From the NCBI RefSeq assembly GCF_000737575.1, contig NZ_CP006270.1, forward strand, positions 189,163 through 253,162: 64,000 nt of DNA, written 5' to 3'. Every line of letters begins with the position of its first letter. The stretch's first letter is position 1. Both the position numbers and the translations under genes were made by a program. Positions 1-64,000 of the stretch are shown in pieces. Origin of the DNA: Synechococcus sp. KORDI-49 (GTDB taxonomy: Bacteria; Cyanobacteriota; Cyanobacteriia; PCC-6307; Cyanobiaceae). The notes below the pieces were generated by a model that was not told the origin of the DNA, searched no databases, and worked only from the letters and a program-made list of their open reading frames with translations.

Positions 1-84
1 ATGCTGTTCCTTGTCACTGTCTGAGTTTTGATCTGTTTTTGCCTCCCCCGAATGGGTGAGAAGAGCTGAAGAAGGGCTGAGAAG

Positions 85-930
85 TCAGACCAGTTTCTGC
101 TCCGAGAGTTCCCGGAACGTGTCATTCAGCAGCACCAGGTCGTTAAAGGACCGGCGCAGGTCCTTCAGTCGTGTTCTGTTGTCGAAGCTGGTGGGATCAA
201 AATTGAGCATTCGACGCACCGACGCTGGCACCGTCAGGAATTCCGCCAGCTGTTGCGATCGATCCAGTGCCTCATCCAGACCTTCCTCAATCTGCGATCG
301 TTCCGCATGGATGCGTCGCTGAGCCTCCTGCAGCTGTGGAATCGCCGGCTCGAGCAGGGCATTGCCAGGAGCCAGGTCGAGGGTCTCTTGCACATCCATC
401 TCCATCTGCCCGAGTGTGGTCAGCGCCTGGCGGCTCCAGTTCAGTTCCTCGATCCAGCCGATGGCCGACTGCATCGCCTGGGCTTCCACCGCCAGATGAT
501 TGATGAGCTCGAAATCTTGCTCGCGCATCCGCCGACGGAGGCTCGCGGCGAGGCCCACATTGGCCATTGAGCCCGGATGTTGAGACAAGGGCAGATGGAT
601 GTCTCTGTCGAACAGGCGTGCGTCCGTGTCATCGCCTTCCAGCAGCTTCAGGTCCAGAACCAGCTGCCGTTTCCCCCACTCTCCTCTCACCTGCAGTTGC
701 TTGATCAGCCCGTGGTGGTGGCCCAGCCTGCAGATTCGGCCGAGGAGAGGATCCGCCCAGGCCGTCGCGTCCTGCACCACCATCAGATCCAGATAGGCAA
801 TGACTCCCCACACTCCGAGGGCAAGCAGACCGCCGATCAGAAACAGAGGCCACAGTGCAATCAGGATGGGCAGGGCGACCAACGCCCCCAAAACGATCCA
901 GACGCAGCTCTTGCTCTCAGGGCTGCTCAT
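85..930 (-). CDS. membrane-anchored protein with C-terminal helical region, function unknown
   Basis: 281 aa. After a short polar N-terminus there are two adjacent hydrophobic segments (about residues 10-50), so the protein is probably held in a membrane by a hairpin. The rest is soluble, charged and helix-forming, with a likely coiled coil around residues 180-230. I recognise no enzyme motif. It is the last gene of a minus-strand unit: its ATG lies 14 bp inside the 3' end of the exonuclease gene, so translation is probably coupled. A scaffold or partner for that exonuclease is a guess from context only. Confidence 0.75.
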   Translation of the reverse strand: MSSPESKSCVWIVLGALVALPILIALWPLFLIGGLLALGVWGVIAYLDLMVVQDATAWADPLLGRICRLGHHHGLIKQLQVRGEWGKRQLVLDLKLLEGDDTDARLFDRDIHLPLSQHPGSMANVGLAASLRRRMREQDFELINHLAVEAQAMQSAIGWIEELNWSRQALTTLGQMEMDVQETLDLAPGNALLEPAIPQLQEAQRRIHAERSQIEEGLDEALDRSQQLAEFLTVPASVRRMLNFDPTSFDNRTRLKDLRRSFNDLVLLNDTFRELSEQKLV

Positions 931-2431
931 CGACGAGCTGCCATTGATGGGCAGTCACCGTGGCCCCCTGGCGGCTGCGCATCAGATCACGGGTGAGCAC
1001 CACCGGGAATCCTTTTTCCCTGGCCTGAATCATCTTGGTGCTGTTGAGGCTGAGGCTTGTGCTCAGCAGAAATGCCGGCCGATCACGTTTCGGGATGGTG
1101 TTGCACTTCCGGTAGGTGAGGCCCAGGTTTTTGCCATGGGATTCAGCTCGTCTGATTTCGGTATCGCGGGCTGTGGATTGGGGTCCTGTTGCCATGAATG
1201 TCAGACCCGGCTGAAGTTCGATGCTGGTCTGCTTCCAGCCCTGTCCACCGGTCGCAGGTTCCACGTGCCGCGATGGCCTTGCGCCACTCCTGGCAACGTC
1301 GCTGCGCTGAAGGCTCCTGTCGGTTGTTCGCTCCGGAAGTGAACAGAGCAGCCGCACGCTCGATTGAGCAGCCTTGAGATGTCCTGGCAGTGCCTGCAGC
1401 AGGGCGGCCAACGCCCGGGTGTCGCCGAGGGCGGTGTGGGCCTCCGAAGCGTGGAGTCGGATGCCGTGCTCGCTGCAGATCTGCTGCAGTTTTCGTCGCG
1501 GCTTCGGCATGGTGTCGATGCCGTCACCCAGGTTCAGCGGAAGACCGGGCAGCTCCTGGAAGTGGCGCTGCAGGATCGGCAAGTCGAATCGGTGAAGGTT
1601 GTGCGCCACCAGCACTCGATCGGCCAGTTTCTCGGCGATCACCGGACCCAGTTCGTCAAACGTCGGGGCCGTCTGCACCATGTCGTCATCAATGCCGTGG
1701 ATGCTGCTGTTGGGGATCGGCTCACCAGGATTGATCAGGCTCTGCCATTCCTCCTCCAACGATCCGTCGCACCGCAGCAGCACGATTCCGATCTCCACGA
1801 TGCGGGCTCTTGTTGTGTCCACCCCCGTTGTTTCCAGATCAAACACTGCAAAGCCCCTGGCTCCGTGAGGCAGCAGCTGATCGACAGTCTCGATCGGCGT
1901 GACGGCCGTGGCAGGTGCTGCGTCATTCGGCACTGGCGCAGACGGAGCAAGCGGTTGGTCTGGCGTTGCTCTGGCTTTGCTGGAAGGTTTCCGCGTTCTG
2001 GCAAGTGGCAGCCGAGCGATCAGTGTTTCCCTGATCGAGGCTGCGCCCTCGATCACGCTGTTCTCTTCCCGCAGCTGGAGGCGTTGCATCCTGTCCATCA
2101 GGAACCCCTTCACGAAGCTCTCGCCGTCCAGCCGCACATTCACGGTGGATTGCCCATCGTCGACTGGCTTGCGGCTCAGCAGAGTGCCTTCATACCAGGC
2201 TTCTTCTCCACGGCTGTTGCGGTAAAGCATCCGTACAGCGAGGGGCGTTCGCCGTTCCTGCCGGGGGCTTCGATTCGTTATCGGTGCTGGCACCAGCGTC
2301 GATGGCTGTTGCGCAACCGGTGGGGTGTGGCTGGTCAGCGTTCGTCGGTGAACGTGCAGCCTCCAGCGGATCAACACACCTGCGCTGACGGCAGAAGCGA
2401 TTGCGATCAGACCCTGCAGCGACGTATTCAT
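917..2431 (-). CDS. DEDDh 3'-5' exonuclease (DnaQ/RNase T type) with N-terminal membrane segment
   Basis: 504 aa. The central domain (about residues 190-360) has the DnaQ-family signature: FDLETTG (Exo I, Asp and Glu), HNLHRFD (Exo II Asp) and HTALGDTRA (Exo III His and Asp), so a two-metal 3'-5' exonuclease on DNA or RNA is expected. The N-terminus (IAIASAVSAGVLI) is a short hydrophobic stretch that may anchor it. The last ~90 residues (ending near DLMRSRQGATVTAHQWQLVDEQP) resemble a BRCT-like tail, as in some epsilon-like exonucleases. It overlaps the upstream Rho_N gene by 4 bp (ATGA). Substrate unknown. Confidence 0.85.
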   Translation of the reverse strand: MNTSLQGLIAIASAVSAGVLIRWRLHVHRRTLTSHTPPVAQQPSTLVPAPITNRSPRQERRTPLAVRMLYRNSRGEEAWYEGTLLSRKPVDDGQSTVNVRLDGESFVKGFLMDRMQRLQLREENSVIEGAASIRETLIARLPLARTRKPSSKARATPDQPLAPSAPVPNDAAPATAVTPIETVDQLLPHGARGFAVFDLETTGVDTTRARIVEIGIVLLRCDGSLEEEWQSLINPGEPIPNSSIHGIDDDMVQTAPTFDELGPVIAEKLADRVLVAHNLHRFDLPILQRHFQELPGLPLNLGDGIDTMPKPRRKLQQICSEHGIRLHASEAHTALGDTRALAALLQALPGHLKAAQSSVRLLCSLPERTTDRSLQRSDVARSGARPSRHVEPATGGQGWKQTSIELQPGLTFMATGPQSTARDTEIRRAESHGKNLGLTYRKCNTIPKRDRPAFLLSTSLSLNSTKMIQAREKGFPVVLTRDLMRSRQGATVTAHQWQLVDEQP

Positions 2432-2799
2432 GTCAGGTTTTCTCCAATGAGTTGCCGTACCAGTGCAATCAGCTCCTTCTTGGTGAAGCTATCCAGCGTC
2501 CTTGGCGGTGGACTCACTCCTTCAGCCGTCAGCCGTGCCGCCAGCTCCGCCTTGCGCAGCTTCGAATATCCGCGGATGCCGTTCTCTTTACACAGGCGTT
2601 TGAGGGTGGCCACTGTCTGCTGTTGAAAGCTGCCCTGGCCCAGCAGTGTCTTCAGCTGTTCCCGTCCCTGCATTTGCGGGGTGCTGCGCACCGCAGCTTT
2701 GGCATTGAACAGCTCCTGATCCAGTTCCCTGAGGCTGCGGGCATCTGATGCGGCAACCGCTTTGAGATTGGCGCGCAGCGCTTCAGCGATCTTGCCCAT
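2428..2799 (-). CDS. Rho N-terminal / SAP-like domain protein
   Basis: 123 aa. The C-terminal half contains two short helix-extended-helix motifs, TLKRLCKENGIRGYSKLRKA and SFTKKELIALVRQL, of the kind found in Rho_N/SAP nucleic-acid-binding modules; the N-terminal half is helical. Such modules usually bind single-stranded nucleic acid or DNA. The gene overlaps the exonuclease start by 4 bp and the upstream coiled-coil gene by 17 bp, which suggests it is made together with them, perhaps as a nucleic-acid adaptor. That role is inference. Confidence 0.7.
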   Translation of the reverse strand: MGKIAEALRANLKAVAASDARSLRELDQELFNAKAAVRSTPQMQGREQLKTLLGQGSFQQQTVATLKRLCKENGIRGYSKLRKAELAARLTAEGVSPPPRTLDSFTKKELIALVRQLIGENLT

Positions 2800-3265
2800 C
2801 GGTTGCCTCCAGGCTGAGTTGCACCGCTTGCTGTTGTTCCACGATGGCGGCGAGCTGTTGCTTTGTCCCGGTCCAGCGGCGGATGAAGGTGGTCACCGCT
2901 TTGATCAGCCGCCCAATGAAACTGCCGCCCTGGTACGTGCTTTTCCCTTTCTGATACAGGCCGAATTCATTCACCAGGTCGTCGCCTGCATCTTCCAGTT
3001 CGCCCACCACGTTGGTGACGATCTCCAGCATTTCGTAGGCCTCCTGGCGCACGGAGGCTTCCCGTTCGGCGATGGCTCGCAGTTTGGTTTCCAGCTCCTG
3101 CATCGCTGCCCGGTTCTGTTCGGCCTTTCCTCGGAACACGCCGCGGCTCACCATCAGGCCGCGGTAGGCAACACGCAATTCGGTGTAGGCCTCATCCAGT
3201 GTTTCGCGTTCGAGGTTCTGCGGACTGGCCGGGAAATGGCCGGTGGGTGGATACAGCGTTGGCAT
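2783..3265 (-). CDS. coiled-coil protein, first gene of exonuclease unit
   Basis: 160 aa, rich in Glu, Ala, Arg and Gln, with long heptad-like helices (residues ~20-100) and a basic amphipathic stretch GRLIKAVTTFIRRWTG that could touch a membrane. No catalytic motif. It is the promoter-proximal gene of four overlapping minus-strand genes, so it should be made in step with the exonuclease. Function unknown. Confidence 0.7.
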   Translation of the reverse strand: MPTLYPPTGHFPASPQNLERETLDEAYTELRVAYRGLMVSRGVFRGKAEQNRAAMQELETKLRAIAEREASVRQEAYEMLEIVTNVVGELEDAGDDLVNEFGLYQKGKSTYQGGSFIGRLIKAVTTFIRRWTGTKQQLAAIVEQQQAVQLSLEATDGQDR

Positions 3266-3320
3266 CGGTTGGTTGGTCCTTGAGGGTTGGTGTATCGGTG
3301 TGATCTGGGGATGTTGTTCT

Positions 3321-3539
3321 TCAGCCGGTGATGTTCAGGCTCTGGATCCTGTGGACTTCCACAGCCATCCCGGCGTGTTCCACATAGGTGTTGCCGTCAC
3401 TGAGTTGAAACGGCTCGTGAGCTCTCGGCATCGATGCTTCGTCGGGCTGCAGGGCTTCGCTGCCCTCGGGCAGGGTGAACACGATCAGCACAGCGCCGAG
3501 CAGTTGCAGGATCAGCAGGGGATCGATAACGGGATGCAT
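3321..3539 (-). CDS. small membrane or secreted protein, function unknown
   Basis: 72 aa. The start is the ATG at 3539, giving MHPVIDPLLILQLLGAVLIV, a single hydrophobic segment followed by a polar tail of about 50 residues. A longer reading upstream runs through low-complexity sequence and is unlikely. A perfect CCCCC-TTTT-GGGGG dyad (on this strand) lies 63 bp before the ATG, close to the spacing seen in front of six other short genes of this window. No family recognised. Confidence 0.55.
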   Translation of the reverse strand: MHPVIDPLLILQLLGAVLIVFTLPEGSEALQPDEASMPRAHEPFQLSDGNTYVEHAGMAVEVHRIQSLNITG

Positions 3540-3597
3540 GGGTATCCGTGTTGTTGTGGCTCCTCTCCATCGTTGGCTGAACCTCCTGTTGCGTCCT

Positions 3598-3611
3598 CCC
3601 CCAAAAGGGGG
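3598..3611. promoter_or_regulatory. G/C dyad upstream of 3539-
   Basis: CCCCC-AAAA-GGGGG, a perfect 5-bp inverted repeat with a 4-nt spacer (7 bp per arm counting flanking CT/AG). Read on the minus strand, the first G of its right arm is 63 bp before the ATG of the small membrane protein. Same architecture as the dyads at 9145, 9170, 10216, 11633, 23322 and 37236. Confidence 0.5.
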
Positions 3612-3795
3612 AGCAACGGCTGAGGGTTGGCTGAAAACATCTCCAGCCCTCATGGCATGTCTTCTCATCACGCTTCGATCTCCGGTTTGATCGAGAACAG
3701 CGAAAGCTGCCGACGCTGCTGTGCCGGATTGTGTGCACCAGGCCGCATGCATGCGCCGTTCGCGAGAATCGTGGTGTTGCTTTGATCGATCAGGG

Positions 3796-4299
3796 ATGGA
3801 GTGGAAGACCCTGGCCCCCTGTGGCGCACTGTTGTCGGCGTTGCTGCTGTGTTCTCCCGGTCCGCTGCTCGCCCACGGCGATGCCAAGGGCCCGTCCGTG
3901 ATGCCGTCCACGTCTCAGGCGACAGGTCCGGCCATGACGATCTACCGCTCAGCCAGTTGCGGCTGTTGCACCCAGTGGGGGCAACACATCGCCGCAGCGG
4001 GATTTCGCATCAACGATCAGATCAGGGAAGACATGGATCGCGTGAAGCAGGCCAACGGCATCGCCTCAGACCAGGCCTCCTGCCACACCGCCATCGTTGA
4101 GGGGTATGTGATTGAAGGCCACGTGCCGGCCACATCGATTCAACGCCTGCTGGCCGAACGGCCCGATATCCGTGGCCTGGCGGTGCCGGGGATGCCGATC
4201 GGCTCGCCTGGCATGGAGGTGAAGGGAAGGAAGGCGGATCCATTTGCGGTGATGGCCATCGCCCACGACGGATCAACAACGGTGTTCGATCGTTTCTGA
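3796..4299 (+). CDS. DUF411 metal-binding-type secreted protein
   Basis: 167 aa from the ATG at 3796. The first ~28 residues (LLSALLLCSPGPLLAHG) form a signal peptide or lipoprotein-like leader, so export is expected. The body is a DUF411 domain: SCGCCTQWGQH near its start, a second cysteine at SCHTA, and the family-typical VEGYVIEGHVPATSIQRLL and GLAVPGMPIGSPGMEV segments. DUF411 proteins are associated with copper or heavy-metal handling; the exact ligand is not established. An in-frame start 25 codons upstream exists, but it adds no conserved sequence. Confidence 0.85.
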   Translation: MEWKTLAPCGALLSALLLCSPGPLLAHGDAKGPSVMPSTSQATGPAMTIYRSASCGCCTQWGQHIAAAGFRINDQIREDMDRVKQANGIASDQASCHTAIVEGYVIEGHVPATSIQRLLAERPDIRGLAVPGMPIGSPGMEVKGRKADPFAVMAIAHDGSTTVFDRF

Positions 4300-4379
4300 G
4301 CGTTCGCTTGTGAGCCTCAGTTGGGTTGCGAATGTGCTGTTGAGACCACTTCATGCATCGCTGTGGAGCTGGGGGTATG

Positions 4380-5081
4380 TCAGCTTTCCAATCTTTTTGC
4401 TGCGACGCAGTCGTACCTCTCAATGAAGATGTCGTAGTTGTAGCCCATCAGAGTTTCAATCGCGTCAGAAAGCTGCTCGCGAGACATCACTTGATGCCGT
4501 CGGCCATGCTCAAAGCGGATGAGTCGTGGAGCATTCCTTTCGAAGTCAATCATCTTGAGTATGTGATAATCATATCCCTCTGTATCGATCACAATGAGGT
4601 CGGGTTTCTCCAATCCCTTGTTCCGGAGAAGTGTGGCTAACGGAATGCCTTGAGCTTCCTCAGCGATCATCACACTCGCTGGAGTTTCCGATTTGGAACA
4701 GTGTTGCGGGTCAAGCGACGCGATGCCCTTTGTCCATTCTGGCAGCGAAGCTTGCGGATTAACGCGATAGAGCGTTACTGGCTTTTCCTCTGAGAAGATC
4801 GCATACTTGCAACATTCAACCTGCGGCTGGTTGCGATAAGTCGTGCACAGTTCATCGAAATACTCTTGAATGGGCTCAATGACGAGTCCACGCCACTGAT
4901 ACTGAACAACGTACTTGTTGATTGGGTCAAAACGCTTGCCGTCGTTGGCGCCCACCTGCACGAAGGTGAAGCTTGGGTGCAGGTACTTCTTGATCTGAGC
5001 CTCGAAGACATTGAAGGAACGTATGGACTGCAGCGCGAGACCTCGGCGCGCGAGAAGGTCCCTTACGAGACGCTTGATCAT
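4380..5081 (-). CDS. FkbM-family methyltransferase
   Basis: 233 aa. The FkbM fold is recognised from FVQVGANDGKRFDP (SAM-binding loop), VIEPIQEYFDEL, the central VIDTEGYDYHILKM and the C-terminal RFEHGRR segment. These enzymes O-methylate sugars or polyketide-like acceptors using SAM. The coding sequence is visibly poorer in G+C than its neighbours (many A/T third positions) and stands alone between unrelated genes, which suggests acquisition by transfer. Acceptor unknown. Confidence 0.85.
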   Translation of the reverse strand: MIKRLVRDLLARRGLALQSIRSFNVFEAQIKKYLHPSFTFVQVGANDGKRFDPINKYVVQYQWRGLVIEPIQEYFDELCTTYRNQPQVECCKYAIFSEEKPVTLYRVNPQASLPEWTKGIASLDPQHCSKSETPASVMIAEEAQGIPLATLLRNKGLEKPDLIVIDTEGYDYHILKMIDFERNAPRLIRFEHGRRHQVMSREQLSDAIETLMGYNYDIFIERYDCVAAKRLES

Positions 5082-5179
5082 GTTTGAACTCCGAGTTGTG
5101 AATGGGTAGGAGCAGGAGCCAACAAAAGCTCAGGAGCAACACCGTTCAGTTGATCGGCGAGTGGCTTGGAACGGCGCCG

Positions 5180-5353
5180 TTAAGCGCAGGAGATGTTTGC
5201 AACTGCTCTGCGGGATGGGAATGTCAATCGGGGTGGGCCGTCGGATGGGGATCTTACGGCGCGATCGCCGACCTCCCCAGCACCGCTGAGCCGATACATG
5301 TTGCTGAGGGTGATCGCGGCAAATGTGCCTGTTGCCACCAATGTTTTGATCAT
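5180..5353 (-). CDS. possible small secreted peptide
   Basis: 57 aa from the ATG at 5353: MIKTLVATGTFAAITLS looks like a signal peptide, followed by a polar 40-residue tail. There is no recognisable family and no strong ribosome-binding site. It is the only plausible coding region in the ~450 bp between the FkbM and ParA genes. The rest of that gap holds two hairpins (5407-5427 and 5445-5466). Confidence 0.3.
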   Translation of the reverse strand: MIKTLVATGTFAAITLSNMYRLSGAGEVGDRAVRSPSDGPPRLTFPSRRAVANISCA

Positions 5354-5444
5354 GCTTATCGAGTGATGAGCAAAGCAAGGGTTCGTTCTTTGCCTGTTGA
5401 GGCATGGCGTTAGCTTCCTGAACGCCTCTTCGCTGAGCCTCCCC

Positions 5445-5466
5445 CGAATCCGAATGAGGATTCGGA
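5445..5466. other. perfect hairpin upstream of parA-like gene
   Basis: CCGAATCC and GGATTCGG form an 8-bp stem with a 6-nt loop, 64 bp before the ATPase ATG. A second hairpin, GGCGTT...AACGCC, lies at 5407-5427. Neither is followed by a T-tract, so they may be operator or leader elements rather than terminators. Confidence 0.35.
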
Positions 5467-5529
5467 CGTGTGTCTTTGCTGATATCGATTGGACCGTTTG
5501 CACCGACGTTTCTATTTTTTCCAAAAACA

Positions 5530-6177
5530 ATGTTCCTCACCGTTTTCGGGCAGAAAGGGGGCGTTGCCAAAACCTGCACCAGCATCCATCTGGCCAGTGT
5601 TTGGGCCAACCAGGGCTTTGCGGTGTGTGTGGTGGATGCCGATCGCAATCGCTCAGCCACCGCCTATGCCGCCCGCGGCATGCTCCCCTTCGATGTGGTG
5701 CCGGTGGAAGCCGCTGCCAAAGCCACCCGGACTGCCCAGGTGATCATCACCGACGGTCAGGCCAGCAGCAACGACGATGAATTGCGCAACCTCTCCGCCG
5801 GAGCCGATCTGGTATTGCTGCCCACCACACCGCAGGCTCGCTCGGTCGAGCTCACGATTGAACTCTCCGCAACTCTGCGCAGCGCTGGCATCGCCCATGC
5901 CGCCCTGCTGGTGAAGGTCGACAGCCGCAAGCAACGCCTTGCTCAGGACGCCCGCCAGACGATGGAAGGTTTCGACGTCGACGTGCTTGAAGCGGAAATC
6001 CCCTTGCTGGCGGCCTTTGACAAGGCGGAAGTGGAGGGCGTCTGCGTGTCGGATGCTGTGGACCATCGCGGCCGAGCTGACCTGCGCCGGATGGCGGGAT
6101 GGACCGCTTACTGCGCTGCTGCGCAACAGATCAGTGCCCTTCTGGCAGCTGCACCACCGGAAGCCCTCAGCGCCTGA
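5530..6177 (+). CDS. orphan ParA/MinD-type ATPase
   Basis: 215 aa from the ATG at 5530. The deviant Walker A box GQKGGVAKT is at the very N-terminus; switch and Walker B-like segments are VCVVDADRN and IITDGQA. ParA-family ATPases position chromosomes, carboxysomes or protein complexes. Members close in size to this one (short, no ParB next door) are often called CobQ/ParA-like in cyanobacteria. There is no ParB/McdB-like partner beside it, so the cargo is unknown. A LuxR-type regulator follows 36 bp downstream on the same strand. Confidence 0.8.
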   Translation: MFLTVFGQKGGVAKTCTSIHLASVWANQGFAVCVVDADRNRSATAYAARGMLPFDVVPVEAAAKATRTAQVIITDGQASSNDDELRNLSAGADLVLLPTTPQARSVELTIELSATLRSAGIAHAALLVKVDSRKQRLAQDARQTMEGFDVDVLEAEIPLLAAFDKAEVEGVCVSDAVDHRGRADLRRMAGWTAYCAAAQQISALLAAAPPEALSA

Positions 6178-6213
6178 GTTCCCCGCTAGAGAACGGTCAC
6201 TGACCTCCCGGCC

Positions 6214-6921
6214 ATGGAGCTCCGGCTCGAATCCCGCTCGATCCAGCAGGCGCTGGCCCAGGCCAGCCAGCTGCTGAAGGATCGCCGCCTGGTTGTCGTC
6301 TTCGGGGATCGTCTCTCGCTCACGTCGTTTGCCCTGGCGGATCCGATCCGCTCCTCCCTGGTGGGGGCCGCCACCACCGAAGATGAAGGCGTTGAGCTGG
6401 TGCTGCGCATCCGGCCGGATCTGCTGATCTGCAGCTCGGATCTGGAGATCGGCTACGGCGTCAACCTGCTGCGGCGCGTGAAGGCGGAGTTGCCCACCTG
6501 TCAGCTGCTGATCGTGCTGGTGCGCGAAACCAAGGAGGTGGTGCAGGAGGCGATGCTGGCCTCCGCCGATGGGGTGATCTTCAAATCAAGCCTCGGCACC
6601 GGCCATGGTGATCTGATCGGCGCGCTGCAGACCATCGCCACGGGCGGTGTGTACTACCCCGCCGAGATCCGTCGCATCGCGGCTGCCGCCCCCCGGCCGG
6701 AGCTGCCGCCGCTGGTGGAGGAACTCACCCCTCGCGAGCTGGAGGTGGCAGCAGCGGTGGCCCGCGGCCTCACGAACAACGCCATCGGCGATCTGCTCGG
6801 CGTGTCCGTGGAAACGGTGAAGACCCACGTGGGCAATGCGATGGACAAGCTCGGTGCCCGCGATCGCACCCAGATGGCCGTCACGGCCATGCTCTACGGC
6901 TTGATTGATCCGCTGAATTAA
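6214..6921 (+). CDS. LuxR/NarL-type regulator with atypical receiver (paralogue 1)
   Basis: 235 aa. N-terminal receiver-like domain (residues ~20-145), then a GerE/LuxR helix-turn-helix: LTPRELEVAAAVARGLTNNA ... VETVKTHVGNAMDKL. In the receiver, the site where NarL-type proteins carry the phosphoryl-accepting Asp reads PDLLICSSDLEIGYG, which places Ser at that position, and the N-terminal acidic pair is reduced to FGD. Phosphorylation is therefore doubtful. It is clearly homologous to the protein at 23596 (shared RRET/RETKEVVQEAMLA core) and more distantly to that at 9517. Confidence 0.85.
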   Translation: MELRLESRSIQQALAQASQLLKDRRLVVVFGDRLSLTSFALADPIRSSLVGAATTEDEGVELVLRIRPDLLICSSDLEIGYGVNLLRRVKAELPTCQLLIVLVRETKEVVQEAMLASADGVIFKSSLGTGHGDLIGALQTIATGGVYYPAEIRRIAAAAPRPELPPLVEELTPRELEVAAAVARGLTNNAIGDLLGVSVETVKTHVGNAMDKLGARDRTQMAVTAMLYGLIDPLN

Positions 6922-6998
6922 GGGATTGGCAGCAGCCGTGAACAGCGGAATGAGGCCTAGGATTTCTTGTTCTCTATCGATAAGGACCGTTCGCGGCC

Positions 6999-8399
6999 TT
7001 GACCAGAAAAATCATTGTTGGCAGCGAGGAGTGGTGTTCCCTGCCTGGGCTTGGTCTGCCGGCGATCAAGGCACGGGTTGACTCCGGTGCCGCAACTTCA
7101 TCTCTGCATGCCTTCAACATCGTGCCGTTTCAGCGCGATGAAGCCCGTTGGATCAGTTTTGAAGTGCATCCGCTCCAGAACGACCGTTCCGTGGTGATCC
7201 GCCACGAGGCTCCGGTGCTCGAACAGCGTGGCGTGCGGAACACCAGTGGCATCAGCGAAACCCGCTATGTGATCCGAGAGCAGCTGGTGCTCGGTAAGGA
7301 GAGCTGGCCGATTGAGCTGACCCTCACCAATCGCGATGCGATGGGTTACCGAATGCTGCTCGGCCGTGAAGCCATGGTGGGGCGCGTGCTGGTGGATCCC
7401 GAGGGCAGCCACCAGCTCGGCGATGTTCCCCCGGACCAGCTCGAGGCGATGTACTCCCCTCTGCGCACGGAACGCCATGGGCTTCGCATTGCTCTGCTGG
7501 CCTCGGATCCGGAGCTGTACAGCAACCGCCGTCTTCTGGAGGCTGGCGAGGAACGGGGCCACCGCATGGAGTTCCTCAATGTCAAGCAGTGCTACATGCG
7601 GTTGGATCCTCAGAATCCCGAGATGCACTACCGGGGAGGCAATGTGTTGGAGCGCATCGATGCGGTGATTCCGCGGATTCGCCCCAGCGTCACCTTTTAC
7701 GGCTGTGCGATCACACGCCAGTTCGAGGCGATGGGCATTCGCGTGCTCAATGCCGCAGAACCGATCAAGCGCTCACGCGACAAGCTTCTGGCGTCCCAGT
7801 TGTTTGTGCGGCACGGCCTGAACATGCCGGTCACAGGCTTTGCCAGCTCTCCACTCGACACAAAGGACCTGATCAAGATGGTGGGTGGTGCCCCGTTGAT
7901 CCTCAAGCTGCTGGAGGGGGCCCAGGGCCGTGGTGTTGTGTTGGCGGAGACCCAGAAAGCGGCGGAGAGTGTGATCAACGCCATGAAAAGCCTGAACGCC
8001 AACCTTCTGGTGCAGGAATTCATCAAGGAAGCCGGTGGTAAGGATCTGCGTTGTTTCGTGATCGGCGGAAAAGTTGTTTCGGCGATTGAACGGACGGCGG
8101 CGGTCGGAGATTTTCGCTCCAACATTCATCAAGGTGGGTCGGCACAGGCCGTGCGCATCCGCCCGGAAGAACGCAAATTGGCTGTGTCGGCGACCCGTGC
8201 ACTCGGGTTGGATGTAGCCGGAGTTGACATCATTCGCTCGGAGCGGGGCCCTCTGCTGCTGGAGGTGAATTCAAGTCCTGGTCTGGAGGGCATTGAAACA
8301 GCCACAGGCAAGGATCTGGCCGGCTTGATGATTCAGGAAATCGAGCGAAAACTCGGCTGGATCCGTACACGTCTGTCGGAACCTCGGGTCGCTTGCTGA
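6999..8399 (+). CDS. RimB-RimK fusion: retropepsin-like domain plus ATP-grasp ligase
   Basis: 466 aa, TTG start at 6999. Residues ~1-145 match the RimB/ATP-dependent zinc protease family (PF05618), with [15 protein letters not shown], the retropepsin-like catalytic DSGA motif, and GRVLVDP. Residues ~160-455 are a RimK-type ATP-grasp domain with [22 protein letters not shown] and [15 protein letters not shown] (metal-binding Glu/Asn). RimK ligases add glutamate to protein C-termini or make related amide bonds, and RimB is its usual proteolytic partner. Fusion of the two in one chain implies coupled ligation and trimming of the same substrate. Confidence 0.88.
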
Positions 8400-8473
8400 T
8401 CTGGATCCTGCCGGAATCGTTTGGACCTGATCCCGATCAGATTATTCATGTTCTGACATAGATACCCCTCTCG

Positions 8474-8560
8474 ATGCTGGCACTGCTGGTGTTGGTGATT
8501 TGGATGATTTCGATTTCATGGCGCTTGGTGAAAAAGCCACAGAAACATTGGGAGCCTTGA
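8474..8560 (+). CDS. possible 28-aa membrane peptide
   Basis: MLALLVLVIWMISISWRL followed by a basic tail (KKPQKHWEP), the usual plan of a tiny single-pass membrane protein. ATG at 8474, stop at 8558. No ribosome-binding site stands out. Apart from this candidate the stretch 8400-8634 holds nothing I can identify. Confidence 0.3.
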   Translation: MLALLVLVIWMISISWRLVKKPQKHWEP

Positions 8561-8634
8561 CGACTTTCATGGCTTTCCGATGAACTGAGCTGGCGAATTG
8601 CTTGCTCGGTGCCTGTGGATCCGATCCGGGTTGT

Positions 8635-8650
8635 CCCCGGATAGGGGTGG
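8635..8650. promoter_or_regulatory. G/C dyad upstream of 8718+
   Basis: CCCC-GGATA-GGGGT. Same type as the other dyads, but its right arm is 74 bp before the ATG at 8718. A second G-run (8661-8665) sits at 57 bp, so either could be the functional copy. Weakest of the series in spacing. Confidence 0.35.
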
Positions 8651-8717
8651 TCGACCCGCCGGGGGCGAGGCATGGTGAGTGCGTTGCAGGCACTGGATCC
8701 TGCGGCACGTCAATCCA

Positions 8718-8840
8718 ATGAAAATTGAACTCGCCCACGCCTACCCGATCGGCACGATGATCCTGGAAGGCCATCATCAGCCGTTTCACGCCCTGGCTTG
8801 TCCGCTGAAGCCTGTGATCATCAAACGCGCTCGTCGTTGA
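8718..8840 (+). CDS. mini-protein of the HQPFHALAC family
   Basis: 40 aa. The sequence follows the plan MKIELAHAYPIGTMILEG - HHQPFHALACPLKP - basic tail. It is a clear paralogue of the 44-aa protein at 11446-11580 on the other strand (shared MKxxLA, G-x-x-I/L-x-EG and HQPFHALAC). Conservation between two separate loci is the main evidence that this short frame is real. No family is known to me. It lies 20 bp from the convergently transcribed 75-aa gene and belongs to the mini-protein cluster around CP12. Confidence 0.6.
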   Translation: MKIELAHAYPIGTMILEGHHQPFHALACPLKPVIIKRARR

Positions 8841-8860
8841 GTTCGGCCGATCAACGGGGC

Positions 8861-9088
8861 CTAAGCGGCGACCTTCTTCGAGAGATCCGTCTGAATCATC
8901 AACATCAGCCGCTCCGGCGATTTGTACTGCCGCGGCAGGGAACGGTGAAGCAAGCGCAGCCGGTCCCAGCAGACGGTTCGTTGAAGTTCCCTGCCTGTTT
9001 TGCCTTGCCGGATCAGGATCTTCAGTGCCTTGCAGTACAGCGGGTAGCTGGCCTCGAGCTCACCGATGCTCAGGCTTGATGTTGTCAT
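8861..9088 (-). CDS. mini-protein of the VCWxRLxxLH family (copy 1)
   Basis: 75 aa from the ATG at 9088 (AAGG-type ribosome-binding site upstream). It is largely helical, with the core CKALKILIRQG then TVCWDRLRLLHRSLPRQYKSP. The same core (SVCWRRLNRLHQAMPDRY) is in the 88-aa protein at 10285, on the opposite strand beyond CP12 and the regulator, so the two are paralogues. A CCCC-AAAT-GGG dyad lies 60 bp before its start. A short helical DNA- or protein-binding unit is possible; no function is known. Confidence 0.7.
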   Translation of the reverse strand: MTTSSLSIGELEASYPLYCKALKILIRQGKTGRELQRTVCWDRLRLLHRSLPRQYKSPERLMLMIQTDLSKKVAA

Positions 9089-9144
9089 GCAGCACCTTCG
9101 TTTTTGCTGCGTCATTGTGCGCTGCCATGCCGGATCGCATCGCC

Positions 9145-9182
9145 TCCCATTTGGGGACATTCGTTCTGTCCCCGGATGGGGG
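9145..9182. promoter_or_regulatory. two G/C dyads between divergent mini-gene and CP12
   Basis: On the minus strand CCCC-AAAT-GGG (9156 down to 9146) places its first G 60 bp before the ATG at 9088. On the plus strand CCCC-GGAT-GGGGGTA (9170-9184) places its first G 58 bp before the GTG of the CP12 gene. Each divergent gene therefore has its own copy at the same distance, which argues for a functional promoter or operator element. Confidence 0.55.
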
Positions 9183-9235
9183 TAGTGAGCACAGCCCCCA
9201 TCGAGGTTGTATGACCTCGAGTTGCAGAACCACGG

Positions 9236-9454
9236 GTGGACACGATCGAAACCCATATCGCCAAGGACCGCGAGGAACTGGCCAGAGCCCAGGCCAGCGG
9301 AGACGAGGCCAAGGCACGGCATTACGCCACGGAACTGGAGGGGCTTGAGACCTACCGCAGCCATCACCCCGATGATCACAAGGATCCCACCTCGCTTGAG
9401 GTGCATTGCGATCTCAACCCAGACGCCCCTGAATGTCGCGTCTATGACGACTGA
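9236..9454 (+). CDS. cp12: CP12-domain protein, C-terminal cysteine pair only
   Basis: 72 aa, GTG start. The C-terminus (LEVHCDLNPDAPECRVYDD) is the CP12 signature with its redox cysteine pair, which in classical CP12 binds GAPDH. The N-terminal cysteine pair is absent and the AWD_VEEL core is not recognisable, so this is a shortened CP12 type. CP12 switches the Calvin cycle off in the dark by bridging GAPDH and phosphoribulokinase; a variant with only the C-terminal pair may act on GAPDH alone. It is preceded at 58 bp by the G/C dyad. Confidence 0.75.
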   Translation: MDTIETHIAKDREELARAQASGDEAKARHYATELEGLETYRSHHPDDHKDPTSLEVHCDLNPDAPECRVYDD

Positions 9455-9516
9455 CAACGGCGATTCCGGAATGATTCCTCTGCCTGGCAAGGATGGGCAG
9501 AGGGAGGAGCTCTGGG

Positions 9517-10203
9517 ATGGATCTGACGCCGTATCTCCAGCACCAGCCAAGGTCGGTTGACGATGAGCCGCTGTTGTCTGTGGCGATCACAGGCAGGATT
9601 GCGCTGGCGATGAAGGGGCGGTTTTTTCTGCGTTGCTTCTGTGAAAGTCTCACGGAACGGGCCCAGATCGGGTGCGCTGTGACCGATGAAGAGTCCTGCT
9701 TGACATATCTCGATCAGGACCAGTTTGAATTGCTTCTGTGCACGGATCTGCTGGAACGTGGCAATGGTTTTGAGTTGGTTCGCAAAGCAAGGGAAAAGCA
9801 GCCGGACCTGAAGGTTGTTGTTCTGGCTCTGAGCGATGCCATCCCGGTGGAGTACGACGCTGCCCCCTGGCTTGAGGCTGTTGTCGCTGAAGCTGACATC
9901 ATCGAAGATCGCAAACCCCTGGAAGCTGCCGTGCTGGCCGTGATGGGACATCACTCCTATCGCAGCCCTTCGCTGCGCTCTGACGAGCTTCCTTACCTGA
10001 GCTGCCCGAGGCTGACCCCCCGGGAATATGAAGTGCTGGATCGTCTTGCCCGCGGCATGTCCGATCGGGAGATCGCCGAGGATCTTGTGGTTACCGAAGA
10101 AACCGCTCGCACCTACACCAAGCGCCTGCTGCGCACGCTTGAGGTGAATAACAGAGTGCAGGCGGTGCTGAAGGGAATGCGTTGCGGAATGGTTCAGATC
10201 TGA
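9517..10203 (+). CDS. LuxR/NarL-type regulator with atypical receiver (paralogue 3)
   Basis: 228 aa. The ATG at 9517 is preferred over 9493 because GGGAGGAG lies just upstream. Receiver-like N-terminal half, then a LuxR helix-turn-helix: RLTPREYEVLDRLARGMSDR ... EETARTYTKRLLRTLEV. The segment FELLLCTDLLERGNG has Thr where the phosphorylatable Asp is expected, paralleling the Ser in the proteins at 6214 and 23596. It lies between the two VCWxRLxxLH paralogues and beside CP12, so it is the obvious candidate regulator of that cluster, although this is inference. Confidence 0.8.
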   Translation: MDLTPYLQHQPRSVDDEPLLSVAITGRIALAMKGRFFLRCFCESLTERAQIGCAVTDEESCLTYLDQDQFELLLCTDLLERGNGFELVRKAREKQPDLKVVVLALSDAIPVEYDAAPWLEAVVAEADIIEDRKPLEAAVLAVMGHHSYRSPSLRSDELPYLSCPRLTPREYEVLDRLARGMSDREIAEDLVVTEETARTYTKRLLRTLEVNNRVQAVLKGMRCGMVQI

Positions 10204-10215
10204 GCCATTGATTCA

Positions 10216-10230
10216 CCCCAGATGGGGGTA
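10216..10230. promoter_or_regulatory. G/C dyad upstream of 10285+
   Basis: CCCC-AGAT-GGGGGTA. First G of the right arm is 61 bp before the ATG at 10285. A GTTAAT hexamer about 30 bp after the G-run could be a -10 element, which would place the dyad near -40 relative to a start point. Confidence 0.55.
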
Positions 10231-10284
10231 GATCCCGTTGGAACGGAGACGCGTTAATGCAACACAATCAACCCCACGGAGCTC

Positions 10285-10551
10285 ATGACGGCTATCACAT
10301 TCACCCATGAACCGACCATTGCTGAGCTCTGTGAAACCGAAGCTGTTTACATCCGTGCCATGGACTATCTCGTGGCCGATGGAGTGAAGGAAAGCGAAGC
10401 CTGCAAGAGCGTCTGCTGGCGTCGTCTGAATCGTCTGCATCAGGCCATGCCGGATCGCTACTGCGATCCACGCAGCCTGTTTCTCTCGCTTCACCAGGCC
10501 CGCCGGCGTCGCCTTGCCGTTCAGCCCAGCTCCAGGCATGCCAGACCGTAG
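10285..10551 (+). CDS. mini-protein of the VCWxRLxxLH family (copy 2)
   Basis: 88 aa, with GGAG 7 nt before the ATG. Core: VYIRAMDYLVADGVKESEAC then SVCWRRLNRLHQAMPDRY, and a basic C-terminus. Paralogue of the 75-aa protein at 8861. The final 31 bp overlap the 3' end of the convergent acetyltransferase gene. Function unknown; size, basic helices and repeated association with the G/C dyad are what can be seen. Confidence 0.7.
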   Translation: MTAITFTHEPTIAELCETEAVYIRAMDYLVADGVKESEACKSVCWRRLNRLHQAMPDRYCDPRSLFLSLHQARRRRLAVQPSSRHARP

Positions 10552-11423
10552 ATGTTCTGATCATGGCCGTTGTCCAGGCTGCCCCTGTACATGCGATGGG
10601 TGGCTCCCATCCGCCGGAACCCCTTGGCGCCCGCCACGGTTCGGGCGGATCGGTTGTGGCCTGGGGTGTCGATGAGGATGATGCCCTTGTGCCGGTCCAT
10701 GGCATTGCTCAGCAACAGGGATGCGATGCCCGGTTCTTCCGCCAGCAGAGGGCCGATGCGCCAGCCCTGCCCGATGGGCAGCAGGCATGGGCGGATGCGC
10801 ACGTAGCCATGGCATTGCTGCGTTGCATCCATGGCCACGAACACATCCCCTGCCCGGTGATTCAGCCACTGTTCCAGGAAGTGAGGTCTCGGGCTGATTT
10901 CATGGCGTTCGTCATAGGCCTGAACGGCATCGATCGAGATGTTCCCGAGGGGAACAACCGTGATGTCGTTGCGATGCAGCAACCGGCTGCTCGGATGGGT
11001 CGATGACTCCTCCAGGCACAGATGTTGCCGCCGCGTGGTGATGGAATCCCTTCGGAACCCTTCACGCTGGTAGAACTCCACCATCGCCGGTGCGGCTTCC
11101 AGCCCGATGCAGGTCACATCAGCGAGAGACGTCAGTGCGTGTTCCCACAATCGCTTGCCGACACCACGGCCGCGATGGTCCGGGTGAACCACGAAGAGAC
11201 CGATGAAGCCGTAATCAGGGTTGTATTTCACGGCGGCGATGCAGCCCACGGGCTCGTCGTTCTGCCATGCCAGCCACACACCCTGGTTTCCCGTGTTGGC
11301 GTAGATCGCGATGTCGCCAACACCTGGAGCGAAATCTTCCTGACGCGCCAGTTGGGTGATGAAGTTCAGGTCCGTGTCCTGAAAGGCTCGGATCTCCAGG
11401 GACGACTTCACGGCAGCACTCAC
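10521..11423 (-). CDS. tandem GNAT acetyltransferase (GNAT + Acetyltransf_18-like)
   Basis: About 300 aa from the GTG at 11423; a further in-frame GTG at 11411 is possible, and starts above 11446 are unlikely because they would overlap a separate mini-gene. The N-terminal GNAT domain shows VHPDHRGRGVGKRLW (acetyl-CoA loop) and FYQREGFRR. The C-terminal half (YVRIRPCLLPIGQGWRIGPL, GFRRMGATHRMYRG) resembles the second domain of YitH/HolE-like acetyltransferases. Substrate unknown. Confidence 0.8.
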   Translation of the reverse strand: MSAAVKSSLEIRAFQDTDLNFITQLARQEDFAPGVGDIAIYANTGNQGVWLAWQNDEPVGCIAAVKYNPDYGFIGLFVVHPDHRGRGVGKRLWEHALTSLADVTCIGLEAAPAMVEFYQREGFRRDSITTRRQHLCLEESSTHPSSRLLHRNDITVVPLGNISIDAVQAYDERHEISPRPHFLEQWLNHRAGDVFVAMDATQQCHGYVRIRPCLLPIGQGWRIGPLLAEEPGIASLLLSNAMDRHKGIILIDTPGHNRSARTVAGAKGFRRMGATHRMYRGSLDNGHDQNIYGLACLELG

Positions 11424-11445
11424 ACCAAGCGTTGGCCGTTGTTGC

Positions 11446-11580
11446 TCACTTGTCGCTTCTCGGCCGTGCGATCCGGATCGTGCTTGGCCGCAGTGCACAG
11501 GCCAGAGCATGGAAGGGTTGGTGGGTTCCCTCAACAATCAGGCTTCCCATCGGTTGTGCCTGAGCCAAGTCGAGTTTCAT
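11446..11580 (-). CDS. mini-protein of the HQPFHALAC family (copy 2)
   Basis: 44 aa. Plan: MKLDLAQAQPMGSLIVEG - THQPFHALACALRP - basic tail. Paralogue of the 40-aa protein at 8718. The ATG at 11580 has GAGG about 9 nt upstream, and a CCCC-AGAT-GGGG dyad whose first G is 56 bp upstream. It ends 22 bp before the acetyltransferase start and may be co-transcribed with it. No known family. Confidence 0.6.
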   Translation of the reverse strand: MKLDLAQAQPMGSLIVEGTHQPFHALACALRPSTIRIARPRSDK

Positions 11581-11632
11581 GGCATTGCCTCGAACTGGTT
11601 CTGTCTACTCCGGCTGAGTCCTGAGGCCCAAT

Positions 11633-11644
11633 CCCCATCTGGGG
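11633..11644. promoter_or_regulatory. G/C dyad upstream of 11580-
   Basis: Plus strand CCCC-ATCT-GGGG; on the minus strand this is CCCC-AGAT-GGGG, the same core as the dyad at 10216. It is 56 bp before the ATG of the 44-aa mini-gene and about 136 bp before the plus-strand gene at 11777. Confidence 0.5.
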
Positions 11645-11776
11645 ACAACCTTGCTTGCTGGATGTTTGTTGGCTTACACAGGCAAGTTGTGTTGCCTCCG
11701 CTTCTGATGTTCTGACGGATTGATGACAGACAGGCCCTCAATGACTTAGCAATTAAGAAGGAGCAACAGGATCGAC

Positions 11777-11995
11777 ATGGTCATGACACCGATGTCTGTC
11801 AAGCCGACCGAGGACACCCTGATTGATGCACTGCGGGGTTGCCAGGGGCGCCAGGAACTGAAGCAGCTCGAACAGCGACTCGCCACGGTGGAGGATGCGC
11901 CTCCCCTGTTCGACTGGATCTGCGACCTGCTGGTCAAGCGGCGTGTTTCCAGAATCCTGGCGGCGAAGCTGCTCTTGCAGCTCCATAAGACCTGA
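11777..11995 (+). CDS. small helical protein, function unknown
   Basis: 72 aa from ATG 11777 (a second ATG two codons on is equally possible); AAGGAG lies about 15 nt upstream. It is helical with leucine-rich stretches (LKQLEQRLATVEDAPPLFDW, SRILAAKLLLQLHKT). No family recognised. The 195 bp upstream contains only the dyad described at 11633. Confidence 0.6.
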   Translation: MVMTPMSVKPTEDTLIDALRGCQGRQELKQLEQRLATVEDAPPLFDWICDLLVKRRVSRILAAKLLLQLHKT

Positions 11996-12015
11996 ATCGC
12001 GTTCGGCTCGATCTG

Positions 12016-12222
12016 TTATTTGATGCCGTAAGTCTCGATGGGATTCTCTTCCCCCATGGCCTGACGCCGCCTCAGCTCGAACTCCAGCTGCCGGAGCTTT
12101 TCGGCGTTTTTGATGTTTTCTCCTTCCGTCCAGTGATGCGGGTGAGCTAACCGCGACTGCAGCTCTGCGATGTGACTGATGAGTTGTCTCGCGGGGGCCT
12201 CGTAGCCTTGGGTCAACATCAC
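12016..12222 (-). CDS. small helical protein, function unknown
   Basis: 68 aa. Amphipathic helices: QLISHIAELQSRLAH and AEKLRQLEFELRRRQAM; possibly a short coiled coil. Convergent with the 72-aa gene ending at 11995. No family recognised. Confidence 0.55.
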   Translation of the reverse strand: MMLTQGYEAPARQLISHIAELQSRLAHPHHWTEGENIKNAEKLRQLEFELRRRQAMGEENPIETYGIK

Positions 12223-12244
12223 TATGGTCGGCTCACCGCAAAGG

Positions 12245-12433
12245 TCACTCAGCGGTTCTACTCATGCGGCCCGCACGCCGGCGCTCATCCTGGGACCGCC
12301 GTTTCAGTGCCGCATGGCGGAACGCCGTTTCAAGCCGGGTGAGTCTTGGTTGTTTGTCCTTCACGGCCGCTTCCCCGCGGGCGCGGGCGGCGTTGATGAA
12401 ATCGTCAGCCTTGGTTCCACTCAATCCGCTCAT
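12245..12433 (-). CDS. small basic protein, function unknown
   Basis: 62 aa, very rich in Arg, Lys and Ala (KADDFINAARARGEAAVKD, RLETAFRHAALKRRSQDERR). Likely helical; could bind nucleic acid. No homologue in the window. The frame looks coding but the evidence is thin. Confidence 0.4.
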   Translation of the reverse strand: MSGLSGTKADDFINAARARGEAAVKDKQPRLTRLETAFRHAALKRRSQDERRRAGRMSRTAE

Positions 12434-12548
12434 GTTTCGTGTTCATCTCTCTTCACGATGCCCGCAAGCTCGTGTGAACAGTTGCAATCAACAGCCCTTC
12501 TTTCGAATTGAAGCCTGAAAACCCCTTGGCATGAAGCCGGAAGTGCAC

Positions 12549-12577
12549 AAAAAAACCGAGCCGATGTCGGCCCGGTT
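12549..12577 (-). terminator. intrinsic terminator of the DUF4278 gene
   Basis: On the minus strand AACCGGGCCGA and TCGGCTCGGTT pair over 11 bp (one G-U) around a 2-nt loop and run directly into T7. It lies 23 bp after the DUF4278 stop codon. Confidence 0.85.
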
Positions 12578-12599
12578 TGCAAGGTTTGGGTCTGGGCAA

Positions 12600-12803
12600 T
12601 CAGCACCAGTTGGCAGCCATCTCCTCGTAGGACACGCCACGGACGTAGGTGTTGCCGCGGTAGGTGAGAGGGGTGGCTGGGTTGCCACCGGCAGCTCTGT
12701 TGCTCAGATAGCTGCTGCGGCGATAGGTGAGTTGAACCGGTGCGGAGGCATCAGCAGAAACCTGCTGGTTGTACTCGGCACCGCGATAAAGCAGAGCGGA
12801 CAT
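12600..12803 (-). CDS. DUF4278 family protein (copy 1)
   Basis: 67 aa with the repeated L-x-YRG-x-x-Y motif typical of DUF4278: ALLYRGAEY, LTYRRSSY and LTYRGNTY, then VRGVSYE. DUF4278 proteins are short cyanobacterial proteins of unknown function. A second member is encoded at 24297. Both have a GTA-N8-TAC sequence 85-103 bp upstream. A strong terminator follows. Confidence 0.85.
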   Translation of the reverse strand: MSALLYRGAEYNQQVSADASAPVQLTYRRSSYLSNRAAGGNPATPLTYRGNTYVRGVSYEEMAANWC

Positions 12804-12887
12804 GATGAGTTCCTCGAAGCAAGCTCAGGTCCCCGTTCCATGGCCTGAGTCGAACTGCGCTTCGCAGCGATTGCGAAGTGAACGTGT

Positions 12888-12901
12888 GTAGCTGTTGCTA
12901 C
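12888..12901. promoter_or_regulatory. GTA-N8-TAC site upstream of DUF4278 gene 1
   Basis: GTAGCTGTTGCTAC matches the NtcA consensus GTA-N8-TAC and has perfect 5-bp arms (GTAGC/GCTAC). It is 85 bp before the DUF4278 ATG. The reverse complement of exactly the same 14 bases is upstream of the other DUF4278 gene. A TATAAA lies beside it at 12909-12914 on the minus strand. Confidence 0.5.
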
Positions 12902-12961
12902 GACCCTTTTATAAGACTTTGGGCGGTTGGATAGTCGTTCAGGTTGATACCGAATTCTCAA

Positions 12962-13395
12962 GATCGTTCCCAAGGGGAAGGCCGCCCCTCCCGGATGGGA
13001 AGGACGGCCTATCTCGCTCGTTTGTGCATAGCAATCGACCTAATCAGTGATGCTTCAAGGGTGTTGGAACCTCAAGCAAATGGACTGAAGAAACGGTCGA
13101 AGCGTCTGGCTTGATGGCGCCTGGGGCCAGGGAGTCCAGAGGTTGGGCCGGCATCCTTCAGGGCACCTTGGTCTTTGGCGGTGCAGAGGATGGTCGACTG
13201 GTCGGACGCACAGCTGTGTCGTCGCAGACGAAAGGCCCACGCATGGGTGGAAACTGTTGGAGCAGGGGCCGGAAAGTCAGGCTGCTTCTGGGATGTGCTC
13301 AGGTGGAGTGTCGGCCGTCATGGCTCCTCCGATCTCGATGAACACAGTGTTGGTGTTCCAGGCGACAAAGACAATCGGTGTTAAGGCGCATTGCC
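12962..13395. repeat. 434-bp direct repeat, left copy
   Basis: Identical base for base to 15685-16118, with a constant offset of 2723. Flanking bases differ on both sides of both copies, so these are the true ends. The unit contains a 14-bp GC-rich hairpin (12979-13010). On the minus strand it also holds a short frame beginning near NTNTVFIEIGGAMTADTPPE, broken by stops and frame changes, which looks like a decayed gene tail. The repeat abuts the FRP end of the OCP operon. Confidence 0.95.
12979..13010. other. long GC-rich hairpin inside left repeat
   Basis: The 14-bp arms 12979-12992 and 12997-13010 pair with a few wobble pairs around a 4-nt loop. Terminator-like in shape for minus-strand transcription, but followed by TTCCCCTT rather than a T-run. 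An identical copy is at 15702-15733. Confidence 0.6.
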
Positions 13396-13438
13396 TCGAG
13401 GCAGCGGAACGCCGAAGTTGGAGACGGCGTGCCTCGAG
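13393..13438 (-). other. hairpin downstream of FRP at the repeat junction
   Basis: On the minus strand GAGGCA-CGCCG can pair with CGGCG and TGCCTC across an internal loop; two copies of GCCTCGAG bracket it. It lies between the FRP stop (13456) and the left repeat and spans the exact repeat boundary, so it is either the 3' structure of the operon or part of the recombination junction. Confidence 0.4.
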
Positions 13439-13455
13439 CGACTGGGATCAGCCGC

Positions 13456-13776
13456 TCAGAACATCGACATCGCCTTGATTTTGCTCACCTTCTTCTGATC
13501 CAGTCCCTGGAGATCATCCATGGCGATCAGCTTCTGTTTGATCATGTCGGCCAGTACGAACAGCACGTTGCCTTCTTCAAATTCAGAGCGTCCCTCGTAT
13601 TGATAACGTTCAGTACTGAGATAGTCGTGTAGTTTCCAAACAGATTCTGCTGAATCAAGCTGGCTTGATTGCTCCTGCAATGTGTTGATCAAGGCAGTGA
13701 TCGAACGATGCTTGCCGAGCTCAAAGGCATGTCGGGCAACGGTTTGTTCTTCGAGTGTCCAGTCTGTTGCCGACAT
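13456..13776 (-). CDS. frp: fluorescence recovery protein
   Basis: 106 aa. Matches FRP through the central VWKLHDYLSTERYQYEGR segment, the following helix ending LADMIKQKLI, and the C-terminal KVSKIKAM. FRP binds the active red form of OCP, detaches it from the phycobilisome and speeds its return to the orange form, ending photoprotective quenching. It is the last gene of ocp-crtW-frp, 44 bp after the ketolase. Its presence indicates an OCP1-type carotenoid protein. Confidence 0.88.
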   Translation of the reverse strand: MSATDWTLEEQTVARHAFELGKHRSITALINTLQEQSSQLDSAESVWKLHDYLSTERYQYEGRSEFEEGNVLFVLADMIKQKLIAMDDLQGLDQKKVSKIKAMSMF

Positions 13777-13820
13777 GAAAAAGATTGTGGTGAGGGGGAA
13801 TCAGATGTGATCAGGGTCGA

Positions 13821-14555
13821 TCAAGAGCGATGATGATCCCGAAGCAGTGGCAGCTGAAACCAGGGTGTGGATGGCGAATCATGATGTTCACGATGATAGC
13901 CAAAGTGGTAACAGGCTGCGAAAGACAAGACAGGATTGAGCGCCAGGCTGCGAGAGGTGATGCCCGGTTGTGACGTCACTCCTCTCCGGTGTGGCATCCA
14001 GGTTCCCACCAGAAACAGCTGACATGAACTGATGATCAGTGGCAGAACGCAGAACAGCAGTAATGGCAGTGCATGATCGGTCTGATGGTGGCGCGTCAGG
14101 TTGAAGAGAACGAACCAGAAGCCACCCAGGTTCAGCAATTGTTTCCAGCTCAGATAGTTGCCCATGAAGTGGACATACCAACTGAAGATGCCGTCATTGG
14201 TGGAGCGTTGATAGTCAGGATCCCGATCGGATTCAGGTGCCTGATGATGACGTCGGTGGTTCCGGTAGCAGAGCCTGTAGGACAGGCCCGCGTACAGAAA
14301 CAGGCAGACCCTGCCGATCAGGCGGTTCAGCCCAGGCTGTTTTGGAACGAGGCTGTTGTGCATGGCGTCGTGGGCCACGATGAACAGTCCCGTGTGCAGA
14401 AACGCCCTGACCAGGACAACCGCGCCGAGCAGCAGCGGTGGGATCTGATCCAGCGACAGGTTCAGGCTGAAGGCCAGCGTCAGCAGCCAGGCTGATCCGA
14501 TCAGACCAGCCAGGGCGAGACCCTGCTGGCCCTGACGGTTCAACTCACTTGCCAC
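13821..14555 (-). CDS. crtW: beta-carotene ketolase (CrtW type)
   Basis: 244 aa from the GTG at 14555, which overlaps the OCP stop codon; a TTG at 14543 is an alternative. It is a di-iron membrane enzyme: the three histidine motifs HDAMH, HRRHH and HREHH are present between four hydrophobic segments. It oxidises beta-carotene to echinenone/canthaxanthin, the keto-carotenoids OCP needs as chromophore. The overlap with ocp implies coupled expression, so chromophore and apoprotein are made together. Confidence 0.88.
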   Translation of the reverse strand: MASELNRQGQQGLALAGLIGSAWLLTLAFSLNLSLDQIPPLLLGAVVLVRAFLHTGLFIVAHDAMHNSLVPKQPGLNRLIGRVCLFLYAGLSYRLCYRNHRRHHQAPESDRDPDYQRSTNDGIFSWYVHFMGNYLSWKQLLNLGGFWFVLFNLTRHHQTDHALPLLLFCVLPLIISSCQLFLVGTWMPHRRGVTSQPGITSRSLALNPVLSFAACYHFGYHREHHDSPSTPWFQLPLLRDHHRS

Positions 14556-15501
14556 CCAGTTTGAGCAATTCAGCCGGGGAGGCGAGCAGGTCGATGGCCA
14601 CGAAATAGATCTTGTCGTTTTCATCCAGCAGGAAGCGCCAGGCCACGTTCATGCCCACCTCGCGTCCGAACCAGGGCGTCTGCACCTTGCCGGTGACCTT
14701 GATCTGGTTGAAGCCGCCCTCGGTCGGCTCGCCGTATCCGCCCTGAGGCATCAGCTTCAGGTTCTGGCAATCCCGCTTGAAGAACTTGAGGATGGCGTCG
14801 CGTCCGACGATCGGACGCTGGAACGGGGGCTGCAGCGCGCCGTCATCCAGGAAGAGATTGATCAGCTGATCGAAGTCGTTGGCGTTGAGCAGCTGCATGT
14901 AACTCAGGATGGTCTGATTCAGCACCCCGGGAATGAAGATCTCCTCGCGCTGATCCTCCGGGGTGGGAGCCACGATCGGCTCGGTCACCACATCGCTGTC
15001 GTTCACGTCAGGGTCGTAGCCCATGTCGACCACGAAGTTGCGAAGCAACGTGATCTGCTGGCCCTGCTCCACTTTCTTGACGGCCTCCAGCACGGAATTG
15101 GCGTTGGCAGACAGCCTGTATCCCTGAGGGATCGGCGCCACCTTGCCCTGACGCATGAATTCGCCCAGTTCGTACCAGAAGCAGAGCTTCACGTTCACCG
15201 ACCAGTAGGCGTAGCGAGCCGAAATCGGGCTGTTGATCTTGGCGGCCAGGTCACACATCACCTTGGTCTGCTCGTCGAAGCTCATCGCCAGGATCTCGTC
15301 CAGCGTCGGTCGAGCCAGAGCCATGCGGGCTGCGCCGGGGGCCGCCACCGTGATGGTTTGTCCCATCTCCAGATAGGCAAACCAGATCAGAGCCAGCTGG
15401 TCTTCCGCGCTCAGCAGCTTGAAGCGCGCCGTGATCGCCGGAACGGCATCCGCGGTCAACGTGTCCGGGAAGATCTGGCGAGCTTTGTCGAGCGTGAACA
15501 T
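14545..15501 (-). CDS. ocp: orange carotenoid protein
   Basis: 318 aa, full length. N-terminal helical carotenoid domain (DQLALIWFAYLEMGQTITVA, YWSVNVKLCFWYELGE, ITLLRNFVVDMG), a linker, and an NTF2-like C-terminal domain (NANDFDQLINLFLDDGALQP, KVTGKVQTPWFG, FVAIDLLASP). The salt-bridge Arg in LLRN, the domain-interface Glu region and the chromophore-binding Tyr and Trp motifs are all in place. OCP senses blue-green light and quenches phycobilisome energy. It is the first gene of the operon; the 183 bp upstream (to the right repeat) must hold the promoter, where TTATACC near 15593 is a possible -10. Confidence 0.95.
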   Translation of the reverse strand: MFTLDKARQIFPDTLTADAVPAITARFKLLSAEDQLALIWFAYLEMGQTITVAAPGAARMALARPTLDEILAMSFDEQTKVMCDLAAKINSPISARYAYWSVNVKLCFWYELGEFMRQGKVAPIPQGYRLSANANSVLEAVKKVEQGQQITLLRNFVVDMGYDPDVNDSDVVTEPIVAPTPEDQREEIFIPGVLNQTILSYMQLLNANDFDQLINLFLDDGALQPPFQRPIVGRDAILKFFKRDCQNLKLMPQGGYGEPTEGGFNQIKVTGKVQTPWFGREVGMNVAWRFLLDENDKIYFVAIDLLASPAELLKLGGK

Positions 15502-15684
15502 CCGCGGAGGGCACAGAGCGGCTGAACCGTAACACTATGTGTCGGGTTTGCGCGTACCTGGCGTGTCTTTGCTCTGTTGCGGCTGTGATCTGGTATAAGC
15601 CTGTCCGTTTTATCCGACGGGTCGCTCCCGGTCTGCACTCGTCAGGCTGCGAAACGTCCGCTCCGCCTGGTGCTCTGCGGTTCT

Positions 15685-16118
15685 GATCGTTCCCAAGGGG
15701 AAGGCCGCCCCTCCCGGATGGGAAGGACGGCCTATCTCGCTCGTTTGTGCATAGCAATCGACCTAATCAGTGATGCTTCAAGGGTGTTGGAACCTCAAGC
15801 AAATGGACTGAAGAAACGGTCGAAGCGTCTGGCTTGATGGCGCCTGGGGCCAGGGAGTCCAGAGGTTGGGCCGGCATCCTTCAGGGCACCTTGGTCTTTG
15901 GCGGTGCAGAGGATGGTCGACTGGTCGGACGCACAGCTGTGTCGTCGCAGACGAAAGGCCCACGCATGGGTGGAAACTGTTGGAGCAGGGGCCGGAAAGT
16001 CAGGCTGCTTCTGGGATGTGCTCAGGTGGAGTGTCGGCCGTCATGGCTCCTCCGATCTCGATGAACACAGTGTTGGTGTTCCAGGCGACAAAGACAATCG
16101 GTGTTAAGGCGCATTGCC
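15685..16118. repeat. 434-bp direct repeat, right copy
   Basis: Perfect copy of 12962-13395 in the same orientation. It begins 184 bp upstream of the ocp start codon and ends 110 bp before the RNA-binding protein gene. The two copies therefore bracket the complete three-gene cassette plus promoter and nothing else. It contains the same hairpin (15702-15733) and the same broken minus-strand frame. Confidence 0.95.
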
Positions 16119-16227
16119 GTGATGGGTGCCGCCGATCGAGTCTTGGGGTGGCGTGCCTGCCTCCGTGGTCACGGTCGGACACCACCATGTGAGAAGGTGG
16201 TACGGACCGCCTTTCTGGCCGAATTTT

Positions 16228-16473
16228 TTGACGATCTTCATTGGAAATCTCTCCTGGGACGCTGAGAGAGAGGACCTCATCCATCTGTTCACCCAGTACG
16301 GCGAAGTGAGCAAGTGCTCCATGCCCCTGGACCGTGAGACCGGCCGCAAGCGTGGCTTCGCCTTCGTCGACCTGGCGAATGAGGCGGATGAAACCTCCGC
16401 GATCGACGATCTGCAGAACGTTGAATGGATGGGACGCGGCATCACCGTGCGCAAGGCTGAGCCGAAGCGCTGA
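16228..16473 (+). CDS. single-RRM RNA-binding protein
   Basis: 81 aa from the TTG at 16228. One RNA recognition motif: RNP2 is IFIGNLSW and RNP1 is RKRGFAFVDL. Cyanobacterial Rbp proteins of this size bind single-stranded RNA; several are cold-induced or guide photosystem mRNAs to thylakoids. The reading frame extends upstream but without conserved sequence. A perfect terminator follows the stop by 26 bp. Confidence 0.85.
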   Translation: MTIFIGNLSWDAEREDLIHLFTQYGEVSKCSMPLDRETGRKRGFAFVDLANEADETSAIDDLQNVEWMGRGITVRKAEPKR

Positions 16474-16499
16474 CGCCGTTCGTTCGAACGGGTTCATGC

Positions 16500-16527
16500 A
16501 ACATCCCCCGATCGGGGGATGTTTTTT
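16500..16527 (+). terminator. intrinsic terminator of the RRM gene
   Basis: Perfect 12-bp inverted repeat AACATCCCCCGA / TCGGGGGATGTT followed by T6 (16522-16527). The G/C arms superficially resemble the regulatory dyads, but the position and T-run identify it as a terminator. Confidence 0.9.
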
Positions 16528-16664
16528 CGTAGGCATCCGCGGAAGCTGATCCCATCCGGGGGAGTTCCCCTCTCCGCAAACAAGCAGGTCGGCATGACCC
16601 CAGCACACGTCTGCTGTTGCCTGAGCGCACAGGCCTGCCGATGAAATGTGCATACTCTGGAGTC

Positions 16665-17018
16665 ATGTCCGAGACCACCACGCCTCAGCAACTGGAGCGC
16701 GACCTTCATGTCGCCCGCCATCACGGCCGTTGGCTCAGTGATGAGGAACGTCTGGAGCTGGAGCGAGAGGAGTCTGAGCGACTGCAGAACGAGGAGCAGC
16801 AGAAGCAGCTGCGCACCAAGCTCACCGTTCTGGCCGGTGTGTGTGTATTGCTGCCCCCCATGTGGCCGCTGGCCCTGGGTCTCACGCTTTACCTCCTGTT
16901 CCCGCGCACCATGACCCACGTCGGCTTCGCCGCCGGCGCTTTCATCGTCACCGGCGCCATCGTCGGTGCAGGTCTGCTGATCGCGCTGATCGCCTGGTTC
17001 TTCACGGTTCTGCTTTGA
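16665..17018 (+). CDS. two-TM protein with N-terminal coiled coil
   Basis: 117 aa from the ATG at 16665 (TGGAG upstream). Acidic helical N-terminus (DEERLELEREESERLQNEEQ), then two hydrophobic segments (LTVLAGVCVLLPPMWPLALG and AGAFIVTGAIVGAGLLIALI). In-frame TTG at 16617 would add 16 residues; a CCC-ATCC-GGGGG dyad is 59 bp before that TTG, so the longer form cannot be dismissed. No family recognised. Confidence 0.7.
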   Translation: MSETTTPQQLERDLHVARHHGRWLSDEERLELEREESERLQNEEQQKQLRTKLTVLAGVCVLLPPMWPLALGLTLYLLFPRTMTHVGFAAGAFIVTGAIVGAGLLIALIAWFFTVLL

Positions 17019-17096
17019 GCTGTCGGTCCTGACGGCGTTGATACACCATTCGGCAGGCTGACTCGTTACGTTGTGTGAAAGGTGTTTGACCAGGGC

Positions 17097-17960
17097 ATGT
17101 CGGGACGTTTCGGAATTATCGGTTGTGGGTATGTGGGCAGTGCTGTCGCTCTGCACATGCGCAACAACTGCATCGAGGTCACCGGCACCACCACAAGCCC
17201 GGATCGCCTGGGTGAACTCTGCGCCGTGGTCGACCATCCCCGCATCTTCAAGGCCGGGGATCCATCCGCCGACACCAGCTTCCTCGACCAGCTGGATGGC
17301 CTGTTGATCGCCATGGCACCCACAACGTCGACCTACGAGGAAGATCAGTACAAGGCGGTCTACGGCGAGGCGATTCCCGCCCTGGTTCAAGCGATCCAGC
17401 AGCGTTCCAGCACACAGTCACTGCATGTGACCTACCTCAGCAGCGCCGGTGTGTACGGCGACAAAGCTGGACAGGTGGTCAACGAGCTCACACCCCCCGA
17501 TCTCAGCAACCCCACCAACGCCCTGCTGGCGGATGCCGAGTCAACAGTCCTCACGTTGAACTCCTCCTCGGTGCAGGCCAGCGTTCTGCGTCTCGGCGGG
17601 ATCTACGGCCCGGGCAAGAACATCGCGGATTACATCCGTCGTGCCTCCGGACGGCAGGTTCCCAAGAACGGCAATCACATCAATGCCTGGGTGCATCTCA
17701 TGGACATCATCCGTGGTGTGGATTTCGCCTTCCAGCGTCGTCTGCAGGGGCTCTACAACCTTGTTGACGACATGCAGATGACCCGACGCGAACTCTCCAA
17801 TGCCCTCTGCGATGAGGATGGCCTGCCCCCGGTGATCTGGGATAACCACGATCGTCCGGACACCCGTGTCTTTAATGCCCGTGTCAGCAATGCCCGGCTC
17901 CGGGCGATGGGATTCACGCCCCGGGTCGCCTCGATGCTTGAGCAGGTTCCTGCTCTGTAG
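17097..17960 (+). CDS. NAD(P)-dependent epimerase/dehydratase-like protein (extended SDR)
   Basis: 287 aa from ATG 17097 (a GTG at 17082 is possible). Rossmann start FGIIGCGYVGSAVA, then LHVTYLSSAGVYGDKAG with the SDR Ser and Tyr region, VLRLGGIYGPGKN and a C-terminal NARVSNARLRAMGF typical of sugar-nucleotide epimerase-like proteins (YeeZ-like). The catalytic Y-x3-K is not clear, so the activity is uncertain. A small exported protein follows on the same strand. Confidence 0.8.
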   Translation: MSGRFGIIGCGYVGSAVALHMRNNCIEVTGTTTSPDRLGELCAVVDHPRIFKAGDPSADTSFLDQLDGLLIAMAPTTSTYEEDQYKAVYGEAIPALVQAIQQRSSTQSLHVTYLSSAGVYGDKAGQVVNELTPPDLSNPTNALLADAESTVLTLNSSSVQASVLRLGGIYGPGKNIADYIRRASGRQVPKNGNHINAWVHLMDIIRGVDFAFQRRLQGLYNLVDDMQMTRRELSNALCDEDGLPPVIWDNHDRPDTRVFNARVSNARLRAMGFTPRVASMLEQVPAL

Positions 17961-17975
17961 TTCGCTGTTGGTCCT

Positions 17976-18143
17976 TTGAGCAGACCCCTGATCGGCCTGG
18001 CGGTGATCCTGACCCTTGCGTTGCTGGTCACCTGCGGTTCCAGGGTCAGGGTTCGCATCCGTTACCGGGTCGTGCCCCAGCAGCAACCTGAGCAGCCAGG
18101 GCTGCGAGGGCCGGTTGCTCCGTCCGGAGGACTGCTGATCTGA
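17976..18143 (+). CDS. small membrane or lipoprotein-like peptide
   Basis: 55 aa, TTG start 15 bp after the epimerase stop. Hydrophobic leader GLAVILTLALLVTCGS followed by a Gln/Pro-rich tail. The cysteine might be a lipobox, but Thr at -1 is unusual. The stop codon abuts that of the convergent gene at 18144. Function unknown. Confidence 0.4.
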   Translation: MSRPLIGLAVILTLALLVTCGSRVRVRIRYRVVPQQQPEQPGLRGPVAPSGGLLI

Positions 18144-18338
18144 TCAGACGTCAAAGTCCTTGCAGCCTTTTCTCCAGGGGTGGGTGGCACAGTCCATCGC
18201 CCAGTAGTCCAGGGGTGGTTTGTTCACCGGTGCGCTGGTCCGTGGATCGGCCACCGGCGCTGTGCGGCGCCGACCGATGCGGGGCAGATGGTCAGTGATC
18301 AGGCTCAGGTTGAAACGCGCCATCACGGATTCCTTCAC
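18144..18338 (-). CDS. small protein with C-terminal Cys pair, function unknown
   Basis: 64 aa (an internal ATG at 18323 gives 59 aa). Basic N-terminal half, then DYWAMDCATHPWRKGCKDFD with two cysteines nine residues apart; the arrangement recalls redox peptides such as CP12, without its signature. Unrecognised. Confidence 0.55.
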   Translation of the reverse strand: MKESVMARFNLSLITDHLPRIGRRRTAPVADPRTSAPVNKPPLDYWAMDCATHPWRKGCKDFDV

Positions 18339-18539
18339 TGATCAAGGTGTAACGCGCAGCACAGGGAATGTCCTTGGACGGATCTGAGTTTTTTCTGTGA
18401 AGGTGTGATCGGCTCACCAGAGCTGTGTTTCCGGCGCCAGTCGGCAGGCCCGGGGCATGAAAAAGGTTTTTTGTAGCAACTGGAACAGTTGACAGCCCGT
18501 CCCTGAGTTCTCATGGTTTCAGTTTGAACTCAATCCGTT

Positions 18540-18761
18540 TTGGATCTGATCACCACACCCTGTGATGTCGCCGGTCTCCACCGTCTCAGCATCGGAAGTG
18601 TGGTTGGTGCCCTCTGGCTGCAGACCCATTTCCCCAGCGCTGAATGGGACACCCTGCTGGCGGGTCAGGCAAGTTTCTCGTCTGACTGTGTCGATAGCCT
18701 GATGGCCGACGCACGCTCAGCCGGCCTGAATGTTCAGCAACTCGTTGTTGTCGAATCCTGA
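18540..18761 (+). CDS. small acidic protein, function unknown
   Basis: 73 aa with a TTG start. Contains LHRLSIGSVVGALWLQTHF and SSDCVDSLMADARSAGLNV. TTGACA at 18491-18496 could belong to its promoter. No family recognised. The ~200 bp upstream holds nothing else. Confidence 0.5.
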   Translation: MDLITTPCDVAGLHRLSIGSVVGALWLQTHFPSAEWDTLLAGQASFSSDCVDSLMADARSAGLNVQQLVVVES

Positions 18762-18868
18762 AAATCTGACCGTGTCAGGAGAGTCGAACTCTCGCTCGGT
18801 TCAGTGTTGTCGGTGACCTTTTTTCTGTTCAGCATCCATCAGAACGGTCACCAACAGCGTCAGCACGA

Positions 18869-19033
18869 ATGGTCCTTTTTTACGACGACGAGGATCAGAT
18901 CCTTCCACTTCTGATTCACCGTGTGGATGCTGGTATGCCACCCTGCCGCTGCAGGGATTGTGATGGCATCCTCCGTCGCATGAACGAGCTGGGGCTTTCT
19001 GAGCACGAAGAGGCTGCTCCACTTGTGGCTTGA
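18869..19033 (+). CDS. small Cys-rich protein (possible zinc site)
   Basis: 54 aa: MVLFYDDEDQILPLLIHRVD, then MPPCRCRDCDGILRRMNELG with a C-x-C-x2-C cluster that could bind a metal. The alternative minus-strand frame here is low-complexity. No family recognised. Confidence 0.45.
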   Translation: MVLFYDDEDQILPLLIHRVDAGMPPCRCRDCDGILRRMNELGLSEHEEAAPLVA

Positions 19034-19123
19034 AGCCAGGGACGGCGATCCGGGTTTGTGAACACCGATTGCGAGCATCCACAGATCGCACCGCCCAACT
19101 TTTAGAAATCTTGTGTGGTCTGA

Positions 19124-19273
19124 ATGGCTTCAGTGTCAGAGACGTTCTGTCGTGACTTCGGTGTGTCTCTCGCAGTTCTGTTGCTCGAGATGAAGGCAAC
19201 ACTCGAGGATTTTGAAGACCAGCTCCTGAGCTCCGGACAAGCAGAGCCGGAGTTGGAAGGTGTGAGTGGATGA
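19124..19273 (+). CDS. small acidic protein upstream of 19270+
   Basis: 49 aa. Helical and acidic (SLAVLLLEMKATLEDFEDQL). Its stop overlaps the next gene's start as ATGA, a classic sign of translational coupling and the main reason to accept such a short frame. Confidence 0.55.
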   Translation: MASVSETFCRDFGVSLAVLLLEMKATLEDFEDQLLSSGQAEPELEGVSG

Positions 19274-19542
19274 TCGAGCAGATCCGCGCTGTTTTCGCTG
19301 ATCCGCAGGTGTCCGGTCTGGATCGCCTCTACGACGCCATCAATGCTGCCCGGGATCTCGCTCCCGATTCCGATTTCCAGGCCTGCTACGACATCGTCAT
19401 GGCCGGCGGCGGACCAGAGGCAGAGGCCTGGATCAGTTTCACGGTGAACACGGCGATGCGCTTCCCGATCGATCAGCAACCCGAGCCGGAGCAGTTCCTG
19501 GCCGTTCTGGAAGAGGTCTGTGACCGCCATCGCGGTCTGTGA
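19270..19542 (+). CDS. hypothetical helical protein
   Basis: 90 aa: IEQIRAVFADPQVSGLDRLY ... FQACYDIVMAGGGPEAEAWI ... FLAVLEEVCDRHRGL. Codes in a 4-bp overlap with the preceding 49-aa gene. No family recognised. Confidence 0.65.
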   Translation: MIEQIRAVFADPQVSGLDRLYDAINAARDLAPDSDFQACYDIVMAGGGPEAEAWISFTVNTAMRFPIDQQPEPEQFLAVLEEVCDRHRGL

Positions 19543-19545
19543 GTC

Positions 19546-19743
19546 TCAGCTTTCGGAATACCTGAGAGCCTTCAGGCTCATCACCATGTGGGTACGCACG
19601 CTGCCCAGTGCCATCACCTGCTTCGTTGTGCGCGTTTTGCCCACCGAATCGCCCTGTAGCTCCAGCCACTGCAGCAGTTCCCTGGTCTGGTCAGCCCAGG
19701 CCGACAGGGCTGCCCTCAGCAGATCATCCTCATCAACCCCCAT
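19546..19743 (-). CDS. hypothetical helical protein, true start uncertain
   Basis: 65 aa from the ATG at 19743. Good coding character continues upstream in the same frame for about 35 codons (SIDFDPSVPDALSHLQLSAL, LKAAERGAQERE) to near 19848, but that stretch has no ATG, GTG or TTG before the next stop; ATT at 19848 is the best non-canonical candidate. Either the real start is unusual or a sequencing error removed it. Convergent with 19270-19542, 3 bp apart. Confidence 0.6.
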   Translation of the reverse strand: MGVDEDDLLRAALSAWADQTRELLQWLELQGDSVGKTRTTKQVMALGSVRTHMVMSLKALRYSES

Positions 19744-19911
19744 CTCACGCTCCTGAGCACCCCTCTCAGCTGCCTTGAGCAGGGCGCTGAGCTGCAGATG
19801 GCTCAGGGCATCAGGAACAGAGGGATCGAAGTCGATGCTTAAGGAAATCTGAAGTGATGGCTCAACCGTAGGCCCGGATGCCCCTCGCGTGCCAGTGCTT
19901 GGTCTCAGATG

Positions 19912-20298
19912 TCATCCATAAGGCTGCTGATCCGGGTCCACGGGCAGTCCTCGCAGGCCGAGAGCGAGTCGGCGTGCCAGCAGCAGTCCCGGATACAGCG
20001 CTTCGGCGCGGCTGCGATCACGGAACAGATCCCGCAGCACCATCAGCAGCGGATCGCTCGGCTGCATCCGTCGGCTCAGTTCGGCGATGGCAGCGCTTCC
20101 GTGCCAGGCCTGTTCCCCCTCCATCAGCACGGCACCATCCGCCAGGCGCATCCCTCTGGCTTCGAGCGTCCGCCGCAGGGCATCATCGGCCCGGCCATCA
20201 AGAATCTTCAGGTCCGGCAGGCCGCCGAGCAGCTCACTGCGGAGGGCGAAGCTGCGGCAGAAGAGGCAGCCGCCGTCGTAGACGAGGGTGAGTGGCAT
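19912..20298 (-). CDS. DCC-family thiol-disulfide oxidoreductase (DUF393)
   Basis: 128 aa from the ATG at 20298. The family signature YDGGCLFCRS, a C-x2-C thioredoxin-like site, is at residues 7-16. DUF393 proteins are predicted thiol redox proteins; target unknown. Its start overlaps the region of the divergent exported protein gene at 20313. Confidence 0.85.
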   Translation of the reverse strand: MPLTLVYDGGCLFCRSFALRSELLGGLPDLKILDGRADDALRRTLEARGMRLADGAVLMEGEQAWHGSAAIAELSRRMQPSDPLLMVLRDLFRDRSRAEALYPGLLLARRLALGLRGLPVDPDQQPYG

Positions 20299-20312
20299 CA
20301 CCGGAGTCTGTC

Positions 20313-20681
20313 GTGCTTCACCTGCTCGTTGCGGCCCTGCTGCTGATCCTGTGGGCCCTGCCGGTCTCCGCCGACTGGCTCTGTGACGGGGATCGGCTCC
20401 AGCTCGAGCGTGTCGCGGGGGCGGTCGATGTGCGCGGTCTTGCCGGTGGCATTCCCAATTCCAGCGATGGCACCCTGCCGGGGGATGGAATTCTGCTGAC
20501 CTGGCGCGGAACGACCCTTCAGCTTCCGCGCACCAACAATGCGGGGCCGCCCAGCTACACGGATGGCCGCTGGTGGTGGCGTGAACCGGTCGGCGAAGCT
20601 CCGGAGCTCCTGGAACGGCGTGGTGACGTGATCGAACACGCCTGCGAGCCCCTCGTTGACGCACCAGTACAAACGCACTAG
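20313..20681 (+). CDS. exported small protein, function unknown
   Basis: 122 aa from GTG 20313: a clear signal peptide (LHLLVAALLLILWALPVSA, cleavage before DW), then a mature part with two cysteines (WLCDGDRLQLERV, IEHACEPLVD) and a WWW cluster. An in-frame GTG at 20292 would overlap the divergent gene's start. No family recognised. Confidence 0.6.
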   Translation: MLHLLVAALLLILWALPVSADWLCDGDRLQLERVAGAVDVRGLAGGIPNSSDGTLPGDGILLTWRGTTLQLPRTNNAGPPSYTDGRWWWREPVGEAPELLERRGDVIEHACEPLVDAPVQTH

Positions 20682-20708
20682 AACAGGTGTATCAGTCCAG
20701 CGCTTCCC

Positions 20709-20900
20709 ATGGCTCCCAGCTCCCCCTACGCCACATTCCGTGCCGAGGAATGGATGCGTGCATCCCAGATCCGCCCCCGCAAGGTTCTCGCAGAGCTCTC
20801 CCCTGTGACGGTGCATCCCCCGCGTCGTCGGCAGACGCGTCGGCCAGCCTGCGGCGTGATTCAGGGCGAGCTGTTTCTCTATCCCGTGGTGGCCTGCTGA
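20709..20900 (+). CDS. small basic protein, function unknown
   Basis: 63 aa from the ATG at 20709: ATFRAEEWMRASQIRPRKVL, then a basic Arg/Pro-rich half. It ends within the convergent zinc-ribbon gene (22-bp overlap). No family recognised. Confidence 0.5.
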   Translation: MAPSSPYATFRAEEWMRASQIRPRKVLAELSPVTVHPPRRRQTRRPACGVIQGELFLYPVVAC

Positions 20901-21076
20901 GGTCGCCGTTGTCTCCGGCGTCGGGTCCGCCTGCGGGTTCCTCCGTAGTGATATCCCTCCTCAAGGCTCGTCGTTGGCCAGCAGCCAGGGCAGACGAAAT
21001 GCCACTCCGGTCTCGCTGTTGTCGACACCCGGTAGTGAAGGCTGCCGTCGCTGCTGCAACGCTCGCAACACGCCAT
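20879..21076 (-). CDS. small zinc-ribbon-like protein
   Basis: 65 aa from the ATG at 21076. Two C-x2-C knuckles (CCERC and CPGC) 25-30 residues apart suggest a zinc ribbon; the tail GGTRRRTRRRRQRRPQQ is strongly basic, so nucleic-acid binding is plausible. No named family recognised. Confidence 0.65.
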   Translation of the reverse strand: MACCERCSSDGSLHYRVSTTARPEWHFVCPGCWPTTSLEEGYHYGGTRRRTRRRRQRRPQQATTG

Positions 21077-21435
21077 GGGCAGGACGCACAGAAGCATCAG
21101 GTTTCAGTCGTAACAGTTTTTCCACATGACTGTGTGCTGTGATCGCGTCCTTTGTCGCGTTGATCTCAGAAAGTCCTCGTCAATCCGCCTCTTACGGTCT
21201 GTTGTGAAGACTGGATCCTGCCTGGATCATTCTGGCTTTTCACTGGTTGGTACCATTCGCTGAAAACGCTAACTGGAATTGGGGTTTTGAGGCTTCGTCG
21301 CAGTACGGATCCGCTCTGATTCCGGAATTTTTCGGCTTGGTTTCGACACACTCGGTTGCCTTGCCCCTGTCCTGTGTCAGCGCCCATTCAGGCCGCGAGA
21401 GGGGCCTGTGGAAAACCTGTGTAAAGCTTCGCTGA
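21077..21435. other. intergenic, nothing recognised
   Basis: About 360 bp of lower G+C content than its surroundings. Frames here on both strands look non-coding, and I see no terminator, dyad or RNA gene. Confidence 0.5.
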
Positions 21436-21783
21436 TCAGGCTGCCGTCGCCGCTTTCAGGGCGGCCATTTCATGGGCGTCGCGACCGCTTTCGATCTCGT
21501 CAGGATGCTCTTCGAAATGGCGCAACCACTGCTGATAAGCCTGCTTTCGGGCCTCCGTTGCGTCCCGCTGACCGGCAACCGCCACCTCACCGATCTGCAG
21601 CTGGCTCTGCAGCAGTGCCAGCTGCGATTCCACGCAGCGCAGCCGTGCCTCCATCGCGATGGGCGGCGTGGTCTCGAGATGTTGCTTCAGGGCTTCCAGC
21701 ACCACCTCGCCCCGGCTGGTACCGGTCTGCTCAGCCCTCTCTCTCAGGGCGCGCCGCAGCTGCCTCGGCAGTTTCAGCTTCAA
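21436..21783 (-). CDS. ribbon-helix-helix-like protein
   Basis: 115 aa with a TTG start that overlaps the stop of the preceding 57-aa gene (TTGA). The N-terminus MKLKLPRQLRRALRERAEQT-GTSRGEVVLEALKQHL has the beta-strand, helix, helix plan of CopG/MetJ-type DNA-binding proteins; the rest is a charged helix. It could be an autoregulator or antitoxin, but no toxin is identifiable. Confidence 0.6.
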   Translation of the reverse strand: MKLKLPRQLRRALRERAEQTGTSRGEVVLEALKQHLETTPPIAMEARLRCVESQLALLQSQLQIGEVAVAGQRDATEARKQAYQQWLRHFEEHPDEIESGRDAHEMAALKAATAA

Positions 21784-21953
21784 GAGAGCCAGATGCCACC
21801 ACGCATCAGGGTCTCCCAGAGTTCCTGCCGGGTTTGATCCTGTTCAGCGACCGCCACCGGTGCTGAAGACCGCAGGATGCGCTCCGGTGGCGTCCACCAG
21901 TCGTGCAGGCGATCCAGCCAGCCGGTGCGTCTGGGCCAGGGGCAGGAAGTCAT
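21780..21953 (-). CDS. 57-aa Trp-rich protein coupled to RHH gene
   Basis: MTSCPWPRRTGWLDRLHDWW then TPPERILRSSAPVAVAEQDQ and ELWETLMRGGIWLS. Its TGA overlaps the TTG of the RHH gene by 4 bp, which supports expression as a pair. No family recognised. Confidence 0.5.
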   Translation of the reverse strand: MTSCPWPRRTGWLDRLHDWWTPPERILRSSAPVAVAEQDQTRQELWETLMRGGIWLS

Positions 21954-22082
21954 GGCGCCTGCGGAAGCAATCTGGCTTCAGTGGAGCGCGCGCATCGCAA
22001 GACGGCATGCGTGCTTACACCTAATCGTTTCCGTGATGTCTCGGGGCCTGCCATCGTGCAGTCCGTTGCTTGTCGCCCGGGC

Positions 22083-22268
22083 ATGAACGGTGAGGATCCA
22101 GTGACGCCGATGACGGCTCTGGTCGTCGACGCGGATGGCCGGCTCACCTACATGGGTGAGGACGGACGCCGCCGCGTCATCGTCGGTGATCAGGAGCTGC
22201 TCGACCGGCTGCAGAGCCTGCGGGGTGACTCCGACGACAACACCTTTGAGGGGGGGTGCGGGATCTGA
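22083..22268 (+). CDS. small acidic protein, function unknown
   Basis: 61 aa from the ATG at 22083: VTPMTALVVDADGRLTYMG, then DGRRRVIVGDQELLDRLQSL. Looks like a compact beta-alpha fold. No family recognised. Confidence 0.5.
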   Translation: MNGEDPVTPMTALVVDADGRLTYMGEDGRRRVIVGDQELLDRLQSLRGDSDDNTFEGGCGI

Positions 22269-22284
22269 ACCCGGACTCCAGGCC

Positions 22285-22485
22285 CTACGTCAGCGGGCGG
22301 TTGTGCACCTCGGCTTCCCGGACCATCGTCTGCGCTTCCCACAGTCCTTCAACGCGACAGCAGTGGTGGTCGGCGTCGCAGGCCCAGTACCAGCCGTCCC
22401 CGAGGGATTCGATCGTGCTTCCACGCACCGTATGGATGATCAGTTGGTCCACAGGTGGCTTAGTGACGTCTTTCAGTCTTGTCAC
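22285..22485 (-). CDS. small protein with GWYWACDADHHCC motif
   Basis: 66 aa from a GTG at 22485 (another GTG lies 11 codons in). Core: HTVRGSTIESLGDGWYWACD then HHCCRVEGLWEAQTMVREAE. The His/Cys cluster may bind metal. Convergent with 22083-22268. Function unknown. Confidence 0.45.
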   Translation of the reverse strand: MTRLKDVTKPPVDQLIIHTVRGSTIESLGDGWYWACDADHHCCRVEGLWEAQTMVREAEVHNRPLT

Positions 22486-22540
22486 AGGTTGAGTCCAAAA
22501 TGCAACCGATTTGGACCAGCCGGGGGCTGGGCCGATGGAT

Positions 22541-22744
22541 TCAGTTGCTGCGGCCGAGGGCCAACACAGCATCCATGCGCTTCACCTCGGAATTCAGAAA
22601 GAAATCCGCCCACATGCTCATCAGAAAAGTGAGTGTGCCGATGGCGCGCACCTGTTCTGGAGAGCCGGCCGGTGTGTACTTGAAATCCATGAACATGCGA
22701 TCTGCCACCTTCTGTTGCTCGCGGCAGCGGGCGTCGATCGACAT
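22541..22744 (-). CDS. hypothetical small protein
   Basis: 67 aa, mostly helical: REQQKVADRMFMDFKYTPAG, IGTLTFLMSMWADFFLNSEV. It starts 2 bp after the end of the 39-aa membrane peptide, so the two form a pair. No family recognised. Confidence 0.6.
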   Translation of the reverse strand: MSIDARCREQQKVADRMFMDFKYTPAGSPEQVRAIGTLTFLMSMWADFFLNSEVKRMDAVLALGRSN

Positions 22745-22745
22745 C

Positions 22746-22865
22746 TCAGTTCTCCTTGCGCTGGCTGGGAAGGTCCGAGGGTTGCCTCAGCACGTAAGCG
22801 ACCAACCCTGTCAGCACGAGGCTTACGGCGATCAGAGCTTCGATGGCAATGGAATAATCCGTCAT
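22746..22865 (-). CDS. 39-aa single-pass membrane peptide
   Basis: One hydrophobic segment (IAIEALIAVSLVLTGLVAYV) followed by LRQPSDLPSQRKEN. In length and layout it resembles PsbN-type small thylakoid proteins, but the sequence is not PsbN. Probably co-transcribed with the 67-aa gene just downstream. Confidence 0.5.
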   Translation of the reverse strand: MTDYSIAIEALIAVSLVLTGLVAYVLRQPSDLPSQRKEN

Positions 22866-23009
22866 TGGAAGCCTGTATGTGAAGAAAAGTTAACAAGGGT
22901 CGGCGTCGCTCTGTGGCGATGCTGTTGCTCAGTGCGCAGATCCGTTGCGGCGCAGTCCTGATTCCCGGGATGTCTGGCAATCTGATCGGTGATCTGCGTT
23001 GTTCGGCTC

Positions 23010-23135
23010 ATGCTGTTGTTCGCCTCCCAGACGGCTCCCGGCGGTCCTGCCGTGATCCTTCCGGCCCTGTTGATCACCGGTCTTCTGGTGGCTGCCTCGC
23101 AGGCTTTCGTTCCCAAAGGCGGCAGCGACGACTGA
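23010..23135 (+). CDS. 41-aa single-pass membrane peptide
   Basis: MLLFASQTAPGGPAVILPAL then LITGLLVAASQAFVPKGGSD: one transmembrane helix with a short polar tail, the plan of small photosystem or thylakoid subunits. No exact family recognised. Confidence 0.45.
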   Translation: MLLFASQTAPGGPAVILPALLITGLLVAASQAFVPKGGSDD

Positions 23136-23234
23136 TCGCGAACCGGTTCAGCGGTCTGCCAGGGATGTCTCAGCCTGGCTTCAGAACCGGATGCCGACCT
23201 CTCCATACGTTGAGGAGACGTCGTTGTCGAAGCC

Positions 23235-23411
23235 GTGAAGCGTTTCCTGTTCTTCACCCAGCTGGTTCTGTTTTCCTCGTTTCTTCAGTTGCTCGATCCG
23301 GCGCTGGCTCTCTCCTGTCATCCCCTGTTTGGGGGATGTGCATCCTCTGAAGCTGAATTAATCAGGGATGGAGAGCCTCACCTGCCTCCATGCCCCCTGT
23401 CTACGACCTGA
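23235..23411 (+). CDS. possible exported peptide overlapping 23390+
   Basis: 58 aa with a GTG start: KRFLFFTQLVLFSSFLQLLD then PALALSCHPLFGGC, a convincing signal peptide. It conflicts with the reading that the dyad at 23322 is purely regulatory, because the dyad would lie inside this frame. It overlaps the following mini-gene by 22 bp. Both may be real. Confidence 0.4.
   Translation: MKRFLFFTQLVLFSSFLQLLDPALALSCHPLFGGCASSEAELIRDGEPHLPPCPLSTT
23322..23335. promoter_or_regulatory. G/C dyad upstream of 23390+
   Basis: CATCCCC-TGTTT-GGGGGATG, 7-bp arms with a 5-nt spacer. First G of the right arm is 59 bp before the ATG at 23390; AATTAATC about 28 bp downstream is a possible -10 region. The core CCTGTTTGGGGG is shared with the dyad at 37236. 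Confidence 0.45.
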
Positions 23412-23569
23412 TTCTGGAGGTGAATGGCGATCTGCTCATTCGCCGGATCCTGGCGAATGGCCAGCGGGATGCCTGGGCCATGGCCAGGCGGCTGCACAGT
23501 GGCCGGGTGAAGGGAATTGTGTGTCGCGATGGTGAGGAAGCGGATGCTCCGCTCGACTCCCACCGCTAG
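23390..23569 (+). CDS. 59-aa protein preceding LuxR paralogue 2
   Basis: MPPVYDLILEVNGDLLIRRI, then NGQRDAWAMARRLHSGRVKG and an acidic end. Compact, with no family recognised. It lies 26 bp before the LuxR-type regulator at 23596 and may be co-transcribed with it. Placed in the dyad-associated set by its 59-bp spacing. Confidence 0.5.
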   Translation: MPPVYDLILEVNGDLLIRRILANGQRDAWAMARRLHSGRVKGIVCRDGEEADAPLDSHR

Positions 23570-23595
23570 AACGTCAATGAGCATCGGGCTCTCCC

Positions 23596-24303
23596 GTGGA
23601 TCTACGTGTCGGATCGCCGGAGATGCAGAGGGTCACCGCGGAATGCCGCGACCTGCTTCGCGGCCAGAGGGTGCTGCTCTGCTTCGGCGACCATCTGGCT
23701 CTCTGTGCCGTCGCGGATGCCGAGGTCTTCAGCGGGGGCGTCAAAGCGGCGGTGACCACAGAGGAGGAAGGGGTGCAGCACGCGCTGCGGCATCGCCCTG
23801 ATCTGGTTCTGGCCAGCGAGGATCTCGAGCGCGGCTACGGCATCCGCCTGTTGCAGCGTCTCAAGCAGGCTCTGCCTCAGACCCGTCTGCTGATCTTTCT
23901 GCGCCGCGAAACGCAGGCGGTGGTGCAGGAGGCGATGCTGGCCGGTGCCGATGGCGTGCTGTTCATATCGGCCCTCGGCGGCGGCAGCGGCAATTTCGTT
24001 AAGGCCCTGCAGGTGACGGCCCGAGGCGGGTTGTTCTATCCGGGAGCGGTGCGTGCCGCTCTGAGGCCAGTCGGCGATCCTCCCTCGCGCCTGGAGGCCA
24101 GGGACACCCTCTCGGAGCGGGAGCTCGAGGTGGTGTCCTGCATCGCCGGTGGCTACCGCAACAGCGAGATCGCCGAGCAGCTGCAGATTTCAACGGAGAC
24201 CGTCAAATCCCACATCAGTGCGGCGATCCAGAAGCTGGGCGTGCGTGATCGCACTCAGCTGGCCGTGCAGGCTCTTCTGCACGGATGGATCTCGGCTCAG
24301 TAG
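23596..24303 (+). CDS. LuxR/NarL-type regulator with atypical receiver (paralogue 2)
   Basis: 235 aa, GTG start, same length as the protein at 6214. Receiver-like domain with PDLVLASEDLERGYG, where Ser replaces the phosphorylatable Asp; then the LuxR HTH TLSERELEVVSCIAGGYRNS ... TETVKSHISAAIQKLGVRDR. The strong similarity to 6214 shows gene duplication. Probably works without classical phosphorylation. Confidence 0.85.
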   Translation: MDLRVGSPEMQRVTAECRDLLRGQRVLLCFGDHLALCAVADAEVFSGGVKAAVTTEEEGVQHALRHRPDLVLASEDLERGYGIRLLQRLKQALPQTRLLIFLRRETQAVVQEAMLAGADGVLFISALGGGSGNFVKALQVTARGGLFYPGAVRAALRPVGDPPSRLEARDTLSERELEVVSCIAGGYRNSEIAEQLQISTETVKSHISAAIQKLGVRDRTQLAVQALLHGWISAQ

Positions 24304-24542
24304 ACCCCGTAACGGATGCCGCGGTAACGCAGCTCCAGCCCGGCGGTTGCCTGCTGTTGATCCCGATTCGGCTCATAGGACACGCCCCGGTAGCAGAGCG
24401 TCCTGCGGCTGTCCCGGCGCACGGCGGTGTGCTGTGCATCGGTGTGTTCGGCGTTGGCGTAGTCCCTCGTCATCTGCAGACGAGCCCGCTCGACGGCCTG
24501 ACGGCGCATGGTGCGGGTTTTGATCAGTTGAAGCGTGTTCAT
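24297..24542 (-). CDS. DUF4278 family protein (copy 2)
   Basis: 81 aa from the ATG at 24542. N-terminal basic helix, then two DUF4278 motifs: LCYRGVSYE and LRYRGIRYGVY. It overlaps the regulator's stop by 7 bp, convergently. A GTA-N8-TAC site is 103 bp upstream, and a hairpin (CCCCG-TCCAT-CGGGG) lies between. Confidence 0.8.
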   Translation of the reverse strand: MNTLQLIKTRTMRRQAVERARLQMTRDYANAEHTDAQHTAVRRDSRRTLCYRGVSYEPNRDQQQATAGLELRYRGIRYGVY

Positions 24543-24644
24543 CACAGGCTCCTTGTACAGCGCCCGCGTCCCCGTTGCCTGACGCGGGTCTGACTGCAGC
24601 CCCGATGGACGGGGCTCAACGTGCTTTGATCATAGAACATTTCT

Positions 24645-24658
24645 GTAGCAACAGCTAC
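24645..24658. promoter_or_regulatory. GTA-N8-TAC site upstream of DUF4278 gene 2
   Basis: GTAGCAACAGCTAC, the reverse complement of the element at 12888-12901. On the minus strand TATGAT follows it by 10 bp and could be the -10 box. It fits the NtcA consensus, although the spacing to that -10 is shorter than in classical NtcA-activated promoters. Confidence 0.5.
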
Positions 24659-24695
24659 TTTTTTGCCGTCCGGATCCGGCTGCCAGCATGGCGCC

Positions 24696-25292
24696 ATGGA
24701 CCCCGCGATTCCCGTTCTCTGCATCTGCGGCCCCTCCGCCGCCGGGAAAACCACCTTTGCCGCTGCACTGGTTGACCATTTCCGTGGTCGCGGCCGGTCT
24801 CCGCTCACCGTCGCCTGCGACGACTACTACCGCAGCGACTGGACCCCGCATCCGCTGTTCGGTTACGACACGGTCGAGGCCATCGATACGGACGCCCTGC
24901 GCTCGGACCTCGAAGCGGCGCGATCCGGCCGGGCCGCCAGCCTTCGCCTCTACGACATGCGTTCCCGCACGGTCGGGCGTCGCGTCATCGACGCTGCCTA
25001 CGACCTTGTGGTGCTGGAAGGGTCCTACGGCCCCCAGGATCTGATCCAGGGTTTTCCCTTCGATGGACTGATCTATCTCGAGGAGTCGCTGCCCGTCCGA
25101 CTGGTCCGCCGTCTGAGCCGTGATGTGCGCCAACGCCACCGCTCACCCCGTTACGTGATCCGTCAGATGCTGCGGGAGATGCTGCCCGGAGAGCGCCGTT
25201 TCATCCGCCCGCTGCGGGAGCATGCCGATCTGGTGGTCCGGGATCCGCAGCACGGCATCACGGCCGTCGGTCGTCTGATCGGCGACAGCTGA
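24696..25292 (+). CDS. uridine-kinase-like P-loop kinase
   Basis: 198 aa from the ATG at 24696. P-loop GPSAAGKTT, then VACDDYYRSDW (the Asp/Tyr pair of uridine/phosphoribulokinase-type nucleoside kinases), VVLEGSYG (Walker B) and RRLSRDVRQRHRSP (lid). The family phosphorylates nucleosides or related small molecules; substrate not determined. Lies 43 bp upstream of ferredoxin on the same strand. Confidence 0.8.
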   Translation: MDPAIPVLCICGPSAAGKTTFAAALVDHFRGRGRSPLTVACDDYYRSDWTPHPLFGYDTVEAIDTDALRSDLEAARSGRAASLRLYDMRSRTVGRRVIDAAYDLVVLEGSYGPQDLIQGFPFDGLIYLEESLPVRLVRRLSRDVRQRHRSPRYVIRQMLREMLPGERRFIRPLREHADLVVRDPQHGITAVGRLIGDS

Positions 25293-25335
25293 TCCGCCGA
25301 GGTCTGGCTAACAACCAGGCAGATCTCCTCGTCCC

Positions 25336-25620
25336 ATGGCCACGTACAAGATCAGCATCGAAGGCGGTGCCAGCTTCGACTGTGCTGACGACGTCTACAT
25401 CCTCGATGCGGCCGAGGAGGCCGGTGTGGATCTTCCCTACTCATGCCGAGCCGGAGCCTGTTCCACCTGCGCCGGAAAGCTGATCAGCGGATCCGTGGAT
25501 CAGACCGACCAGAGCTTCCTGGATGACGATCAGATCGGCCAGGGGTTCGCACTGCTCTGCGTCAGCTATCCCACAGCGGACTGCGCCATCAAGGCCAACG
25601 CCGAAGACGACCTGAACTGA
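25336..25620 (+). CDS. petF: [2Fe-2S] plant-type ferredoxin
   Basis: 94 aa. Cluster ligands Cys37, Cys42, Cys45 (CRAGACSTC) and Cys75 (LLCVSYP), with the acidic C-terminus that docks FNR and other partners. It carries electrons from photosystem I to soluble reductases in the cytoplasm. Slightly shorter than the usual 96-99 aa. Its stop codon lies in a perfect 9-bp hairpin (25618-25640) shared with the stop of the convergent endonuclease gene. Confidence 0.95.
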
Positions 25621-26274
25621 TCACGCCTTTCGCGTGATCACCGGTTTGCGGCGGTCGGGATACAGCTCCCTGCAGAGGGGGCAGACCCGTCCGTCGCATC
25701 CGCGTGCCGTGCAGAATTCGCGCCCGTAGAAAATGATCTGGAGGTGGAGCCTGTTCCAGGCCCTCTCCGGAAACAGGGCCTTGAGGTCCCGTTCGGTGCG
25801 CGCCACGTTCTCCCCGTTGCTCAACCCCCATCGCTGAGCCAGGCGATGGATATGGGTGTCCACCGGGAAAGCGGGCACGCCGAAGGCCTGGGACATGACG
25901 ACGCTGGCGGTCTTGTGCCCCACCCCGGGCAGAGCCTCCAGCTCCTCGAAACTCTGCGGCACGGCGCCGTCATGGCGCTCCAGCAGCAGCTGGGCCAGCC
26001 GGCGCACGTTCTTCGCCTTGGTCTTCGCCAGTCCGAGCTGGCGGATGAAGCCGAGGATCTCCCCCTCCTCCAGCTCTGCCATCGCAGCAGGAGTCGGTCC
26101 TGCGGCGAACAGCGCCGGTGTCACCTCATTTACCTTCTTGTCCGTGCACTGAGCGCTGAGCAGCACGGCGATCAGAAGCGTGAACGGATCGCTGTGGTCC
26201 AGGGGGATCGGTGTTTCGGGGTAGTGCTCCTCGAGGCGTTGCATCACCCGTTCGGCTCGCTCCTTCTTGCGCAC
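25621..26274 (-). CDS. nth: endonuclease III
   Basis: 217 aa. Helix-hairpin-helix LPGVGHKTASVVM with the catalytic Lys, and VDTHIHRLAQRW with the catalytic Asp: a bifunctional DNA glycosylase/AP lyase for oxidised pyrimidines. The C-terminal iron-sulfur cysteines are spaced C-x4-C-x4-C-x2-C (CTARGCDGRVCPLC) instead of the classical C-x6-C-x2-C-x5-C, so the cluster loop is altered or cluster binding is changed. Confidence 0.92.
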   Translation of the reverse strand: MRKKERAERVMQRLEEHYPETPIPLDHSDPFTLLIAVLLSAQCTDKKVNEVTPALFAAGPTPAAMAELEEGEILGFIRQLGLAKTKAKNVRRLAQLLLERHDGAVPQSFEELEALPGVGHKTASVVMSQAFGVPAFPVDTHIHRLAQRWGLSNGENVARTERDLKALFPERAWNRLHLQIIFYGREFCTARGCDGRVCPLCRELYPDRRKPVITRKA

Positions 26275-26280
26275 GATCGA

Positions 26281-26661
26281 TCAGTCCTCTCGCCCACCGC
26301 CGAAGCGGCGGAACAGTCCCTTCACCCGGTCCTTGGCGCGTCGCACCGCCCCCGCCCGGGCTGCCGGCGTTTCGCTGGCGGGCTCCGGCTCGTGCGATGG
26401 CTCCGGCGATGGTGTGGGTGTGGGTGTGGTGGCCTCTGCCTGGCTGGGCAGCCCTGCCAGTCCGGCGCTCAGTCGCCGTTGAAGATCGGTGCGGGCCGTT
26501 TTCAGCACCAGCACATCCCGGCGCCAGTGCGCGAGCACGGCGTCAGCCCGTTGCAGCTGCAGAACCAGATCCTGCACGTCCCTGGGCAGACTGTCCCGGC
26601 TGTAGCGGTTGCCGTCGATCTGAAGCAGCGGGGGCAGCGGAGAGGGGCCTGAACGCGTCAT
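26281..26661 (-). CDS. DUF6447-like hypothetical protein
   Basis: 126 aa. The N-terminal LLQIDGNRYSRDSLPRDVQD ... LVLQLQRADAVLAHWRRDVL matches the small cyanobacterial DUF6447 group. A low-complexity Thr/Pro/Glu linker (TTPTPTPSPEPSHEPEP) and a basic C-terminus follow. Function unknown. Seven bp upstream of nth on the same strand. Confidence 0.7.
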   Translation of the reverse strand: MTRSGPSPLPPLLQIDGNRYSRDSLPRDVQDLVLQLQRADAVLAHWRRDVLVLKTARTDLQRRLSAGLAGLPSQAEATTPTPTPSPEPSHEPEPASETPAARAGAVRRAKDRVKGLFRRFGGGRED

Positions 26662-26736
26662 GTCGGGAGCCGCTGATCCTCGAACTCATTCTTCCATCGA
26701 TTTCTGGGCGTGGGATATTGTTTAGATATGTAGTTA

Positions 26737-26751
26737 ATATCGTAACGATAT
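26737..26751. promoter_or_regulatory. 7-1-7 palindrome upstream of mntC
   Basis: ATATCGT-A-ACGATAT, a perfect inverted repeat 49 bp before the mntC start, in an A/T-rich stretch that stands out from the GC-rich surroundings. The 7-1-7 layout is typical of Fur-family (Fur, Zur, PerR/Mur) operators; it is therefore a candidate metal-responsive operator. Confidence 0.6.
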
Positions 26752-26799
26752 CGTGCAAAGTTGCCTGTTCCGCAACAGTGAGTCAGATCTTGTTCGATC

Positions 26800-27735
26800 T
26801 TGACGGTGCGCCTGCGGCGGCGGATTCGCTCTGCCTCCTGTCTTCTTGTCTCGCTGACCATGCTGACCCTCGGCTGCGGCCGGGAGCCGGTGCAGCAGGT
26901 CGCGGACCGGCGTCCGACGGTGCTCACCACCTTCACCGTGCTGGCGGATCTGGCCGCCAATGTGGCCGGCGAGCGTCTTCAGGTGCGCTCGATCGTCAAG
27001 CCCGGGGCGGAGATCCACGGCTATCAGCCCACCCCCAGCGACATCGAGCAGGCCGCGGGAGCGTCCCTGATCATCGAGAACGGATTTGGTCTGGAGCTCT
27101 GGGCCCGGCGCTTCACCGCCGCGGCCGGCGACATTCCCACGCTCACGCTGACGGAGGGAATGCAGCCGCTCCTGATCGGAGAGGACGCCTACGCCGGCAA
27201 GCCCAATCCCCATGCCTGGATGTCGCCGAAACGGACCATGGCCTATGTGGATCGTCTGGTGCAGGCCTTCACGCGTCTGGATCCCGCTGGTGCGGATGTC
27301 TTCGCCGCCAACGGCCGCCTCTACAAGGATCGTCTCAAGACTCTCGACGACGAGCTGCGCCGCACGCTGGCGGGGATTCCTGAGCAGCGGCGCGTGTTGG
27401 TGAGCTGCGAGGGGGCCTTCTCTTACCTCGCGGATGATTACGGCCTACGCGAGGCCTATCTGTGGCCGGTCAACGCCGAAAGTGAGATCACCCCGAGGCG
27501 GATGGCCCGGTTGATCGACCTGGTGCGGGAACGGCAGGTGCCGGCGGTGTTCTGTGAGAGCACCGTGAGCGATGCGGCTCAGCGTCAGGTGGCAGAAGCC
27601 ACCGGTGCCCGCTTCGGGGGAACCTTCTACGTCGATTCCCTGTCTTCAGCGGATGGCCCGGCATCCACCCTGCTGGACCTGCAGCGGCACAATGTGAAGC
27701 TGATCCGCGACGGTCTGGCCGGAGGCAAGGGGTGA
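26800..27735 (+). CDS. mntC: Mn/Zn ABC transporter substrate-binding lipoprotein (Mn-type ligands)
   Basis: 311 aa; TTG 26800 or GTG 26806 as start. Lipobox MLTLGC after a basic, hydrophobic leader. The cluster A-I metal site reads His (AEIHGYQP), His (NPHAWMSP), Glu (SCEGAF) and Asp (YVDSLSS): two His, Glu, Asp is the manganese/iron-type set, whereas ZnuA proteins use a third His. Delivers metal to the MntAB transporter, here for photosystem II manganese supply. Overlaps mntA by 1 bp. Confidence 0.85.
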   Translation: MTVRLRRRIRSASCLLVSLTMLTLGCGREPVQQVADRRPTVLTTFTVLADLAANVAGERLQVRSIVKPGAEIHGYQPTPSDIEQAAGASLIIENGFGLELWARRFTAAAGDIPTLTLTEGMQPLLIGEDAYAGKPNPHAWMSPKRTMAYVDRLVQAFTRLDPAGADVFAANGRLYKDRLKTLDDELRRTLAGIPEQRRVLVSCEGAFSYLADDYGLREAYLWPVNAESEITPRRMARLIDLVRERQVPAVFCESTVSDAAQRQVAEATGARFGGTFYVDSLSSADGPASTLLDLQRHNVKLIRDGLAGGKG

Positions 27736-28490
27736 TGCGCATCGAGGCGGAGCAGCTCTGCGTCGATTACAACGGCACGGTTGCGTTGTACGACGCCAGC
27801 CTGCATCTGCCTGAGGGTTGCATCTGCGGGCTCGTGGGCATGAACGGTGCCGGCAAGTCCACCCTGTTCAAGGCGCTGACGGGCTTCGTGCGGCCATCCC
27901 GTGGCCACATCCGCATCAACGGCCGCAGTGTGCGGGAGGCCCAGCGGCAGCAGGCGGTGGCCTACGTCCCTCAGAGCGAGGGCGTCGACTGTCAGTTCCC
28001 AGTTTCTGTATGGGATGTGGTGATGATGGGCCGTTACGGCTCCATGAATCCGCTGCGGATCCCCCGCAGCAGCGATCGTGTCGCCGTGGGCGATGCACTG
28101 CAGCGGGTCGACCTGCTCGAGCTGCGCAACCGGCCGATCGCTGCGCTCTCAGGCGGCCAGCGCAAGCGCACCTTCCTGGCCCGGGCCATCGCTCAGCGGG
28201 CTGATGTGCTGCTGCTGGATGAGCCGTTCAATGGCGTGGACGTGCGCACCGAACAGCTCATGGCTCAGCTGTTTCTGCAGTTCCGCGAGGAAGGTCGCAC
28301 GATCCTGATCTCCACCCACGACCTCAGCCATGTGCGCGACTTCTGCGATCTGGTGGTGCTGATCAACAAGACCGTGCTCGCCTACGGAGAGACCTCTGAA
28401 GTGTTCACTCCTGAGAATCTGGCGATGACCTTCGGGGGGCTGCCGCCGGATCTGCTCACCGGCAACAGCACCCCTGAAGCCCCGCACTGA
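27735..28490 (+). CDS. mntA: Mn/Zn ABC transporter ATP-binding protein
   Basis: 251 aa from the ATG at 27735 (TGATG overlap with mntC). Walker A GMNGAGKS, Q-loop YVPQSEGVDC, signature LSGGQRKRTFLARA, Walker B VLLLDEPFNGVD and H-loop STHDLSH are all intact. Energises metal import with MntC and MntB. The permease gene is not adjacent but at 33357, beyond five minus-strand genes. Confidence 0.88.
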   Translation: MRIEAEQLCVDYNGTVALYDASLHLPEGCICGLVGMNGAGKSTLFKALTGFVRPSRGHIRINGRSVREAQRQQAVAYVPQSEGVDCQFPVSVWDVVMMGRYGSMNPLRIPRSSDRVAVGDALQRVDLLELRNRPIAALSGGQRKRTFLARAIAQRADVLLLDEPFNGVDVRTEQLMAQLFLQFREEGRTILISTHDLSHVRDFCDLVVLINKTVLAYGETSEVFTPENLAMTFGGLPPDLLTGNSTPEAPH

Positions 28491-28742
28491 TCACGCCTGG
28501 TCAGCGGTTGTCGAACCGCGTTCCATCACCCGGTTCAGCACGGCCTGTTTGATGCGGGCCCGGTCCCGCTCCACATAGATCTCGGCCCAGTGCTCGGGTT
28601 TGGATTTCTGCTGAACCGCCTCCAGCTCGCGTTCGAGTTCGTCGAACACGGCATCGACGAACCCATCCGGGTTGTCGCCGAAGCTGTCATGGCGGTTCAG
28701 AACCTTGTCGAGACGACGGATCAGTCGGGTGGCGCGGGACAT
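28491..28742 (-). CDS. small charged helical protein, function unknown
   Basis: 83 aa: TRLIRRLDKVLNRHDSFGDN, then FDELERELEAVQQ and ERDRARIKQAVLNRVMERG. Soluble and helical. It is last in the minus-strand block containing the SPFH genes, 30 bp downstream of the second SPFH gene. No family recognised. Confidence 0.6.
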   Translation of the reverse strand: MSRATRLIRRLDKVLNRHDSFGDNPDGFVDAVFDELERELEAVQQKSKPEHWAEIYVERDRARIKQAVLNRVMERGSTTADQA

Positions 28743-28772
28743 GGCGGGGAGGGTGGAGATCGTGGAAGGGGA

Positions 28773-29999
28773 TCAGGAGCCGTTGGAGGGCTCGGAGTCG
28801 TTCTGCAGCAGCCGGATTCCCGTGCTGTCCTGCAGCTGCTTGAGCAGGGTGGCCAGGGACAGGTTGACCTGCCCCTCGCGCTCGCCGATCAGGGTCACTT
28901 CTTCAACCTCGACCGGCTGAACCGTGTCGCTCAGCATGGTGAGCAACGGCTCCAGCTTTTGCAACAGGAACAACCGTTTGGCGTCGTCGCCGGAGCGTCG
29001 GAGCGACTCCACCAGTTCCCGGAGACCCTCGGCCTGGGAACGACCCTGTTCCACGATCGTGGCGGCCTCACCCTTGGCATCGGCGATCATCGTCAGCGAT
29101 TCGGATTCCGCCGGTGCGATCACATCGGCTTCGAGCTGTTGCATCACCTGCTTGATGCGTTCCTCCTGCACAGGCACTTCGGCCTGGGCCCGGGCCAGCT
29201 CGGCTCCGACCATCGCTTCCACCTCCGCCACCAACGCATCACGGCCGGTGAGGGCATCCTGCATGCGTTTCTCCGCCTCCGCTGTCGCCACCGCCAGCTC
29301 CTTGTCCAGTCGGCGCAGCGCGGTGATCCGCTCGTTCTCGGCCTTCTTCACCGCTGACTGGGAGCTGGCCTCCGCTTCGGCGATGCGCGAGTCCCGCTTC
29401 AGCTCCACCAGCTGCTTGCGACCGATCGAATCGAGATAGCGAACGTCATCGGAGATGTTCTGGATCTGCAGGGTGTCCAGCACCAGTCCGAGTTTCTGCA
29501 GATCGTCCTCCGCCTCCTCCAGCAGGGTGCGGGCGAAGGTCACCTTGTCCTCGTTGAGCTGCTCGGGGGTGAGGCTGGCCATCACACCGCGCAGATTGCC
29601 CTCCAGCGTCTCCTTGGCGATGTGTCGGATCTCGTCCTGTGATTTGCCGATCAGGCGTTCGATCGCGTTGTGGATGCCCGGCTCATCACCGGAGATCTTG
29701 ATGTTCGCGACGCCGGAGACGTTCAGGGGAATCCCGCCCCGGGAGTAGGCGTTCTCCACCCTCAGGTCGATGATCATGTTGCTGAGGTCAAGGCGCATCA
29801 CCTCCTCAAGCAGGGGGATGCGCAGGGCGCTGCCGCCTCGCACGGTGCGATATCCCACCGGCTGACCGCTGCCGGTGGTCCGCCGCAGGCCGGCGAAGAT
29901 CAGCACTTCACTGGGCTGGCAGATGTAGTACAGCTGACGCAGCAGCACGACGAACGCCCAGATGCCGGCGGCGCCGGTGAGACCGAGTGCGATGAACAT
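28773..29999 (-). CDS. SPFH/flotillin-like membrane protein 2
   Basis: 408 aa from the ATG at 29999, which overlaps the stop of the first SPFH gene (TGATG). N-terminal membrane segment, SPFH domain (~residues 60-230, NVSGVANIKISG ... LGLVLDTLQIQNISDD) and a long Ala/Glu-rich coiled coil (RIAEAEASSQSAVKKAENER onward). Flotillin-like proteins form large oligomeric membrane scaffolds. A sister paralogue lies directly upstream. Confidence 0.85.
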   Translation of the reverse strand: MFIALGLTGAAGIWAFVVLLRQLYYICQPSEVLIFAGLRRTTGSGQPVGYRTVRGGSALRIPLLEEVMRLDLSNMIIDLRVENAYSRGGIPLNVSGVANIKISGDEPGIHNAIERLIGKSQDEIRHIAKETLEGNLRGVMASLTPEQLNEDKVTFARTLLEEAEDDLQKLGLVLDTLQIQNISDDVRYLDSIGRKQLVELKRDSRIAEAEASSQSAVKKAENERITALRRLDKELAVATAEAEKRMQDALTGRDALVAEVEAMVGAELARAQAEVPVQEERIKQVMQQLEADVIAPAESESLTMIADAKGEAATIVEQGRSQAEGLRELVESLRRSGDDAKRLFLLQKLEPLLTMLSDTVQPVEVEEVTLIGEREGQVNLSLATLLKQLQDSTGIRLLQNDSEPSNGS

Positions 30000-31342
30000 C
30001 AGTGATTCTCCTGGGAGTTGGTCAGGGTGCCGAGCAGATCGATGCCGAGAATCTCGTTCACCTGCTCGAAGAACTGGCGCACCACCACGTGGTTGAGGGC
30101 CACAAGACTGGCGAGGGACTGGGCGCCGTTGCCATCCAGAGCGGTGACCCGCTGAAGTTTCAGGCGGGCCGGCAGACGCGTGGCCTGGGAGAGCACCATC
30201 TCGATCTGCTGCAGCAGAAACACCAGCTCCGCGGTGCTGCCCGCTTCCTCCCACACCTGGGTGAGCAGGTCATTGACCAGAGCACTGGCCTTGACGTCCT
30301 CCGCCGTGGCCGCCGCCTGGCCTCGGGCCCGCAGTTCCTTGGCCTTCTGACTGGCTTGGGCCGGCAGCACCTCCTCCGCCTTCAGCCGCAGGCGCTCCAG
30401 CTCCGCACGCACCCTCTGCAGCTGCTGCTCGGCTCGGGCCCTGGCCTCCTGCTCAGCCGCCTTCGTGCGCTCCTCCTCGGAGCGGGCCTGCTTGTCCATC
30501 TGCGCCACCTTGGTGCGCACCTCATTGGTTTTCTGCAGCACAACGGTGTCCGCCTCGGTGCGCATCACCTCGGCCACCTCCTCCATCTGCGCTTCCACCC
30601 GCTCGGCCTGACCGATCGCCTCCGCTTCGGCGATCTCCGCATCGCGGACGATCTGGGCGACGCGGCGTCGGCTGATCGAATTCAGGTAGTCCACGTCATC
30701 GAAGACGCTCTGGATCTTGAGCGTGTCCAGCTGCAGCCCCAGTCGACGCATGTCCTGACCCACATCCTCGGCGATCTGCTCGGCGAAGCGGAGCCGGTCT
30801 TCGTTGACCTGTTCGGGGGTGAGCTGGGCCAGCACACTGCGCAGATTGCCTTCGAGGTTCTCCTTGGCCACCTGCACGATCTCCGAGGGGTCATGACCGA
30901 GGAAGCGCTCGATGGCGTTGTTGCGCACCTCCGGATCGGTGCTCACCTTGACGTTGGCGATGGCCTGGATGTTCAGCGGGGTTCCGCCGTGGGAATAGGC
31001 GTTGCGCACCTCCACCACCACCGGCAGCAGCGTGACGTCGACACGGCGGGCGGTTTCGAGAATCGGCTTGACGAAGGTCCAGCCACCGTTGGCCACCACC
31101 CGGTATCCCTTCATGCCCTGGCTGCCCTGGTCCGAGCGGGAACCGGTCACCACGAGCATCTCGTTGGGTCGGCAGATGCGGATCATCCAGCGGCTGATCA
31201 GAGTCAGGGCGATCAGCCCGATGAAGACACCGCCGACAGCGCCCAGCACAACGGAGTTGTCACTGCGCCCGTTGCTCCACATCGGCGGGGATGCCGGTTG
31301 CACCTGCAGCAGGGGCTGCTTCTGAAGTGGTGGCCCTTTCAT
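29999..31342 (-). CDS. SPFH/flotillin-like membrane protein 1
   Basis: 447 aa. A transmembrane segment at about residues 30-52 (VLGAVGGVFIGLIALTLI), then an SPFH domain with the same landmarks as its neighbour (IQAIANVKVSTDPEVRNNAI, LGLQLDTLKIQSVFDD), then a Glu/Ala/Arg coiled coil. Tandem, coupled SPFH paralogues with NfeD upstream suggest a hetero-oligomeric flotillin complex controlling membrane domains. Confidence 0.85.
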   Translation of the reverse strand: MKGPPLQKQPLLQVQPASPPMWSNGRSDNSVVLGAVGGVFIGLIALTLISRWMIRICRPNEMLVVTGSRSDQGSQGMKGYRVVANGGWTFVKPILETARRVDVTLLPVVVEVRNAYSHGGTPLNIQAIANVKVSTDPEVRNNAIERFLGHDPSEIVQVAKENLEGNLRSVLAQLTPEQVNEDRLRFAEQIAEDVGQDMRRLGLQLDTLKIQSVFDDVDYLNSISRRRVAQIVRDAEIAEAEAIGQAERVEAQMEEVAEVMRTEADTVVLQKTNEVRTKVAQMDKQARSEEERTKAAEQEARARAEQQLQRVRAELERLRLKAEEVLPAQASQKAKELRARGQAAATAEDVKASALVNDLLTQVWEEAGSTAELVFLLQQIEMVLSQATRLPARLKLQRVTALDGNGAQSLASLVALNHVVVRQFFEQVNEILGIDLLGTLTNSQENH

Positions 31343-31392
31343 TCGATTCGGCAGGAGATGTCTTCCCTAGCGCCGATCCTGTCGATCCGCCA

Positions 31393-31893
31393 TCAAATGC
31401 GATCCACCCGCAGGGTGTGCCCGTCACAGGCCACCACCACCACCGTGGTGCCCTGTGGCAAGCTTCCCCCGTTGCTGACGGCCGGTCGGCGGATCAGGCT
31501 GCCGCGGGCCGTCAGCTCCACGAAGCCGCGGCTCTCCGCTTCGATCGCCAGGGTGACGATGCCCTCCCGCCCGATCAGATCAGCGCTGCGCACCAGGCTG
31601 TCGACGTCCCGCCGGCCCATCAGGCCCAGCAGCCGTGCTGCGGCCAGTCCCATGGCCACTCCCATCCCAAGAGCCACGACCACCGTCGGCAGAACGGTGC
31701 CGCTGCGGGTCAGCAGGCTGAGCAGCAGACCGCACAGACCGAACCCGCACAGGCCGAAGGACCAGAACGGGGTGCTGAACAGCAGGCTGAGATTGCCGCC
31801 GGCTCCATCGGCGTCGGCCCCGCTGTCGCCCTCCAGAGACAGGGCGATGAGCACACCCCCGGCAAGCAGGCAGAACAGGTAGGTGAGCAGCAT
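31393..31893 (-). CDS. NfeD-like membrane protein with OB-fold tail
   Basis: 166 aa. An N-terminal helix, two more hydrophobic segments (LCGFGLCGLLLSLLT, TVVVALGMGVAMGLAAARLL), then a soluble beta domain (GREGIVTLAIEAESRGFVEL ... VVVVACDGHTLRVDRI) like the NfeD C-terminal OB fold. NfeD1b proteins accompany flotillins in operons, as here. The protease domain of long NfeD is absent. Confidence 0.8.
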   Translation of the reverse strand: MLLTYLFCLLAGGVLIALSLEGDSGADADGAGGNLSLLFSTPFWSFGLCGFGLCGLLLSLLTRSGTVLPTVVVALGMGVAMGLAAARLLGLMGRRDVDSLVRSADLIGREGIVTLAIEAESRGFVELTARGSLIRRPAVSNGGSLPQGTTVVVVACDGHTLRVDRI

Positions 31894-31905
31894 GGTTGGC
31901 GGTGC

Positions 31906-33225
31906 TCACTCCAGTCTGGCTCGCATCAGCTCCGTGAGTGCCTGCTCGAGATCGTTGGTGAGCTGCTGCACGGCCCGGCGGCGGTTGCTGCGGTAGTCGG
32001 CCACCCGTGGTTGCACGGCGAGCGCCTCTCCGAGACTCAGTTCGACCCGCTGCGGACCGAGGGAAGGCTTGCCGTTCCAGGGGCTGGCCTCGATCCATCC
32101 GATCGCCTCCTCCACCAGCAGCACCATCTCGGCGAAGCGGTCGAAGTCCGGTTGATCGCTCACGTAGTGACCGCTGACGCTGGTGAAGTGCTCCACCAGG
32201 CGCATGCGCGTCAGCTGCTGATCCGCTTCTCGCGCCTCCCAGTCCGCCAGGCTGCGCTCGAGCGGTGGCAGCTGATCGAGGTTCTCGCGGTAGATGCGGT
32301 CCCAGGCCGCCTGTTCGATGCGGCGGCAGCGCTCCTGCAATGTGCCGCTGGCCCGCAGTCCGAAATGGCTTTCAGCCTTGCGAAGTCCATGCAGTCGGTA
32401 GGCCTCGATCCGCTGGGTCAACGGTTGATCCTGCTCCGGACGCAGCCGTTCCAGCTGTTCGAGGGCCTCGATCAGCTCCGCGCCGATGCGCAGAAGCCGT
32501 TCCCGGCGGTTCCCCTGATCCTCCGGGCTCAGCCCGAGGTGCTGCTCGAGTGCGGTCAGCCGCGCTTCCAGAGCCGCCCAGTCCGGTCGACGCCAGCTGT
32601 AGCGGATGCCGACAGGAATCACATGAAGCGGACGGGGATCGTCCGCTTCATCCATGTCTTCCGCTGCCCAGAAGGCCAGCTGGGCCACCCCCGGTTCGAG
32701 GGGAGCCATCTCGCCGGAGAGGTTGTTGGTCGCTCCTTCAGGGGCCACCACCAGGGCGTGGCGACCCTGGGCCAGAGCATCGCGGGCCTGTTTCAGTGCA
32801 GGTCGGTCGAGCCGTCCCCGGTGGATCGCGATGCCGCCGCACCGCTGCAGCAGCCAACCGATCAACGGTCCGGCCCAGAGCGGGATGCCGCGGTCGTAGA
32901 GGAACCGCAGTTCGATCGGGCGCGGCAGTGTCAGTCCAAGCCGGCGCGCAGCCTCAGGCACCCGCGTCCAGAACAGATCCGCCAGCACCAGCGGATCCCG
33001 CGGGCTGGGATGCCGGAAGGCGAGCAGAAGGGTTCGCTCCCCCTGCTGCTGGGCGGCGAATTCCCGCGCCAGCCCCTCGTCGGCATTGCCATGGTCCAGT
33101 TGCAGCCGCTGACTGGCGAACACCCAAGGCAGCAGACGACGCAACACGCCCTGCACCGTGCGGCTTGCCCGGGTCGGCAGACGCCTCAGGGCTGGTCTGG
33201 CGGACTGGATCGATGCGTGCGGCAC
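31906..33225 (-). CDS. PlsC-like 1-acylglycerol-3-phosphate acyltransferase family protein
   Basis: 439 aa, GTG start. The H-x4-D catalytic motif is present as RHPSPRDPL (~residue 70), with PEGATNN serving as the glycerophosphate-binding block. The C-terminal ~200 residues are helical and not part of PlsC. Predicted to transfer an acyl chain to a lysophospholipid or related acceptor at the membrane. Lies 12 bp upstream of the NfeD gene, so membrane-lipid and flotillin functions appear linked. Confidence 0.8.
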   Translation of the reverse strand: MPHASIQSARPALRRLPTRASRTVQGVLRRLLPWVFASQRLQLDHGNADEGLAREFAAQQQGERTLLLAFRHPSPRDPLVLADLFWTRVPEAARRLGLTLPRPIELRFLYDRGIPLWAGPLIGWLLQRCGGIAIHRGRLDRPALKQARDALAQGRHALVVAPEGATNNLSGEMAPLEPGVAQLAFWAAEDMDEADDPRPLHVIPVGIRYSWRRPDWAALEARLTALEQHLGLSPEDQGNRRERLLRIGAELIEALEQLERLRPEQDQPLTQRIEAYRLHGLRKAESHFGLRASGTLQERCRRIEQAAWDRIYRENLDQLPPLERSLADWEAREADQQLTRMRLVEHFTSVSGHYVSDQPDFDRFAEMVLLVEEAIGWIEASPWNGKPSLGPQRVELSLGEALAVQPRVADYRSNRRRAVQQLTNDLEQALTELMRARLE

Positions 33226-33356
33226 GCGTCAGAGGCAGACCACCCGAGCCTGATCGGCTGCTGGGGAATCAGGTCCCTCCCCGGGACGGACCCGCACCTG
33301 GACCTGCCCGGTCGACCGGACTGAAAGACTGAGGTCTGCGGCCCGATGCGGCGGTG

Positions 33357-34196
33357 ATGTCGTTCCTGCTGGACCCCCTCAGTCATGCCTTCATGGTGCG
33401 GGCGCTGCTGGTCAGTGCCCTGGTGGGAGGAGTCTGCGGTCTGCTCTCCTGCTACATGACGCTCAAGGGCTGGGCGCTGATGGGCGACGCCGTTTCCCAT
33501 GCGGTGCTTCCCGGCGTGGTGGTGGCCTATGCCCTCGGCCTGCCGTTCTCCCTCGGTGCCTTCGTCTTCGGCGTCGGCTCGGTGGCTGCCATCGGCTTCG
33601 TCAAGCAGAAATCGCGCGTGAAGGAGGACACGGTGATCGGTCTGGTGTTCACCGGTTTCTTCGCCCTCGGGCTGGTGCTGGTGTCGAAGACCCGCAGCAA
33701 CATCGACCTCACCCACATCCTGTTCGGCAACGTTCTGGGCATCTCCTCGGCCGACCTGCAGCAGACCCTGCTCATCTCCGCTCTGGTGGTGTCGCTGCTG
33801 CTGCTGTTCCGGCGCGATCTGATGCTGTTCTGCTTCGATCCCACCCACGCCCGCTCGATCGGCATCAACACCGGACTGCTCCACTACATGCTGCTGGGGC
33901 TGCTGTCGCTGGCTGCCGTCGCCGGTCTGCAGACCGTCGGCATCATCCTGGTGGTGGCGATGCTGGTGACCCCCGGGGCCACGGCTTACCTGCTCACGGA
34001 TCGCTTCGATCGGATGACCCTGCTGGCGGTGCTCAGCAGCGTGCTCTCCAGTGTGCTGGGGGTGTTCATCAGCTACTGGAGCGACAGCTCCACAGCCGGT
34101 TGCATCGTGCTGGTGCAGACGGCCCAGTTCCTGCTGGCCTTTCTGCTGGCCCCCCGCCACGGTGTGCTGAGGAGTCACTCCAACCTCAGCCCCTGA
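33357..34196 (+). CDS. mntB: Mn/Zn ABC transporter permease
   Basis: 279 aa from the ATG at 33357. ABC-3 family permease with eight or nine hydrophobic segments; the family motifs GDAVSHAVLPG and GNVLGISSADL, and LQTVGIILVVAMLVTPGA, are all visible. It forms the membrane channel for MntA/MntC. It is transcribed in the same direction as mntCA but separated from mntA by 4.9 kb. Confidence 0.88.
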   Translation: MSFLLDPLSHAFMVRALLVSALVGGVCGLLSCYMTLKGWALMGDAVSHAVLPGVVVAYALGLPFSLGAFVFGVGSVAAIGFVKQKSRVKEDTVIGLVFTGFFALGLVLVSKTRSNIDLTHILFGNVLGISSADLQQTLLISALVVSLLLLFRRDLMLFCFDPTHARSIGINTGLLHYMLLGLLSLAAVAGLQTVGIILVVAMLVTPGATAYLLTDRFDRMTLLAVLSSVLSSVLGVFISYWSDSSTAGCIVLVQTAQFLLAFLLAPRHGVLRSHSNLSP

Positions 34197-34212
34197 TCCG
34201 CGGTTCGCATCC

Positions 34213-34491
34213 ATGACCGAGACCACTGTTCTGGATTTCAGGCTCAGCAACAGCTTCGAGGAGTACCGCGATCACATGAACGCCCCGGAGCAGCAGGCGA
34301 TGTTCGCTCAGATGGGCGTCAGCACCTTCTACATCGGTGTCTGCAAGGACGATCCGACGCGGGCCACCGTGATGTTCCAGGGGCCTGAGAACGTCCTCCA
34401 CGATGTGTTCATCAACCCGGAGACCAAGCCTGTGGTGGAAGCCTCCGGACACGTCTACGACGGCACCGTGATCACCCGCTGGCTGGCCTGA
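34213..34491 (+). CDS. DUF3764 family protein
   Basis: 92 aa. Compact ferredoxin-like (dimeric alpha-beta barrel) plan with FRLSNSFEEYRDHMNAPEQQ, YIGVCKDDPTRATVMFQG and VVEASGHVYDGTVITRW, typical of DUF3764. Function unknown. It follows mntB by 16 bp and its end overlaps the convergent ABC ATPase gene by 20 bp. Confidence 0.75.
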   Translation: MTETTVLDFRLSNSFEEYRDHMNAPEQQAMFAQMGVSTFYIGVCKDDPTRATVMFQGPENVLHDVFINPETKPVVEASGHVYDGTVITRWLA

Positions 34492-35275
34492 AGGCCGGCA
34501 GCACCTGCCGGTAGCCGTTGGCCTCAACCACGGTGAGATCGGTGTCGAACAGAGCGCTCAGCCGCTCGGCGGTGAGCATCTCTGCCGGTGATCCATCCCC
34601 CACCACAGTTCCACCATCCAGAAACAGCACCCGCTGCATTTCAGGAACGATGGTGTCGATGCGATGCGTCACCTGCACCACCGTCGTGCCGTTGCGGCAC
34701 AGCTGCCGCAGGGTCTGCAGCAGCTGATGGGCGGCCTTCAGATCAAGGGCACGGCTCGGTTCATCGAGCACCAGAACCTCGGGCGAGTGCACGAGGGCGC
34801 GGGCGATCATCAGCCGTCGTCGCTGGCCATCGGACAGCTGCCCGAAGCGCTGCTCTGCGATGGTCTCCAGACCCAGCTGGTGCAGCAGGGCATCGCCATG
34901 GCGGCGTTGGTTGGGAGTGGGCGTCTGATCCCGGCCGAGACGCATCGAGCCGAACAGGCCGCTGAGCACCACATCACGGGCTTCGATCCCTGGGGGAAAA
35001 CGCGTTTCCAGCTCCGTGGTCACCACCCCGAGCCGGCTTCGCAGCTGCCAGAGATTCACCGTCTCGCTGCCGAACAGCTTCAGGTGGGCGTCAGCCTGCA
35101 CGATCGGATGGAGGCTGCGCTCGATCAGTTTCACCAACGTGCTTTTGCCGGCCCCGTTGGGTCCCAGCACCGTTGTCGACTGCCCCAGTGCAAGGGTCAG
35201 ATTGAGCTGATGGATCACGGGCCGGCCGCTCAGCCAGGCCTCCACCTGCCGGGCTTCGAACCACACCTCAGCCAT
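34472..35275 (-). CDS. ABC transporter ATP-binding protein
   Basis: 267 aa. Walker A GPNGAGKS, Q-loop VTTELETRF, signature LSDGQRRRLMIARA (a variant of LSGGQ), Walker B VLVLDEPSRALD and H-loop VTHRIDT. It has the size of a single ABC domain of the ModF/YbbL-like class; no permease is nearby. Eight bp overlap with the Nudix gene upstream, so probably co-expressed. Transported substrate unknown. Confidence 0.85.
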   Translation of the reverse strand: MAEVWFEARQVEAWLSGRPVIHQLNLTLALGQSTTVLGPNGAGKSTLVKLIERSLHPIVQADAHLKLFGSETVNLWQLRSRLGVVTTELETRFPPGIEARDVVLSGLFGSMRLGRDQTPTPNQRRHGDALLHQLGLETIAEQRFGQLSDGQRRRLMIARALVHSPEVLVLDEPSRALDLKAAHQLLQTLRQLCRNGTTVVQVTHRIDTIVPEMQRVLFLDGGTVVGDGSPAEMLTAERLSALFDTDLTVVEANGYRQVLPAFRPASG

Positions 35276-35696
35276 CGGCTTCCGCCAGCAGCCGGTCGAT
35301 CACCACCCGGAGGCCAGGAGCGATCGGCCGCGTCTCGCCGCAATGATCGCTCCAGACGTGGCCGCTGCTCAGTTCCTCCATCGATGTCAGCTTCAGGTCC
35401 TGCCCCTCCTGCAGATGCAGACGTTCGATCGGATCGGTCAGGTCTCCTCGGAACACGTGGGCGATGCGGCTGCCGTTGTCGTGGCTGAACCAGAGCGGCA
35501 GGGCCGTCTCCGGTCTCCAGCCGATCTCCTCCTCCAGTTCGCGCAGCACCGCCTGCTCCGGGGCCTCTCCCGCTTCGACGTGTCCGCCGAACAGACCCCA
35601 GTGGCCCGGGTAGATGATCGTGTCGATGTCATCGCGCAGCTGCAGCAGCCAGCAGCCGTCGCGTTGCAGCATCGCCAGGGCGACGGAGTAGGTCAT
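35268..35696 (-). CDS. Nudix hydrolase
   Basis: 142 aa. A complete Nudix box: GHVEAGEAPEQAVLRELEEE followed by IGW. Hydrolyses a nucleoside diphosphate linked to another moiety, with metal held by REUxEE glutamates. Substrate unknown. Overlaps the following ABC ATPase by 8 bp and follows the membrane beta-repeat protein. Confidence 0.9.
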   Translation of the reverse strand: MTYSVALAMLQRDGCWLLQLRDDIDTIIYPGHWGLFGGHVEAGEAPEQAVLRELEEEIGWRPETALPLWFSHDNGSRIAHVFRGDLTDPIERLHLQEGQDLKLTSMEELSSGHVWSDHCGETRPIAPGLRVVIDRLLAEADG

Positions 35697-35712
35697 CGAA
35701 CGGTCTGCCGAA

Positions 35713-36222
35713 TCATTTGATGGGCAGCAGCTTCGGGTGAACGTCGGCGCCGACCTTGCCCTCCACTTTCACCGACCCCCCGATGCGGACCGTGTCGTCC
35801 ACCTTCACCGTTCCGGTCACGGGGAAGCTGTCCCTGGCGGTCACGCTGATGGGTTGTTCGATGGCATCCACCCGGGCTGTCACCGCACCACCGACCTTCA
35901 CCGGGGCCTCGATGCTCCGAACGGTGATCGGGCCCTTGATCGCCAGCGGCGCCTGGCCGCTGATCTCGACCTGATCCTTCACGCCGACCGTGCCTGTCAC
36001 GGGCAGCGGGTCTTCGGTGCGGATCGTGATGGCCGCGGGCATCACCAGACGTTCCACATCCAGTCCGCCCTCGATGCGCACTGGGATCGGATTCCTCAGC
36101 AGACGGACCGCGGTCCAGGCGAGCACCACCGCTGCCGCCGCGAGCACGATGCTGGAGACCACGATGGCTGCGGGCCAGCGGTAGGCCAGCAGCAGCTCGT
36201 CGCGACGGTTGGATGTCGTCAT
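35713..36222 (-). CDS. membrane-anchored beta-repeat protein
   Basis: 169 aa. One transmembrane helix (AAIVVSSIVLAAAAVVLAWTAV), then a chain of short strands repeating the pattern D-x-P-x-P-V-T-G-T-V-x-V-x-D (for example DPLPVTGTVGVKDQVEISG and DSFPVTGTVKVDDTVRIGG). The periplasmic part is likely a regular beta structure. No family name recognised. Confidence 0.7.
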   Translation of the reverse strand: MTTSNRRDELLLAYRWPAAIVVSSIVLAAAAVVLAWTAVRLLRNPIPVRIEGGLDVERLVMPAAITIRTEDPLPVTGTVGVKDQVEISGQAPLAIKGPITVRSIEAPVKVGGAVTARVDAIEQPISVTARDSFPVTGTVKVDDTVRIGGSVKVEGKVGADVHPKLLPIK

Positions 36223-36294
36223 GGGGAACAGGCGCTGCGGTCATCACATCCCCTCGTCGGATCGGGTGCAAGTCCCTGGTCCCGTCTGTCTCGC

Positions 36295-36813
36295 CTAGCG
36301 CATCCAGAGGGCCAGTCCGCCGCCGCGTCCTCTGGCGCTGAGCCGACCCTGTTCCCGATCCAGACCGATCAGCGCGAAGAACGGCATGCGTCGGGCGTCG
36401 GGCTGCGGCAGGCCCCGCTCGAACAGCGTCAGCGTGCCAAGGCTGAGGCGAACGCTCCTGAAGCTGAACATCAGCAGCGGCCGTCGACCTGTGAGTTCGG
36501 CTTCTCCATCGAAGCGAAGACGCAGCGAACCGAGATTCACCTGATTGGCGATCCGCAGGGCTCCGTCCGTCTCCTCTCCGCTGAGGATCAGGCAGGCGCC
36601 GAGTCCTCTGAGCAGGGCCGCGGAGGCTGCCGGAGCCGGGGTTCCGTCACGGCTCCATGTGGCCCTGAGCCGCCAGGTCCCGATCAGGGAGGCCATGGTG
36701 ATGCCGCTGCCGCTGCGGCGGCACTGCCGCTCGAGAGCCAGCAGATCCTCGCCGCTGGGAAGGCTGTCGGTTGGGATCATGGGCAGACGCAGCCCTGCCA
36801 TCTTTGACGACAT
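36295..36813 (-). CDS. PAP/fibrillin-like (plastoglobulin) protein
   Basis: 172 aa (a shorter start at 36801 is possible). The lipocalin-like fold is suggested by SLIGTWRLRATWSRDG, LRIANQVNLGSLRLRFDGEA and a C-terminal LERGRLSARGRGGG-type end. PAP/fibrillins sit on thylakoids and lipid bodies and protect against light stress. A more canonical paralogue is at 38779. Confidence 0.65.
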   Translation of the reverse strand: MSSKMAGLRLPMIPTDSLPSGEDLLALERQCRRSGSGITMASLIGTWRLRATWSRDGTPAPAASAALLRGLGACLILSGEETDGALRIANQVNLGSLRLRFDGEAELTGRRPLLMFSFRSVRLSLGTLTLFERGLPQPDARRMPFFALIGLDREQGRLSARGRGGGLALWMR

Positions 36814-36980
36814 TTCTCCTGCGTGGCCTCCGGATCGGATCCAGCACGATTGCGATCGTTGAACTGCTGCGCAGCGACTGGGTCGGCGGTGGTCTGGCCA
36901 GCCTCGCCTGGCTCGTGTTCGTTCAGGTGGAACGCCGTCGTTCCGCAGGTGAAGAGGACGGACCCAACGACGACGCGTGA
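36804..36980 (+). CDS. possible small membrane protein
   Basis: 58 aa from the TTG at 36804: TTFLLRGLRIGSSTIAIVEL, WVGGGLASLAWLVFVQVERR, then an acidic tail. It overlaps the start of the divergent fibrillin gene by 10 bp. Coding character moderate. Confidence 0.4.
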   Translation: MTTFLLRGLRIGSSTIAIVELLRSDWVGGGLASLAWLVFVQVERRRSAGEEDGPNDDA

Positions 36981-36992
36981 ACGGGCTGAGCC

Positions 36993-37220
36993 TCAGCTCT
37001 TCTGACCAACCGCAAATTCCAGGTCAGCCCAGCTCAACTCCACCCATTTCAACCCCTCCTCGATTTCCAGCCTGAGAGCGGCAGCGTCTTCCGCAGCCCC
37101 TGCGTCGACCAAGTCCAGATACCTCTGGTACTCGGCCATCCAAGCAACGAGATTCGGGGTGCTGTTGGTCATGAAGCCATTGAACACCGAGGGAAGCGGA
37201 GCTTGTTGGTTCAGATCCAA
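36993..37220 (-). CDS. hypothetical acidic protein
   Basis: 75 aa: PLPSVFNGFMTNSTPNLVAW, then helices YQRYLDLVDAGAAEDAAALR and EIEEGLKWVELSWADLEFAV. No family recognised. Convergent with the small gene ending at 36980. Confidence 0.55.
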   Translation of the reverse strand: MDLNQQAPLPSVFNGFMTNSTPNLVAWMAEYQRYLDLVDAGAAEDAAALRLEIEEGLKWVELSWADLEFAVGQKS

Positions 37221-37235
37221 CCGATAGCAATTGCA

Positions 37236-37249
37236 CCTGTTTGGGGGTA
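37236..37249. promoter_or_regulatory. G/C dyad upstream of 37303+
   Basis: ACC-TGTTT-GGGGGTA. First G of the run is 60 bp before the ATG at 37303. The right arm and spacer match the dyad at 23322; the left arm is one C shorter. Confidence 0.5.
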
Positions 37250-37302
37250 TCGATCCGTTTCGTCCTGTTGGGAGGTTGGTCCCATCAAGGCAGGAGGCAG
37301 CA

Positions 37303-37551
37303 ATGGCCCCGTCGGCTTTTCATCAAACGTTCACCGGTCGAACCTGCTTGAAGTGGTCTGCGGATGGCTCCCTGTCTGAGCACGACCATCAGGAGCTGAT
37401 GAAACGTCTCTGCTCGGTTGATCCAGTCCTGGCTGAAACCGACGTCTGCGACGTCCAGAACGATGTCGCGCTGACCGGTTACGAGTCGGCCCAGATGAAA
37501 CGCTTCCTTCGCTCCCAAGCAGAAGACCCAGAGACCAGGGAGGTGGCCTGA
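37303..37551 (+). CDS. hypothetical protein of the dyad-associated set
   Basis: 82 aa from the ATG at 37303, with a strong AGGAGG site 6 nt upstream that decides the start. FHQTFTGRTCLKWSADGSLS, HDHQELMKRLCSVDPVLAET, and a C-terminal helix. No family recognised. Followed after 35 bp by another dyad and then by a terminator. Confidence 0.6.
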   Translation: MAPSAFHQTFTGRTCLKWSADGSLSEHDHQELMKRLCSVDPVLAETDVCDVQNDVALTGYESAQMKRFLRSQAEDPETREVA

Positions 37552-37579
37552 TCCATCGAATCCCGGAGTGATTCAGCAC

Positions 37580-37593
37580 CCCATTTGGGGGTA
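37580..37593. promoter_or_regulatory. G/C dyad in front of a putative short transcript
   Basis: CCCC-ATTT-GGGGGTATCGA, almost the same right arm as 37236. No ATG follows at 56-63 bp; instead an intrinsic terminator is 76 bp downstream of the right arm. A TTG at 37654 (after AGGAAGAAG) is the only start-like codon. Confidence 0.5.
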
Positions 37594-37621
37594 TCGACAG
37601 CATCACTCCCAGGGGTTCACT

Positions 37622-37697
37622 GCGTTCACCGAGGTCTCAACAGGAAGAAGACCTTGGTTGCGTCGCGGTCTGGAGGTGATGCCACCTCCAGATTTTC
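37622..37697 (+). ncRNA. candidate small RNA or leader transcript
   Basis: Bounded upstream by the dyad and downstream by a perfect terminator (TCTGGAGGT-GATGCC-ACCTCCAGA then TTTT, 37669-37696). If the dyad acts as a promoter element as at other sites, the product would be about 70-75 nt. The alternative is that the terminator simply ends the 37303 gene. The 5' end is inferred. Confidence 0.35.
37669..37696 (+). terminator. intrinsic terminator
   Basis: Perfect 9-bp stem TCTGGAGGT / ACCTCCAGA, 6-nt loop, then TTTT. Serves the 37303 gene, the putative short RNA, or both. Confidence 0.8.
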
Positions 37698-37759
37698 TTC
37701 GGGAGGTTTCCGTGCTGGTCGGTCTCTTCCAGATGTTGCACGACTGGCCTCCTCAAGCT

Positions 37760-37993
37760 TCAACCTTCAAGCTCTGGTGATCCGTGCTGTTCATAGTTGA
37801 AATCCTGCAGTCCGTACTGAGCCAACCGTTTTCCGGAGCGACGATCACTCAACGCCACCACCAAATCGCTCTCGCTCCAGTTCCGTCGGTTGATCAGCTC
37901 ATTGAAGGCTTCCATCGCTTCGTCGAGATCCTCGTAGTCGCCCACCTGGCGGTACTGCCGCGAGTCTTCGCCGACTGAAATTGCGAACGTCAT
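37760..37993 (-). CDS. hypothetical small protein
   Basis: 77 aa: MTFAISVGEDSRQYRQVGDY, then a helix EDLDEAMEAFNELINRRNWS and DLVVALSDRRSGKRLAQYGL. Compact alpha-beta. No family recognised. The ~85 bp downstream to 38078 holds no other feature. Confidence 0.6.
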   Translation of the reverse strand: MTFAISVGEDSRQYRQVGDYEDLDEAMEAFNELINRRNWSESDLVVALSDRRSGKRLAQYGLQDFNYEQHGSPELEG

Positions 37994-38078
37994 TCCTCAG
38001 GCAGTTCCCGATGGGAGGAGTCTGGCCAATTCGCCTGATCACCGATCGATGTCAACCTGCCGTTGACGCCACCCCTTC

Positions 38079-38765
38079 ATGACCCCACCTCAGCCCCTGC
38101 TGGACCGTCTCGCTGAAATCCCCGGAATGCAGCGGGGTTGCCGGCGACTGGTGCTGCTGTTCAGTCAGCTCGGGGATTTCGACTCCCTGGAGTACGCCCA
38201 GGCGTTGGTGCCGGCACTTCCTTCTCTGGATCGGGCCGGCATCCGCCTGCTGGCCATCGGCATCGGGGATTCTGCTGGAGCCGAGCGTTTTGCGACCTTC
38301 ACCGGCTTTCCCCGCGATCGGCTGCAGGTGGAGAGCGATGCGCAGCTGCACCGCGCCTGTGGTCTGTACGAAGGACTCGCCACCGGGGCAGGTGCCTGGC
38401 CTGATCTGCTGCTGATGTGCGCCGGGTTCGGCTCCCCTGGGACCCTCGCCGAGGTGTTCCGTGGTTACAGCGGCGATCGCTCGGCAGCGCAGCGGTTTGA
38501 CAGCCCCCTGTTCCGGCTTGCTGGGGGCGACGGGTTCCAGAGACCGTTCGAACTGGCCACGGTGCGGTTGAACAACATGATCGAGGTGCTGGGTCGCTGG
38601 CGCCGATATGTGCCGGACGATCGCTGGATGTGTCAGCGCGGCGGCACCTTTCTGCTCGAAGAGGACGATTCCCTGCTCTACGAGCATCGCGATCGCGGCA
38701 TCCTCGGGTTCTCCGAAACGATGAATCGTCCGCTCCAGTTTCTGGATCCCTATCTGGCGGTCTGA
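38079..38765 (+). CDS. AhpC/TSA-like (peroxiredoxin-fold) protein
   Basis: 228 aa. Thioredoxin-like plan of the AhpC-TSA_2 group: LVLLFSQLGDFDSLEYAQAL ... AGIRLLAIGIGDSAGAERFA ... DRLQVESDAQLHRACGLYEG. The peroxidatic cysteine motif (TxxC) is not present at the expected place, so ordinary peroxidase activity is doubtful. Widespread in cyanobacteria with unknown role. Confidence 0.75.
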   Translation: MTPPQPLLDRLAEIPGMQRGCRRLVLLFSQLGDFDSLEYAQALVPALPSLDRAGIRLLAIGIGDSAGAERFATFTGFPRDRLQVESDAQLHRACGLYEGLATGAGAWPDLLLMCAGFGSPGTLAEVFRGYSGDRSAAQRFDSPLFRLAGGDGFQRPFELATVRLNNMIEVLGRWRRYVPDDRWMCQRGGTFLLEEDDSLLYEHRDRGILGFSETMNRPLQFLDPYLAV

Positions 38766-38778
38766 ACGATCCTCACCG

Positions 38779-39315
38779 TCAGGTGTCGAACAGGTCGTTC
38801 AGGGACAGATCGTCTCGACGCAGCAGGGCGAACGTGGTGCCGGCATTGCCGCGGCAGATGCGCAGCTGCTGATCCAGCACGGTGATGTCGAGCCAGGCCG
38901 GGAAGCTCTGCTGCACATCCCGCAGCAGTTGCAGGCGTCCTCCACCGGGCAGCTGCGGTCCCACCCAGCCTCCGCGGCGGAAGCGGACCTCCACACGACA
39001 TCCCTCCAGCTGTTTCAGATCGGCCTGAACGCTGATGCCGGCGAGAACCCCCAGAGCACCTCTCAGCCGCAGCAGGTTGCAGCCGCGCCCATTCTCCGGA
39101 TCCAGGGCCTGCAGGTTGTCCAGCCAGGGAGCCTGTTTCAGCCAGGGTTGCGTCGAGCTGCTCCAGCGCAGCTCCCAGACCCCGCTCAGCAGATCAGCGT
39201 CAAGGGGCAGGTCCGCCGGCTGCTCCTGTTCCAACCGCTCCACCAGCTGGGGCAGATCCTTGGCGGAAGGGTCGTGGCGCAGCCGCTCCAGCAGTGTGTT
39301 CCGCGTCTGTGTCAC
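38779..39315 (-). CDS. PAP/fibrillin family protein
   Basis: 178 aa. DADLLSGVWELRWSSSTQPW is the typical fibrillin start, followed by the beta-barrel strands and the C-terminal ITVLDQQLRICRGNAGTTFA motif. Lipid- and carotenoid-associated thylakoid protein. Convergent with the AhpC-like gene. Confidence 0.85.
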   Translation of the reverse strand: MTQTRNTLLERLRHDPSAKDLPQLVERLEQEQPADLPLDADLLSGVWELRWSSSTQPWLKQAPWLDNLQALDPENGRGCNLLRLRGALGVLAGISVQADLKQLEGCRVEVRFRRGGWVGPQLPGGGRLQLLRDVQQSFPAWLDITVLDQQLRICRGNAGTTFALLRRDDLSLNDLFDT

Positions 39316-39339
39316 CGTCCCTGCAGTTCAGGTGCCGCC

Positions 39340-39795
39340 ATGCTGTCCGGTCCGCGTCCGATCCGCCGTCGTCTGTGTGGCCTTCTGCTGGCCCTGCTGA
39401 CGACTCCTTTGACGGCCCCTCATCCGTTGCTGGCATCGGAGGCCTGGGCGCCGGCTGCGGAGCCGGAGGCCTGGAGGATCCGCCGTGATCGTCTGCTCGC
39501 CTCCGGACGCCTTCCTGCTGCGGACTGGGTGTACATGGACTCGATGGGCACGGATCGCCTCGAGGCCGGGGAGTATCTGAGCAATCCCAGCCGCTCCGGA
39601 GATGTGGTCACCTTCGAGGCGGCTGTGATGCTGCGGCGGGCCGGAGAGCGAGCCTGGACCGTGCGATCGATCCCGATGCGCGCCCGCTGTGATCTGGGCG
39701 TGATGGAACGCCGGAATGAATCCGGTGAGTGGGGCCCCTACCCCGGTCGACCCGACACGGCCGTTAAGGTCCGCTGGATCTGCAGGCAGTCATGA
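39340..39795 (+). CDS. exported protein, function unknown
   Basis: 151 aa from the ATG at 39340. Signal peptide RRRLCGLLLALLTTPLTAP with cleavage near LLASEA, then a compact domain with two Cys (RARCDLGV, RWICRQS) that may form a disulfide. Its stop overlaps the HLIP start by 4 bp, so the two are coupled. Confidence 0.65.
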   Translation: MLSGPRPIRRRLCGLLLALLTTPLTAPHPLLASEAWAPAAEPEAWRIRRDRLLASGRLPAADWVYMDSMGTDRLEAGEYLSNPSRSGDVVTFEAAVMLRRAGERAWTVRSIPMRARCDLGVMERRNESGEWGPYPGRPDTAVKVRWICRQS

Positions 39796-40013
39796 CCCGC
39801 CCGGCCTTTCTGTACGAGCAACCGGAGCGATTCGGGGAATCCCTCACCACCTCCCGCCCGTGGAACACAACGGCCCTGGCTTCGGTCGAACGTCTCAACG
39901 GCAGAGCCGCGATGATCGGTTTCACGGCCGCTGTGGTCGGGGAACTGATCAGCGGACACGGCATCGTCGGTCAGCTGACGGCGGTGGTGCGCTGGTACCT
40001 GGAGCTGGGCTGA
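39792..40013 (+). CDS. hli: high-light-inducible protein (HLIP)
   Basis: 73 aa. One chlorophyll-binding helix with the CAB/ELIP/HLIP signature ERLNGRAAMIGFTAAVVGEL. HLIPs bind chlorophyll and carotenoid, protect photosystem II assembly and rise under excess light. Translationally coupled to the exported protein upstream and 3 bp from the methyltransferase downstream. Confidence 0.92.
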   Translation: MTRPAFLYEQPERFGESLTTSRPWNTTALASVERLNGRAAMIGFTAAVVGELISGHGIVGQLTAVVRWYLELG

Positions 40014-40016
40014 GCG

Positions 40017-40673
40017 ATGCCCGCCGTCCGCGTTCTTGAAGAGTCCCAGCGCTACAAGCTGGATGGCAGTGACGATGCTCTCTTCTACAGCGAGCCCCGC
40101 TTCGTGCATCACCTGGATGCCGGCTTCCGGGCGACCCTGACGCAGCTCTACCGGGAGCGGATCCCCCCCTGCGCCGTGGTGCTGGATCTGATGAGCAGCT
40201 GGGTCAGCCACCTGCCTGAGGAGATCGCCTACGACGAGGTGATCGGTCACGGTCTCAATGACGAGGAGCTGGCGGCGAATCCACGGCTCGACCGCCATTG
40301 GGTCCAGAACCTCAACCGCGATCAGGTGCTGCCGCTTGAGGATGCCAGTGTTGACGTCACCCTGATCGTGGCGGGCTGGCAGTATCTGCAGCAGCCGGAG
40401 GCCATCGCCGCTGAGCTTCTTCGAGTGACCCGGCCGAATGGGGTGCTGATCTGTGCCTTCAGCAACCGGATGTTCTTCAGCAAGGCACCCCAGATCTGGA
40501 CCGATGGTGACGACCGCGATCACCTCTCCTACGTCGCCACCGTGCTGATGGCCCAGGGATGGCCGAAGCCCGAGATCATCGCCGAACAGACCCGTGGGCA
40601 GGGCGTGATGGGTCTGCTCGGAGGCAAGGGCGATCCGTTCTTTGCGGTGGTGGCCAACAAGGCTCTGGGCTGA
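40017..40673 (+). CDS. class I SAM-dependent methyltransferase-like protein
   Basis: 218 aa. LDLMSSWVSHLPEE takes the place of the usual GxGxG loop; later elements are DASVDVTLIVAGWQYLQQPE and LRVTRPNGVLICAFSNRMF. Common in cyanobacteria as a predicted methyltransferase, acceptor unknown. In the hli operon by spacing. Confidence 0.8.
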   Translation: MPAVRVLEESQRYKLDGSDDALFYSEPRFVHHLDAGFRATLTQLYRERIPPCAVVLDLMSSWVSHLPEEIAYDEVIGHGLNDEELAANPRLDRHWVQNLNRDQVLPLEDASVDVTLIVAGWQYLQQPEAIAAELLRVTRPNGVLICAFSNRMFFSKAPQIWTDGDDRDHLSYVATVLMAQGWPKPEIIAEQTRGQGVMGLLGGKGDPFFAVVANKALG

Positions 40674-41147
40674 TCAGATCAACTCAGGGTGGTTCGGATC
40701 CCCTTTGAAGGGTCCCTCCACCCGGGAGGTGATCCAGCCTCCGTAGAACCCCCCCTGTTGCGGGATGACCCGTTCTCCCTCAACCCAGCACCCATCCATC
40801 ATCTGTGGATAGAGGGCGAACCAGCCGGCCAGCTCGCGGAATCGCTCCGATGGACTCGGATAGGTCCAGACCGCTCGGGCCAGACGTCGGTCTGCAACGA
40901 CGACATCGAAGTAGCTGGCGACCCCCTTCCATTCGCAGAACGATGGTCGTCCGCCCACCGGTTGGATCAGATCCGATCGCATCGCCTCCGGCGGCAGGTA
41001 GTAGGTCGGTGGATGAAAGGTCTCGAGCACCCGCAGGCTGCGGGTCGTTTCCACCAGGGTCTGCCCCAGAGCCTTCACCAGGATGTGCTCATGGCTGGGC
41101 TCGAGGCGAGGGGGTCTTGGGTAGCTGCTGACCCGTTCCACGGTCAT
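40674..41147 (-). CDS. DUF427 family protein
   Basis: 157 aa. DUF427 features: VLETFHPPTYYLPPEAMRSD, FCEWKGVASYFDVVV and AWTYPSPSERFRELAGWFAL. Cupin-like beta fold, function not established. Convergent with the methyltransferase. The ~170 bp upstream (41148-41319) holds no gene. Confidence 0.85.
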   Translation of the reverse strand: MTVERVSSYPRPPRLEPSHEHILVKALGQTLVETTRSLRVLETFHPPTYYLPPEAMRSDLIQPVGGRPSFCEWKGVASYFDVVVADRRLARAVWTYPSPSERFRELAGWFALYPQMMDGCWVEGERVIPQQGGFYGGWITSRVEGPFKGDPNHPELI

Positions 41148-41319
41148 GATTTCGTGATAAAGACGCGATGAAATTGATGCTGGTGAGCAATTCTCTGTCG
41201 CAGAGGTTTTTATTCTGAAGGGATTATTAAGACTCTCCCCGGCTTAACCGAATCGTTCCCATTTCAAGGCTGGACATGTGCCAATAGTGGGGCATCTTTC
41301 GGATACCGACAGGTCCGGC

Positions 41320-41517
41320 ATGACATTCACCCTTCCCGGCCTGCTCCCCTGGACGTTCCGGATCGTTCTCATCGGTCAGCAGATCGTTCTGGAAGCCACT
41401 TCGGAAGGCCAGCGTCTGAGCACCGTTCTCGATCCCCGTGCGAGTCGCATCCGCAGCGGCTACGACCTGATCAGCACTCCGCAGTGTGCATTGATCAATC
41501 CCCCTTCTTTCGCCTGA
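41320..41517 (+). CDS. small protein, function unknown
   Basis: 65 aa from the ATG at 41320: LPGLLPWTFRIVLIGQQIVL, then EGQRLSTVLDPRASRIRSGY. No family recognised. An in-frame start 14 codons earlier is possible. Confidence 0.5.
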   Translation: MTFTLPGLLPWTFRIVLIGQQIVLEATSEGQRLSTVLDPRASRIRSGYDLISTPQCALINPPSFA

Positions 41518-41653
41518 GTCACTGCGATCAGGCGGGCTCACACGGCTCGCTTGATCAGCCCGTCCGGTGGTTCTGGAGACCTGAGCGTCACCCAGATCAC
41601 TTGAGACCGAGCCCGCGATCAGTCATTGTGACGCCCTTGTACTGACGTTCACG

Positions 41654-41980
41654 GTGGCGAAGACGACGGGGTTCGGTGGCAGTGACGGCGGCGGCAGCGG
41701 CAAGCGTGGCAGCGGCGGCAAGCGAAAACCCGGCAAGTCGAATCACCGGCGTGAGCAGTGCCCGATGGGCCGCGATCCCGACATTGATGCGATCAAGGCC
41801 CGTCAAAGCCTCGGTCTGCCGCTCACCGGTCGTCTCACCGAGCAGCAGGTGAAGCGTGCTCACAAGCTGCTCGCGGTGCAGCACCACCCCGACAAGGGCG
41901 GAGATCCGGAGATGATGACCCGATTCAACAACGCTCGCGACGTTCTGCTCGAACCTGAGATGGAAGCGATCCCGGGCTGA
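41654..41980 (+). CDS. short J-domain protein
   Basis: 108 aa, GTG start. A Gly/Lys-rich flexible N-terminus, then a C-terminal J-domain half with VKRAHKLLAVQHHPDKGGDP, the HPD tripeptide that stimulates DnaK ATPase, and MTRFNNARDVLL. A DnaK co-chaperone with the J-domain at the C-terminus. Confidence 0.8.
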   Translation: MAKTTGFGGSDGGGSGKRGSGGKRKPGKSNHRREQCPMGRDPDIDAIKARQSLGLPLTGRLTEQQVKRAHKLLAVQHHPDKGGDPEMMTRFNNARDVLLEPEMEAIPG

Positions 41981-41983
41981 GGA

Positions 41984-42103
41984 TCAGCCGTTGCTGCGCC
42001 CGATCACCAGCCAGCAGATCAGCAGCAGTCCGCTGAGGCTCACCACCGTGTAGATCCAGTCGGCATACGGGGTCCAGAACAGCGCGACGACGGTCGGCGT
42101 CAC
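41984..42103 (-). CDS. 39-aa membrane peptide
   Basis: GTG start. TPTVVALFWTPYADWIYTVV then SLSGLLLICWLVIGRSNG: one transmembrane helix. Its start overlaps the stop of the 29-aa peptide gene as GTGA, which strongly suggests both are translated. Confidence 0.55.
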   Translation of the reverse strand: MTPTVVALFWTPYADWIYTVVSLSGLLLICWLVIGRSNG

Positions 42104-42189
42104 TTCTCCCAGATCAGAACCAGAACCACGAACAAGGCGCCGAAGACGAGGAACGGCGTGCCGATGGTGATGATCTGCTGGGTGTCCAT
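42100..42189 (-). CDS. 29-aa membrane peptide
   Basis: MDTQQIITIGTPFLVFGALF then VVLVLIWEK: essentially one transmembrane helix, similar in size to tiny photosystem or cytochrome b6f subunits but not identifiable as one. Overlaps the next gene by 4 bp. Confidence 0.5.
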   Translation of the reverse strand: MDTQQIITIGTPFLVFGALFVVLVLIWEK

Positions 42190-42235
42190 TTCCAGTTGTG
42201 TCCGGATCGAACGTACCACCGAAAAGCCAGGCGCC

Positions 42236-42499
42236 TCAGCGGATCAGGTTGATCTTGAAAAAGCCCTGGCCGAGCCCGAAGCTGGATGGTCGATCCCTGT
42301 GAAGCGTGATCGAGACGTCGAAGTCGAGCAGCCCCTGCGCTTCGATCTGGTCCCGTGACAGACGTCCGCGGCTCTGCTCCTGATAGCGACCGATGATCTC
42401 CTCCTTGTGGTCTCCCAGATACGTGACCACTTCCTGGAGCAGGAAGTCTCTCCACTCCTCCCGATCGTGATCCGGCAGCGGTGGTGTCGGTGAGCTCAT
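42236..42499 (-). CDS. conserved-type small protein, function unknown
   Basis: 87 aa: EEWRDFLLQEVVTYLGDHKE, IIGRYQEQSRGRLSRDQIEA, GLLDFDVSITLHRDRPSS. Well-formed alpha-beta protein. Overlaps the upstream gene by 4 bp (ATGA). No family recognised. Confidence 0.65.
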   Translation of the reverse strand: MSSPTPPLPDHDREEWRDFLLQEVVTYLGDHKEEIIGRYQEQSRGRLSRDQIEAQGLLDFDVSITLHRDRPSSFGLGQGFFKINLIR

Positions 42500-42795
42500 C
42501 TGTCGGCCTCGGCCTCACGGGAGAGAACGAGGTCATGAACCTGTTTCACCAGGGCGGCATTGGCCCGCTTGCCCCGCGACAGGCTGCGGTTGCCGGCGGC
42601 CTGCTCGAACAGCTCCTTCATGCCCTGCAGCTCCTGCGCGCGGGCCGCGGGCTCCAGGCGCAGAACCGTGAACGCGGAGGCGCTGACCAGAAAATCAATG
42701 CGGCGACGCAGATGTCTGTTCTGACGGGAGCCGATCACGGCCGCGGCGGCAGCACCGCCGGCTGCGGCGAGGACGGGCACGAGCCAGGTCAGCAT
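42496..42795 (-). CDS. small membrane-anchored protein
   Basis: 99 aa. N-terminal transmembrane segment (LTWLVPVLAAAGGAAAAAVI), basic patch, then helices with AFTVLRLEPAARAQELQGMK. Coupled to the 87-aa gene by ATGA. Function unknown. Confidence 0.65.
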   Translation of the reverse strand: MLTWLVPVLAAAGGAAAAAVIGSRQNRHLRRRIDFLVSASAFTVLRLEPAARAQELQGMKELFEQAAGNRSLSRGKRANAALVKQVHDLVLSREAEADR

Positions 42796-42842
42796 GTCGC
42801 CGCGAGCGTGAATGTCGAGGCAACCGTAGGGGTGATGTGGCG

Positions 42843-43379
42843 CTAAAGCACCCGATAGCCATACCAGTCCGGTGTCTCCGGAGGGTCCTCGCCGTGATCC
42901 AGCGGGGTCAGCTGCAGCCGCCAGCGTCCGTTCCCTTCGATCGGCAGCAGATCATCCAGCTCCTCCGGTGGTGCCAGACAGTGCAGATCATCCTTGTGCA
43001 CCTGGTCGTATTCCCTCAGCCACAGCCGTTTCGCCCTGGCCTTGGCGGCCTGGGATGAGGTGGCCACCAGCAGCCCGAAGCGATGGCGTTCCGCCATGTC
43101 GTTCGGGTCATAGGCGCCCAGATTCACGAACCAGAGTTGCGGTGTTCCGCTCCTGCGGGCCTCCGTCTCCGGTTCTTCCAGCACCTCCACACGGTGGCCA
43201 TCCACACGGGTGATGCGCCGGTAGCTGTCCACATGCATCCCCCGGCGCTGACCGATCCACTGCCGGCGCAGATCCGGGATGGTGTCGTCAAAGCAGTCGC
43301 CCACCACCCAGCGCACGTCGTGAAGTTCCACATGACATCCCTTGATTCGGCCGCCGAGAACGACGAGGAACAGATCCAT
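42843..43379 (-). CDS. DUF1543 family protein
   Basis: 178 aa. Two DUF1543 repeats: FLVVLGGRIKGCHVELHDVR and LWFVNLGAYDPNDMAERHRF, each followed by a helix. Function unknown. Follows the chromate transporter on the same strand, 1 bp apart. Confidence 0.85.
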   Translation of the reverse strand: MDLFLVVLGGRIKGCHVELHDVRWVVGDCFDDTIPDLRRQWIGQRRGMHVDSYRRITRVDGHRVEVLEEPETEARRSGTPQLWFVNLGAYDPNDMAERHRFGLLVATSSQAAKARAKRLWLREYDQVHKDDLHCLAPPEELDDLLPIEGNGRWRLQLTPLDHGEDPPETPDWYGYRVL

Positions 43380-43380
43380 C

Positions 43381-44583
43381 TCAGACCAGCGCTTCGATCA
43401 GCACGCCGATCATCAGGGCGATGGCGATCAGTGGCAGTGGTTTCATCCGCCCGCTGACGCTCAGCCAGAGGCTCACGACAAACAACGGCAGCTGAATCCA
43501 GGGCAGTCCCACCTGCAGCGCTGTTGCGCTGATCGACACCGCCGCCCCGGCCACCGCTCCCGGAACGCCTGCCAGCAATCCCTCCAGAACCATCCGCACC
43601 CGTGGCTGTCGGCGCAGGCGCTGCAGCAGCGGCGTCGCCAGCAGGATGAAGCCGAAGCTGGGCAGGAAGATTCCGATCGTGGCAGCCGCCGCGCCGGCCA
43701 GGCCCGCTGCGAAGCCTCCGGCATCCCAGCCCGCCTGGTAGCCGACGAAGGTGCTGGTCAGCACCACAGGCCCGGGGGAAATCTGTCCGATCGCCACACC
43801 GTCGAGAAACTCGCCGGGGCTGAGCCAGCCCAGCTCCACCACCTGCTGCTGCAGGAGCGGAATGATCACCAGCCCCCCGCCGAACACCAGCAGACCGGTC
43901 TTGAAGAAAACGCTGAACAGCCCTGTCATCAGACCGGTTCCGGCGCTGCCGGCTCCAGCGGTCAGACCCAGGGGCAGTGGCAGCAGCAGTGCCGCTCCCT
44001 TCGACTGGTCCAGCGGGGCGCTGAACAACCGGGCCAGACCCGCCAGCAGCAGCAGCAGACCGGCGGGAAGCGGCAGGTCGCCCAGGGTATTGAGCAGAAC
44101 CCCCAGCATCACCAGGGCGGCGGTGAGGATCTGCCACCGCTCGGTGCGCCGGCGGATCAGTTTCCAGGCGAAGGCCCAGATGATCGCGGCCACCACCGGT
44201 TGGATGGTCTGCAGCGCGGTCGTGAAGCTGGGAAGGGCCTGCCCGTTGCGCCAGAGCTCACTGAGCAGCAGCACGATCAACATCCCGGGCAGCAGGAAGC
44301 AGGTGCCGCTCACCAGTCCGCCGATCCAGCCATGGCGAAGCCATCCCAGGTAGATCGCCATCTGACTGGAGGCCGGCCCCGGCAAGGCTTCACAGAGGCC
44401 GAGGCCTTCCTCGAAGCGCTCAGGATCCACCCACTGGCGGATCTCCACGATCTCGTTGCGCAGCATCGCGATGTGGGCCTGGGGGCCTCCGAAACCCAGC
44501 ACCCCGATGCGCAGGAACAGTCCGGCGAACTGAGGCCAGGGCACGTTCTGTTTCTCCGGCACAGCTGATGGCGTCGAGCTCAT
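43381..44583 (-). CDS. chrA: chromate efflux transporter (two CHR domains)
   Basis: 400 aa with about ten hydrophobic segments. Both halves carry the CHR signature: FLRIGVLGFGGPQAHIAMLR (first) and FFKTGLLVFGGGLVIIPLLQ (second), with LPGPASSQMAIYLG and QISPGPVVLTSTFVG. ChrA proteins export chromate, possibly exchanging with sulfate. Cytoplasmic membrane. Confidence 0.92.
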   Translation of the reverse strand: MSSTPSAVPEKQNVPWPQFAGLFLRIGVLGFGGPQAHIAMLRNEIVEIRQWVDPERFEEGLGLCEALPGPASSQMAIYLGWLRHGWIGGLVSGTCFLLPGMLIVLLLSELWRNGQALPSFTTALQTIQPVVAAIIWAFAWKLIRRRTERWQILTAALVMLGVLLNTLGDLPLPAGLLLLLAGLARLFSAPLDQSKGAALLLPLPLGLTAGAGSAGTGLMTGLFSVFFKTGLLVFGGGLVIIPLLQQQVVELGWLSPGEFLDGVAIGQISPGPVVLTSTFVGYQAGWDAGGFAAGLAGAAAATIGIFLPSFGFILLATPLLQRLRRQPRVRMVLEGLLAGVPGAVAGAAVSISATALQVGLPWIQLPLFVVSLWLSVSGRMKPLPLIAIALMIGVLIEALV

Positions 44584-44642
44584 CCGCCCGGTGTGACGAT
44601 CCGCCCGAAACTTAGATCTGTCCTGAGATCAGCAGCGTGATC

Positions 44643-47144
44643 TCACGCACCTGATTGCTCCCGTCGGAGCGCCTCCTCCTGCATCCTCTGAATGCGTTCC
44701 AGAACGGTTTCGTTGCTCATGCGGTTGTTGAGCCGCTCCACCAGCAGCGGGAAGGCCAGGGGGCCGGGCCGCGGCGTTGCCACGTGCAGCCATTCCTGCT
44801 GTGCAGCCCGCTGCAGAGCTGCCTCCAGGCGCGACAGCTCCAACTGTTCATCGAGCACTTCACGGCGCGCCTGCAGCAGCAGACGGTTCTGCGGTTCATG
44901 GCGTTCGAACACGTCGAACAGCAGCGAAGCACTGATCTGCAGCTGTCCGGTGCTCTTGCCAGATCCTGGAAAGCCTCGATGCATCAGGCCGGCCACCTGA
45001 GCGATGGCACGGAAGCGTCGCCGTTGCAGTTCCGAGAGGTTGAGGGCCGCTTCCAGATCGCGTTCCAGATGGTCCGTGTTCAGCAGCAGATCGCTGTGGT
45101 CCTCCAGCAGTTCCGCCATCGGGTAAGTCTTCGGTGCCAGCAGCTCGAAGCCGTAGTCGTTCACGGAGACGGTGATTGTGCCTCGCTCCAGCTGTGTGAG
45201 ACGGGAGGCCCACAGAAAGCCGATGCCTTCATGCACGAAGCGACCCTCGAAGGGATAGGCGTAGAGATGGGTTCCCTCCCGCGTGCGGCAGGTTTCGATC
45301 AGCAGCTGACCGATGCGGGGGAGAACCGAGAGATCCTGCTGACGTTCGAACAGCGGTGTGAGGGCCTGCAGTTCCGGAGTGTCCAGCTCACCGCGGCTCG
45401 CCCGATCCACCTCGAGACGCAGGTGGTGGGTCAGCAGATCCGAGAGCGCCATCTGACCTCCTGCCCAGGCCGGCACAGTGCGGCTCTTGCGGTTGCTCAC
45501 CTTCACGTAGGCGGTCATGTCCCGCAGCCGCACGAACTCCAGCTGGCGGCCAGAGAAGAAGAACACATCCTTGGGCTTCAGCTGGCCGATGAAGGTTTCC
45601 TCCACGTGGCCGAGCACGGCACCCCGCACGAAGCGCACCGTGATCGCTGGTGCAGCGGTGATCGTGCCGATGTTCAGCCGGTGCAGCCGTGCGATGGCGC
45701 TGTCCCGCACCCGGAAGCGCTGCACTGCTTCATCCCATTCCAGTTTCCGGTAGCGGGGATAGGCCGCCAGGCAGTCGCCGCCGTGTTCCAGGAAGCGAAG
45801 GCACCAGTCCCAGTCCTCCTGAGCCAGGTTGGAGAAGGCGGCACTGCTGCGCACGGCCCGCAACGTCTCCTCCGGGTGGAATCCCGCTCCGCAGGCGAGG
45901 CTCGTGAGGTGCTGCAGCAGAACGTCCAACGGTGCATTCGGCGGTCGGCGCTGTTCCACCAGCCCTTCCTCCAGACCACGGCGAACCGCACTGAGTTCGA
46001 GCAGCTCCAGAGCATTCGTGGGCATGAACAGCACCTGGGAAGTTCCGCCCGGCAGGTGTGCGGAGCGTCCCGCCCGTTGCAGCAGCCGCGCCAGGTTCTT
46101 GGGGCTGCCGATCTGAACCACCTGCTCCACGGGCTGGAAGTCCACCCCCAGATCCAGGGAGCTGGTGCAGACCACCCAGCGAATCGTGCCGGCTTTCACC
46201 GACGCTTCGATCGCCTCCCGTTCGCTGCGGTCGATGGCGCTGTGGTGCAGAGCCAGGGCTCCCTCCATCTCAGGGCAGGCGAATCTGAGGCACTGGAACC
46301 ACCGTTCCGACTGGTTGCGGGTGTTGGTGAACAGCAATGTGCTGATACCTGGGTTCATCGCCGCCACCAGGTCCTCGTACATCCGCAACCCGAGATGTCC
46401 GGCCCAGGGGAAGCCATCGATCGTTTCCGGAAGCAGGCTGCGGATCTCCGTGACCCGTGCCGGTGCTCCCCCGATGATCACCGGGTCGCCGTCGGTGCCG
46501 AGAGCGTGGCGGGCGGCCTGAGCGAGGTTGCCGATGGTGGCGCTGATCGCCCAGGTCTGCAACGACGGCCGCTGCTGCCGCAGCCAGCTGAGGCAGAGCT
46601 CGGTCTGCGTGCCGCGCTTGCTGCCCATCAGTTCGTGCCATTCATCGAGCACCACCGTGTCGAGATGGCGGAACAGCTCCTCCGCTTTGCTGTTGCTGAG
46701 CAGCAGGGTCAGCGATTCCGGTGTGGTGACCAGGATCTGGGGAGGTGACTTCAGCTGTTTCGAACGTTCGCTGCTGCTGCTGTCGCCGTTGCGGATGCCC
46801 ACGCGCAAGGGCCAGCGCATCTCGGTGATCGGCTCCCGGATCGCCAGGGCGAGATCACGGCTGAGCGCGCGCAGGGGTGTGATGTACAGCAGTCGGATGC
46901 CCGGATGCTCCCCCGTTTCCGCCAGCATTGCGGCGATCGGTCCCATCACGGCGGCGAAGGTCTTGCCGGAGCCGGTGGGCACCTGAATCAGACCGCTGCG
47001 GCCCTCGAGATAGGCCGCCCAGCTGCGCTGCTGAAAGGGAAGCGGGCTCCAGCCCCGGCGTTCGAACCAGGACTGGATCGGCACCAGGATCGGGTCAGGG
47101 CTCACGGCGCGATTCCGTTCTGCAGCTGTCTTAACCATCCGCAC
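44643..47144 (-). CDS. ligase-associated DEXH-box helicase (Lhr-type)
   Basis: 833 aa, a typical length. Motif I PTGSGKTFA, motif II VLDEWHEL (DEWH), motif III ISATIGN, motif VI QRAGRSAH; the C-terminal half is the winged-helix and Lhr-like region. In bacteria this helicase clusters with an ATP-dependent DNA ligase, an MBL exonuclease and the PdeM phosphoesterase as the ligase-associated DNA damage response set. Here the ligase lies 1.8 kb on, beyond an amylase gene. Confidence 0.9.
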   Translation of the reverse strand: MRMVKTAAERNRAVSPDPILVPIQSWFERRGWSPLPFQQRSWAAYLEGRSGLIQVPTGSGKTFAAVMGPIAAMLAETGEHPGIRLLYITPLRALSRDLALAIREPITEMRWPLRVGIRNGDSSSSERSKQLKSPPQILVTTPESLTLLLSNSKAEELFRHLDTVVLDEWHELMGSKRGTQTELCLSWLRQQRPSLQTWAISATIGNLAQAARHALGTDGDPVIIGGAPARVTEIRSLLPETIDGFPWAGHLGLRMYEDLVAAMNPGISTLLFTNTRNQSERWFQCLRFACPEMEGALALHHSAIDRSEREAIEASVKAGTIRWVVCTSSLDLGVDFQPVEQVVQIGSPKNLARLLQRAGRSAHLPGGTSQVLFMPTNALELLELSAVRRGLEEGLVEQRRPPNAPLDVLLQHLTSLACGAGFHPEETLRAVRSSAAFSNLAQEDWDWCLRFLEHGGDCLAAYPRYRKLEWDEAVQRFRVRDSAIARLHRLNIGTITAAPAITVRFVRGAVLGHVEETFIGQLKPKDVFFFSGRQLEFVRLRDMTAYVKVSNRKSRTVPAWAGGQMALSDLLTHHLRLEVDRASRGELDTPELQALTPLFERQQDLSVLPRIGQLLIETCRTREGTHLYAYPFEGRFVHEGIGFLWASRLTQLERGTITVSVNDYGFELLAPKTYPMAELLEDHSDLLLNTDHLERDLEAALNLSELQRRRFRAIAQVAGLMHRGFPGSGKSTGQLQISASLLFDVFERHEPQNRLLLQARREVLDEQLELSRLEAALQRAAQQEWLHVATPRPGPLAFPLLVERLNNRMSNETVLERIQRMQEEALRREQSGA

Positions 47145-47175
47145 CTAGTGCACGGGAAGTGACAGCCCCCGCTCC

Positions 47176-48993
47176 ATGACCGCGCTCATTCAACGGGACA
47201 GCAGCCAGCAGCTTGTGGTCGAGGAGGCGGACTTCCGCAAGGAGACCATCTATTTCATCGTTGTGGACCGCTTTTTCAGCGGATCGGTCGACAACGACGA
47301 GGTCGGCCGGGCCGGTCTGTTCGATCCCTCCCATCAGCACTGGGGCAACTACTGGGGGGGAGATCTAGAGGGCCTGATCGCCAAGGCGGATTACCTCTGC
47401 TCCCTCGGTGTCACCGCCCTCTGGCTGTCTCCCCTGTTCGAGCAGGTGGACGACAAGCTTCACGAGTTCGCCCCGATGCATGGCTACTGGACCCGTGACT
47501 TCAAACGACTCAATCCCCATTTCATCGATGCCGGCGATGACACCTGTGTGCACCGCTCCAGGACCCTGCGTCGGCTCGTGGACACCATGCATTCCCGAGG
47601 CATCAAGTTGATCCTGGATGTGGTGTGCAACCACAGTTCGCCCGAGATCAACGGCAGCAAGGGAGTGGTGCTTGACGACGGTCAGCCTCTGGCTGATTTC
47701 AACAATGACGTCAATGATTTTTACCACCATTACCCGAGCATCACGGACTGGAACGACGAGTTCCAGCTGATCCACTTCGAAATGATGGGGTTGGCGACCT
47801 TCAACGAGTCGAATCCCGACTATCGCCGTTACATCAAATCAGCGATCTGCAGCTGGCTGGATGCCGGATTCGATGCCCTTCGCATCGACACCGTGAAGCA
47901 CATGCCGGTGTGGTTCTGGCAGGAATTCGTCACGGACATCCAGGCGCACAAGCCCAGCACCTTCATCTTCGGCGAATACGGCTTCGGCAACCCCGAGGAG
48001 CCGCGCACGGTGGAGTACGCGAATCACACCGGGATGTCGATTCTCGACTTCGGCCTCTGCGATGCGGTCCGCGAGGCCTTCACCAATTCCCAGCGTGGGT
48101 TCTGCGCCGTGCAGGACCTGCTGGGGCAGGACCCCGTCTACGACAGGGCGAATGAGCTGGTGACCTTCTTTGACAATCACGACATGCCGCGGTTCCTCTC
48201 GATCTGTCCGGATCACGGCAGGCTCGAACTCGCCACAGTGCTGCTGCTGACGCTGCGCGGGATCCCGTGTCTCTTCTACGGCACCGAGCAGTACCTGGTG
48301 AACAGCACCAACGGTGGAGCCGATCCCTACAACCGGCCGATGATGACCTCCTGGGATGTGGACGGCGTCCTGGTGGGCCTGATCCGGATTCTCACGGCGC
48401 TGCGTCAGGAGAACCGCGCACTCGCCTATGGATCCCACCGGCAGCACTGGATCAATCCCGCGACCTACGTGTTTTCCCGCCGGTATCGGGACAACCGCGT
48501 TCTGGTGATGCTCAACCAGGGCGAACCGCTCACCCTGGGCATCCCGCAGTGCGACCTGCCCGATGGTCTGCACCGCTGTCTGCTCACGGGGGAGACCGTT
48601 CAGGTGACCAACGGCTCCATTGACGAGATCCGCCTGGAACCGATGGCCCGGCGGGTGTTCAGCGTGGTCGGGGACTCCGTTGAAGCCCCGGTGGTGCTGA
48701 AGGTGGCCGTCAACGGCTACGCCACCCATCCCGGAGAGCGCATCGTGCTCACAGGCGATTGTCCGGAACTGGGGGAGTGGGATCTGGCTGCTTCCGTGGA
48801 GCTGGAGTACATCAACGGGGATTGCTGGTTTGCAGAGGTTCCGTTCAGCCGCAGCATCGGACGCAGCATCCGCTACAAGGCCGTGGTGCTGGGGGATGGA
48901 GGTCCTCCTGTTTACGAGAACGTCCTGCATCGCCACTACACCCTGCCGCTGCAGGGCCGCCTGAAGCTCAACCTGAACTGGAGCCGTCTCTGA
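47176..48993 (+). CDS. GH13 alpha-amylase with C-terminal CBM20
   Basis: 605 aa. (beta/alpha)8 barrel with nucleophile Asp at RIDTVKH (~238), acid/base Glu at FGEYGF (~267) and FDNHD (~333). The last ~100 residues (VKVAVNGYATHPGERIVLTG and DCPELGEWDLAASV) are a starch-binding CBM20. No signal peptide, so an intracellular starch/glycogen hydrolase or CGTase-like enzyme. It sits divergent to the helicase and overlaps the convergent ligase end by 26 bp. Confidence 0.9.
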   Translation: MTALIQRDSSQQLVVEEADFRKETIYFIVVDRFFSGSVDNDEVGRAGLFDPSHQHWGNYWGGDLEGLIAKADYLCSLGVTALWLSPLFEQVDDKLHEFAPMHGYWTRDFKRLNPHFIDAGDDTCVHRSRTLRRLVDTMHSRGIKLILDVVCNHSSPEINGSKGVVLDDGQPLADFNNDVNDFYHHYPSITDWNDEFQLIHFEMMGLATFNESNPDYRRYIKSAICSWLDAGFDALRIDTVKHMPVWFWQEFVTDIQAHKPSTFIFGEYGFGNPEEPRTVEYANHTGMSILDFGLCDAVREAFTNSQRGFCAVQDLLGQDPVYDRANELVTFFDNHDMPRFLSICPDHGRLELATVLLLTLRGIPCLFYGTEQYLVNSTNGGADPYNRPMMTSWDVDGVLVGLIRILTALRQENRALAYGSHRQHWINPATYVFSRRYRDNRVLVMLNQGEPLTLGIPQCDLPDGLHRCLLTGETVQVTNGSIDEIRLEPMARRVFSVVGDSVEAPVVLKVAVNGYATHPGERIVLTGDCPELGEWDLAASVELEYINGDCWFAEVPFSRSIGRSIRYKAVVLGDGGPPVYENVLHRHYTLPLQGRLKLNLNWSRL

Positions 48994-50635
48994 TCAGGTT
49001 CAGCGCAGCATCAAGCCGGTCGGCTTCCCCGGCCGGTTTGTCACGACGCCAGCGCAGGATCCGCGGAAAACGAACAGCCAGCCCTGACTTGTGGCGTCTG
49101 GAGGGATGGATGCCTTCAAAGCCGATCTCGAAGACCAGTTCGCAGTTCACGGAACGGGCGGGCCCGAACCGCTGCACGGTGTTGCGGCGGATCCAGCGAT
49201 CCAGCTCAAGGATCTCCGCATCATCGAGGCCGGAGTAGGCCTTGGCGAAGCTCACCAGCTGCGGTGGATCCTCGTCATTCCAGAGCCCGAAGGTGTAGTC
49301 GGTGAACAGGTTGGCTCTCCGACCGCTGCCGGCCTGGGCGTACAGCAGCACGGCGTCGAGGGTCATCGGCTCGAGTTTGTGCTTCCACCAGTGGCCGCGG
49401 CGGCGGCCGGTGAGATAAGGGGAGTCCAGTCGTTTCAGCATCAGCCCCTCGGCCCGCTGAGCGACGGCCCGCTGACGTTCGGCATCCAGCTCGGCCCAGC
49501 TCTCCAGGGACCAGCCGACGCTGGCGGTCAGACGCCAGCGCTCGGGATGGCTGACCTGCTCGAGCACGGCCGAGAGCTGCTGGCGGCGTTGCCTCAGCGG
49601 CTGATCGCGGATGTCCGCACCGTCCAGCTCCAGCAGGTCGTAGGCGATGAAGCGCATCGGGCACTCCCGCTTCAGGGTGGTGCCCACCGTTTTGCGACCC
49701 AGCCGTCGTTGCAGTGTGTCGAACCCCAGCGGAGCGGCGGCACCCTCGTTCCAGCAGATGATCTCGCCATCCAGTGCGGTTCCATCCGGCAAGGCATCGC
49801 CCACCGTCACCAGTTCAGGGAAGCTGTCGTTGACCAGCTCCTCGCCCCGGCTCCAGAGGTACACCCCTGTGCCGCGATGAATCAGCTGGCCGCGGATGCC
49901 ATCCCATTTCCACTCCAGCAACCAGTGCTCCGCGGGTTCTCCGGACAGCCGCTCGGGATCTAGGGGGCTGGCCAGGAAGAACGGGTAGGGGGCGGCACTG
50001 CTGCGACTCTCCTCCGAGCCGGCCGGTGCGGTGAGCCGGGAGAAGGCCTGTGCCGATGGTTCGAACCCTCCCATCAGGCGCTGCACCACCAGGCTTTCAT
50101 CGAGCGAGAAGGCCTCGGCCACCGCACGGCTGATCAGACCTGTGGACACGCCGACCCGGAAGCCACCGGTGAGCAGTTTGTTGACGATGAAATGCAGGGG
50201 CTCCGGCACCTGACACCAGAGCTTCAGAACGGCTTCCGCCTGTTGCTCATCCTGCTGGCGGCTGAGCTCAGGCAGCAGGGATTCCATCCACCAGTGCAGC
50301 GGACGGGTCTCGAGTGATTCGCCTCGGAACGCCTGCTCGTCCCCGAGGGTCTGCCGCACCGCCGGCCACAACAGGCTGATGGTTTCGGCCGAGTCGCCCA
50401 CCTGGCCGTGGCAGTCGTCGATCAGCCACTGGGGCATCCCGCTCTGCTCCTGCAGGATCTCTCTCAGGCGCCGTCCGGTGATCATCCGGCGTCGGCGTTT
50501 TCCCAGCAGCAGGCTGAGTGCCCAGGCGGCATCCGCTGGCGGCACGGTCCGGAAATGGTTCACCAGGGCCGTCACCTTGGCTCGGGTGCCGGTGACCTGA
50601 TCCAGCCGGTCGAACAGAACCTGGAACGCCTGCAT
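48968..50635 (-). CDS. ATP-dependent DNA ligase (ligase-associated repair set)
   Basis: 555 aa from the ATG at 50635. DNA_ligase_A_N, then the nucleotidyl-transferase core with catalytic Lys in EWKWDGIRGQ, WSRGEEL, DGEIICWNE and EGLMLKRLDSPY, and an OB-fold C-terminus. Belongs to the stand-alone LigB-like group seen with the DEXH helicase and MBL exonuclease, distinct from NAD-dependent LigA. Supports DNA break repair. Confidence 0.92.
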   Translation of the reverse strand: MQAFQVLFDRLDQVTGTRAKVTALVNHFRTVPPADAAWALSLLLGKRRRRMITGRRLREILQEQSGMPQWLIDDCHGQVGDSAETISLLWPAVRQTLGDEQAFRGESLETRPLHWWMESLLPELSRQQDEQQAEAVLKLWCQVPEPLHFIVNKLLTGGFRVGVSTGLISRAVAEAFSLDESLVVQRLMGGFEPSAQAFSRLTAPAGSEESRSSAAPYPFFLASPLDPERLSGEPAEHWLLEWKWDGIRGQLIHRGTGVYLWSRGEELVNDSFPELVTVGDALPDGTALDGEIICWNEGAAAPLGFDTLQRRLGRKTVGTTLKRECPMRFIAYDLLELDGADIRDQPLRQRRQQLSAVLEQVSHPERWRLTASVGWSLESWAELDAERQRAVAQRAEGLMLKRLDSPYLTGRRRGHWWKHKLEPMTLDAVLLYAQAGSGRRANLFTDYTFGLWNDEDPPQLVSFAKAYSGLDDAEILELDRWIRRNTVQRFGPARSVNCELVFEIGFEGIHPSRRHKSGLAVRFPRILRWRRDKPAGEADRLDAALNLIRDGSSSG

Positions 50636-50687
50636 GCCGATCGGGCGGTCACCGCCATCCTGACGGGGCCGCTCTGCCTCCGTTGCC

Positions 50688-51440
50688 GTGGTGTTTCTGC
50701 TTTCGAAGCTGCTGCCCCTGCTGGTGCTGCCGCTCGGTCTGAGTCTCGGGCTGTTGCTTCTGGCTGGGTTCACCCGGTGGCGATGGCCGCTGATCTCGGC
50801 GATCACGGTGCTCTGGGTCTTCAGCACTGGCGTGGTGTCCCAGTGGTTGTGGCGAGGCGTGGAACGGCCCTGGCAACGCCGTTCAGCGCCATCGGTCCCG
50901 ACGGCTGACGCGATCGTCGTGCTCAGCGGAGGACGTCACGCCGCACCCGGCCCCTCCCGCGTTGTGGAGTGGCATGACCCCGACCGCTTTCTCGCTGGTG
51001 TGGAGCTGTTCCGGGCCCGCAGGGCTCCAAGGCTGCTGTTCACCGGGGGGCAGAACCCGTTCCGCAAGGGCCTCGCTCCCGAGGGGAGTCTCTACCTCAG
51101 CGAGGCCAGAGCTCTCGGGATTCCGGCTGATGCCATGACCTCCACAGGGCCGGTGCTGAACACGGCAGAGGAGGCCAGGGAGATCCGGGCGCTGCTGCCC
51201 TCCGGTCGCCGGCGGGTGCTGCTCGTCACGAGTGCTTTCCACATGCGCAGAGCTCAGCGCCTGTTCGAGCGCCAGGGCATCGCTGTGGTGCCGTTCCCGG
51301 TGGATTTTCAAGCCCGTGGTTCCTGGGCGGGGTCGCCATGGGCGGATCCACTGCAGTGGCTTCCAACCGCTAGGTCTCTCGATGACAGCTCGCGGGCCTT
51401 GAGGGAACTTCTCGGGAGGATCGTCTACCGCACCTGGTGA
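50688..51440 (+). CDS. YdcF/DUF218-type membrane protein
   Basis: 250 aa, GTG start. Two N-terminal transmembrane helices (LLPLLVLPLGLSLGLLLLAG and ISAITVLWVFSTGVV), then the DUF218 domain: ADAIVVLSGGRHA, LLFTGGQNPF, NTAEEAREI and LLVTSAFHMRRAQRLFERQG. The ElyC/SanA family acts in envelope biogenesis and vancomycin-type stress; exact role unknown. Confidence 0.85.
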   Translation: MVFLLSKLLPLLVLPLGLSLGLLLLAGFTRWRWPLISAITVLWVFSTGVVSQWLWRGVERPWQRRSAPSVPTADAIVVLSGGRHAAPGPSRVVEWHDPDRFLAGVELFRARRAPRLLFTGGQNPFRKGLAPEGSLYLSEARALGIPADAMTSTGPVLNTAEEAREIRALLPSGRRRVLLVTSAFHMRRAQRLFERQGIAVVPFPVDFQARGSWAGSPWADPLQWLPTARSLDDSSRALRELLGRIVYRTW

Positions 51441-51457
51441 TCCCGCTGGTTCCGCGA

Positions 51458-52171
51458 TCAGACCACCTGTTTCTGCTGAGCTGCGACGTCTGGGAAATGC
51501 TCTTCCATGCACGATTCACAGATGCCGTGACTGAAGTTCAGAGTGCTGTGACGCATCATGAACTCCTCGAGCGGATGCCATGTGCCCTGGCTGTCACGAA
51601 CCTGGCGGCAATAACTGCATGAACACAACATTCCCTTCTGTTGATGCAGCCTGCAGAATTCATCAAGCAACGACAGAGAACGTTTGCGTAGTTCCAGAAG
51701 AGTGACGACCTGGGCTGCCAGTCGCTCCATGATTTTGTATTGCGTTGATGTCAGCGATTTCGGCATTCTGTCGATCACACACAACGTGCCGATCCGGTGA
51801 TGTCTATTTGTTTGCAGGGGGAATCCCGCGTAGAGCCTGATGTGGGGATCTTTCTTCACCAGGGGATTGTCCTTGAAGCGATCATCGAAGAGGGCGTCCT
51901 CAACGATCATCGGCTTCGGAGAGAGGATGGTGTGGGCGCAGAATGACCAGTCTCTCGGTGTTTCCTCCGTCTCCAGACCGACCTTGGATTTGAACCACTG
52001 ACGGTCGTGATCAACGATGGAGATCAGAGCAATCGGAGCATGGCAAATGAGGGCCGCCATGCTGGTGATGTTGTCGAAACTTTCCTCCGGTTTGCTGCCA
52101 AGAATGCGGTATTCACTCAGCGCGCGCAGCCTCGCCACCTCGTTATCCGGTTTTGGCGCAGGACCGGTCAT
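51458..52171 (-). CDS. GAF-domain protein with Cys-rich C-terminus
   Basis: 237 aa. N-terminal ALSEYRILGSKPEESFDNIT linker, a GAF domain (~25-160; ALISIVDHDRQWFKSKVGLE), and a C-terminal module MLCSCSYCRQVRDSQGTWHP ... FSHGICESCMEEHFP with two Cys pairs found at the end of many sensory proteins. No output domain, so it probably acts as an input or adaptor for a signalling partner elsewhere. No chromophore cysteine evident in the GAF domain. Confidence 0.8.
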   Translation of the reverse strand: MTGPAPKPDNEVARLRALSEYRILGSKPEESFDNITSMAALICHAPIALISIVDHDRQWFKSKVGLETEETPRDWSFCAHTILSPKPMIVEDALFDDRFKDNPLVKKDPHIRLYAGFPLQTNRHHRIGTLCVIDRMPKSLTSTQYKIMERLAAQVVTLLELRKRSLSLLDEFCRLHQQKGMLCSCSYCRQVRDSQGTWHPLEEFMMRHSTLNFSHGICESCMEEHFPDVAAQQKQVV

Positions 52172-52366
52172 TCAGCGTGGCGCTTTTCAACCTTCTTGCT
52201 AAAGCAAACCCCGGCCCAATAGCTATAAAGATCCGTGAAGATTAAGAGAACCTTTGTAAGGATTTTCGGTTGCAGGCCTGCCCTGGTCCGGATCGGCCGT
52301 GATGGAGCTGAGATCGCAGTCACCGTTGATCCATCACAGCTAGGAGGAGTGGGGCGCTTCATTGCA

Positions 52367-52630
52367 ATGGCATCTTCCAATCAGGACAAGATCGAGCAGC
52401 TCGCCGACGATCTCAAAGGCTCACTGGATGGTGGGGTCGATGCCATCGTCACCAAGATCAAGGCAGCCCAGCTGTTCGCCGACGATCAGGCTGATGCGAT
52501 CGATGCCAAGAATCAGGCTCTGAAGGCCAAATTCGTTGATTTCATGCGTTCAGCGCAGGACAAGGGCGATGCGCTGCATGAGGGCATGCAGCAGCGCATC
52601 TCCAGCTGGATCTCCGAGATCGACAGCTGA
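52367..52630 (+). CDS. small helical protein, function unknown
   Basis: 87 aa from the ATG at 52367. Amphipathic helices with Asp/Ala repeats (KIEQLADDLKGSLDGGVDAI, AAQLFADDQADAIDAKNQAL), resembling small soluble stress-type helical bundles. No family recognised. Convergent with the exonuclease gene, 16 bp apart. Confidence 0.65.
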   Translation: MASSNQDKIEQLADDLKGSLDGGVDAIVTKIKAAQLFADDQADAIDAKNQALKAKFVDFMRSAQDKGDALHEGMQQRISSWISEIDS

Positions 52631-52646
52631 TCGCGATGGAGCAGCT

Positions 52647-53633
52647 TCAGTCGCTTTCTCCCTCGAACAGGGTCTCCAGCGGTTCGGCATCGATCCCTTC
52701 CACCTCCCTCAGGTAACGGGCCAGAACATCGCTCTGACCATGGGTCACATAGACCTTCCTGGCACCTGATTCGCGCACCGTCCGGATCAGGCCAGGCCAG
52801 TCCGCGTGATCGCTGAGCACGAATCCGCGTTCGTAACCCCGCCTGCGGCGCGCGCCGCGCACCGCCATCCAGCCTGAGGCGAAGCCGGTCTGTGGCGTGC
52901 GGAACCGCCTCATCCAGCTGGATCGGTGGGCTGACGGCGGGGCGAGCACGAGACGACCGGCCAGAGCCTCGTTCCTGGGAATCTCGCTGACGGGTCGGCT
53001 CGGTGTCATCGGGACTGCCGCCTCGCGGTAGTGACGTGTCACCGTCTCCACGGCACCGTGCAGCAGCACCTCCTCCTCGACACCGATCGCCTTCAGTTCC
53101 GCCAGCAGCCGCTGGGCCTTCCCGAATGCGTAGCAGAACAGCAGGGACGGACGGCTGCGGTCCCCCTGCCACCAATCGCGGATCTCCGTGGCCAGCTCGG
53201 ATCCGGGCTTCCAGCGGTAGATCGGCATGCCGAAGGTCGCTTCGGTGATCAGCACGTCGCAGGCCACCGGTTCGAACGGTGCGCAGCTCGGATCATCGTC
53301 ACGCTTGTAATCCCCGCTCACCACCCAGACCTCCCCCTCAGACTCCAGACGGATCTGAGCGGATCCGAGCACATGTCCGGCACTGTGGAAGGACACCCGG
53401 CACTGGCCGAGCCAGATCGGTTCCCCGTAGCGGACGGGATGCAGGCAGATCTCCTGTCCGAGTCGCTGACGCAGCACGCCTTCGCTGACATCCACCGCCC
53501 AGTACTCACCGCATCCCGCCCGGGCATGGTCGGCATGGGCGTGGGTGATCAGAGCCCGGGGCACCGGTCGCCAGGGATCCACCCAGGCGTCTGCCGCCCG
53601 GCAGTAGAGCCCTTCCGCGGTGCGCTCGATCAA
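52647..53633 (-). CDS. ligase-associated MBL-fold exonuclease
   Basis: 328 aa. Metallo-beta-lactamase motifs THAHADHA (HxHxDH), HSAGHVLGS and VVSGDYKRDDD; C-terminal LVLSDHADWPGL and VYVTHGQSDVLARYL complete the beta-CASP-like fold. Family members in the ligase-associated set are DNA exonucleases. It lies 2 kb from the ligase gene on the same strand. Confidence 0.88.
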   Translation of the reverse strand: MIERTAEGLYCRAADAWVDPWRPVPRALITHAHADHARAGCGEYWAVDVSEGVLRQRLGQEICLHPVRYGEPIWLGQCRVSFHSAGHVLGSAQIRLESEGEVWVVSGDYKRDDDPSCAPFEPVACDVLITEATFGMPIYRWKPGSELATEIRDWWQGDRSRPSLLFCYAFGKAQRLLAELKAIGVEEEVLLHGAVETVTRHYREAAVPMTPSRPVSEIPRNEALAGRLVLAPPSAHRSSWMRRFRTPQTGFASGWMAVRGARRRRGYERGFVLSDHADWPGLIRTVRESGARKVYVTHGQSDVLARYLREVEGIDAEPLETLFEGESD

Positions 53634-53701
53634 GGTGTCGCGTCTTGACTGCAGAAGTCTGGAGTTCCCTTACCTTGAGCGCGACCTCAGCACCGCGATC
53701 G

Positions 53702-53938
53702 ATGAACAGACGCCTCTTCGTCGGGATGACGCTGCTGTCGCTGATGCTGCCCGGCGCCGCTCTCGCACAGAAGAAGATCCCCAAGGCCCAGGGCCACGAC
53801 CAGTGCCCGCTCGGCTATGTCAACACCCTCGGCACCACCTGCGTCTCCCCCATCGCCTATGAGGTGCAGCCTTCGGAAGGGGATGCCTGCCCTTCCGGTT
53901 GGATGAACATCGGAGCCGGGTACTGCCGGAGGAAGTGA
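53702..53938 (+). CDS. exported Cys-containing small protein
   Basis: 78 aa from the ATG at 53702. Signal peptide (RRLFVGMTLLSLMLPGAALA), then a mature part with four cysteines in the pattern QCPLGYVNTLGTTC and ACPSGWMNIGAGYC, an internal duplication of a two-Cys unit. Likely disulfide-bonded in the periplasm. Function unknown. Confidence 0.7.
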   Translation: MNRRLFVGMTLLSLMLPGAALAQKKIPKAQGHDQCPLGYVNTLGTTCVSPIAYEVQPSEGDACPSGWMNIGAGYCRRK

Positions 53939-53948
53939 GCCTTCGGGC

Positions 53949-54881
53949 TCAGCGGCTCATCTCCAGCATTCTCTGAATCGGCTGGAGGGCTCTCAGACGC
54001 AGCTCCTCCTCCAGTTCGATCGCCGGTTCCAGGCTCTCAAGACAGTCGTGCAGCTTCTGCAGGGTGTTGAGCCGCATGTAGGGGCAGGCGTTGCAGCTGC
54101 AACCGTCGACACCGGGCACATCGAGCAGCGTCTTGCCGGGGGCTCGCTGCTTCATCTGATGCAGGATGCCGGGCTCGGTGAGCACGATGAAGGTCTCCGC
54201 TGCACTGCTCTGGGTGCGGTGCAGCAGCTTGCTGGTGGATCCGATGAAATCCGCCAGATCGAGGAGGTGTTCCTGGCACTCGGGGTGGGCGATCACCTCC
54301 GCATCGGGATGTTCGAGCTTCAGTTCCAGGAGTGCTTCCTCGCTGAAGGTCTCATGAACGATGCAGCGTCCCGGCCAGAGCGTCAGCTCACGGCCGCTCT
54401 GCCGCTGCACCCAGCGTCCGAGGTTCTGGTCCGGAGCGAAGAGCACGGGGCGATCCGTGGGCAGCTGTTGAACGAGATCCACGGCATTGCTGCTGGTGCA
54501 GATGAGGTCGCTCTGGGCCTTCACCGCCGCGGTGCAATTGATGTAGCTGACCACCACATGGTCGGGATGCTTCGCGCGGAAGTCGGCGAATGCATCGGCC
54601 GGACAGTCATCGGCCAGGGAGCAGCCTGCATCGAGATCCGGCAGCACCACCGTTTTCTCGGGACTCAGGATCTTGGCGGTCTCCGCCATGAAATGGACGC
54701 CGCAGAAGACGATCACATCGGCGTCGGTGCTGGCGGCCTTGCGGGACAGTTCCAGGGAATCCCCGATGAAGTCGGCGATGTCCTGGATCTCGGGTTCCTG
54801 GTAGTAGTGCGCCAGCACGATGGCGTTGCGATCACGCTTCAGTCGTTCGATCGCCGCCACCAGGGCGTCGTCAGCGCTCAT
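53949..54881 (-). CDS. nadA: quinolinate synthase
   Basis: 310 aa from the ATG at 54881 (54920 also in frame). The [4Fe-4S] ligands are the Cys residues in [14 protein letters not shown] and [21 protein letters not shown] and [10 protein letters not shown] are signature segments. NadA condenses iminoaspartate with dihydroxyacetone phosphate in NAD synthesis. Divergent from the metallophosphoesterase gene. Confidence 0.93.
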
Positions 54882-54925
54882 CGGAACCGGGCCGGGGCAG
54901 GATGGCTCCAGCCTAGGCATCGGTT

Positions 54926-55783
54926 CTGTCGGATCTTCGCGTTGCGATTGCCGGTGATCTCCATGGAGCCTGGGGCACCTCGGATGAGGCGGTTCTGGCG
55001 CGACTCCAGCCTGATGCTGTGCTGTTCGTCGGAGATCTGAGCGATGGAGACCTGCGGCTGACCAAGAGGATCGCGTCGCTGCCCTACCCACTGGCGGTGA
55101 TTCTCGGTAATCACGACCTGGGTCGCGATCGCAGCGGAGGGATCCTGCGACAGCAGCTGGCTCTTCTGGGGGAGAACCATTGCGGCTGGACCCAGCGCGG
55201 TTGGAGCCAGCCCGCCATCGGACTGGTGGGAGGGCGGCCCGGCAGTGCCGGCGGAGGCTTTCATCTGTCCCATGCCGTGCAGGCGGTCTATGGCCCGATC
55301 ACCCTCGAGCAATCAGCGGATCGCATCGTGGCCGCTGCTGCTGCCGTTCCTGCGGATCAACCGCTGATCGTGATGGCCCACTGCGGCCCCAGCGGCCTCG
55401 GTTCCGAGGCCGACAGCCCCTGCGGTCGCGACTGGAAACCGCCGGCGGTGGACTGGGGCGATCAGGATCTCGCCCTCGCTCTGGATCGGATGGGTCGGCA
55501 GCGTCCCCCGGATCTGGTGGTCTTCGGTCACATGCATCATCAGTTGAAGCGTTCGAACGCCCTCCGCCGCACCCTGCTGCGCGATCGCCGCGGAACCGCC
55601 TTCCTCAATGCCGCCTGCGTCCCCCGCAGTGGGCGTGATGCCAGCGGTCGTGAGCTGCTGCATTTCTCCTGGGCGGAATTCCGGGGTGCGTCCCTGACCC
55701 ATCTCAGTCACCGCTGGTACTCGCCGGACGCCCAGCTGATGCATGAGGAAGAGCTGCCACGGCAGGAGGCGATGGCGTGCTGA
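54926..55783 (+). CDS. calcineurin-type metallophosphoesterase, start codon unclear
   Basis: About 285 aa. Motifs: [11 protein letters not shown] (D-x-H), [28 protein letters not shown] and VFGHMHHQL, all required for the dimetal site. The first motif lies upstream of the first GTG (55019), and between it and the previous stop (TAG 54914) there is no ATG, GTG or TTG; CTG 54926 or GTT 54923 is the best guess. Cyanobacterial phosphoesterase family of unknown substrate; it is not PdeM. Overlaps the glycosyltransferase start by 7 bp. Confidence 0.85.
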
Positions 55784-56853
55784 TCTATGTCTGCAGCAGC
55801 AGTCATGGGTTCGGTCATGCGGCCCGTGATGCGGCTGTGCTGCAGCAGCTCCGTCGTCTGCGTCCGGATTGGCAACTGGTGCTCAGCTCACAGGTGCCCG
55901 CCGGGTTCCTGCGGCTCCTGCTGGGTTCGGCAACGATCGATGTTCGGCACTGCCGCTGGGATGTGGGAACGGTTCAGGCGGATGCCCTGGGGGTGGATGC
56001 AGCAGCAACACTCCTCGCTCTCGAGGAGCTGCAGCAGCAGCTGCCTGAACTGATCGAGCAGGAGGCGGCCTGGATTGCATCCCAGGGCAGGCCGGTGCTG
56101 GTTCTCGGAGACATCCCACCCGCCGCCGCCGAGCTGGCAGAGCGGCTCACAGCACCACTGGTGTGGATGAGCAACTTCGGCTGGGATGAGATTTACGGGC
56201 CGTACGGTGAAGCTTTCCAGAGCTATGCGGAGGCGGCCCATCAGGCCTACCGCCGCGGTCAGCTCCTGCTTCGCTGTCCATTCGATCTGGCCATGACCTG
56301 GGACCTGCCGGAGCAACGACTCGGGCTGGTCTGCGGTGAGCCACGCCCACTCGTGCCTGCGCTGCGTGATCGACTCCTCGCCGCCGGAGCTCCGGTTCAG
56401 GTGGGCTTCGGCGGACTCGGGCTGAAGCTCAACCCGCCACTCTTCGCCGCGTGGCCTGAGCAGCACTTCGTGATGGCTCCCCCCGCTGACAGCCGCGAGC
56501 GGGAGGCGCTCAGGGCGCTGCCCAACCTGACGCTGCTCCCGGACGGCGTGCGTCCGCTGGATGTGTTTCCGTTCTGCCGGCGCCATCTCGGCAAGCCAGG
56601 CTTCAGCACCTTCTGTGAGGCGCTCTCCTTCTCCGTTGGTCTGCATGTGGTGGAGCGCCGGGATTTCGCAGAGGCCAAGGCTCTGATGCGGGGTCTTGCG
56701 CGCCATGGTTCCTCCCGCCTGCTCAGCCGGGATCAGTTGCTGACTGGTGACTGGCAACTGGATCAGCCTCTGGTGCCCCCCACGCAGGCTGCGGCTGCCG
56801 CCCATGGTGCGGAACAGGCGGCCCGGGCTCTGATCGCCTACGCCGAGCGATAA
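55777..56853 (+). CDS. predicted glycosyltransferase (GT-B type)
   Basis: 358 aa, GTG start overlapping the phosphoesterase stop. YVCSSSHGFGHAARDAAVLQ at the N-terminus is the HGFGH motif of MurG/GT28-like nucleotide-sugar transferases; later VGFGGLGLKL and HLGKPGFSTFCEALSF are the donor-binding region. Acceptor unknown. Confidence 0.8.
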   Translation: MLIYVCSSSHGFGHAARDAAVLQQLRRLRPDWQLVLSSQVPAGFLRLLLGSATIDVRHCRWDVGTVQADALGVDAAATLLALEELQQQLPELIEQEAAWIASQGRPVLVLGDIPPAAAELAERLTAPLVWMSNFGWDEIYGPYGEAFQSYAEAAHQAYRRGQLLLRCPFDLAMTWDLPEQRLGLVCGEPRPLVPALRDRLLAAGAPVQVGFGGLGLKLNPPLFAAWPEQHFVMAPPADSREREALRALPNLTLLPDGVRPLDVFPFCRRHLGKPGFSTFCEALSFSVGLHVVERRDFAEAKALMRGLARHGSSRLLSRDQLLTGDWQLDQPLVPPTQAAAAAHGAEQAARALIAYAER

Positions 56854-57106
56854 CAGATATCCGTTCAAGAAAAAATATTGTGTATCAACGCCTTCAATTT
56901 GCGTCTGGATGTCACTGAGCGCCTGAAATATCGCTGATCCGTCGATAGCGAGACGATTCGTGGACTGGCATATATACCTATTGATCCAATCGAATTGTTC
57001 GACAAAGTCACCTCGAAGGAAAAATGCTTCCTCGGCTCAACCAACCATCCGCTTCTGGTTCATCGAGCCTTTATCCCACTCGGGATCTGTACTTCGAACG
57101 CTTTTT

Positions 57107-57832
57107 ATGGCTATCCACGAACTGATCGGTCGTCAGGCACTCGCAGCGACCGTCGTCGTCGGATCTCTTTCAGCCTCCCTTGTTTCGGCTCCTGCTGCGG
57201 CCAGTCTGCTGCCTCCATCCTCCCGGGCTCAACTGCTCAGCCCTCCAACTGCGGTGCCCACCCGTGCCATCCCGTATGTGATCACCCCCGAGCGTCGGGC
57301 GATGCTCAACACGATCCGCTACGCCGAGGGCACCTGGAAGGGCGGTATGGATGTTGGCTACCGCGTCATGTTCGGTGGTGGTCTGATGTCCAGCCTGGAT
57401 CGTCACCCTGACCGGGTCGTCTACAGCACCCGCTACGCCAGCGCGGCAGCGGGTGCCTACCAGTTCATGCCCTTCACCTGGAACCTGGTGCGGCGCAGCA
57501 TCGGTGTGGTCGGTTTCGGCCCGGAAGCCCAGGATCAGGGAGCTCTGTTTCTGATCCAGCGCCGCAAGGCCCTGGGACTGACCGACGCCGGTACGCTCAC
57601 TCCGGTGCTCACGGCGATGCTGGCTCCCGAGTGGGCATCGTTCCCGACCCTTTCCGGCCGCAGCTTCTACGGTCAGCCCGTCAAGAAGTACGCCCGTCTC
57701 CGTTCCTTCTACAACCTCAATCTCGAGGAACTGCGCCGACTGCGTGATCAGAGACGTGAGGAGCTGTCTCAGGGATCGAGCTCCTCAGATGTCTGTATCG
57801 GCTCCCGGATCTTCTGCGCCACAAGTTTCTGA
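57107..57832 (+). CDS. GH104-type muramidase, exported
   Basis: 241 aa from the ATG at 57107. Signal peptide (LAATVVVGSLSASLVSAPAAA), then a lysozyme-like domain with TIRYAEGTWKGGMDVGYRVM containing the catalytic Glu, and ASAAAGAYQFMPFTWNLV. Cleaves peptidoglycan glycan strands. The ~250 bp upstream (56854-57106) is A/T-rich and holds no gene I can support. Confidence 0.8.
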   Translation: MAIHELIGRQALAATVVVGSLSASLVSAPAAASLLPPSSRAQLLSPPTAVPTRAIPYVITPERRAMLNTIRYAEGTWKGGMDVGYRVMFGGGLMSSLDRHPDRVVYSTRYASAAAGAYQFMPFTWNLVRRSIGVVGFGPEAQDQGALFLIQRRKALGLTDAGTLTPVLTAMLAPEWASFPTLSGRSFYGQPVKKYARLRSFYNLNLEELRRLRDQRREELSQGSSSSDVCIGSRIFCATSF

Positions 57833-57845
57833 GCAGGCTGAGGGG

Positions 57846-58652
57846 TCAGCCCTCCGCATCGTTCTGCAGGCGACGGCCCACCGTCGCCTGTGCGATCAGG
57901 TAAGCGCCCACGGCGCTGCCGAGAAAGCCCATGCTGTTTCGCAGGATCGGCAGCAGATCCGAGGTCCGGGTGATTACCGGAGCGATTCCGAACACGCCGA
58001 ACAGCATCACCCACAGGGGTGAGAGCAGCAGCAGCCAGGACCAGGCGATCGTCTCTTCGTCCTTCCGGGGATAGGCGGCGAAGCCGGCGACCAGGCCTCC
58101 CAGCACCGACGTGCTCAGGGTCAACAGCCACTGCTCCAGCGGCAGACCGGGAACCACCTGGCACCCCCCGCGTTCCAGACAGATTTCGACGGCGTTCAGG
58201 GCATCGAGAACGGCGCCGTCTTCACCGTTGTCTTTCACGTAGTACTGATTGCCGAAGCGGGTCTGCAGCTCCACCCAGTAGGTGCGTGGCATCAGAGCGA
58301 AGAAGGCATCGCCCACGTTGAAATTCAGCAGGTTGCCGCCCCGGGGGTCCGCCACCAGAAGCAGGCTGCTTTCATCCAGTCCCCAGAATTCGCGGACGGC
58401 CAGGCCCGGTGTCCGCTCGTACTGGGTGAGAACCCGCAGTTTCCAGCCGGTTTCCGTTTCAAACCGTTCCAGGCTCCGTTCAAGCTCGGTCCGCTGCGGC
58501 TCGCTGAAGACCCTGGCCAGATCGATCACAGGTGTGGCGTGATCCGGCAGCAGCTCCGGGTTGTCGTAGGCCTGCGCCGGTGTGGCCGCCGTGCAGCTGA
58601 CCACCAGCACCAGCAACGCGGCCCACAGCCGGCTGATGTGATGTGCTCCCAT
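57846..58652 (-). CDS. TPM-domain protein (Psb32-like)
   Basis: 268 aa. Signal peptide, TPM domain (VIDLARVFSEPQRTELERSL ... ETGWKLRVLTQYERTPGLAV ... RGGNLLNFNVGDAFFALMP), and two C-terminal transmembrane segments (LLTLSTSVLGGLVAGFAAYP, WLLLLSPLWVMLFGVFGI). Psb32/YgcG relatives protect photosystem II and aid its repair in the thylakoid lumen. Confidence 0.85.
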   Translation of the reverse strand: MGAHHISRLWAALLVLVVSCTAATPAQAYDNPELLPDHATPVIDLARVFSEPQRTELERSLERFETETGWKLRVLTQYERTPGLAVREFWGLDESSLLLVADPRGGNLLNFNVGDAFFALMPRTYWVELQTRFGNQYYVKDNGEDGAVLDALNAVEICLERGGCQVVPGLPLEQWLLTLSTSVLGGLVAGFAAYPRKDEETIAWSWLLLLSPLWVMLFGVFGIAPVITRTSDLLPILRNSMGFLGSAVGAYLIAQATVGRRLQNDAEG

Positions 58653-58683
58653 GGATCTGCTGCAGTGACGGGCATTCTCTCCA

Positions 58684-59886
58684 ATGGATTCCTCCGTTGC
58701 GGCCTGTCCCGCCTGGCTGGCGCATCATCTGCAACAGGCCGGTGGTGTGGTGCCCTTCTCCCGCTTCATGGACTGGGCGCTGAATGACCCTGGCCATGGC
58801 TATTACGGATCTGGCCGTGCCCGGATCGGTGTGGAGGGTGACTTCGTCACGTCACCCTCCCTGGGATCCGACTTCGCCGCATTGCTCGCCGAGCAGGTGG
58901 GCCGGTGGTTCACCCGTTTGATCGCGGAGAGCCCGCCGGGCGCTCCGTTGAGCCTTGTGGAGTGCGGACCCGGGAGTGGTCAGCTTGCGCTGGATCTGGT
59001 GAGGGAGCTGCTGCTGCTGCATCCCGATCTCGCCGGTCGTCTGGATCTGCGGCTCGTCGAGCTGAATCCAGGCATGCGTGAACAGCAGCAGTCACTGCTG
59101 GAGGGGGTTGTGCCCATCCCGGTGCAGTGGTGCTCTCTGGATGATCTGAAGCGTGCACCGCTGCGCGGTGTTGTTCTGGCCCATGAGCTGTTGGACGCGT
59201 TGCCGGTGGAGCGTCTGATCTGGTCCGGTGGGGAACTGAGCCGCCAGGGGGTGAAGCTGCTGGAATCTGCGGATGGCACCCCTGCGCTGACGGGCGTGTC
59301 GATGCCGTTGCCAGACGATCTGCGGGCTGAGGCACTGGGCATGGCCGAAGCCTGCGGTTTCAGCCTGCCCCCGTTGGGTGCCCCTGCCGGGTGGACGACG
59401 GAATGGCATGGCGACGCCTTTCGTTGCATCGATCAGATGGCCAGGGGCCTCAGCCATGGGCTGGTGCTGGTGATCGATTACGCCCTGGAAGCGCGTCGCT
59501 ATTACACCGCCCGCCGTGATCAGGGCACGCTGATGGCCTACCGGCACCAGCAGTCCGGAGCGGATCCCCTGGCGAAGGCCGGTCAACAGGATCTCACCGC
59601 CCATCTCTGCATCGACACCCTGCAGGTTGCGGCCCGGCGTTCCGGTCTGAGTCCTGGCCAGGTGATGCGTCAGGGAGAGGCCCTGCTCGCGCTGGGTCTG
59701 GCCGATCGTCTGCATGGGCTGCAACAGCTGGCACCGGCTGATCTGCCGCAAGCGCTTCAGCGCCGTGAAGCGCTTCTGCGCCTTGTGGATCCGGTTTGTC
59801 TTGGAGAGTTCCGCTGGCTCACTTTTCTGCAAACCGATGCGGATAAGCCAATAACTGGATGGGACATTGTGTCCGCGCCGTGTTGA
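58684..59886 (+). CDS. MidA/NDUFAF7-type SAM-dependent methyltransferase
   Basis: 400 aa. PLSRFMDWAL-type start, ITSPSLGSDFAALLAEQVG, VECGPGSGQLALDLV (SAM loop), HELLDALPVERL and VIDYALEARRYYTARRDQGT are the DUF185/MidA signatures. NDUFAF7 methylates an arginine of complex I; the cyanobacterial target may be the NDH-1 complex. Confidence 0.85.
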   Translation: MDSSVAACPAWLAHHLQQAGGVVPFSRFMDWALNDPGHGYYGSGRARIGVEGDFVTSPSLGSDFAALLAEQVGRWFTRLIAESPPGAPLSLVECGPGSGQLALDLVRELLLLHPDLAGRLDLRLVELNPGMREQQQSLLEGVVPIPVQWCSLDDLKRAPLRGVVLAHELLDALPVERLIWSGGELSRQGVKLLESADGTPALTGVSMPLPDDLRAEALGMAEACGFSLPPLGAPAGWTTEWHGDAFRCIDQMARGLSHGLVLVIDYALEARRYYTARRDQGTLMAYRHQQSGADPLAKAGQQDLTAHLCIDTLQVAARRSGLSPGQVMRQGEALLALGLADRLHGLQQLAPADLPQALQRREALLRLVDPVCLGEFRWLTFLQTDADKPITGWDIVSAPC

Positions 59887-60127
59887 TCTGATCCTGCTCT
59901 TTAACCAATGGGTCTTGGGCATTTCATGTCGATTGGACATATTTTGCAGAGATTTTCTGGAGTCAGAGAATGAACTCCAAGCTTGGCGTGAACGCAAGTC
60001 GTCGTGGAGAATACTGACTGTTAGTGTCTCTGGATACGCCTGAATGTCTTCCTTCAACTCTTCTTAACAAGGCTATAAATTTGTATTCATTCGCGCTGTT
60101 CATAATCCGATGATCGATTAACGATGA
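59887..60127. other. intergenic region before the nuclease gene
   Basis: About 240 A/T-rich bp. TATAAAT near 60073 could be a -10 box, and CTTAAC (60062) and CTTTAAC (59900) are single Pho-box-like words, but not the tandem repeat of a true Pho box. No gene. Confidence 0.35.
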
Positions 60128-63100
60128 ATGTCTACGCTTTTCTTCTCCGAATACGCCGAAGGCAGCAGTAACAACAAATATCTGGAGATTTTCAACCCCA
60201 CGCAGGCTGCGATTTCCCTGGCGGATTACGCCTTCCCCAACGCCAGCAATGGAGCTGATGTTGAAGGTGCTCATGATTACTGGAACACCTTCAGCGACGG
60301 TGCCTCCATTGCGGCCGGCGGCACCTATCTGATCACTCACCCGGATGCGGACGCTTCCATCGTGGAACTGGCGGATCAGACCCATCGCTTCCTCAGCAAC
60401 GGCGATGACGGCTATGCCCTGGTTCGCGGCAGTGAAACCGACTATGTCGTGCTCGACCGCCTCGGGGATTTCGGGGCGGATCCGGGGTCTGGCTGGGATG
60501 TGGCTGGCGTGACCAATGGCACCCAGAACCACACACTTGTCCGAAAATCAACCCTTGTCCAGGGCAACAGCGACTGGACTGCAGCACGCGGTACAACCAC
60601 GAACGACAGCGAATGGGTGGTACTAGCTCAGGATGCCTTTCTTGAGGGTGTTGCCGAGGCCACGCCAGGCCGACACGGCTTGAGCACGCTGTTTTTCTCC
60701 GAATACGCCGAAGGCAGCAGTAACAACAAATATCTGGAGATTTTCAACCCCACGCAGGCTGCGATTTCCCTGGCGGATTACGCCTTCCCCAACGCCAGCA
60801 ATGGAGCTGATGTTGAAGGTGCTCATGATTACTGGAACACCTTCAGCGACGGTGCCTCCATTGCGGCCGGCGGCACCTATCTGATCACTCACCCGGATGC
60901 GGACGCTTCCATCGTGGAACTGGCGGATCAGACCCATCGCTTCCTCAGCAACGGCGATGACGGCTATGCCCTGGTTCGCGGCAGTGAGTCGGACTATGTC
61001 GTGCTCGACCGCCTCGGGGATTTCGGGGCGGATCCGGGGTCTGGCTGGGATGTGGCTGGCGTGACCAATGGCACTCAGAACCACACCCTCGAACGCAAAG
61101 CAACTGTTTTCACGGGTAACGCCGATTGGGATGCCTCCCGTGGCACCACTGCTGATGACAGCGAATGGGTTGTGCTGATCAACGATGCCTTTCTCACGGC
61201 TGATGCTGATCCAGCCGCATCCCCGGGCAGTTTTGAGAGCACCGCCGCGACCCCGGTTGTGATTCCAGCGGCTGCGTCGGAAGACGATGCTGCACCGGAG
61301 GTCACTGAGAACACCCTGATTTCCCTGATACAGGGCTCAGCAGACACGTCACCGCACGTTGATGAGGTTCATCGGATTGAGGGTGTCGTGACCGCGATCC
61401 ATCCTGAGATGGATGGTTTCTACGTTCAAGAGGAAACTTCCGATAGTGATGGCAATGCCGCCACATCCGAAGGCCTGTTTGTCTACGACCGCAATGATTT
61501 GTTCAGCGGTGCTGTGGGCGACCTTGTTCAAGTCACCGGCACCGTCGCTGAATACACAGGTTCAAGCGCGAATTTCACCTCGGATTCCTCCGAGGTGCAG
61601 AACAGCCTCACCCAGTTGACGTCCATCACGACTGTGACGGTGCTCAGCTCCGGAGCGGACCTGCCTCCCCTCACCAACCTCACACTTCCCGCTGCGGACA
61701 TGGCGGCCTTTGAGGCTCTCGAGGGAATGCGCGTCAGCGTTGATGCCGTCGATCAACCCTTGGTGGTGACCAACAATTACACCGTTGGTCGTTATTCCCA
61801 GGTCGGTCTTTCCGGAGTTGGCCGACTGTTCCAGTACACAGAGCAGAATGCACCCGATGTAGATGGCTACACGGCCTATCTCTCGGAACTTGAGCGAGGC
61901 GTGATCTGGCTCGACGACGCGAGTACGGAAAATAATCCGGCGACGTCCATTCATGCGCGTGGCGGTCAGCCCCTCTCGGCAGCCAACACACTGAGAACGG
62001 GTGACACGATCAACTCGATTTCCGGTGTTCTGGATCAACGGAACGAGGGTTACCGCGTTCAGACCACGGAACCAGCCAACTTCCAGGCCAGCAATGGCCG
62101 CCCCAGTCCCATCGTTGATGACCAGGCCTCACTCACCCTGGCTGGGTTCAATCTTCTCAATTTCTGGAATGGTGATGGAGCTGGTGGAGGATTCCCCACG
62201 GAACGGGGGGCACGGGATATCGAGACGTACAACCAGCAGCTCAGCAAGTTGGTGCCGGCGATTGTTGGTCTGAATGCCGATGTGATCGCCCTCCAGGAAC
62301 TTGAAAACGACGGTTATGAAGAGCTCAGCGCCATCGACAGTCTCGTCGATGCCCTGAATGCTGTAAGCGATAGCGCTGTTTATGCCTATGTGACTGTTCC
62401 AGACGCTTTGTTGAATGGTGGCATCGGACGTTCCGAGCTGGTTGCGGCGGATCTGATCAGTGCAGGCGGGCTGGCCCATGAGATTCCTTCTCACAACTCG
62501 GTGACCACGGAACTGGAATTCCGTTCACTGATCAATGCCTTTGCACGCTCCCGTGGCGAAAGTGCCAACTTTGAGGCCGTCACTCCATTCGACAGCAATT
62601 TTGTCAATGGCATCAGTGCCACCGTTGGTGAGATCTCCTTCAGTTGGAATGTTTCTGGTCACGGTGCTGACGCCGGTGCTGGTACGGGGCCACACGCCAC
62701 CCGTGATGGTTCCGGGCTCAGCTTCAGTGATGCCGAATTCCAGTCGATGCTCTCCCTGGGCCTTCTTGGAACCGATGCGATCGCGAACGGATTCATCTAT
62801 CGCACCGATGCTGTGCGGTTGGCACCCGATACCGGAGTTGCTGTTCTCGACCTGGGCTATACGCGGGTCGGAGATGATCCAGCAACAGATGAAGCCAATC
62901 GTCCGGTCATCGCTGTCAGTTTTGAAGAGATCTCGAGTGGTGAGGTGTTCACCGCGGTTTCTGCTCACTTCAAGTCGAAGGGATCCATTGCTCAAGGTGA
63001 TGGAAACGAAGATCTGGGAGATGGTGCTGGAAACAATAATGGACAACGAACAAGAGAAGCACAGGCGGTTGTGGATTGGCTTGAAACCGATCCAACCAAC

Positions 63101-64000
63101 AGCAACGACACTGATGTGATCATCTTGGGCGACTTGAATGCCTACAGCATGGAAGACCCGTTGATGGTCTTCAGGGATGCTGGTTACACCAATCTTGTGG
63201 GAACTGATGATTATACCTATCAGTTCAGAGGTCAATTCGGATCCTTGGATCACGCTTTGGTCAGTGACTCAATGCTGTTCCCCATCACATCGTCATCGCC
63301 GTGGCACATCAACAGTGACGAACCCGTTGCCTTGACAACTGGAAATTACCAATATGCTCAAAATCCTGAAAATTATTACGCTGCTGATGCATTTGCCTCA
63401 TCGGATCACGATCCGATCGTTGTGGGCCTTGATTTCGACCGTGCTGATACCTTCCGAATCAACCCTTACCTTCAGAATCCGTCCAATGAGGGTACATCGA
63501 TCACATGGTTCACGCATCGGGATGGCTTGGCTTCGATTTCACTGACCGGCCCGGGAATTACAGGTGAACGCTTGATCGAAAGCAGTGTTACCGAGGAGCC
63601 TCTGCTGTCGTACACATCCGCAGAGCGTCGTCAGACCATCAGTGGATTGGATGAATCTTGGTTGATCTCCGGTGGCAACTTCAAGCATGTTGTTGATCTT
63701 GATGGTCTGGAATCAGGAGCCACCTACAACTACATCGTTACCCTTGAGGGCGGAGAAACGTTCCAGTCTTCATTTGAGACAGCACCGGATTCTGATGATT
63801 GGAGCCACATTCGCTTCATTGCGATGGCGGATAGCGAGACAGAGCCGTACGGTCGGGTGGATGCCCGCGACTGGCAGCCGAGCCCATTGCAGGAGGGTTC
63901 CCTCGATCGTCCGTCAATGGATGACAGCCAGTGGGCCGAGATCATTGGCACCCGATCCGGCAGCCTTCGTTATGCCCTGAATCAGCGCGACGGTTATCAA
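60128..64000 (+). CDS. giant extracellular nuclease (NucH/ExeM type) with LTD repeats and PAP-like domain, 3' truncated by window
   Basis: At least 1291 aa; open at the window end. Two lamin-tail domains (TLFFSEYAEGSSNNKYLEIF at the start of each), an OB-like region (VTAIHPEMDGFYVQEETSDS), an endonuclease/exonuclease/phosphatase domain (FNLLNFWNGDG, VIALQELENDG, VSAHFKSKGS, ILGDLNAYSMEDP, SSDHDPIVVG), then a fibronectin-like purple-acid-phosphatase N-domain (RINPYLQNPSNEGTSITWFT). No signal peptide, so export by a type I system with a C-terminal signal beyond the window is likely. Role: degrading extracellular DNA/RNA for phosphate. Confidence 0.9.
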   Translation, partial: MSTLFFSEYAEGSSNNKYLEIFNPTQAAISLADYAFPNASNGADVEGAHDYWNTFSDGASIAAGGTYLITHPDADASIVELADQTHRFLSNGDDGYALVRGSETDYVVLDRLGDFGADPGSGWDVAGVTNGTQNHTLVRKSTLVQGNSDWTAARGTTTNDSEWVVLAQDAFLEGVAEATPGRHGLSTLFFSEYAEGSSNNKYLEIFNPTQAAISLADYAFPNASNGADVEGAHDYWNTFSDGASIAAGGTYLITHPDADASIVELADQTHRFLSNGDDGYALVRGSESDYVVLDRLGDFGADPGSGWDVAGVTNGTQNHTLERKATVFTGNADWDASRGTTADDSEWVVLINDAFLTADADPAASPGSFESTAATPVVIPAAASEDDAAPEVTENTLISLIQGSADTSPHVDEVHRIEGVVTAIHPEMDGFYVQEETSDSDGNAATSEGLFVYDRNDLFSGAVGDLVQVTGTVAEYTGSSANFTSDSSEVQNSLTQLTSITTVTVLSSGADLPPLTNLTLPAADMAAFEALEGMRVSVDAVDQPLVVTNNYTVGRYSQVGLSGVGRLFQYTEQNAPDVDGYTAYLSELERGVIWLDDASTENNPATSIHARGGQPLSAANTLRTGDTINSISGVLDQRNEGYRVQTTEPANFQASNGRPSPIVDDQASLTLAGFNLLNFWNGDGAGGGFPTERGARDIETYNQQLSKLVPAIVGLNADVIALQELENDGYEELSAIDSLVDALNAVSDSAVYAYVTVPDALLNGGIGRSELVAADLISAGGLAHEIPSHNSVTTELEFRSLINAFARSRGESANFEAVTPFDSNFVNGISATVGEISFSWNVSGHGADAGAGTGPHATRDGSGLSFSDAEFQSMLSLGLLGTDAIANGFIYRTDAVRLAPDTGVAVLDLGYTRVGDDPATDEANRPVIAVSFEEISSGEVFTAVSAHFKSKGSIAQGDGNEDLGDGAGNNNGQRTREAQAVVDWLETDPTNSNDTDVIILGDLNAYSMEDPLMVFRDAGYTNLVGTDDYTYQFRGQFGSLDHALVSDSMLFPITSSSPWHINSDEPVALTTGNYQYAQNPENYYAADAFASSDHDPIVVGLDFDRADTFRINPYLQNPSNEGTSITWFTHRDGLASISLTGPGITGERLIESSVTEEPLLSYTSAERRQTISGLDESWLISGGNFKHVVDLDGLESGATYNYIVTLEGGETFQSSFETAPDSDDWSHIRFIAMADSETEPYGRVDARDWQPSPLQEGSLDRPSMDDSQWAEIIGTRSGSLRYALNQRDGYQ
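60143..60535. repeat. LTD tandem duplication, first copy
   Basis: Matches 60695-61087 at an offset of 552 bp (184 codons). The first 293 bp are identical; four to five substitutions occur in the last 100 bp. Encodes the first lamin-tail domain. Confidence 0.95.
60695..61087. repeat. LTD tandem duplication, second copy
   Basis: In-frame second copy of 60143-60535. Near identity, including synonymous sites, means the duplication is recent or is kept uniform by gene conversion. Confidence 0.95.

What the first reader, a model, noticed from the sequence alone, without database searches (positions are those of the whole stretch)
12962..16118. OCP-ketolase-FRP cassette bracketed by perfect 434-bp direct repeats
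12962-13395 equals 15685-16118 exactly, and the 2289 bp between contain only ocp, crtW, frp and their promoter. Recombination between the repeats would excise the whole photoprotection cassette cleanly, and integration of a circle carrying one repeat would recreate this arrangement. OCP occurrence is patchy among picocyanobacteria, which such a mechanism could explain.
Basis: partly seen in the sequence, partly recalled or inferred. Interest (0 to 1): 0.7.

Follow-up and report, generated by a model that had tools for sequence, protein, structure and literature searches.

The report
Abundant RNA gene pair flanks OCP cassette
A marine cyanobacterium's light-protection gene cassette sits between two identical copies of a gene that looks like the abundant RNA Yfr103, and two relatives that lack the cassette carry just one copy at that spot, as expected if the cassette dropped out by recombination between the copies.

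Summary
In detail: 12962-13395 and 15685-16118 are identical (434/434, no extension), and the 2289 bp between hold frp, crtW and ocp. The repeats are not ends of a mobile element. They match the multicopy RNA gene Yfr103 (named by properties; no published sequence was readable): structured, minus strand, terminator at the far end, four places in this genome, matches in 32 of 34 genus genomes, no Rfam hit.
Two relatives without OCP (G005, G006) carry one copy whose left flank is that of copy 1 and whose right flank is that of copy 2: the predicted empty site. A second species (G024) has the cassette bracketed by its own 98.8%-identical pair. Against a dedicated mechanism: another loss (G019) is a deletion away from the repeats; the scar is seen in 2 of 13 OCP-lacking genomes whose rrm locus I saw; cassette genes have background synonymous divergence; no recombinase among 18 neighbouring proteins; Yfr103 loci show about as much one-sided synteny as ordinary genes. 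Best reading: ordinary homologous recombination and gene conversion between two neighbouring Yfr103 genes, which removed the cassette once. Loss rather than gain is inferred. Exact identity could still be an assembly collapse.

The parts
12962..13395 (-). repeat copy 1: Yfr103-like RNA gene (frp side), read on the minus strand
   Evidence: identical to copy 2; homologous to a multicopy family with covarying structure; terminator-like 3' end on this strand
15685..16118 (-). repeat copy 2: Yfr103-like RNA gene (rrm side), oriented towards ocp
13370..13395 (-). copy 1 upstream imperfect palindrome GGCAAT..ATTGTC
   Evidence: conserved in the 43-copy alignment; offset agrees within a few nt with the -58..-29 palindrome reported for Yfr103 (PMC5069720)
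16093..16118 (-). copy 2 upstream imperfect palindrome
   Evidence: as for copy 1
13336..13339 (-). inferred transcription start of copy 1 (not measured)
   Evidence: carried over from the published palindrome-to-start distance; positions
16059..16062 (-). inferred transcription start of copy 2 (not measured)
   Evidence: as for copy 1
12980..13009 (-). copy 1 terminator-like hairpin
   Evidence: position; compensatory changes; at the same place 13 copies of other genera have, by eye, unrelated T-tailed hairpins. The consensus scan did not list it (its tail is poor in T)
15703..15732 (-). copy 2 terminator-like hairpin
   Evidence: as for copy 1
13277..13321 (-). copy 1 14-codon reading frame behind GGAGG (not shown to be translated)
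   Evidence: intact frame in 72 of 84 rows, but no third-position excess of variation
16000..16044 (-). copy 2 14-codon reading frame
   Evidence: as for copy 1
13426..13433 (-). GGCGTGCC (plus-strand letters) beyond the identical stretch of copy 1
   Evidence: a loose form of the motif at this offset in 48 of 80 distinct flanks, against 130 of 4000 shuffles
16150..16157 (-). same motif beyond copy 2, in otherwise diverged sequence
13456..13776 (-). frp (fluorescence recovery protein)
   Evidence: PF18032, E 3.8e-29
13821..14624 (-). crtW-type ketolase
14545..15501 (-). ocp (orange carotenoid protein)
   Evidence: PF09150 E 1.4e-59 and PF02136
12600..12803 (-). DUF4278 protein, left neighbour
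   Evidence: PF14105
12824..12887 (-). Glutamine-II riboswitch leading the DUF4278 gene; its stretch aligns in G005/G006
   Evidence: RF01704, 70 bits; alignment (Rfam was not run on G005/G006)
16219..16473 (+). RRM RNA-binding protein gene, right neighbour (start uncertain)
   Evidence: PF00076

Best explanation
The two repeats are two directly repeated copies of the multicopy RNA gene Yfr103, one downstream of frp and one between ocp and rrm. The pair is kept alike by gene conversion (inferred). Because they lie in the same orientation 2.7 kb apart, an ordinary homologous crossover between them can delete ocp-crtW-frp and leave one copy; the single-copy site of G005 and G006 is best read as such a scar. 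Shown: repeat identity, family membership, RNA-like conservation, the second bracketed species, the single-copy site with the predicted flanks. Inferred: the name Yfr103 (by properties), gene conversion, and that G005/G006 lost the cassette rather than this genome gaining it.
For: Multicopy family: 32 of 34 genus genomes, 45 of 59 genera of the family. RNA on the minus strand: 12 of 40 predicted pairs have changes on both sides that keep the pair (43 copies); 13 copies of other genera end, by eye, in unrelated T-tailed hairpins on that strand. Yfr103 traits: seven paralogs in strain CC9605, imperfect palindrome at -58..-29, conserved structure, homologs named in Synechococcus and Prochlorococcus (PMC5069720, section 8 read); a genome of 2,510,659 bp, recalled as the size of CC9605, has 7 distinct places among its 8 rows listed (10 matches in all), and the palindrome offset agrees. 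Pairs: copies 100% alike here against 84.9% to the nearest other genome; 98.8% in G024 against 92.1-92.7%. Scar: G005/G006 flanks, in the clade that joins this genome on the helicase tree (91/92, below the program's 95/80 mark). Age of the positions: frp-side copy also in G010, G020, G024 and, without cassette, G019; copy next to rrm also in G024, G005, G006 and, as a 69-bp piece at a contig start, G011; a ~50-bp piece like its 3' end remains at that site in G020 (0 of 1000 shuffles) and G019 (0 of 1000; 1 of 200 against the whole element). Cassette dS to G024 0.68, 0.93, 1.69 against 0.88-1.33 for flanking genes and helicase.
Against: No Yfr103 sequence was available to compare, and predicted lengths from the inferred start to the end of the terminator stem are 323-359 nt for the five CC9605-size copies measured (360 here) against 290-328 published; three of those five fit. 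Loss or gain rests on one protein tree of moderate support and near-equal distances (helicase dS 0.98 to G024, 1.05 to G006), and dS near 1 is close to saturation. The remnants in G019/G020 are not found by the profile at E 100 or clearly by an unrestricted local alignment test (6 and 87 of 300 shuffles reach the score for G020 and G019). Only 23 of 73 copies resemble a paralog of their own genome more than any copy elsewhere (1 tie), so homogenisation is not general. The finished assembly may have used one consensus for both copies.
Confidence: 0.75

Rival explanations
1. Gain: the ancestor had one Yfr103 copy next to rrm, and this genome acquired the cassette by homologous recombination of incoming DNA (circle or fragment) carrying the cassette and a Yfr103 copy.
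For: The same flank data fit; just beyond the repeat, copy 1's flank resembles that of G024 while copy 2's resembles that of G005/G006 (by eye).
Against: Cassette synonymous divergence to G024 and G020 is like the background, though near saturation; both Yfr103 positions and the cassette occur together in G024; no circle or donor seen.
Confidence: 0.15
2. Coincidence: Yfr103 copies duplicate next to the cassette without any role in its loss; G005/G006 lost the cassette and one copy by unrelated deletions.
For: G019 lost the cassette by a deletion whose ends are not at the repeats; Yfr103 copies also lie in tandem or near pairs elsewhere (three in tandem in L165); one-flank-only synteny around Yfr103 (58 of 162 pairs with any flank homology) is much like that around rrm (34 of 110) and the epimerase gene (38 of 100).
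Against: It needs more events than one crossover to give the left and right flanks seen in G005 and G006.
Confidence: 0.12
3. Assembly artefact: the second copy, or its perfect identity, comes from collapsed repeat consensus.
For: Perfect identity in a finished genome; reads not available.
Against: G024 holds copies on both sides of the cassette with differences between them; four distinct flanks exist here.
Confidence: 0.07
4. Mobile element: the repeats are the ends of a transposable cassette with its own recombinase.
For: Clean boundaries and patchy OCP distribution (15 of 34 genomes).
Against: Repeats belong to an RNA gene family, one of whose positions is shared by 12 genomes; none of the 18 proteins between 7341 and 19743 given to Pfam hits an integrase or transposase; no match in the phage collection with a G021 copy as query.
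Confidence: 0.03

Closest known systems
Yfr103 ncRNA of marine picocyanobacteria (PMC5069720)
   Same: Multicopy, strongly structured, in Synechococcus and Prochlorococcus, imperfect palindrome upstream of the start (genus names of pattern hits).
   Different: No sequence could be compared; predicted length is about 30 nt above the published range for some copies.
ocp-crtW-frp operon, Syn-eCAG_016 of PMC10119275 (two passages seen)
   Same: Same three genes as one unit with niche-linked occurrence.
   Different: The passages seen say nothing of flanking RNA genes or of a loss route.
Deletion by homologous recombination between direct repeats such as rRNA operons or insertion sequences (recalled, no call)
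   Same: Two like copies in direct order, single-copy scar.
   Different: The repeat is a small RNA gene.
Tycheposons and phage-like integrative elements of Prochlorococcus (recalled, no call)
   Same: Offered to explain patchy gene content in picocyanobacteria.
   Different: No integrase among the proteins tested; tRNA ends were not searched for.

Membership tests
Yfr103 RNA family | several paralogs per genome | tested here: met
   4 places in this genome; 7 places among the listed rows of the CC9605-size genome
Yfr103 RNA family | imperfect palindrome about 29-58 nt upstream of the start | tested here: inconclusive
   palindrome present at the fitting place; start not measured here
Yfr103 RNA family | strongly conserved secondary structure | tested here: met
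   12 of 40 pairs with both-side changes
Yfr103 RNA family | length 290-328 nt | tested here: inconclusive
   predicted 323-325 nt for three and 359 nt for two of the five measured CC9605-size copies; 360 nt here
Yfr103 RNA family | very high expression | not testable with these tools
   no transcriptome here
Yfr103 RNA family | sequence identity to published Yfr103 | not testable with these tools
Any Rfam family | covariance-model match | tested here: not met
   no match to the repeat at E 1 in window 12500-16600 nor to the copies in six loci at E 0.1
Integrative mobile element | recombinase gene nearby | tested here: not met
   no integrase or transposase among the 18 proteins given to Pfam; not every reading frame was tested
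Direct-repeat deletion | single-copy site with the outer flanks of both copies | tested here: met
   G006 by BLAST, G005 and G006 by alignment
Direct-repeat deletion | excised junction or recombination in culture | not testable with these tools
   no reads

The most novel reading that the evidence does not exclude
Copies of one of the most abundant picocyanobacterial RNA genes serve as portable homology at which niche cassettes such as ocp-crtW-frp are lost and regained between strains, and the RNA transcribed towards ocp also influences its expression.
Probability: 0.12. Interest if true: 0.75.

Novelty: new member of a known kind. Interest (0 to 1): 0.5.

Why it matters
PMC10119275 links the ocp-crtW-frp operon to Synechococcus populations of mixed high-latitude and upwelling waters (passage seen). 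A concrete loss route with a visible scar makes part of its patchiness testable, and it gives a reason to study copy number and conversion of Yfr103, whose function PMC5069720 calls enigmatic.

Tried and rejected
Mobile element or phage origin: no match in 50,697 phage records with a G021 copy as query, no recombinase among the 18 proteins tested. Five viral contigs matched a short pattern and 103 genome stretches did (titles seen: Synechococcus, Prochlorococcus, Cyanobium, Vulcanococcus, and unrelated taxa that may be chance); I read none of these loci.

Yfr103 loci as general rearrangement hot spots: not supported. Pairs with only one conserved flank are 58 of 162 around Yfr103 (74 copies, those with both flanks of at least 900 bp), against 34 of 110 (rrm), 38 of 100 (epimerase), 55 of 62 (helicase), 174 of 258 (membrane protein) and 26 of 42 (ocp). 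One copy with hybrid flanks (G033) is in a fragmented genome and may be a misassembly.

A clean insertion of the rrm-side copy in G024: first read so, then weakened, because a short remnant-like piece stands at that site in G020 and G019 by a position-limited test, though not clearly by an unrestricted one.

Coding role of the 14-codon frame: no support by codon position (mean entropy 0.49, 0.60, 0.54 at positions 1, 2, 3; 50 distinct frames).

Known Prochlorococcus ncRNAs of PMC1242208 (passages) and PMC2518516 (passages and two sections): sizes and distribution fitted less well than Yfr103. PMC7368042: passages, nothing useful. PMC5069720: section 8 and a passage. PMC10119275: two passages. 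Other papers: search listings only.

Rows dropped: of 102 profile hits (92 from model position 20 or lower to 432 or higher), 84 rows were kept; one of them (L035) is a cut repeat of copy 1, left out but still among the 84. Of 48 rows less than 92% alike, 43 went into the structure alignments (with the window's copy for L065); I left out L017, L035, L054, L080 and L127. The helicase tree holds 25 of 34 genomes, those with a match; G019 and G011 are not in it. One requested region (L164) was only 100 bp by my mistake and gave nothing.
Full report
Observation. The two 434-bp stretches are identical and end abruptly on both sides. Between them lie frp, crtW and ocp, all on the minus strand. The window's genome is a single 2,585,813-bp contig, the size I recall for Synechococcus sp. 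KORDI-49.

What the repeat is. The stretch is not specific to this place. The same genome has a 78% relative at 768667-769097 and a more diverged one near 1154209-1154680. In the genus, 32 of 34 genomes have matches; in the family, 129 of 201 genomes and 45 of 59 genera. Of 102 profile hits in the stretches fetched by then, 92 run from model position 20 or lower to 432 or higher of 434. In the alignment of 43 copies conservation is in blocks, and RNAalifold on the minus strand gives 40 pairs of which 12 show changes on both sides that keep pairing. Single-sequence folding is less telling: the minus strand of the window's copy has z -2.15, the plus strand -0.50. In 13 copies of other genera the element ends, on the same strand, in hairpins with T tails whose letters, by eye, are unrelated to the hairpin here. 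So it is an RNA gene read on the minus strand. No Rfam model hits it. Beyond the identical stretch both copies have GGCGTGCC at nearly the same offset; a loose form of it is there in 48 of 80 distinct flanks against 130 of 4000 shuffles, so the gene's upstream region reaches past the identical part.

Name. PMC5069720, section 8, describes Yfr103: seven paralogs of 290-328 nt in Synechococcus CC9605, together 55.2% of that strain's mdRNA-Seq reads, homologs in many marine Synechococcus including KORDI-49 and in some Prochlorococcus, conserved structure, and an imperfect palindrome at -58 to -29 from the start. The repeat begins with such a palindrome; the conserved ATCGA about 57 nt on would be the start. 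A genome of 2,510,659 bp, which I recall as CC9605, has seven distinct places among its rows listed. Predicted lengths are 323-359 nt for five of its copies, so two exceed the published range. I therefore call it Yfr103 by properties, without a sequence comparison.

Relatives of the cassette locus. OCP was found in 15 of 34 genus genomes, 11 of 19 of the good ones. Stretches around all 15 were fetched (this genome among them). Yfr103 stands on both sides of the cassette in 2 (this genome and G024); on the frp side in G020 and G010; on the ocp side in G026, whose contig ends past frp; 6 to 7 kb away in G030 and G022; and nowhere in the stretch in the other 8 (in G011 the contig ends just past ocp). 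In G024 the frp-side copy is 1.3 kb from frp with a glycosyltransferase-like reading frame between.

The empty site. G005 and G006 have no OCP match at E 1e-60. There one Yfr103 copy lies between a stretch that aligns with the DUF4278 leader and its Glutamine-II riboswitch, and rrm. Its left flank aligns with the left flank of copy 1 here and its right flank with the right flank of copy 2 (G006 by BLAST; both by alignment). A DUF4278 gene is hit weakly in G006 (37%, E 9e-5) and not in G005 at this place. This is the arrangement that a crossover between the two repeats would leave. On a helicase tree of 25 genomes these two join this genome with support 91/92, below the 95/80 mark the program uses.

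Other OCP-lacking genomes. Of the 19 without OCP, rrm was seen in 13 of the fetched stretches. A copy directly upstream of rrm is there in 2 (G005, G006); about 2 kb away in 3 (G019, G032, G015); none near rrm in 8 (G002, G004, G007, G014, G016, G023, G027, G028; the contig of G016 ends 1 kb beyond). In G019 the cassette is missing, but the break points lie at the end of the glycosyltransferase frame and about 100 bp beyond the start of ocp, not at Yfr103, which stands 1.9 kb from rrm. The tree needs 8 changes of OCP presence, at least 5 forced by well-supported branches, and 256 of 500 shuffles need as few. The repeat route is visible in one change.

Age and homogenisation. The copies within this genome are 100% alike while the nearest copy elsewhere is 84.9%; in G024 98.8% against 92.1-92.7%. 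Over all genomes with two or more fetched copies, 23 of 73 copies are closer to a paralog in their own genome than to any copy elsewhere, with 1 tie. I read this as occasional gene conversion or recent duplication. A position-limited test finds a ~50-bp piece like the 3' end of the rrm-side copy at that site in G020 (score 17, 0 of 1000 shuffles) and G019 (14, 0 of 1000; 1 of 200 against the whole element); an unrestricted test gives 6 of 300 for G020 and 87 of 300 for G019, and the profile finds nothing. So an old bracketed state is suggested, not shown. dS between this genome and G024 is 0.68 (ocp), 0.93 (crtW), 1.69 (frp) against 0.88 (GNAT), 0.98 (LuxR), 0.92 (rrm), 1.33 (epimerase), 0.98 (helicase): the cassette has diverged with its neighbours, as far as values near saturation can tell.

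General role. Around Yfr103 copies, one-sided conservation is about as common as around rrm and the epimerase gene and less than around three other controls, so I do not claim that these genes are recombination hot spots in general.

Verdict. The bracketing is real and has probably mattered once, through ordinary recombination between two copies of an abundant RNA gene. It does not explain the patchiness of OCP as a whole. The perfect identity should be confirmed with reads.

Noticed in passing
window 13277-13321 and 16000-16044 (minus strand): Yfr103-like copies carry a 14-codon frame (MTADTPPE..EA.) behind a GGAGG-like stretch, intact in 72 of 84 rows, without a third-position signal of coding.
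   Followed up: partly
L165:2034-3366 (G106): Three Yfr103-like copies stand in tandem with a period of about 450 bp.
   Followed up: no
L095:821-3614 (G007), L166:1999-4783 (G217): Pairs of Yfr103-like copies in direct order about 2.4 kb apart bracket other segments.
   Followed up: partly
window 12824-12887 (minus strand): Glutamine-II riboswitch (70 bits) ahead of a DUF4278 gene.
   Followed up: no
L051, reverse orientation 7106-8311 (G024): A 401-aa glycosyltransferase-like reading frame lies between the frp-side Yfr103 copy and frp; the name is by eye, not by a family search.
   Followed up: no
G033:C39:14493-15447: ocp matches in two pieces in different frames in a fragmented genome.
   Followed up: no
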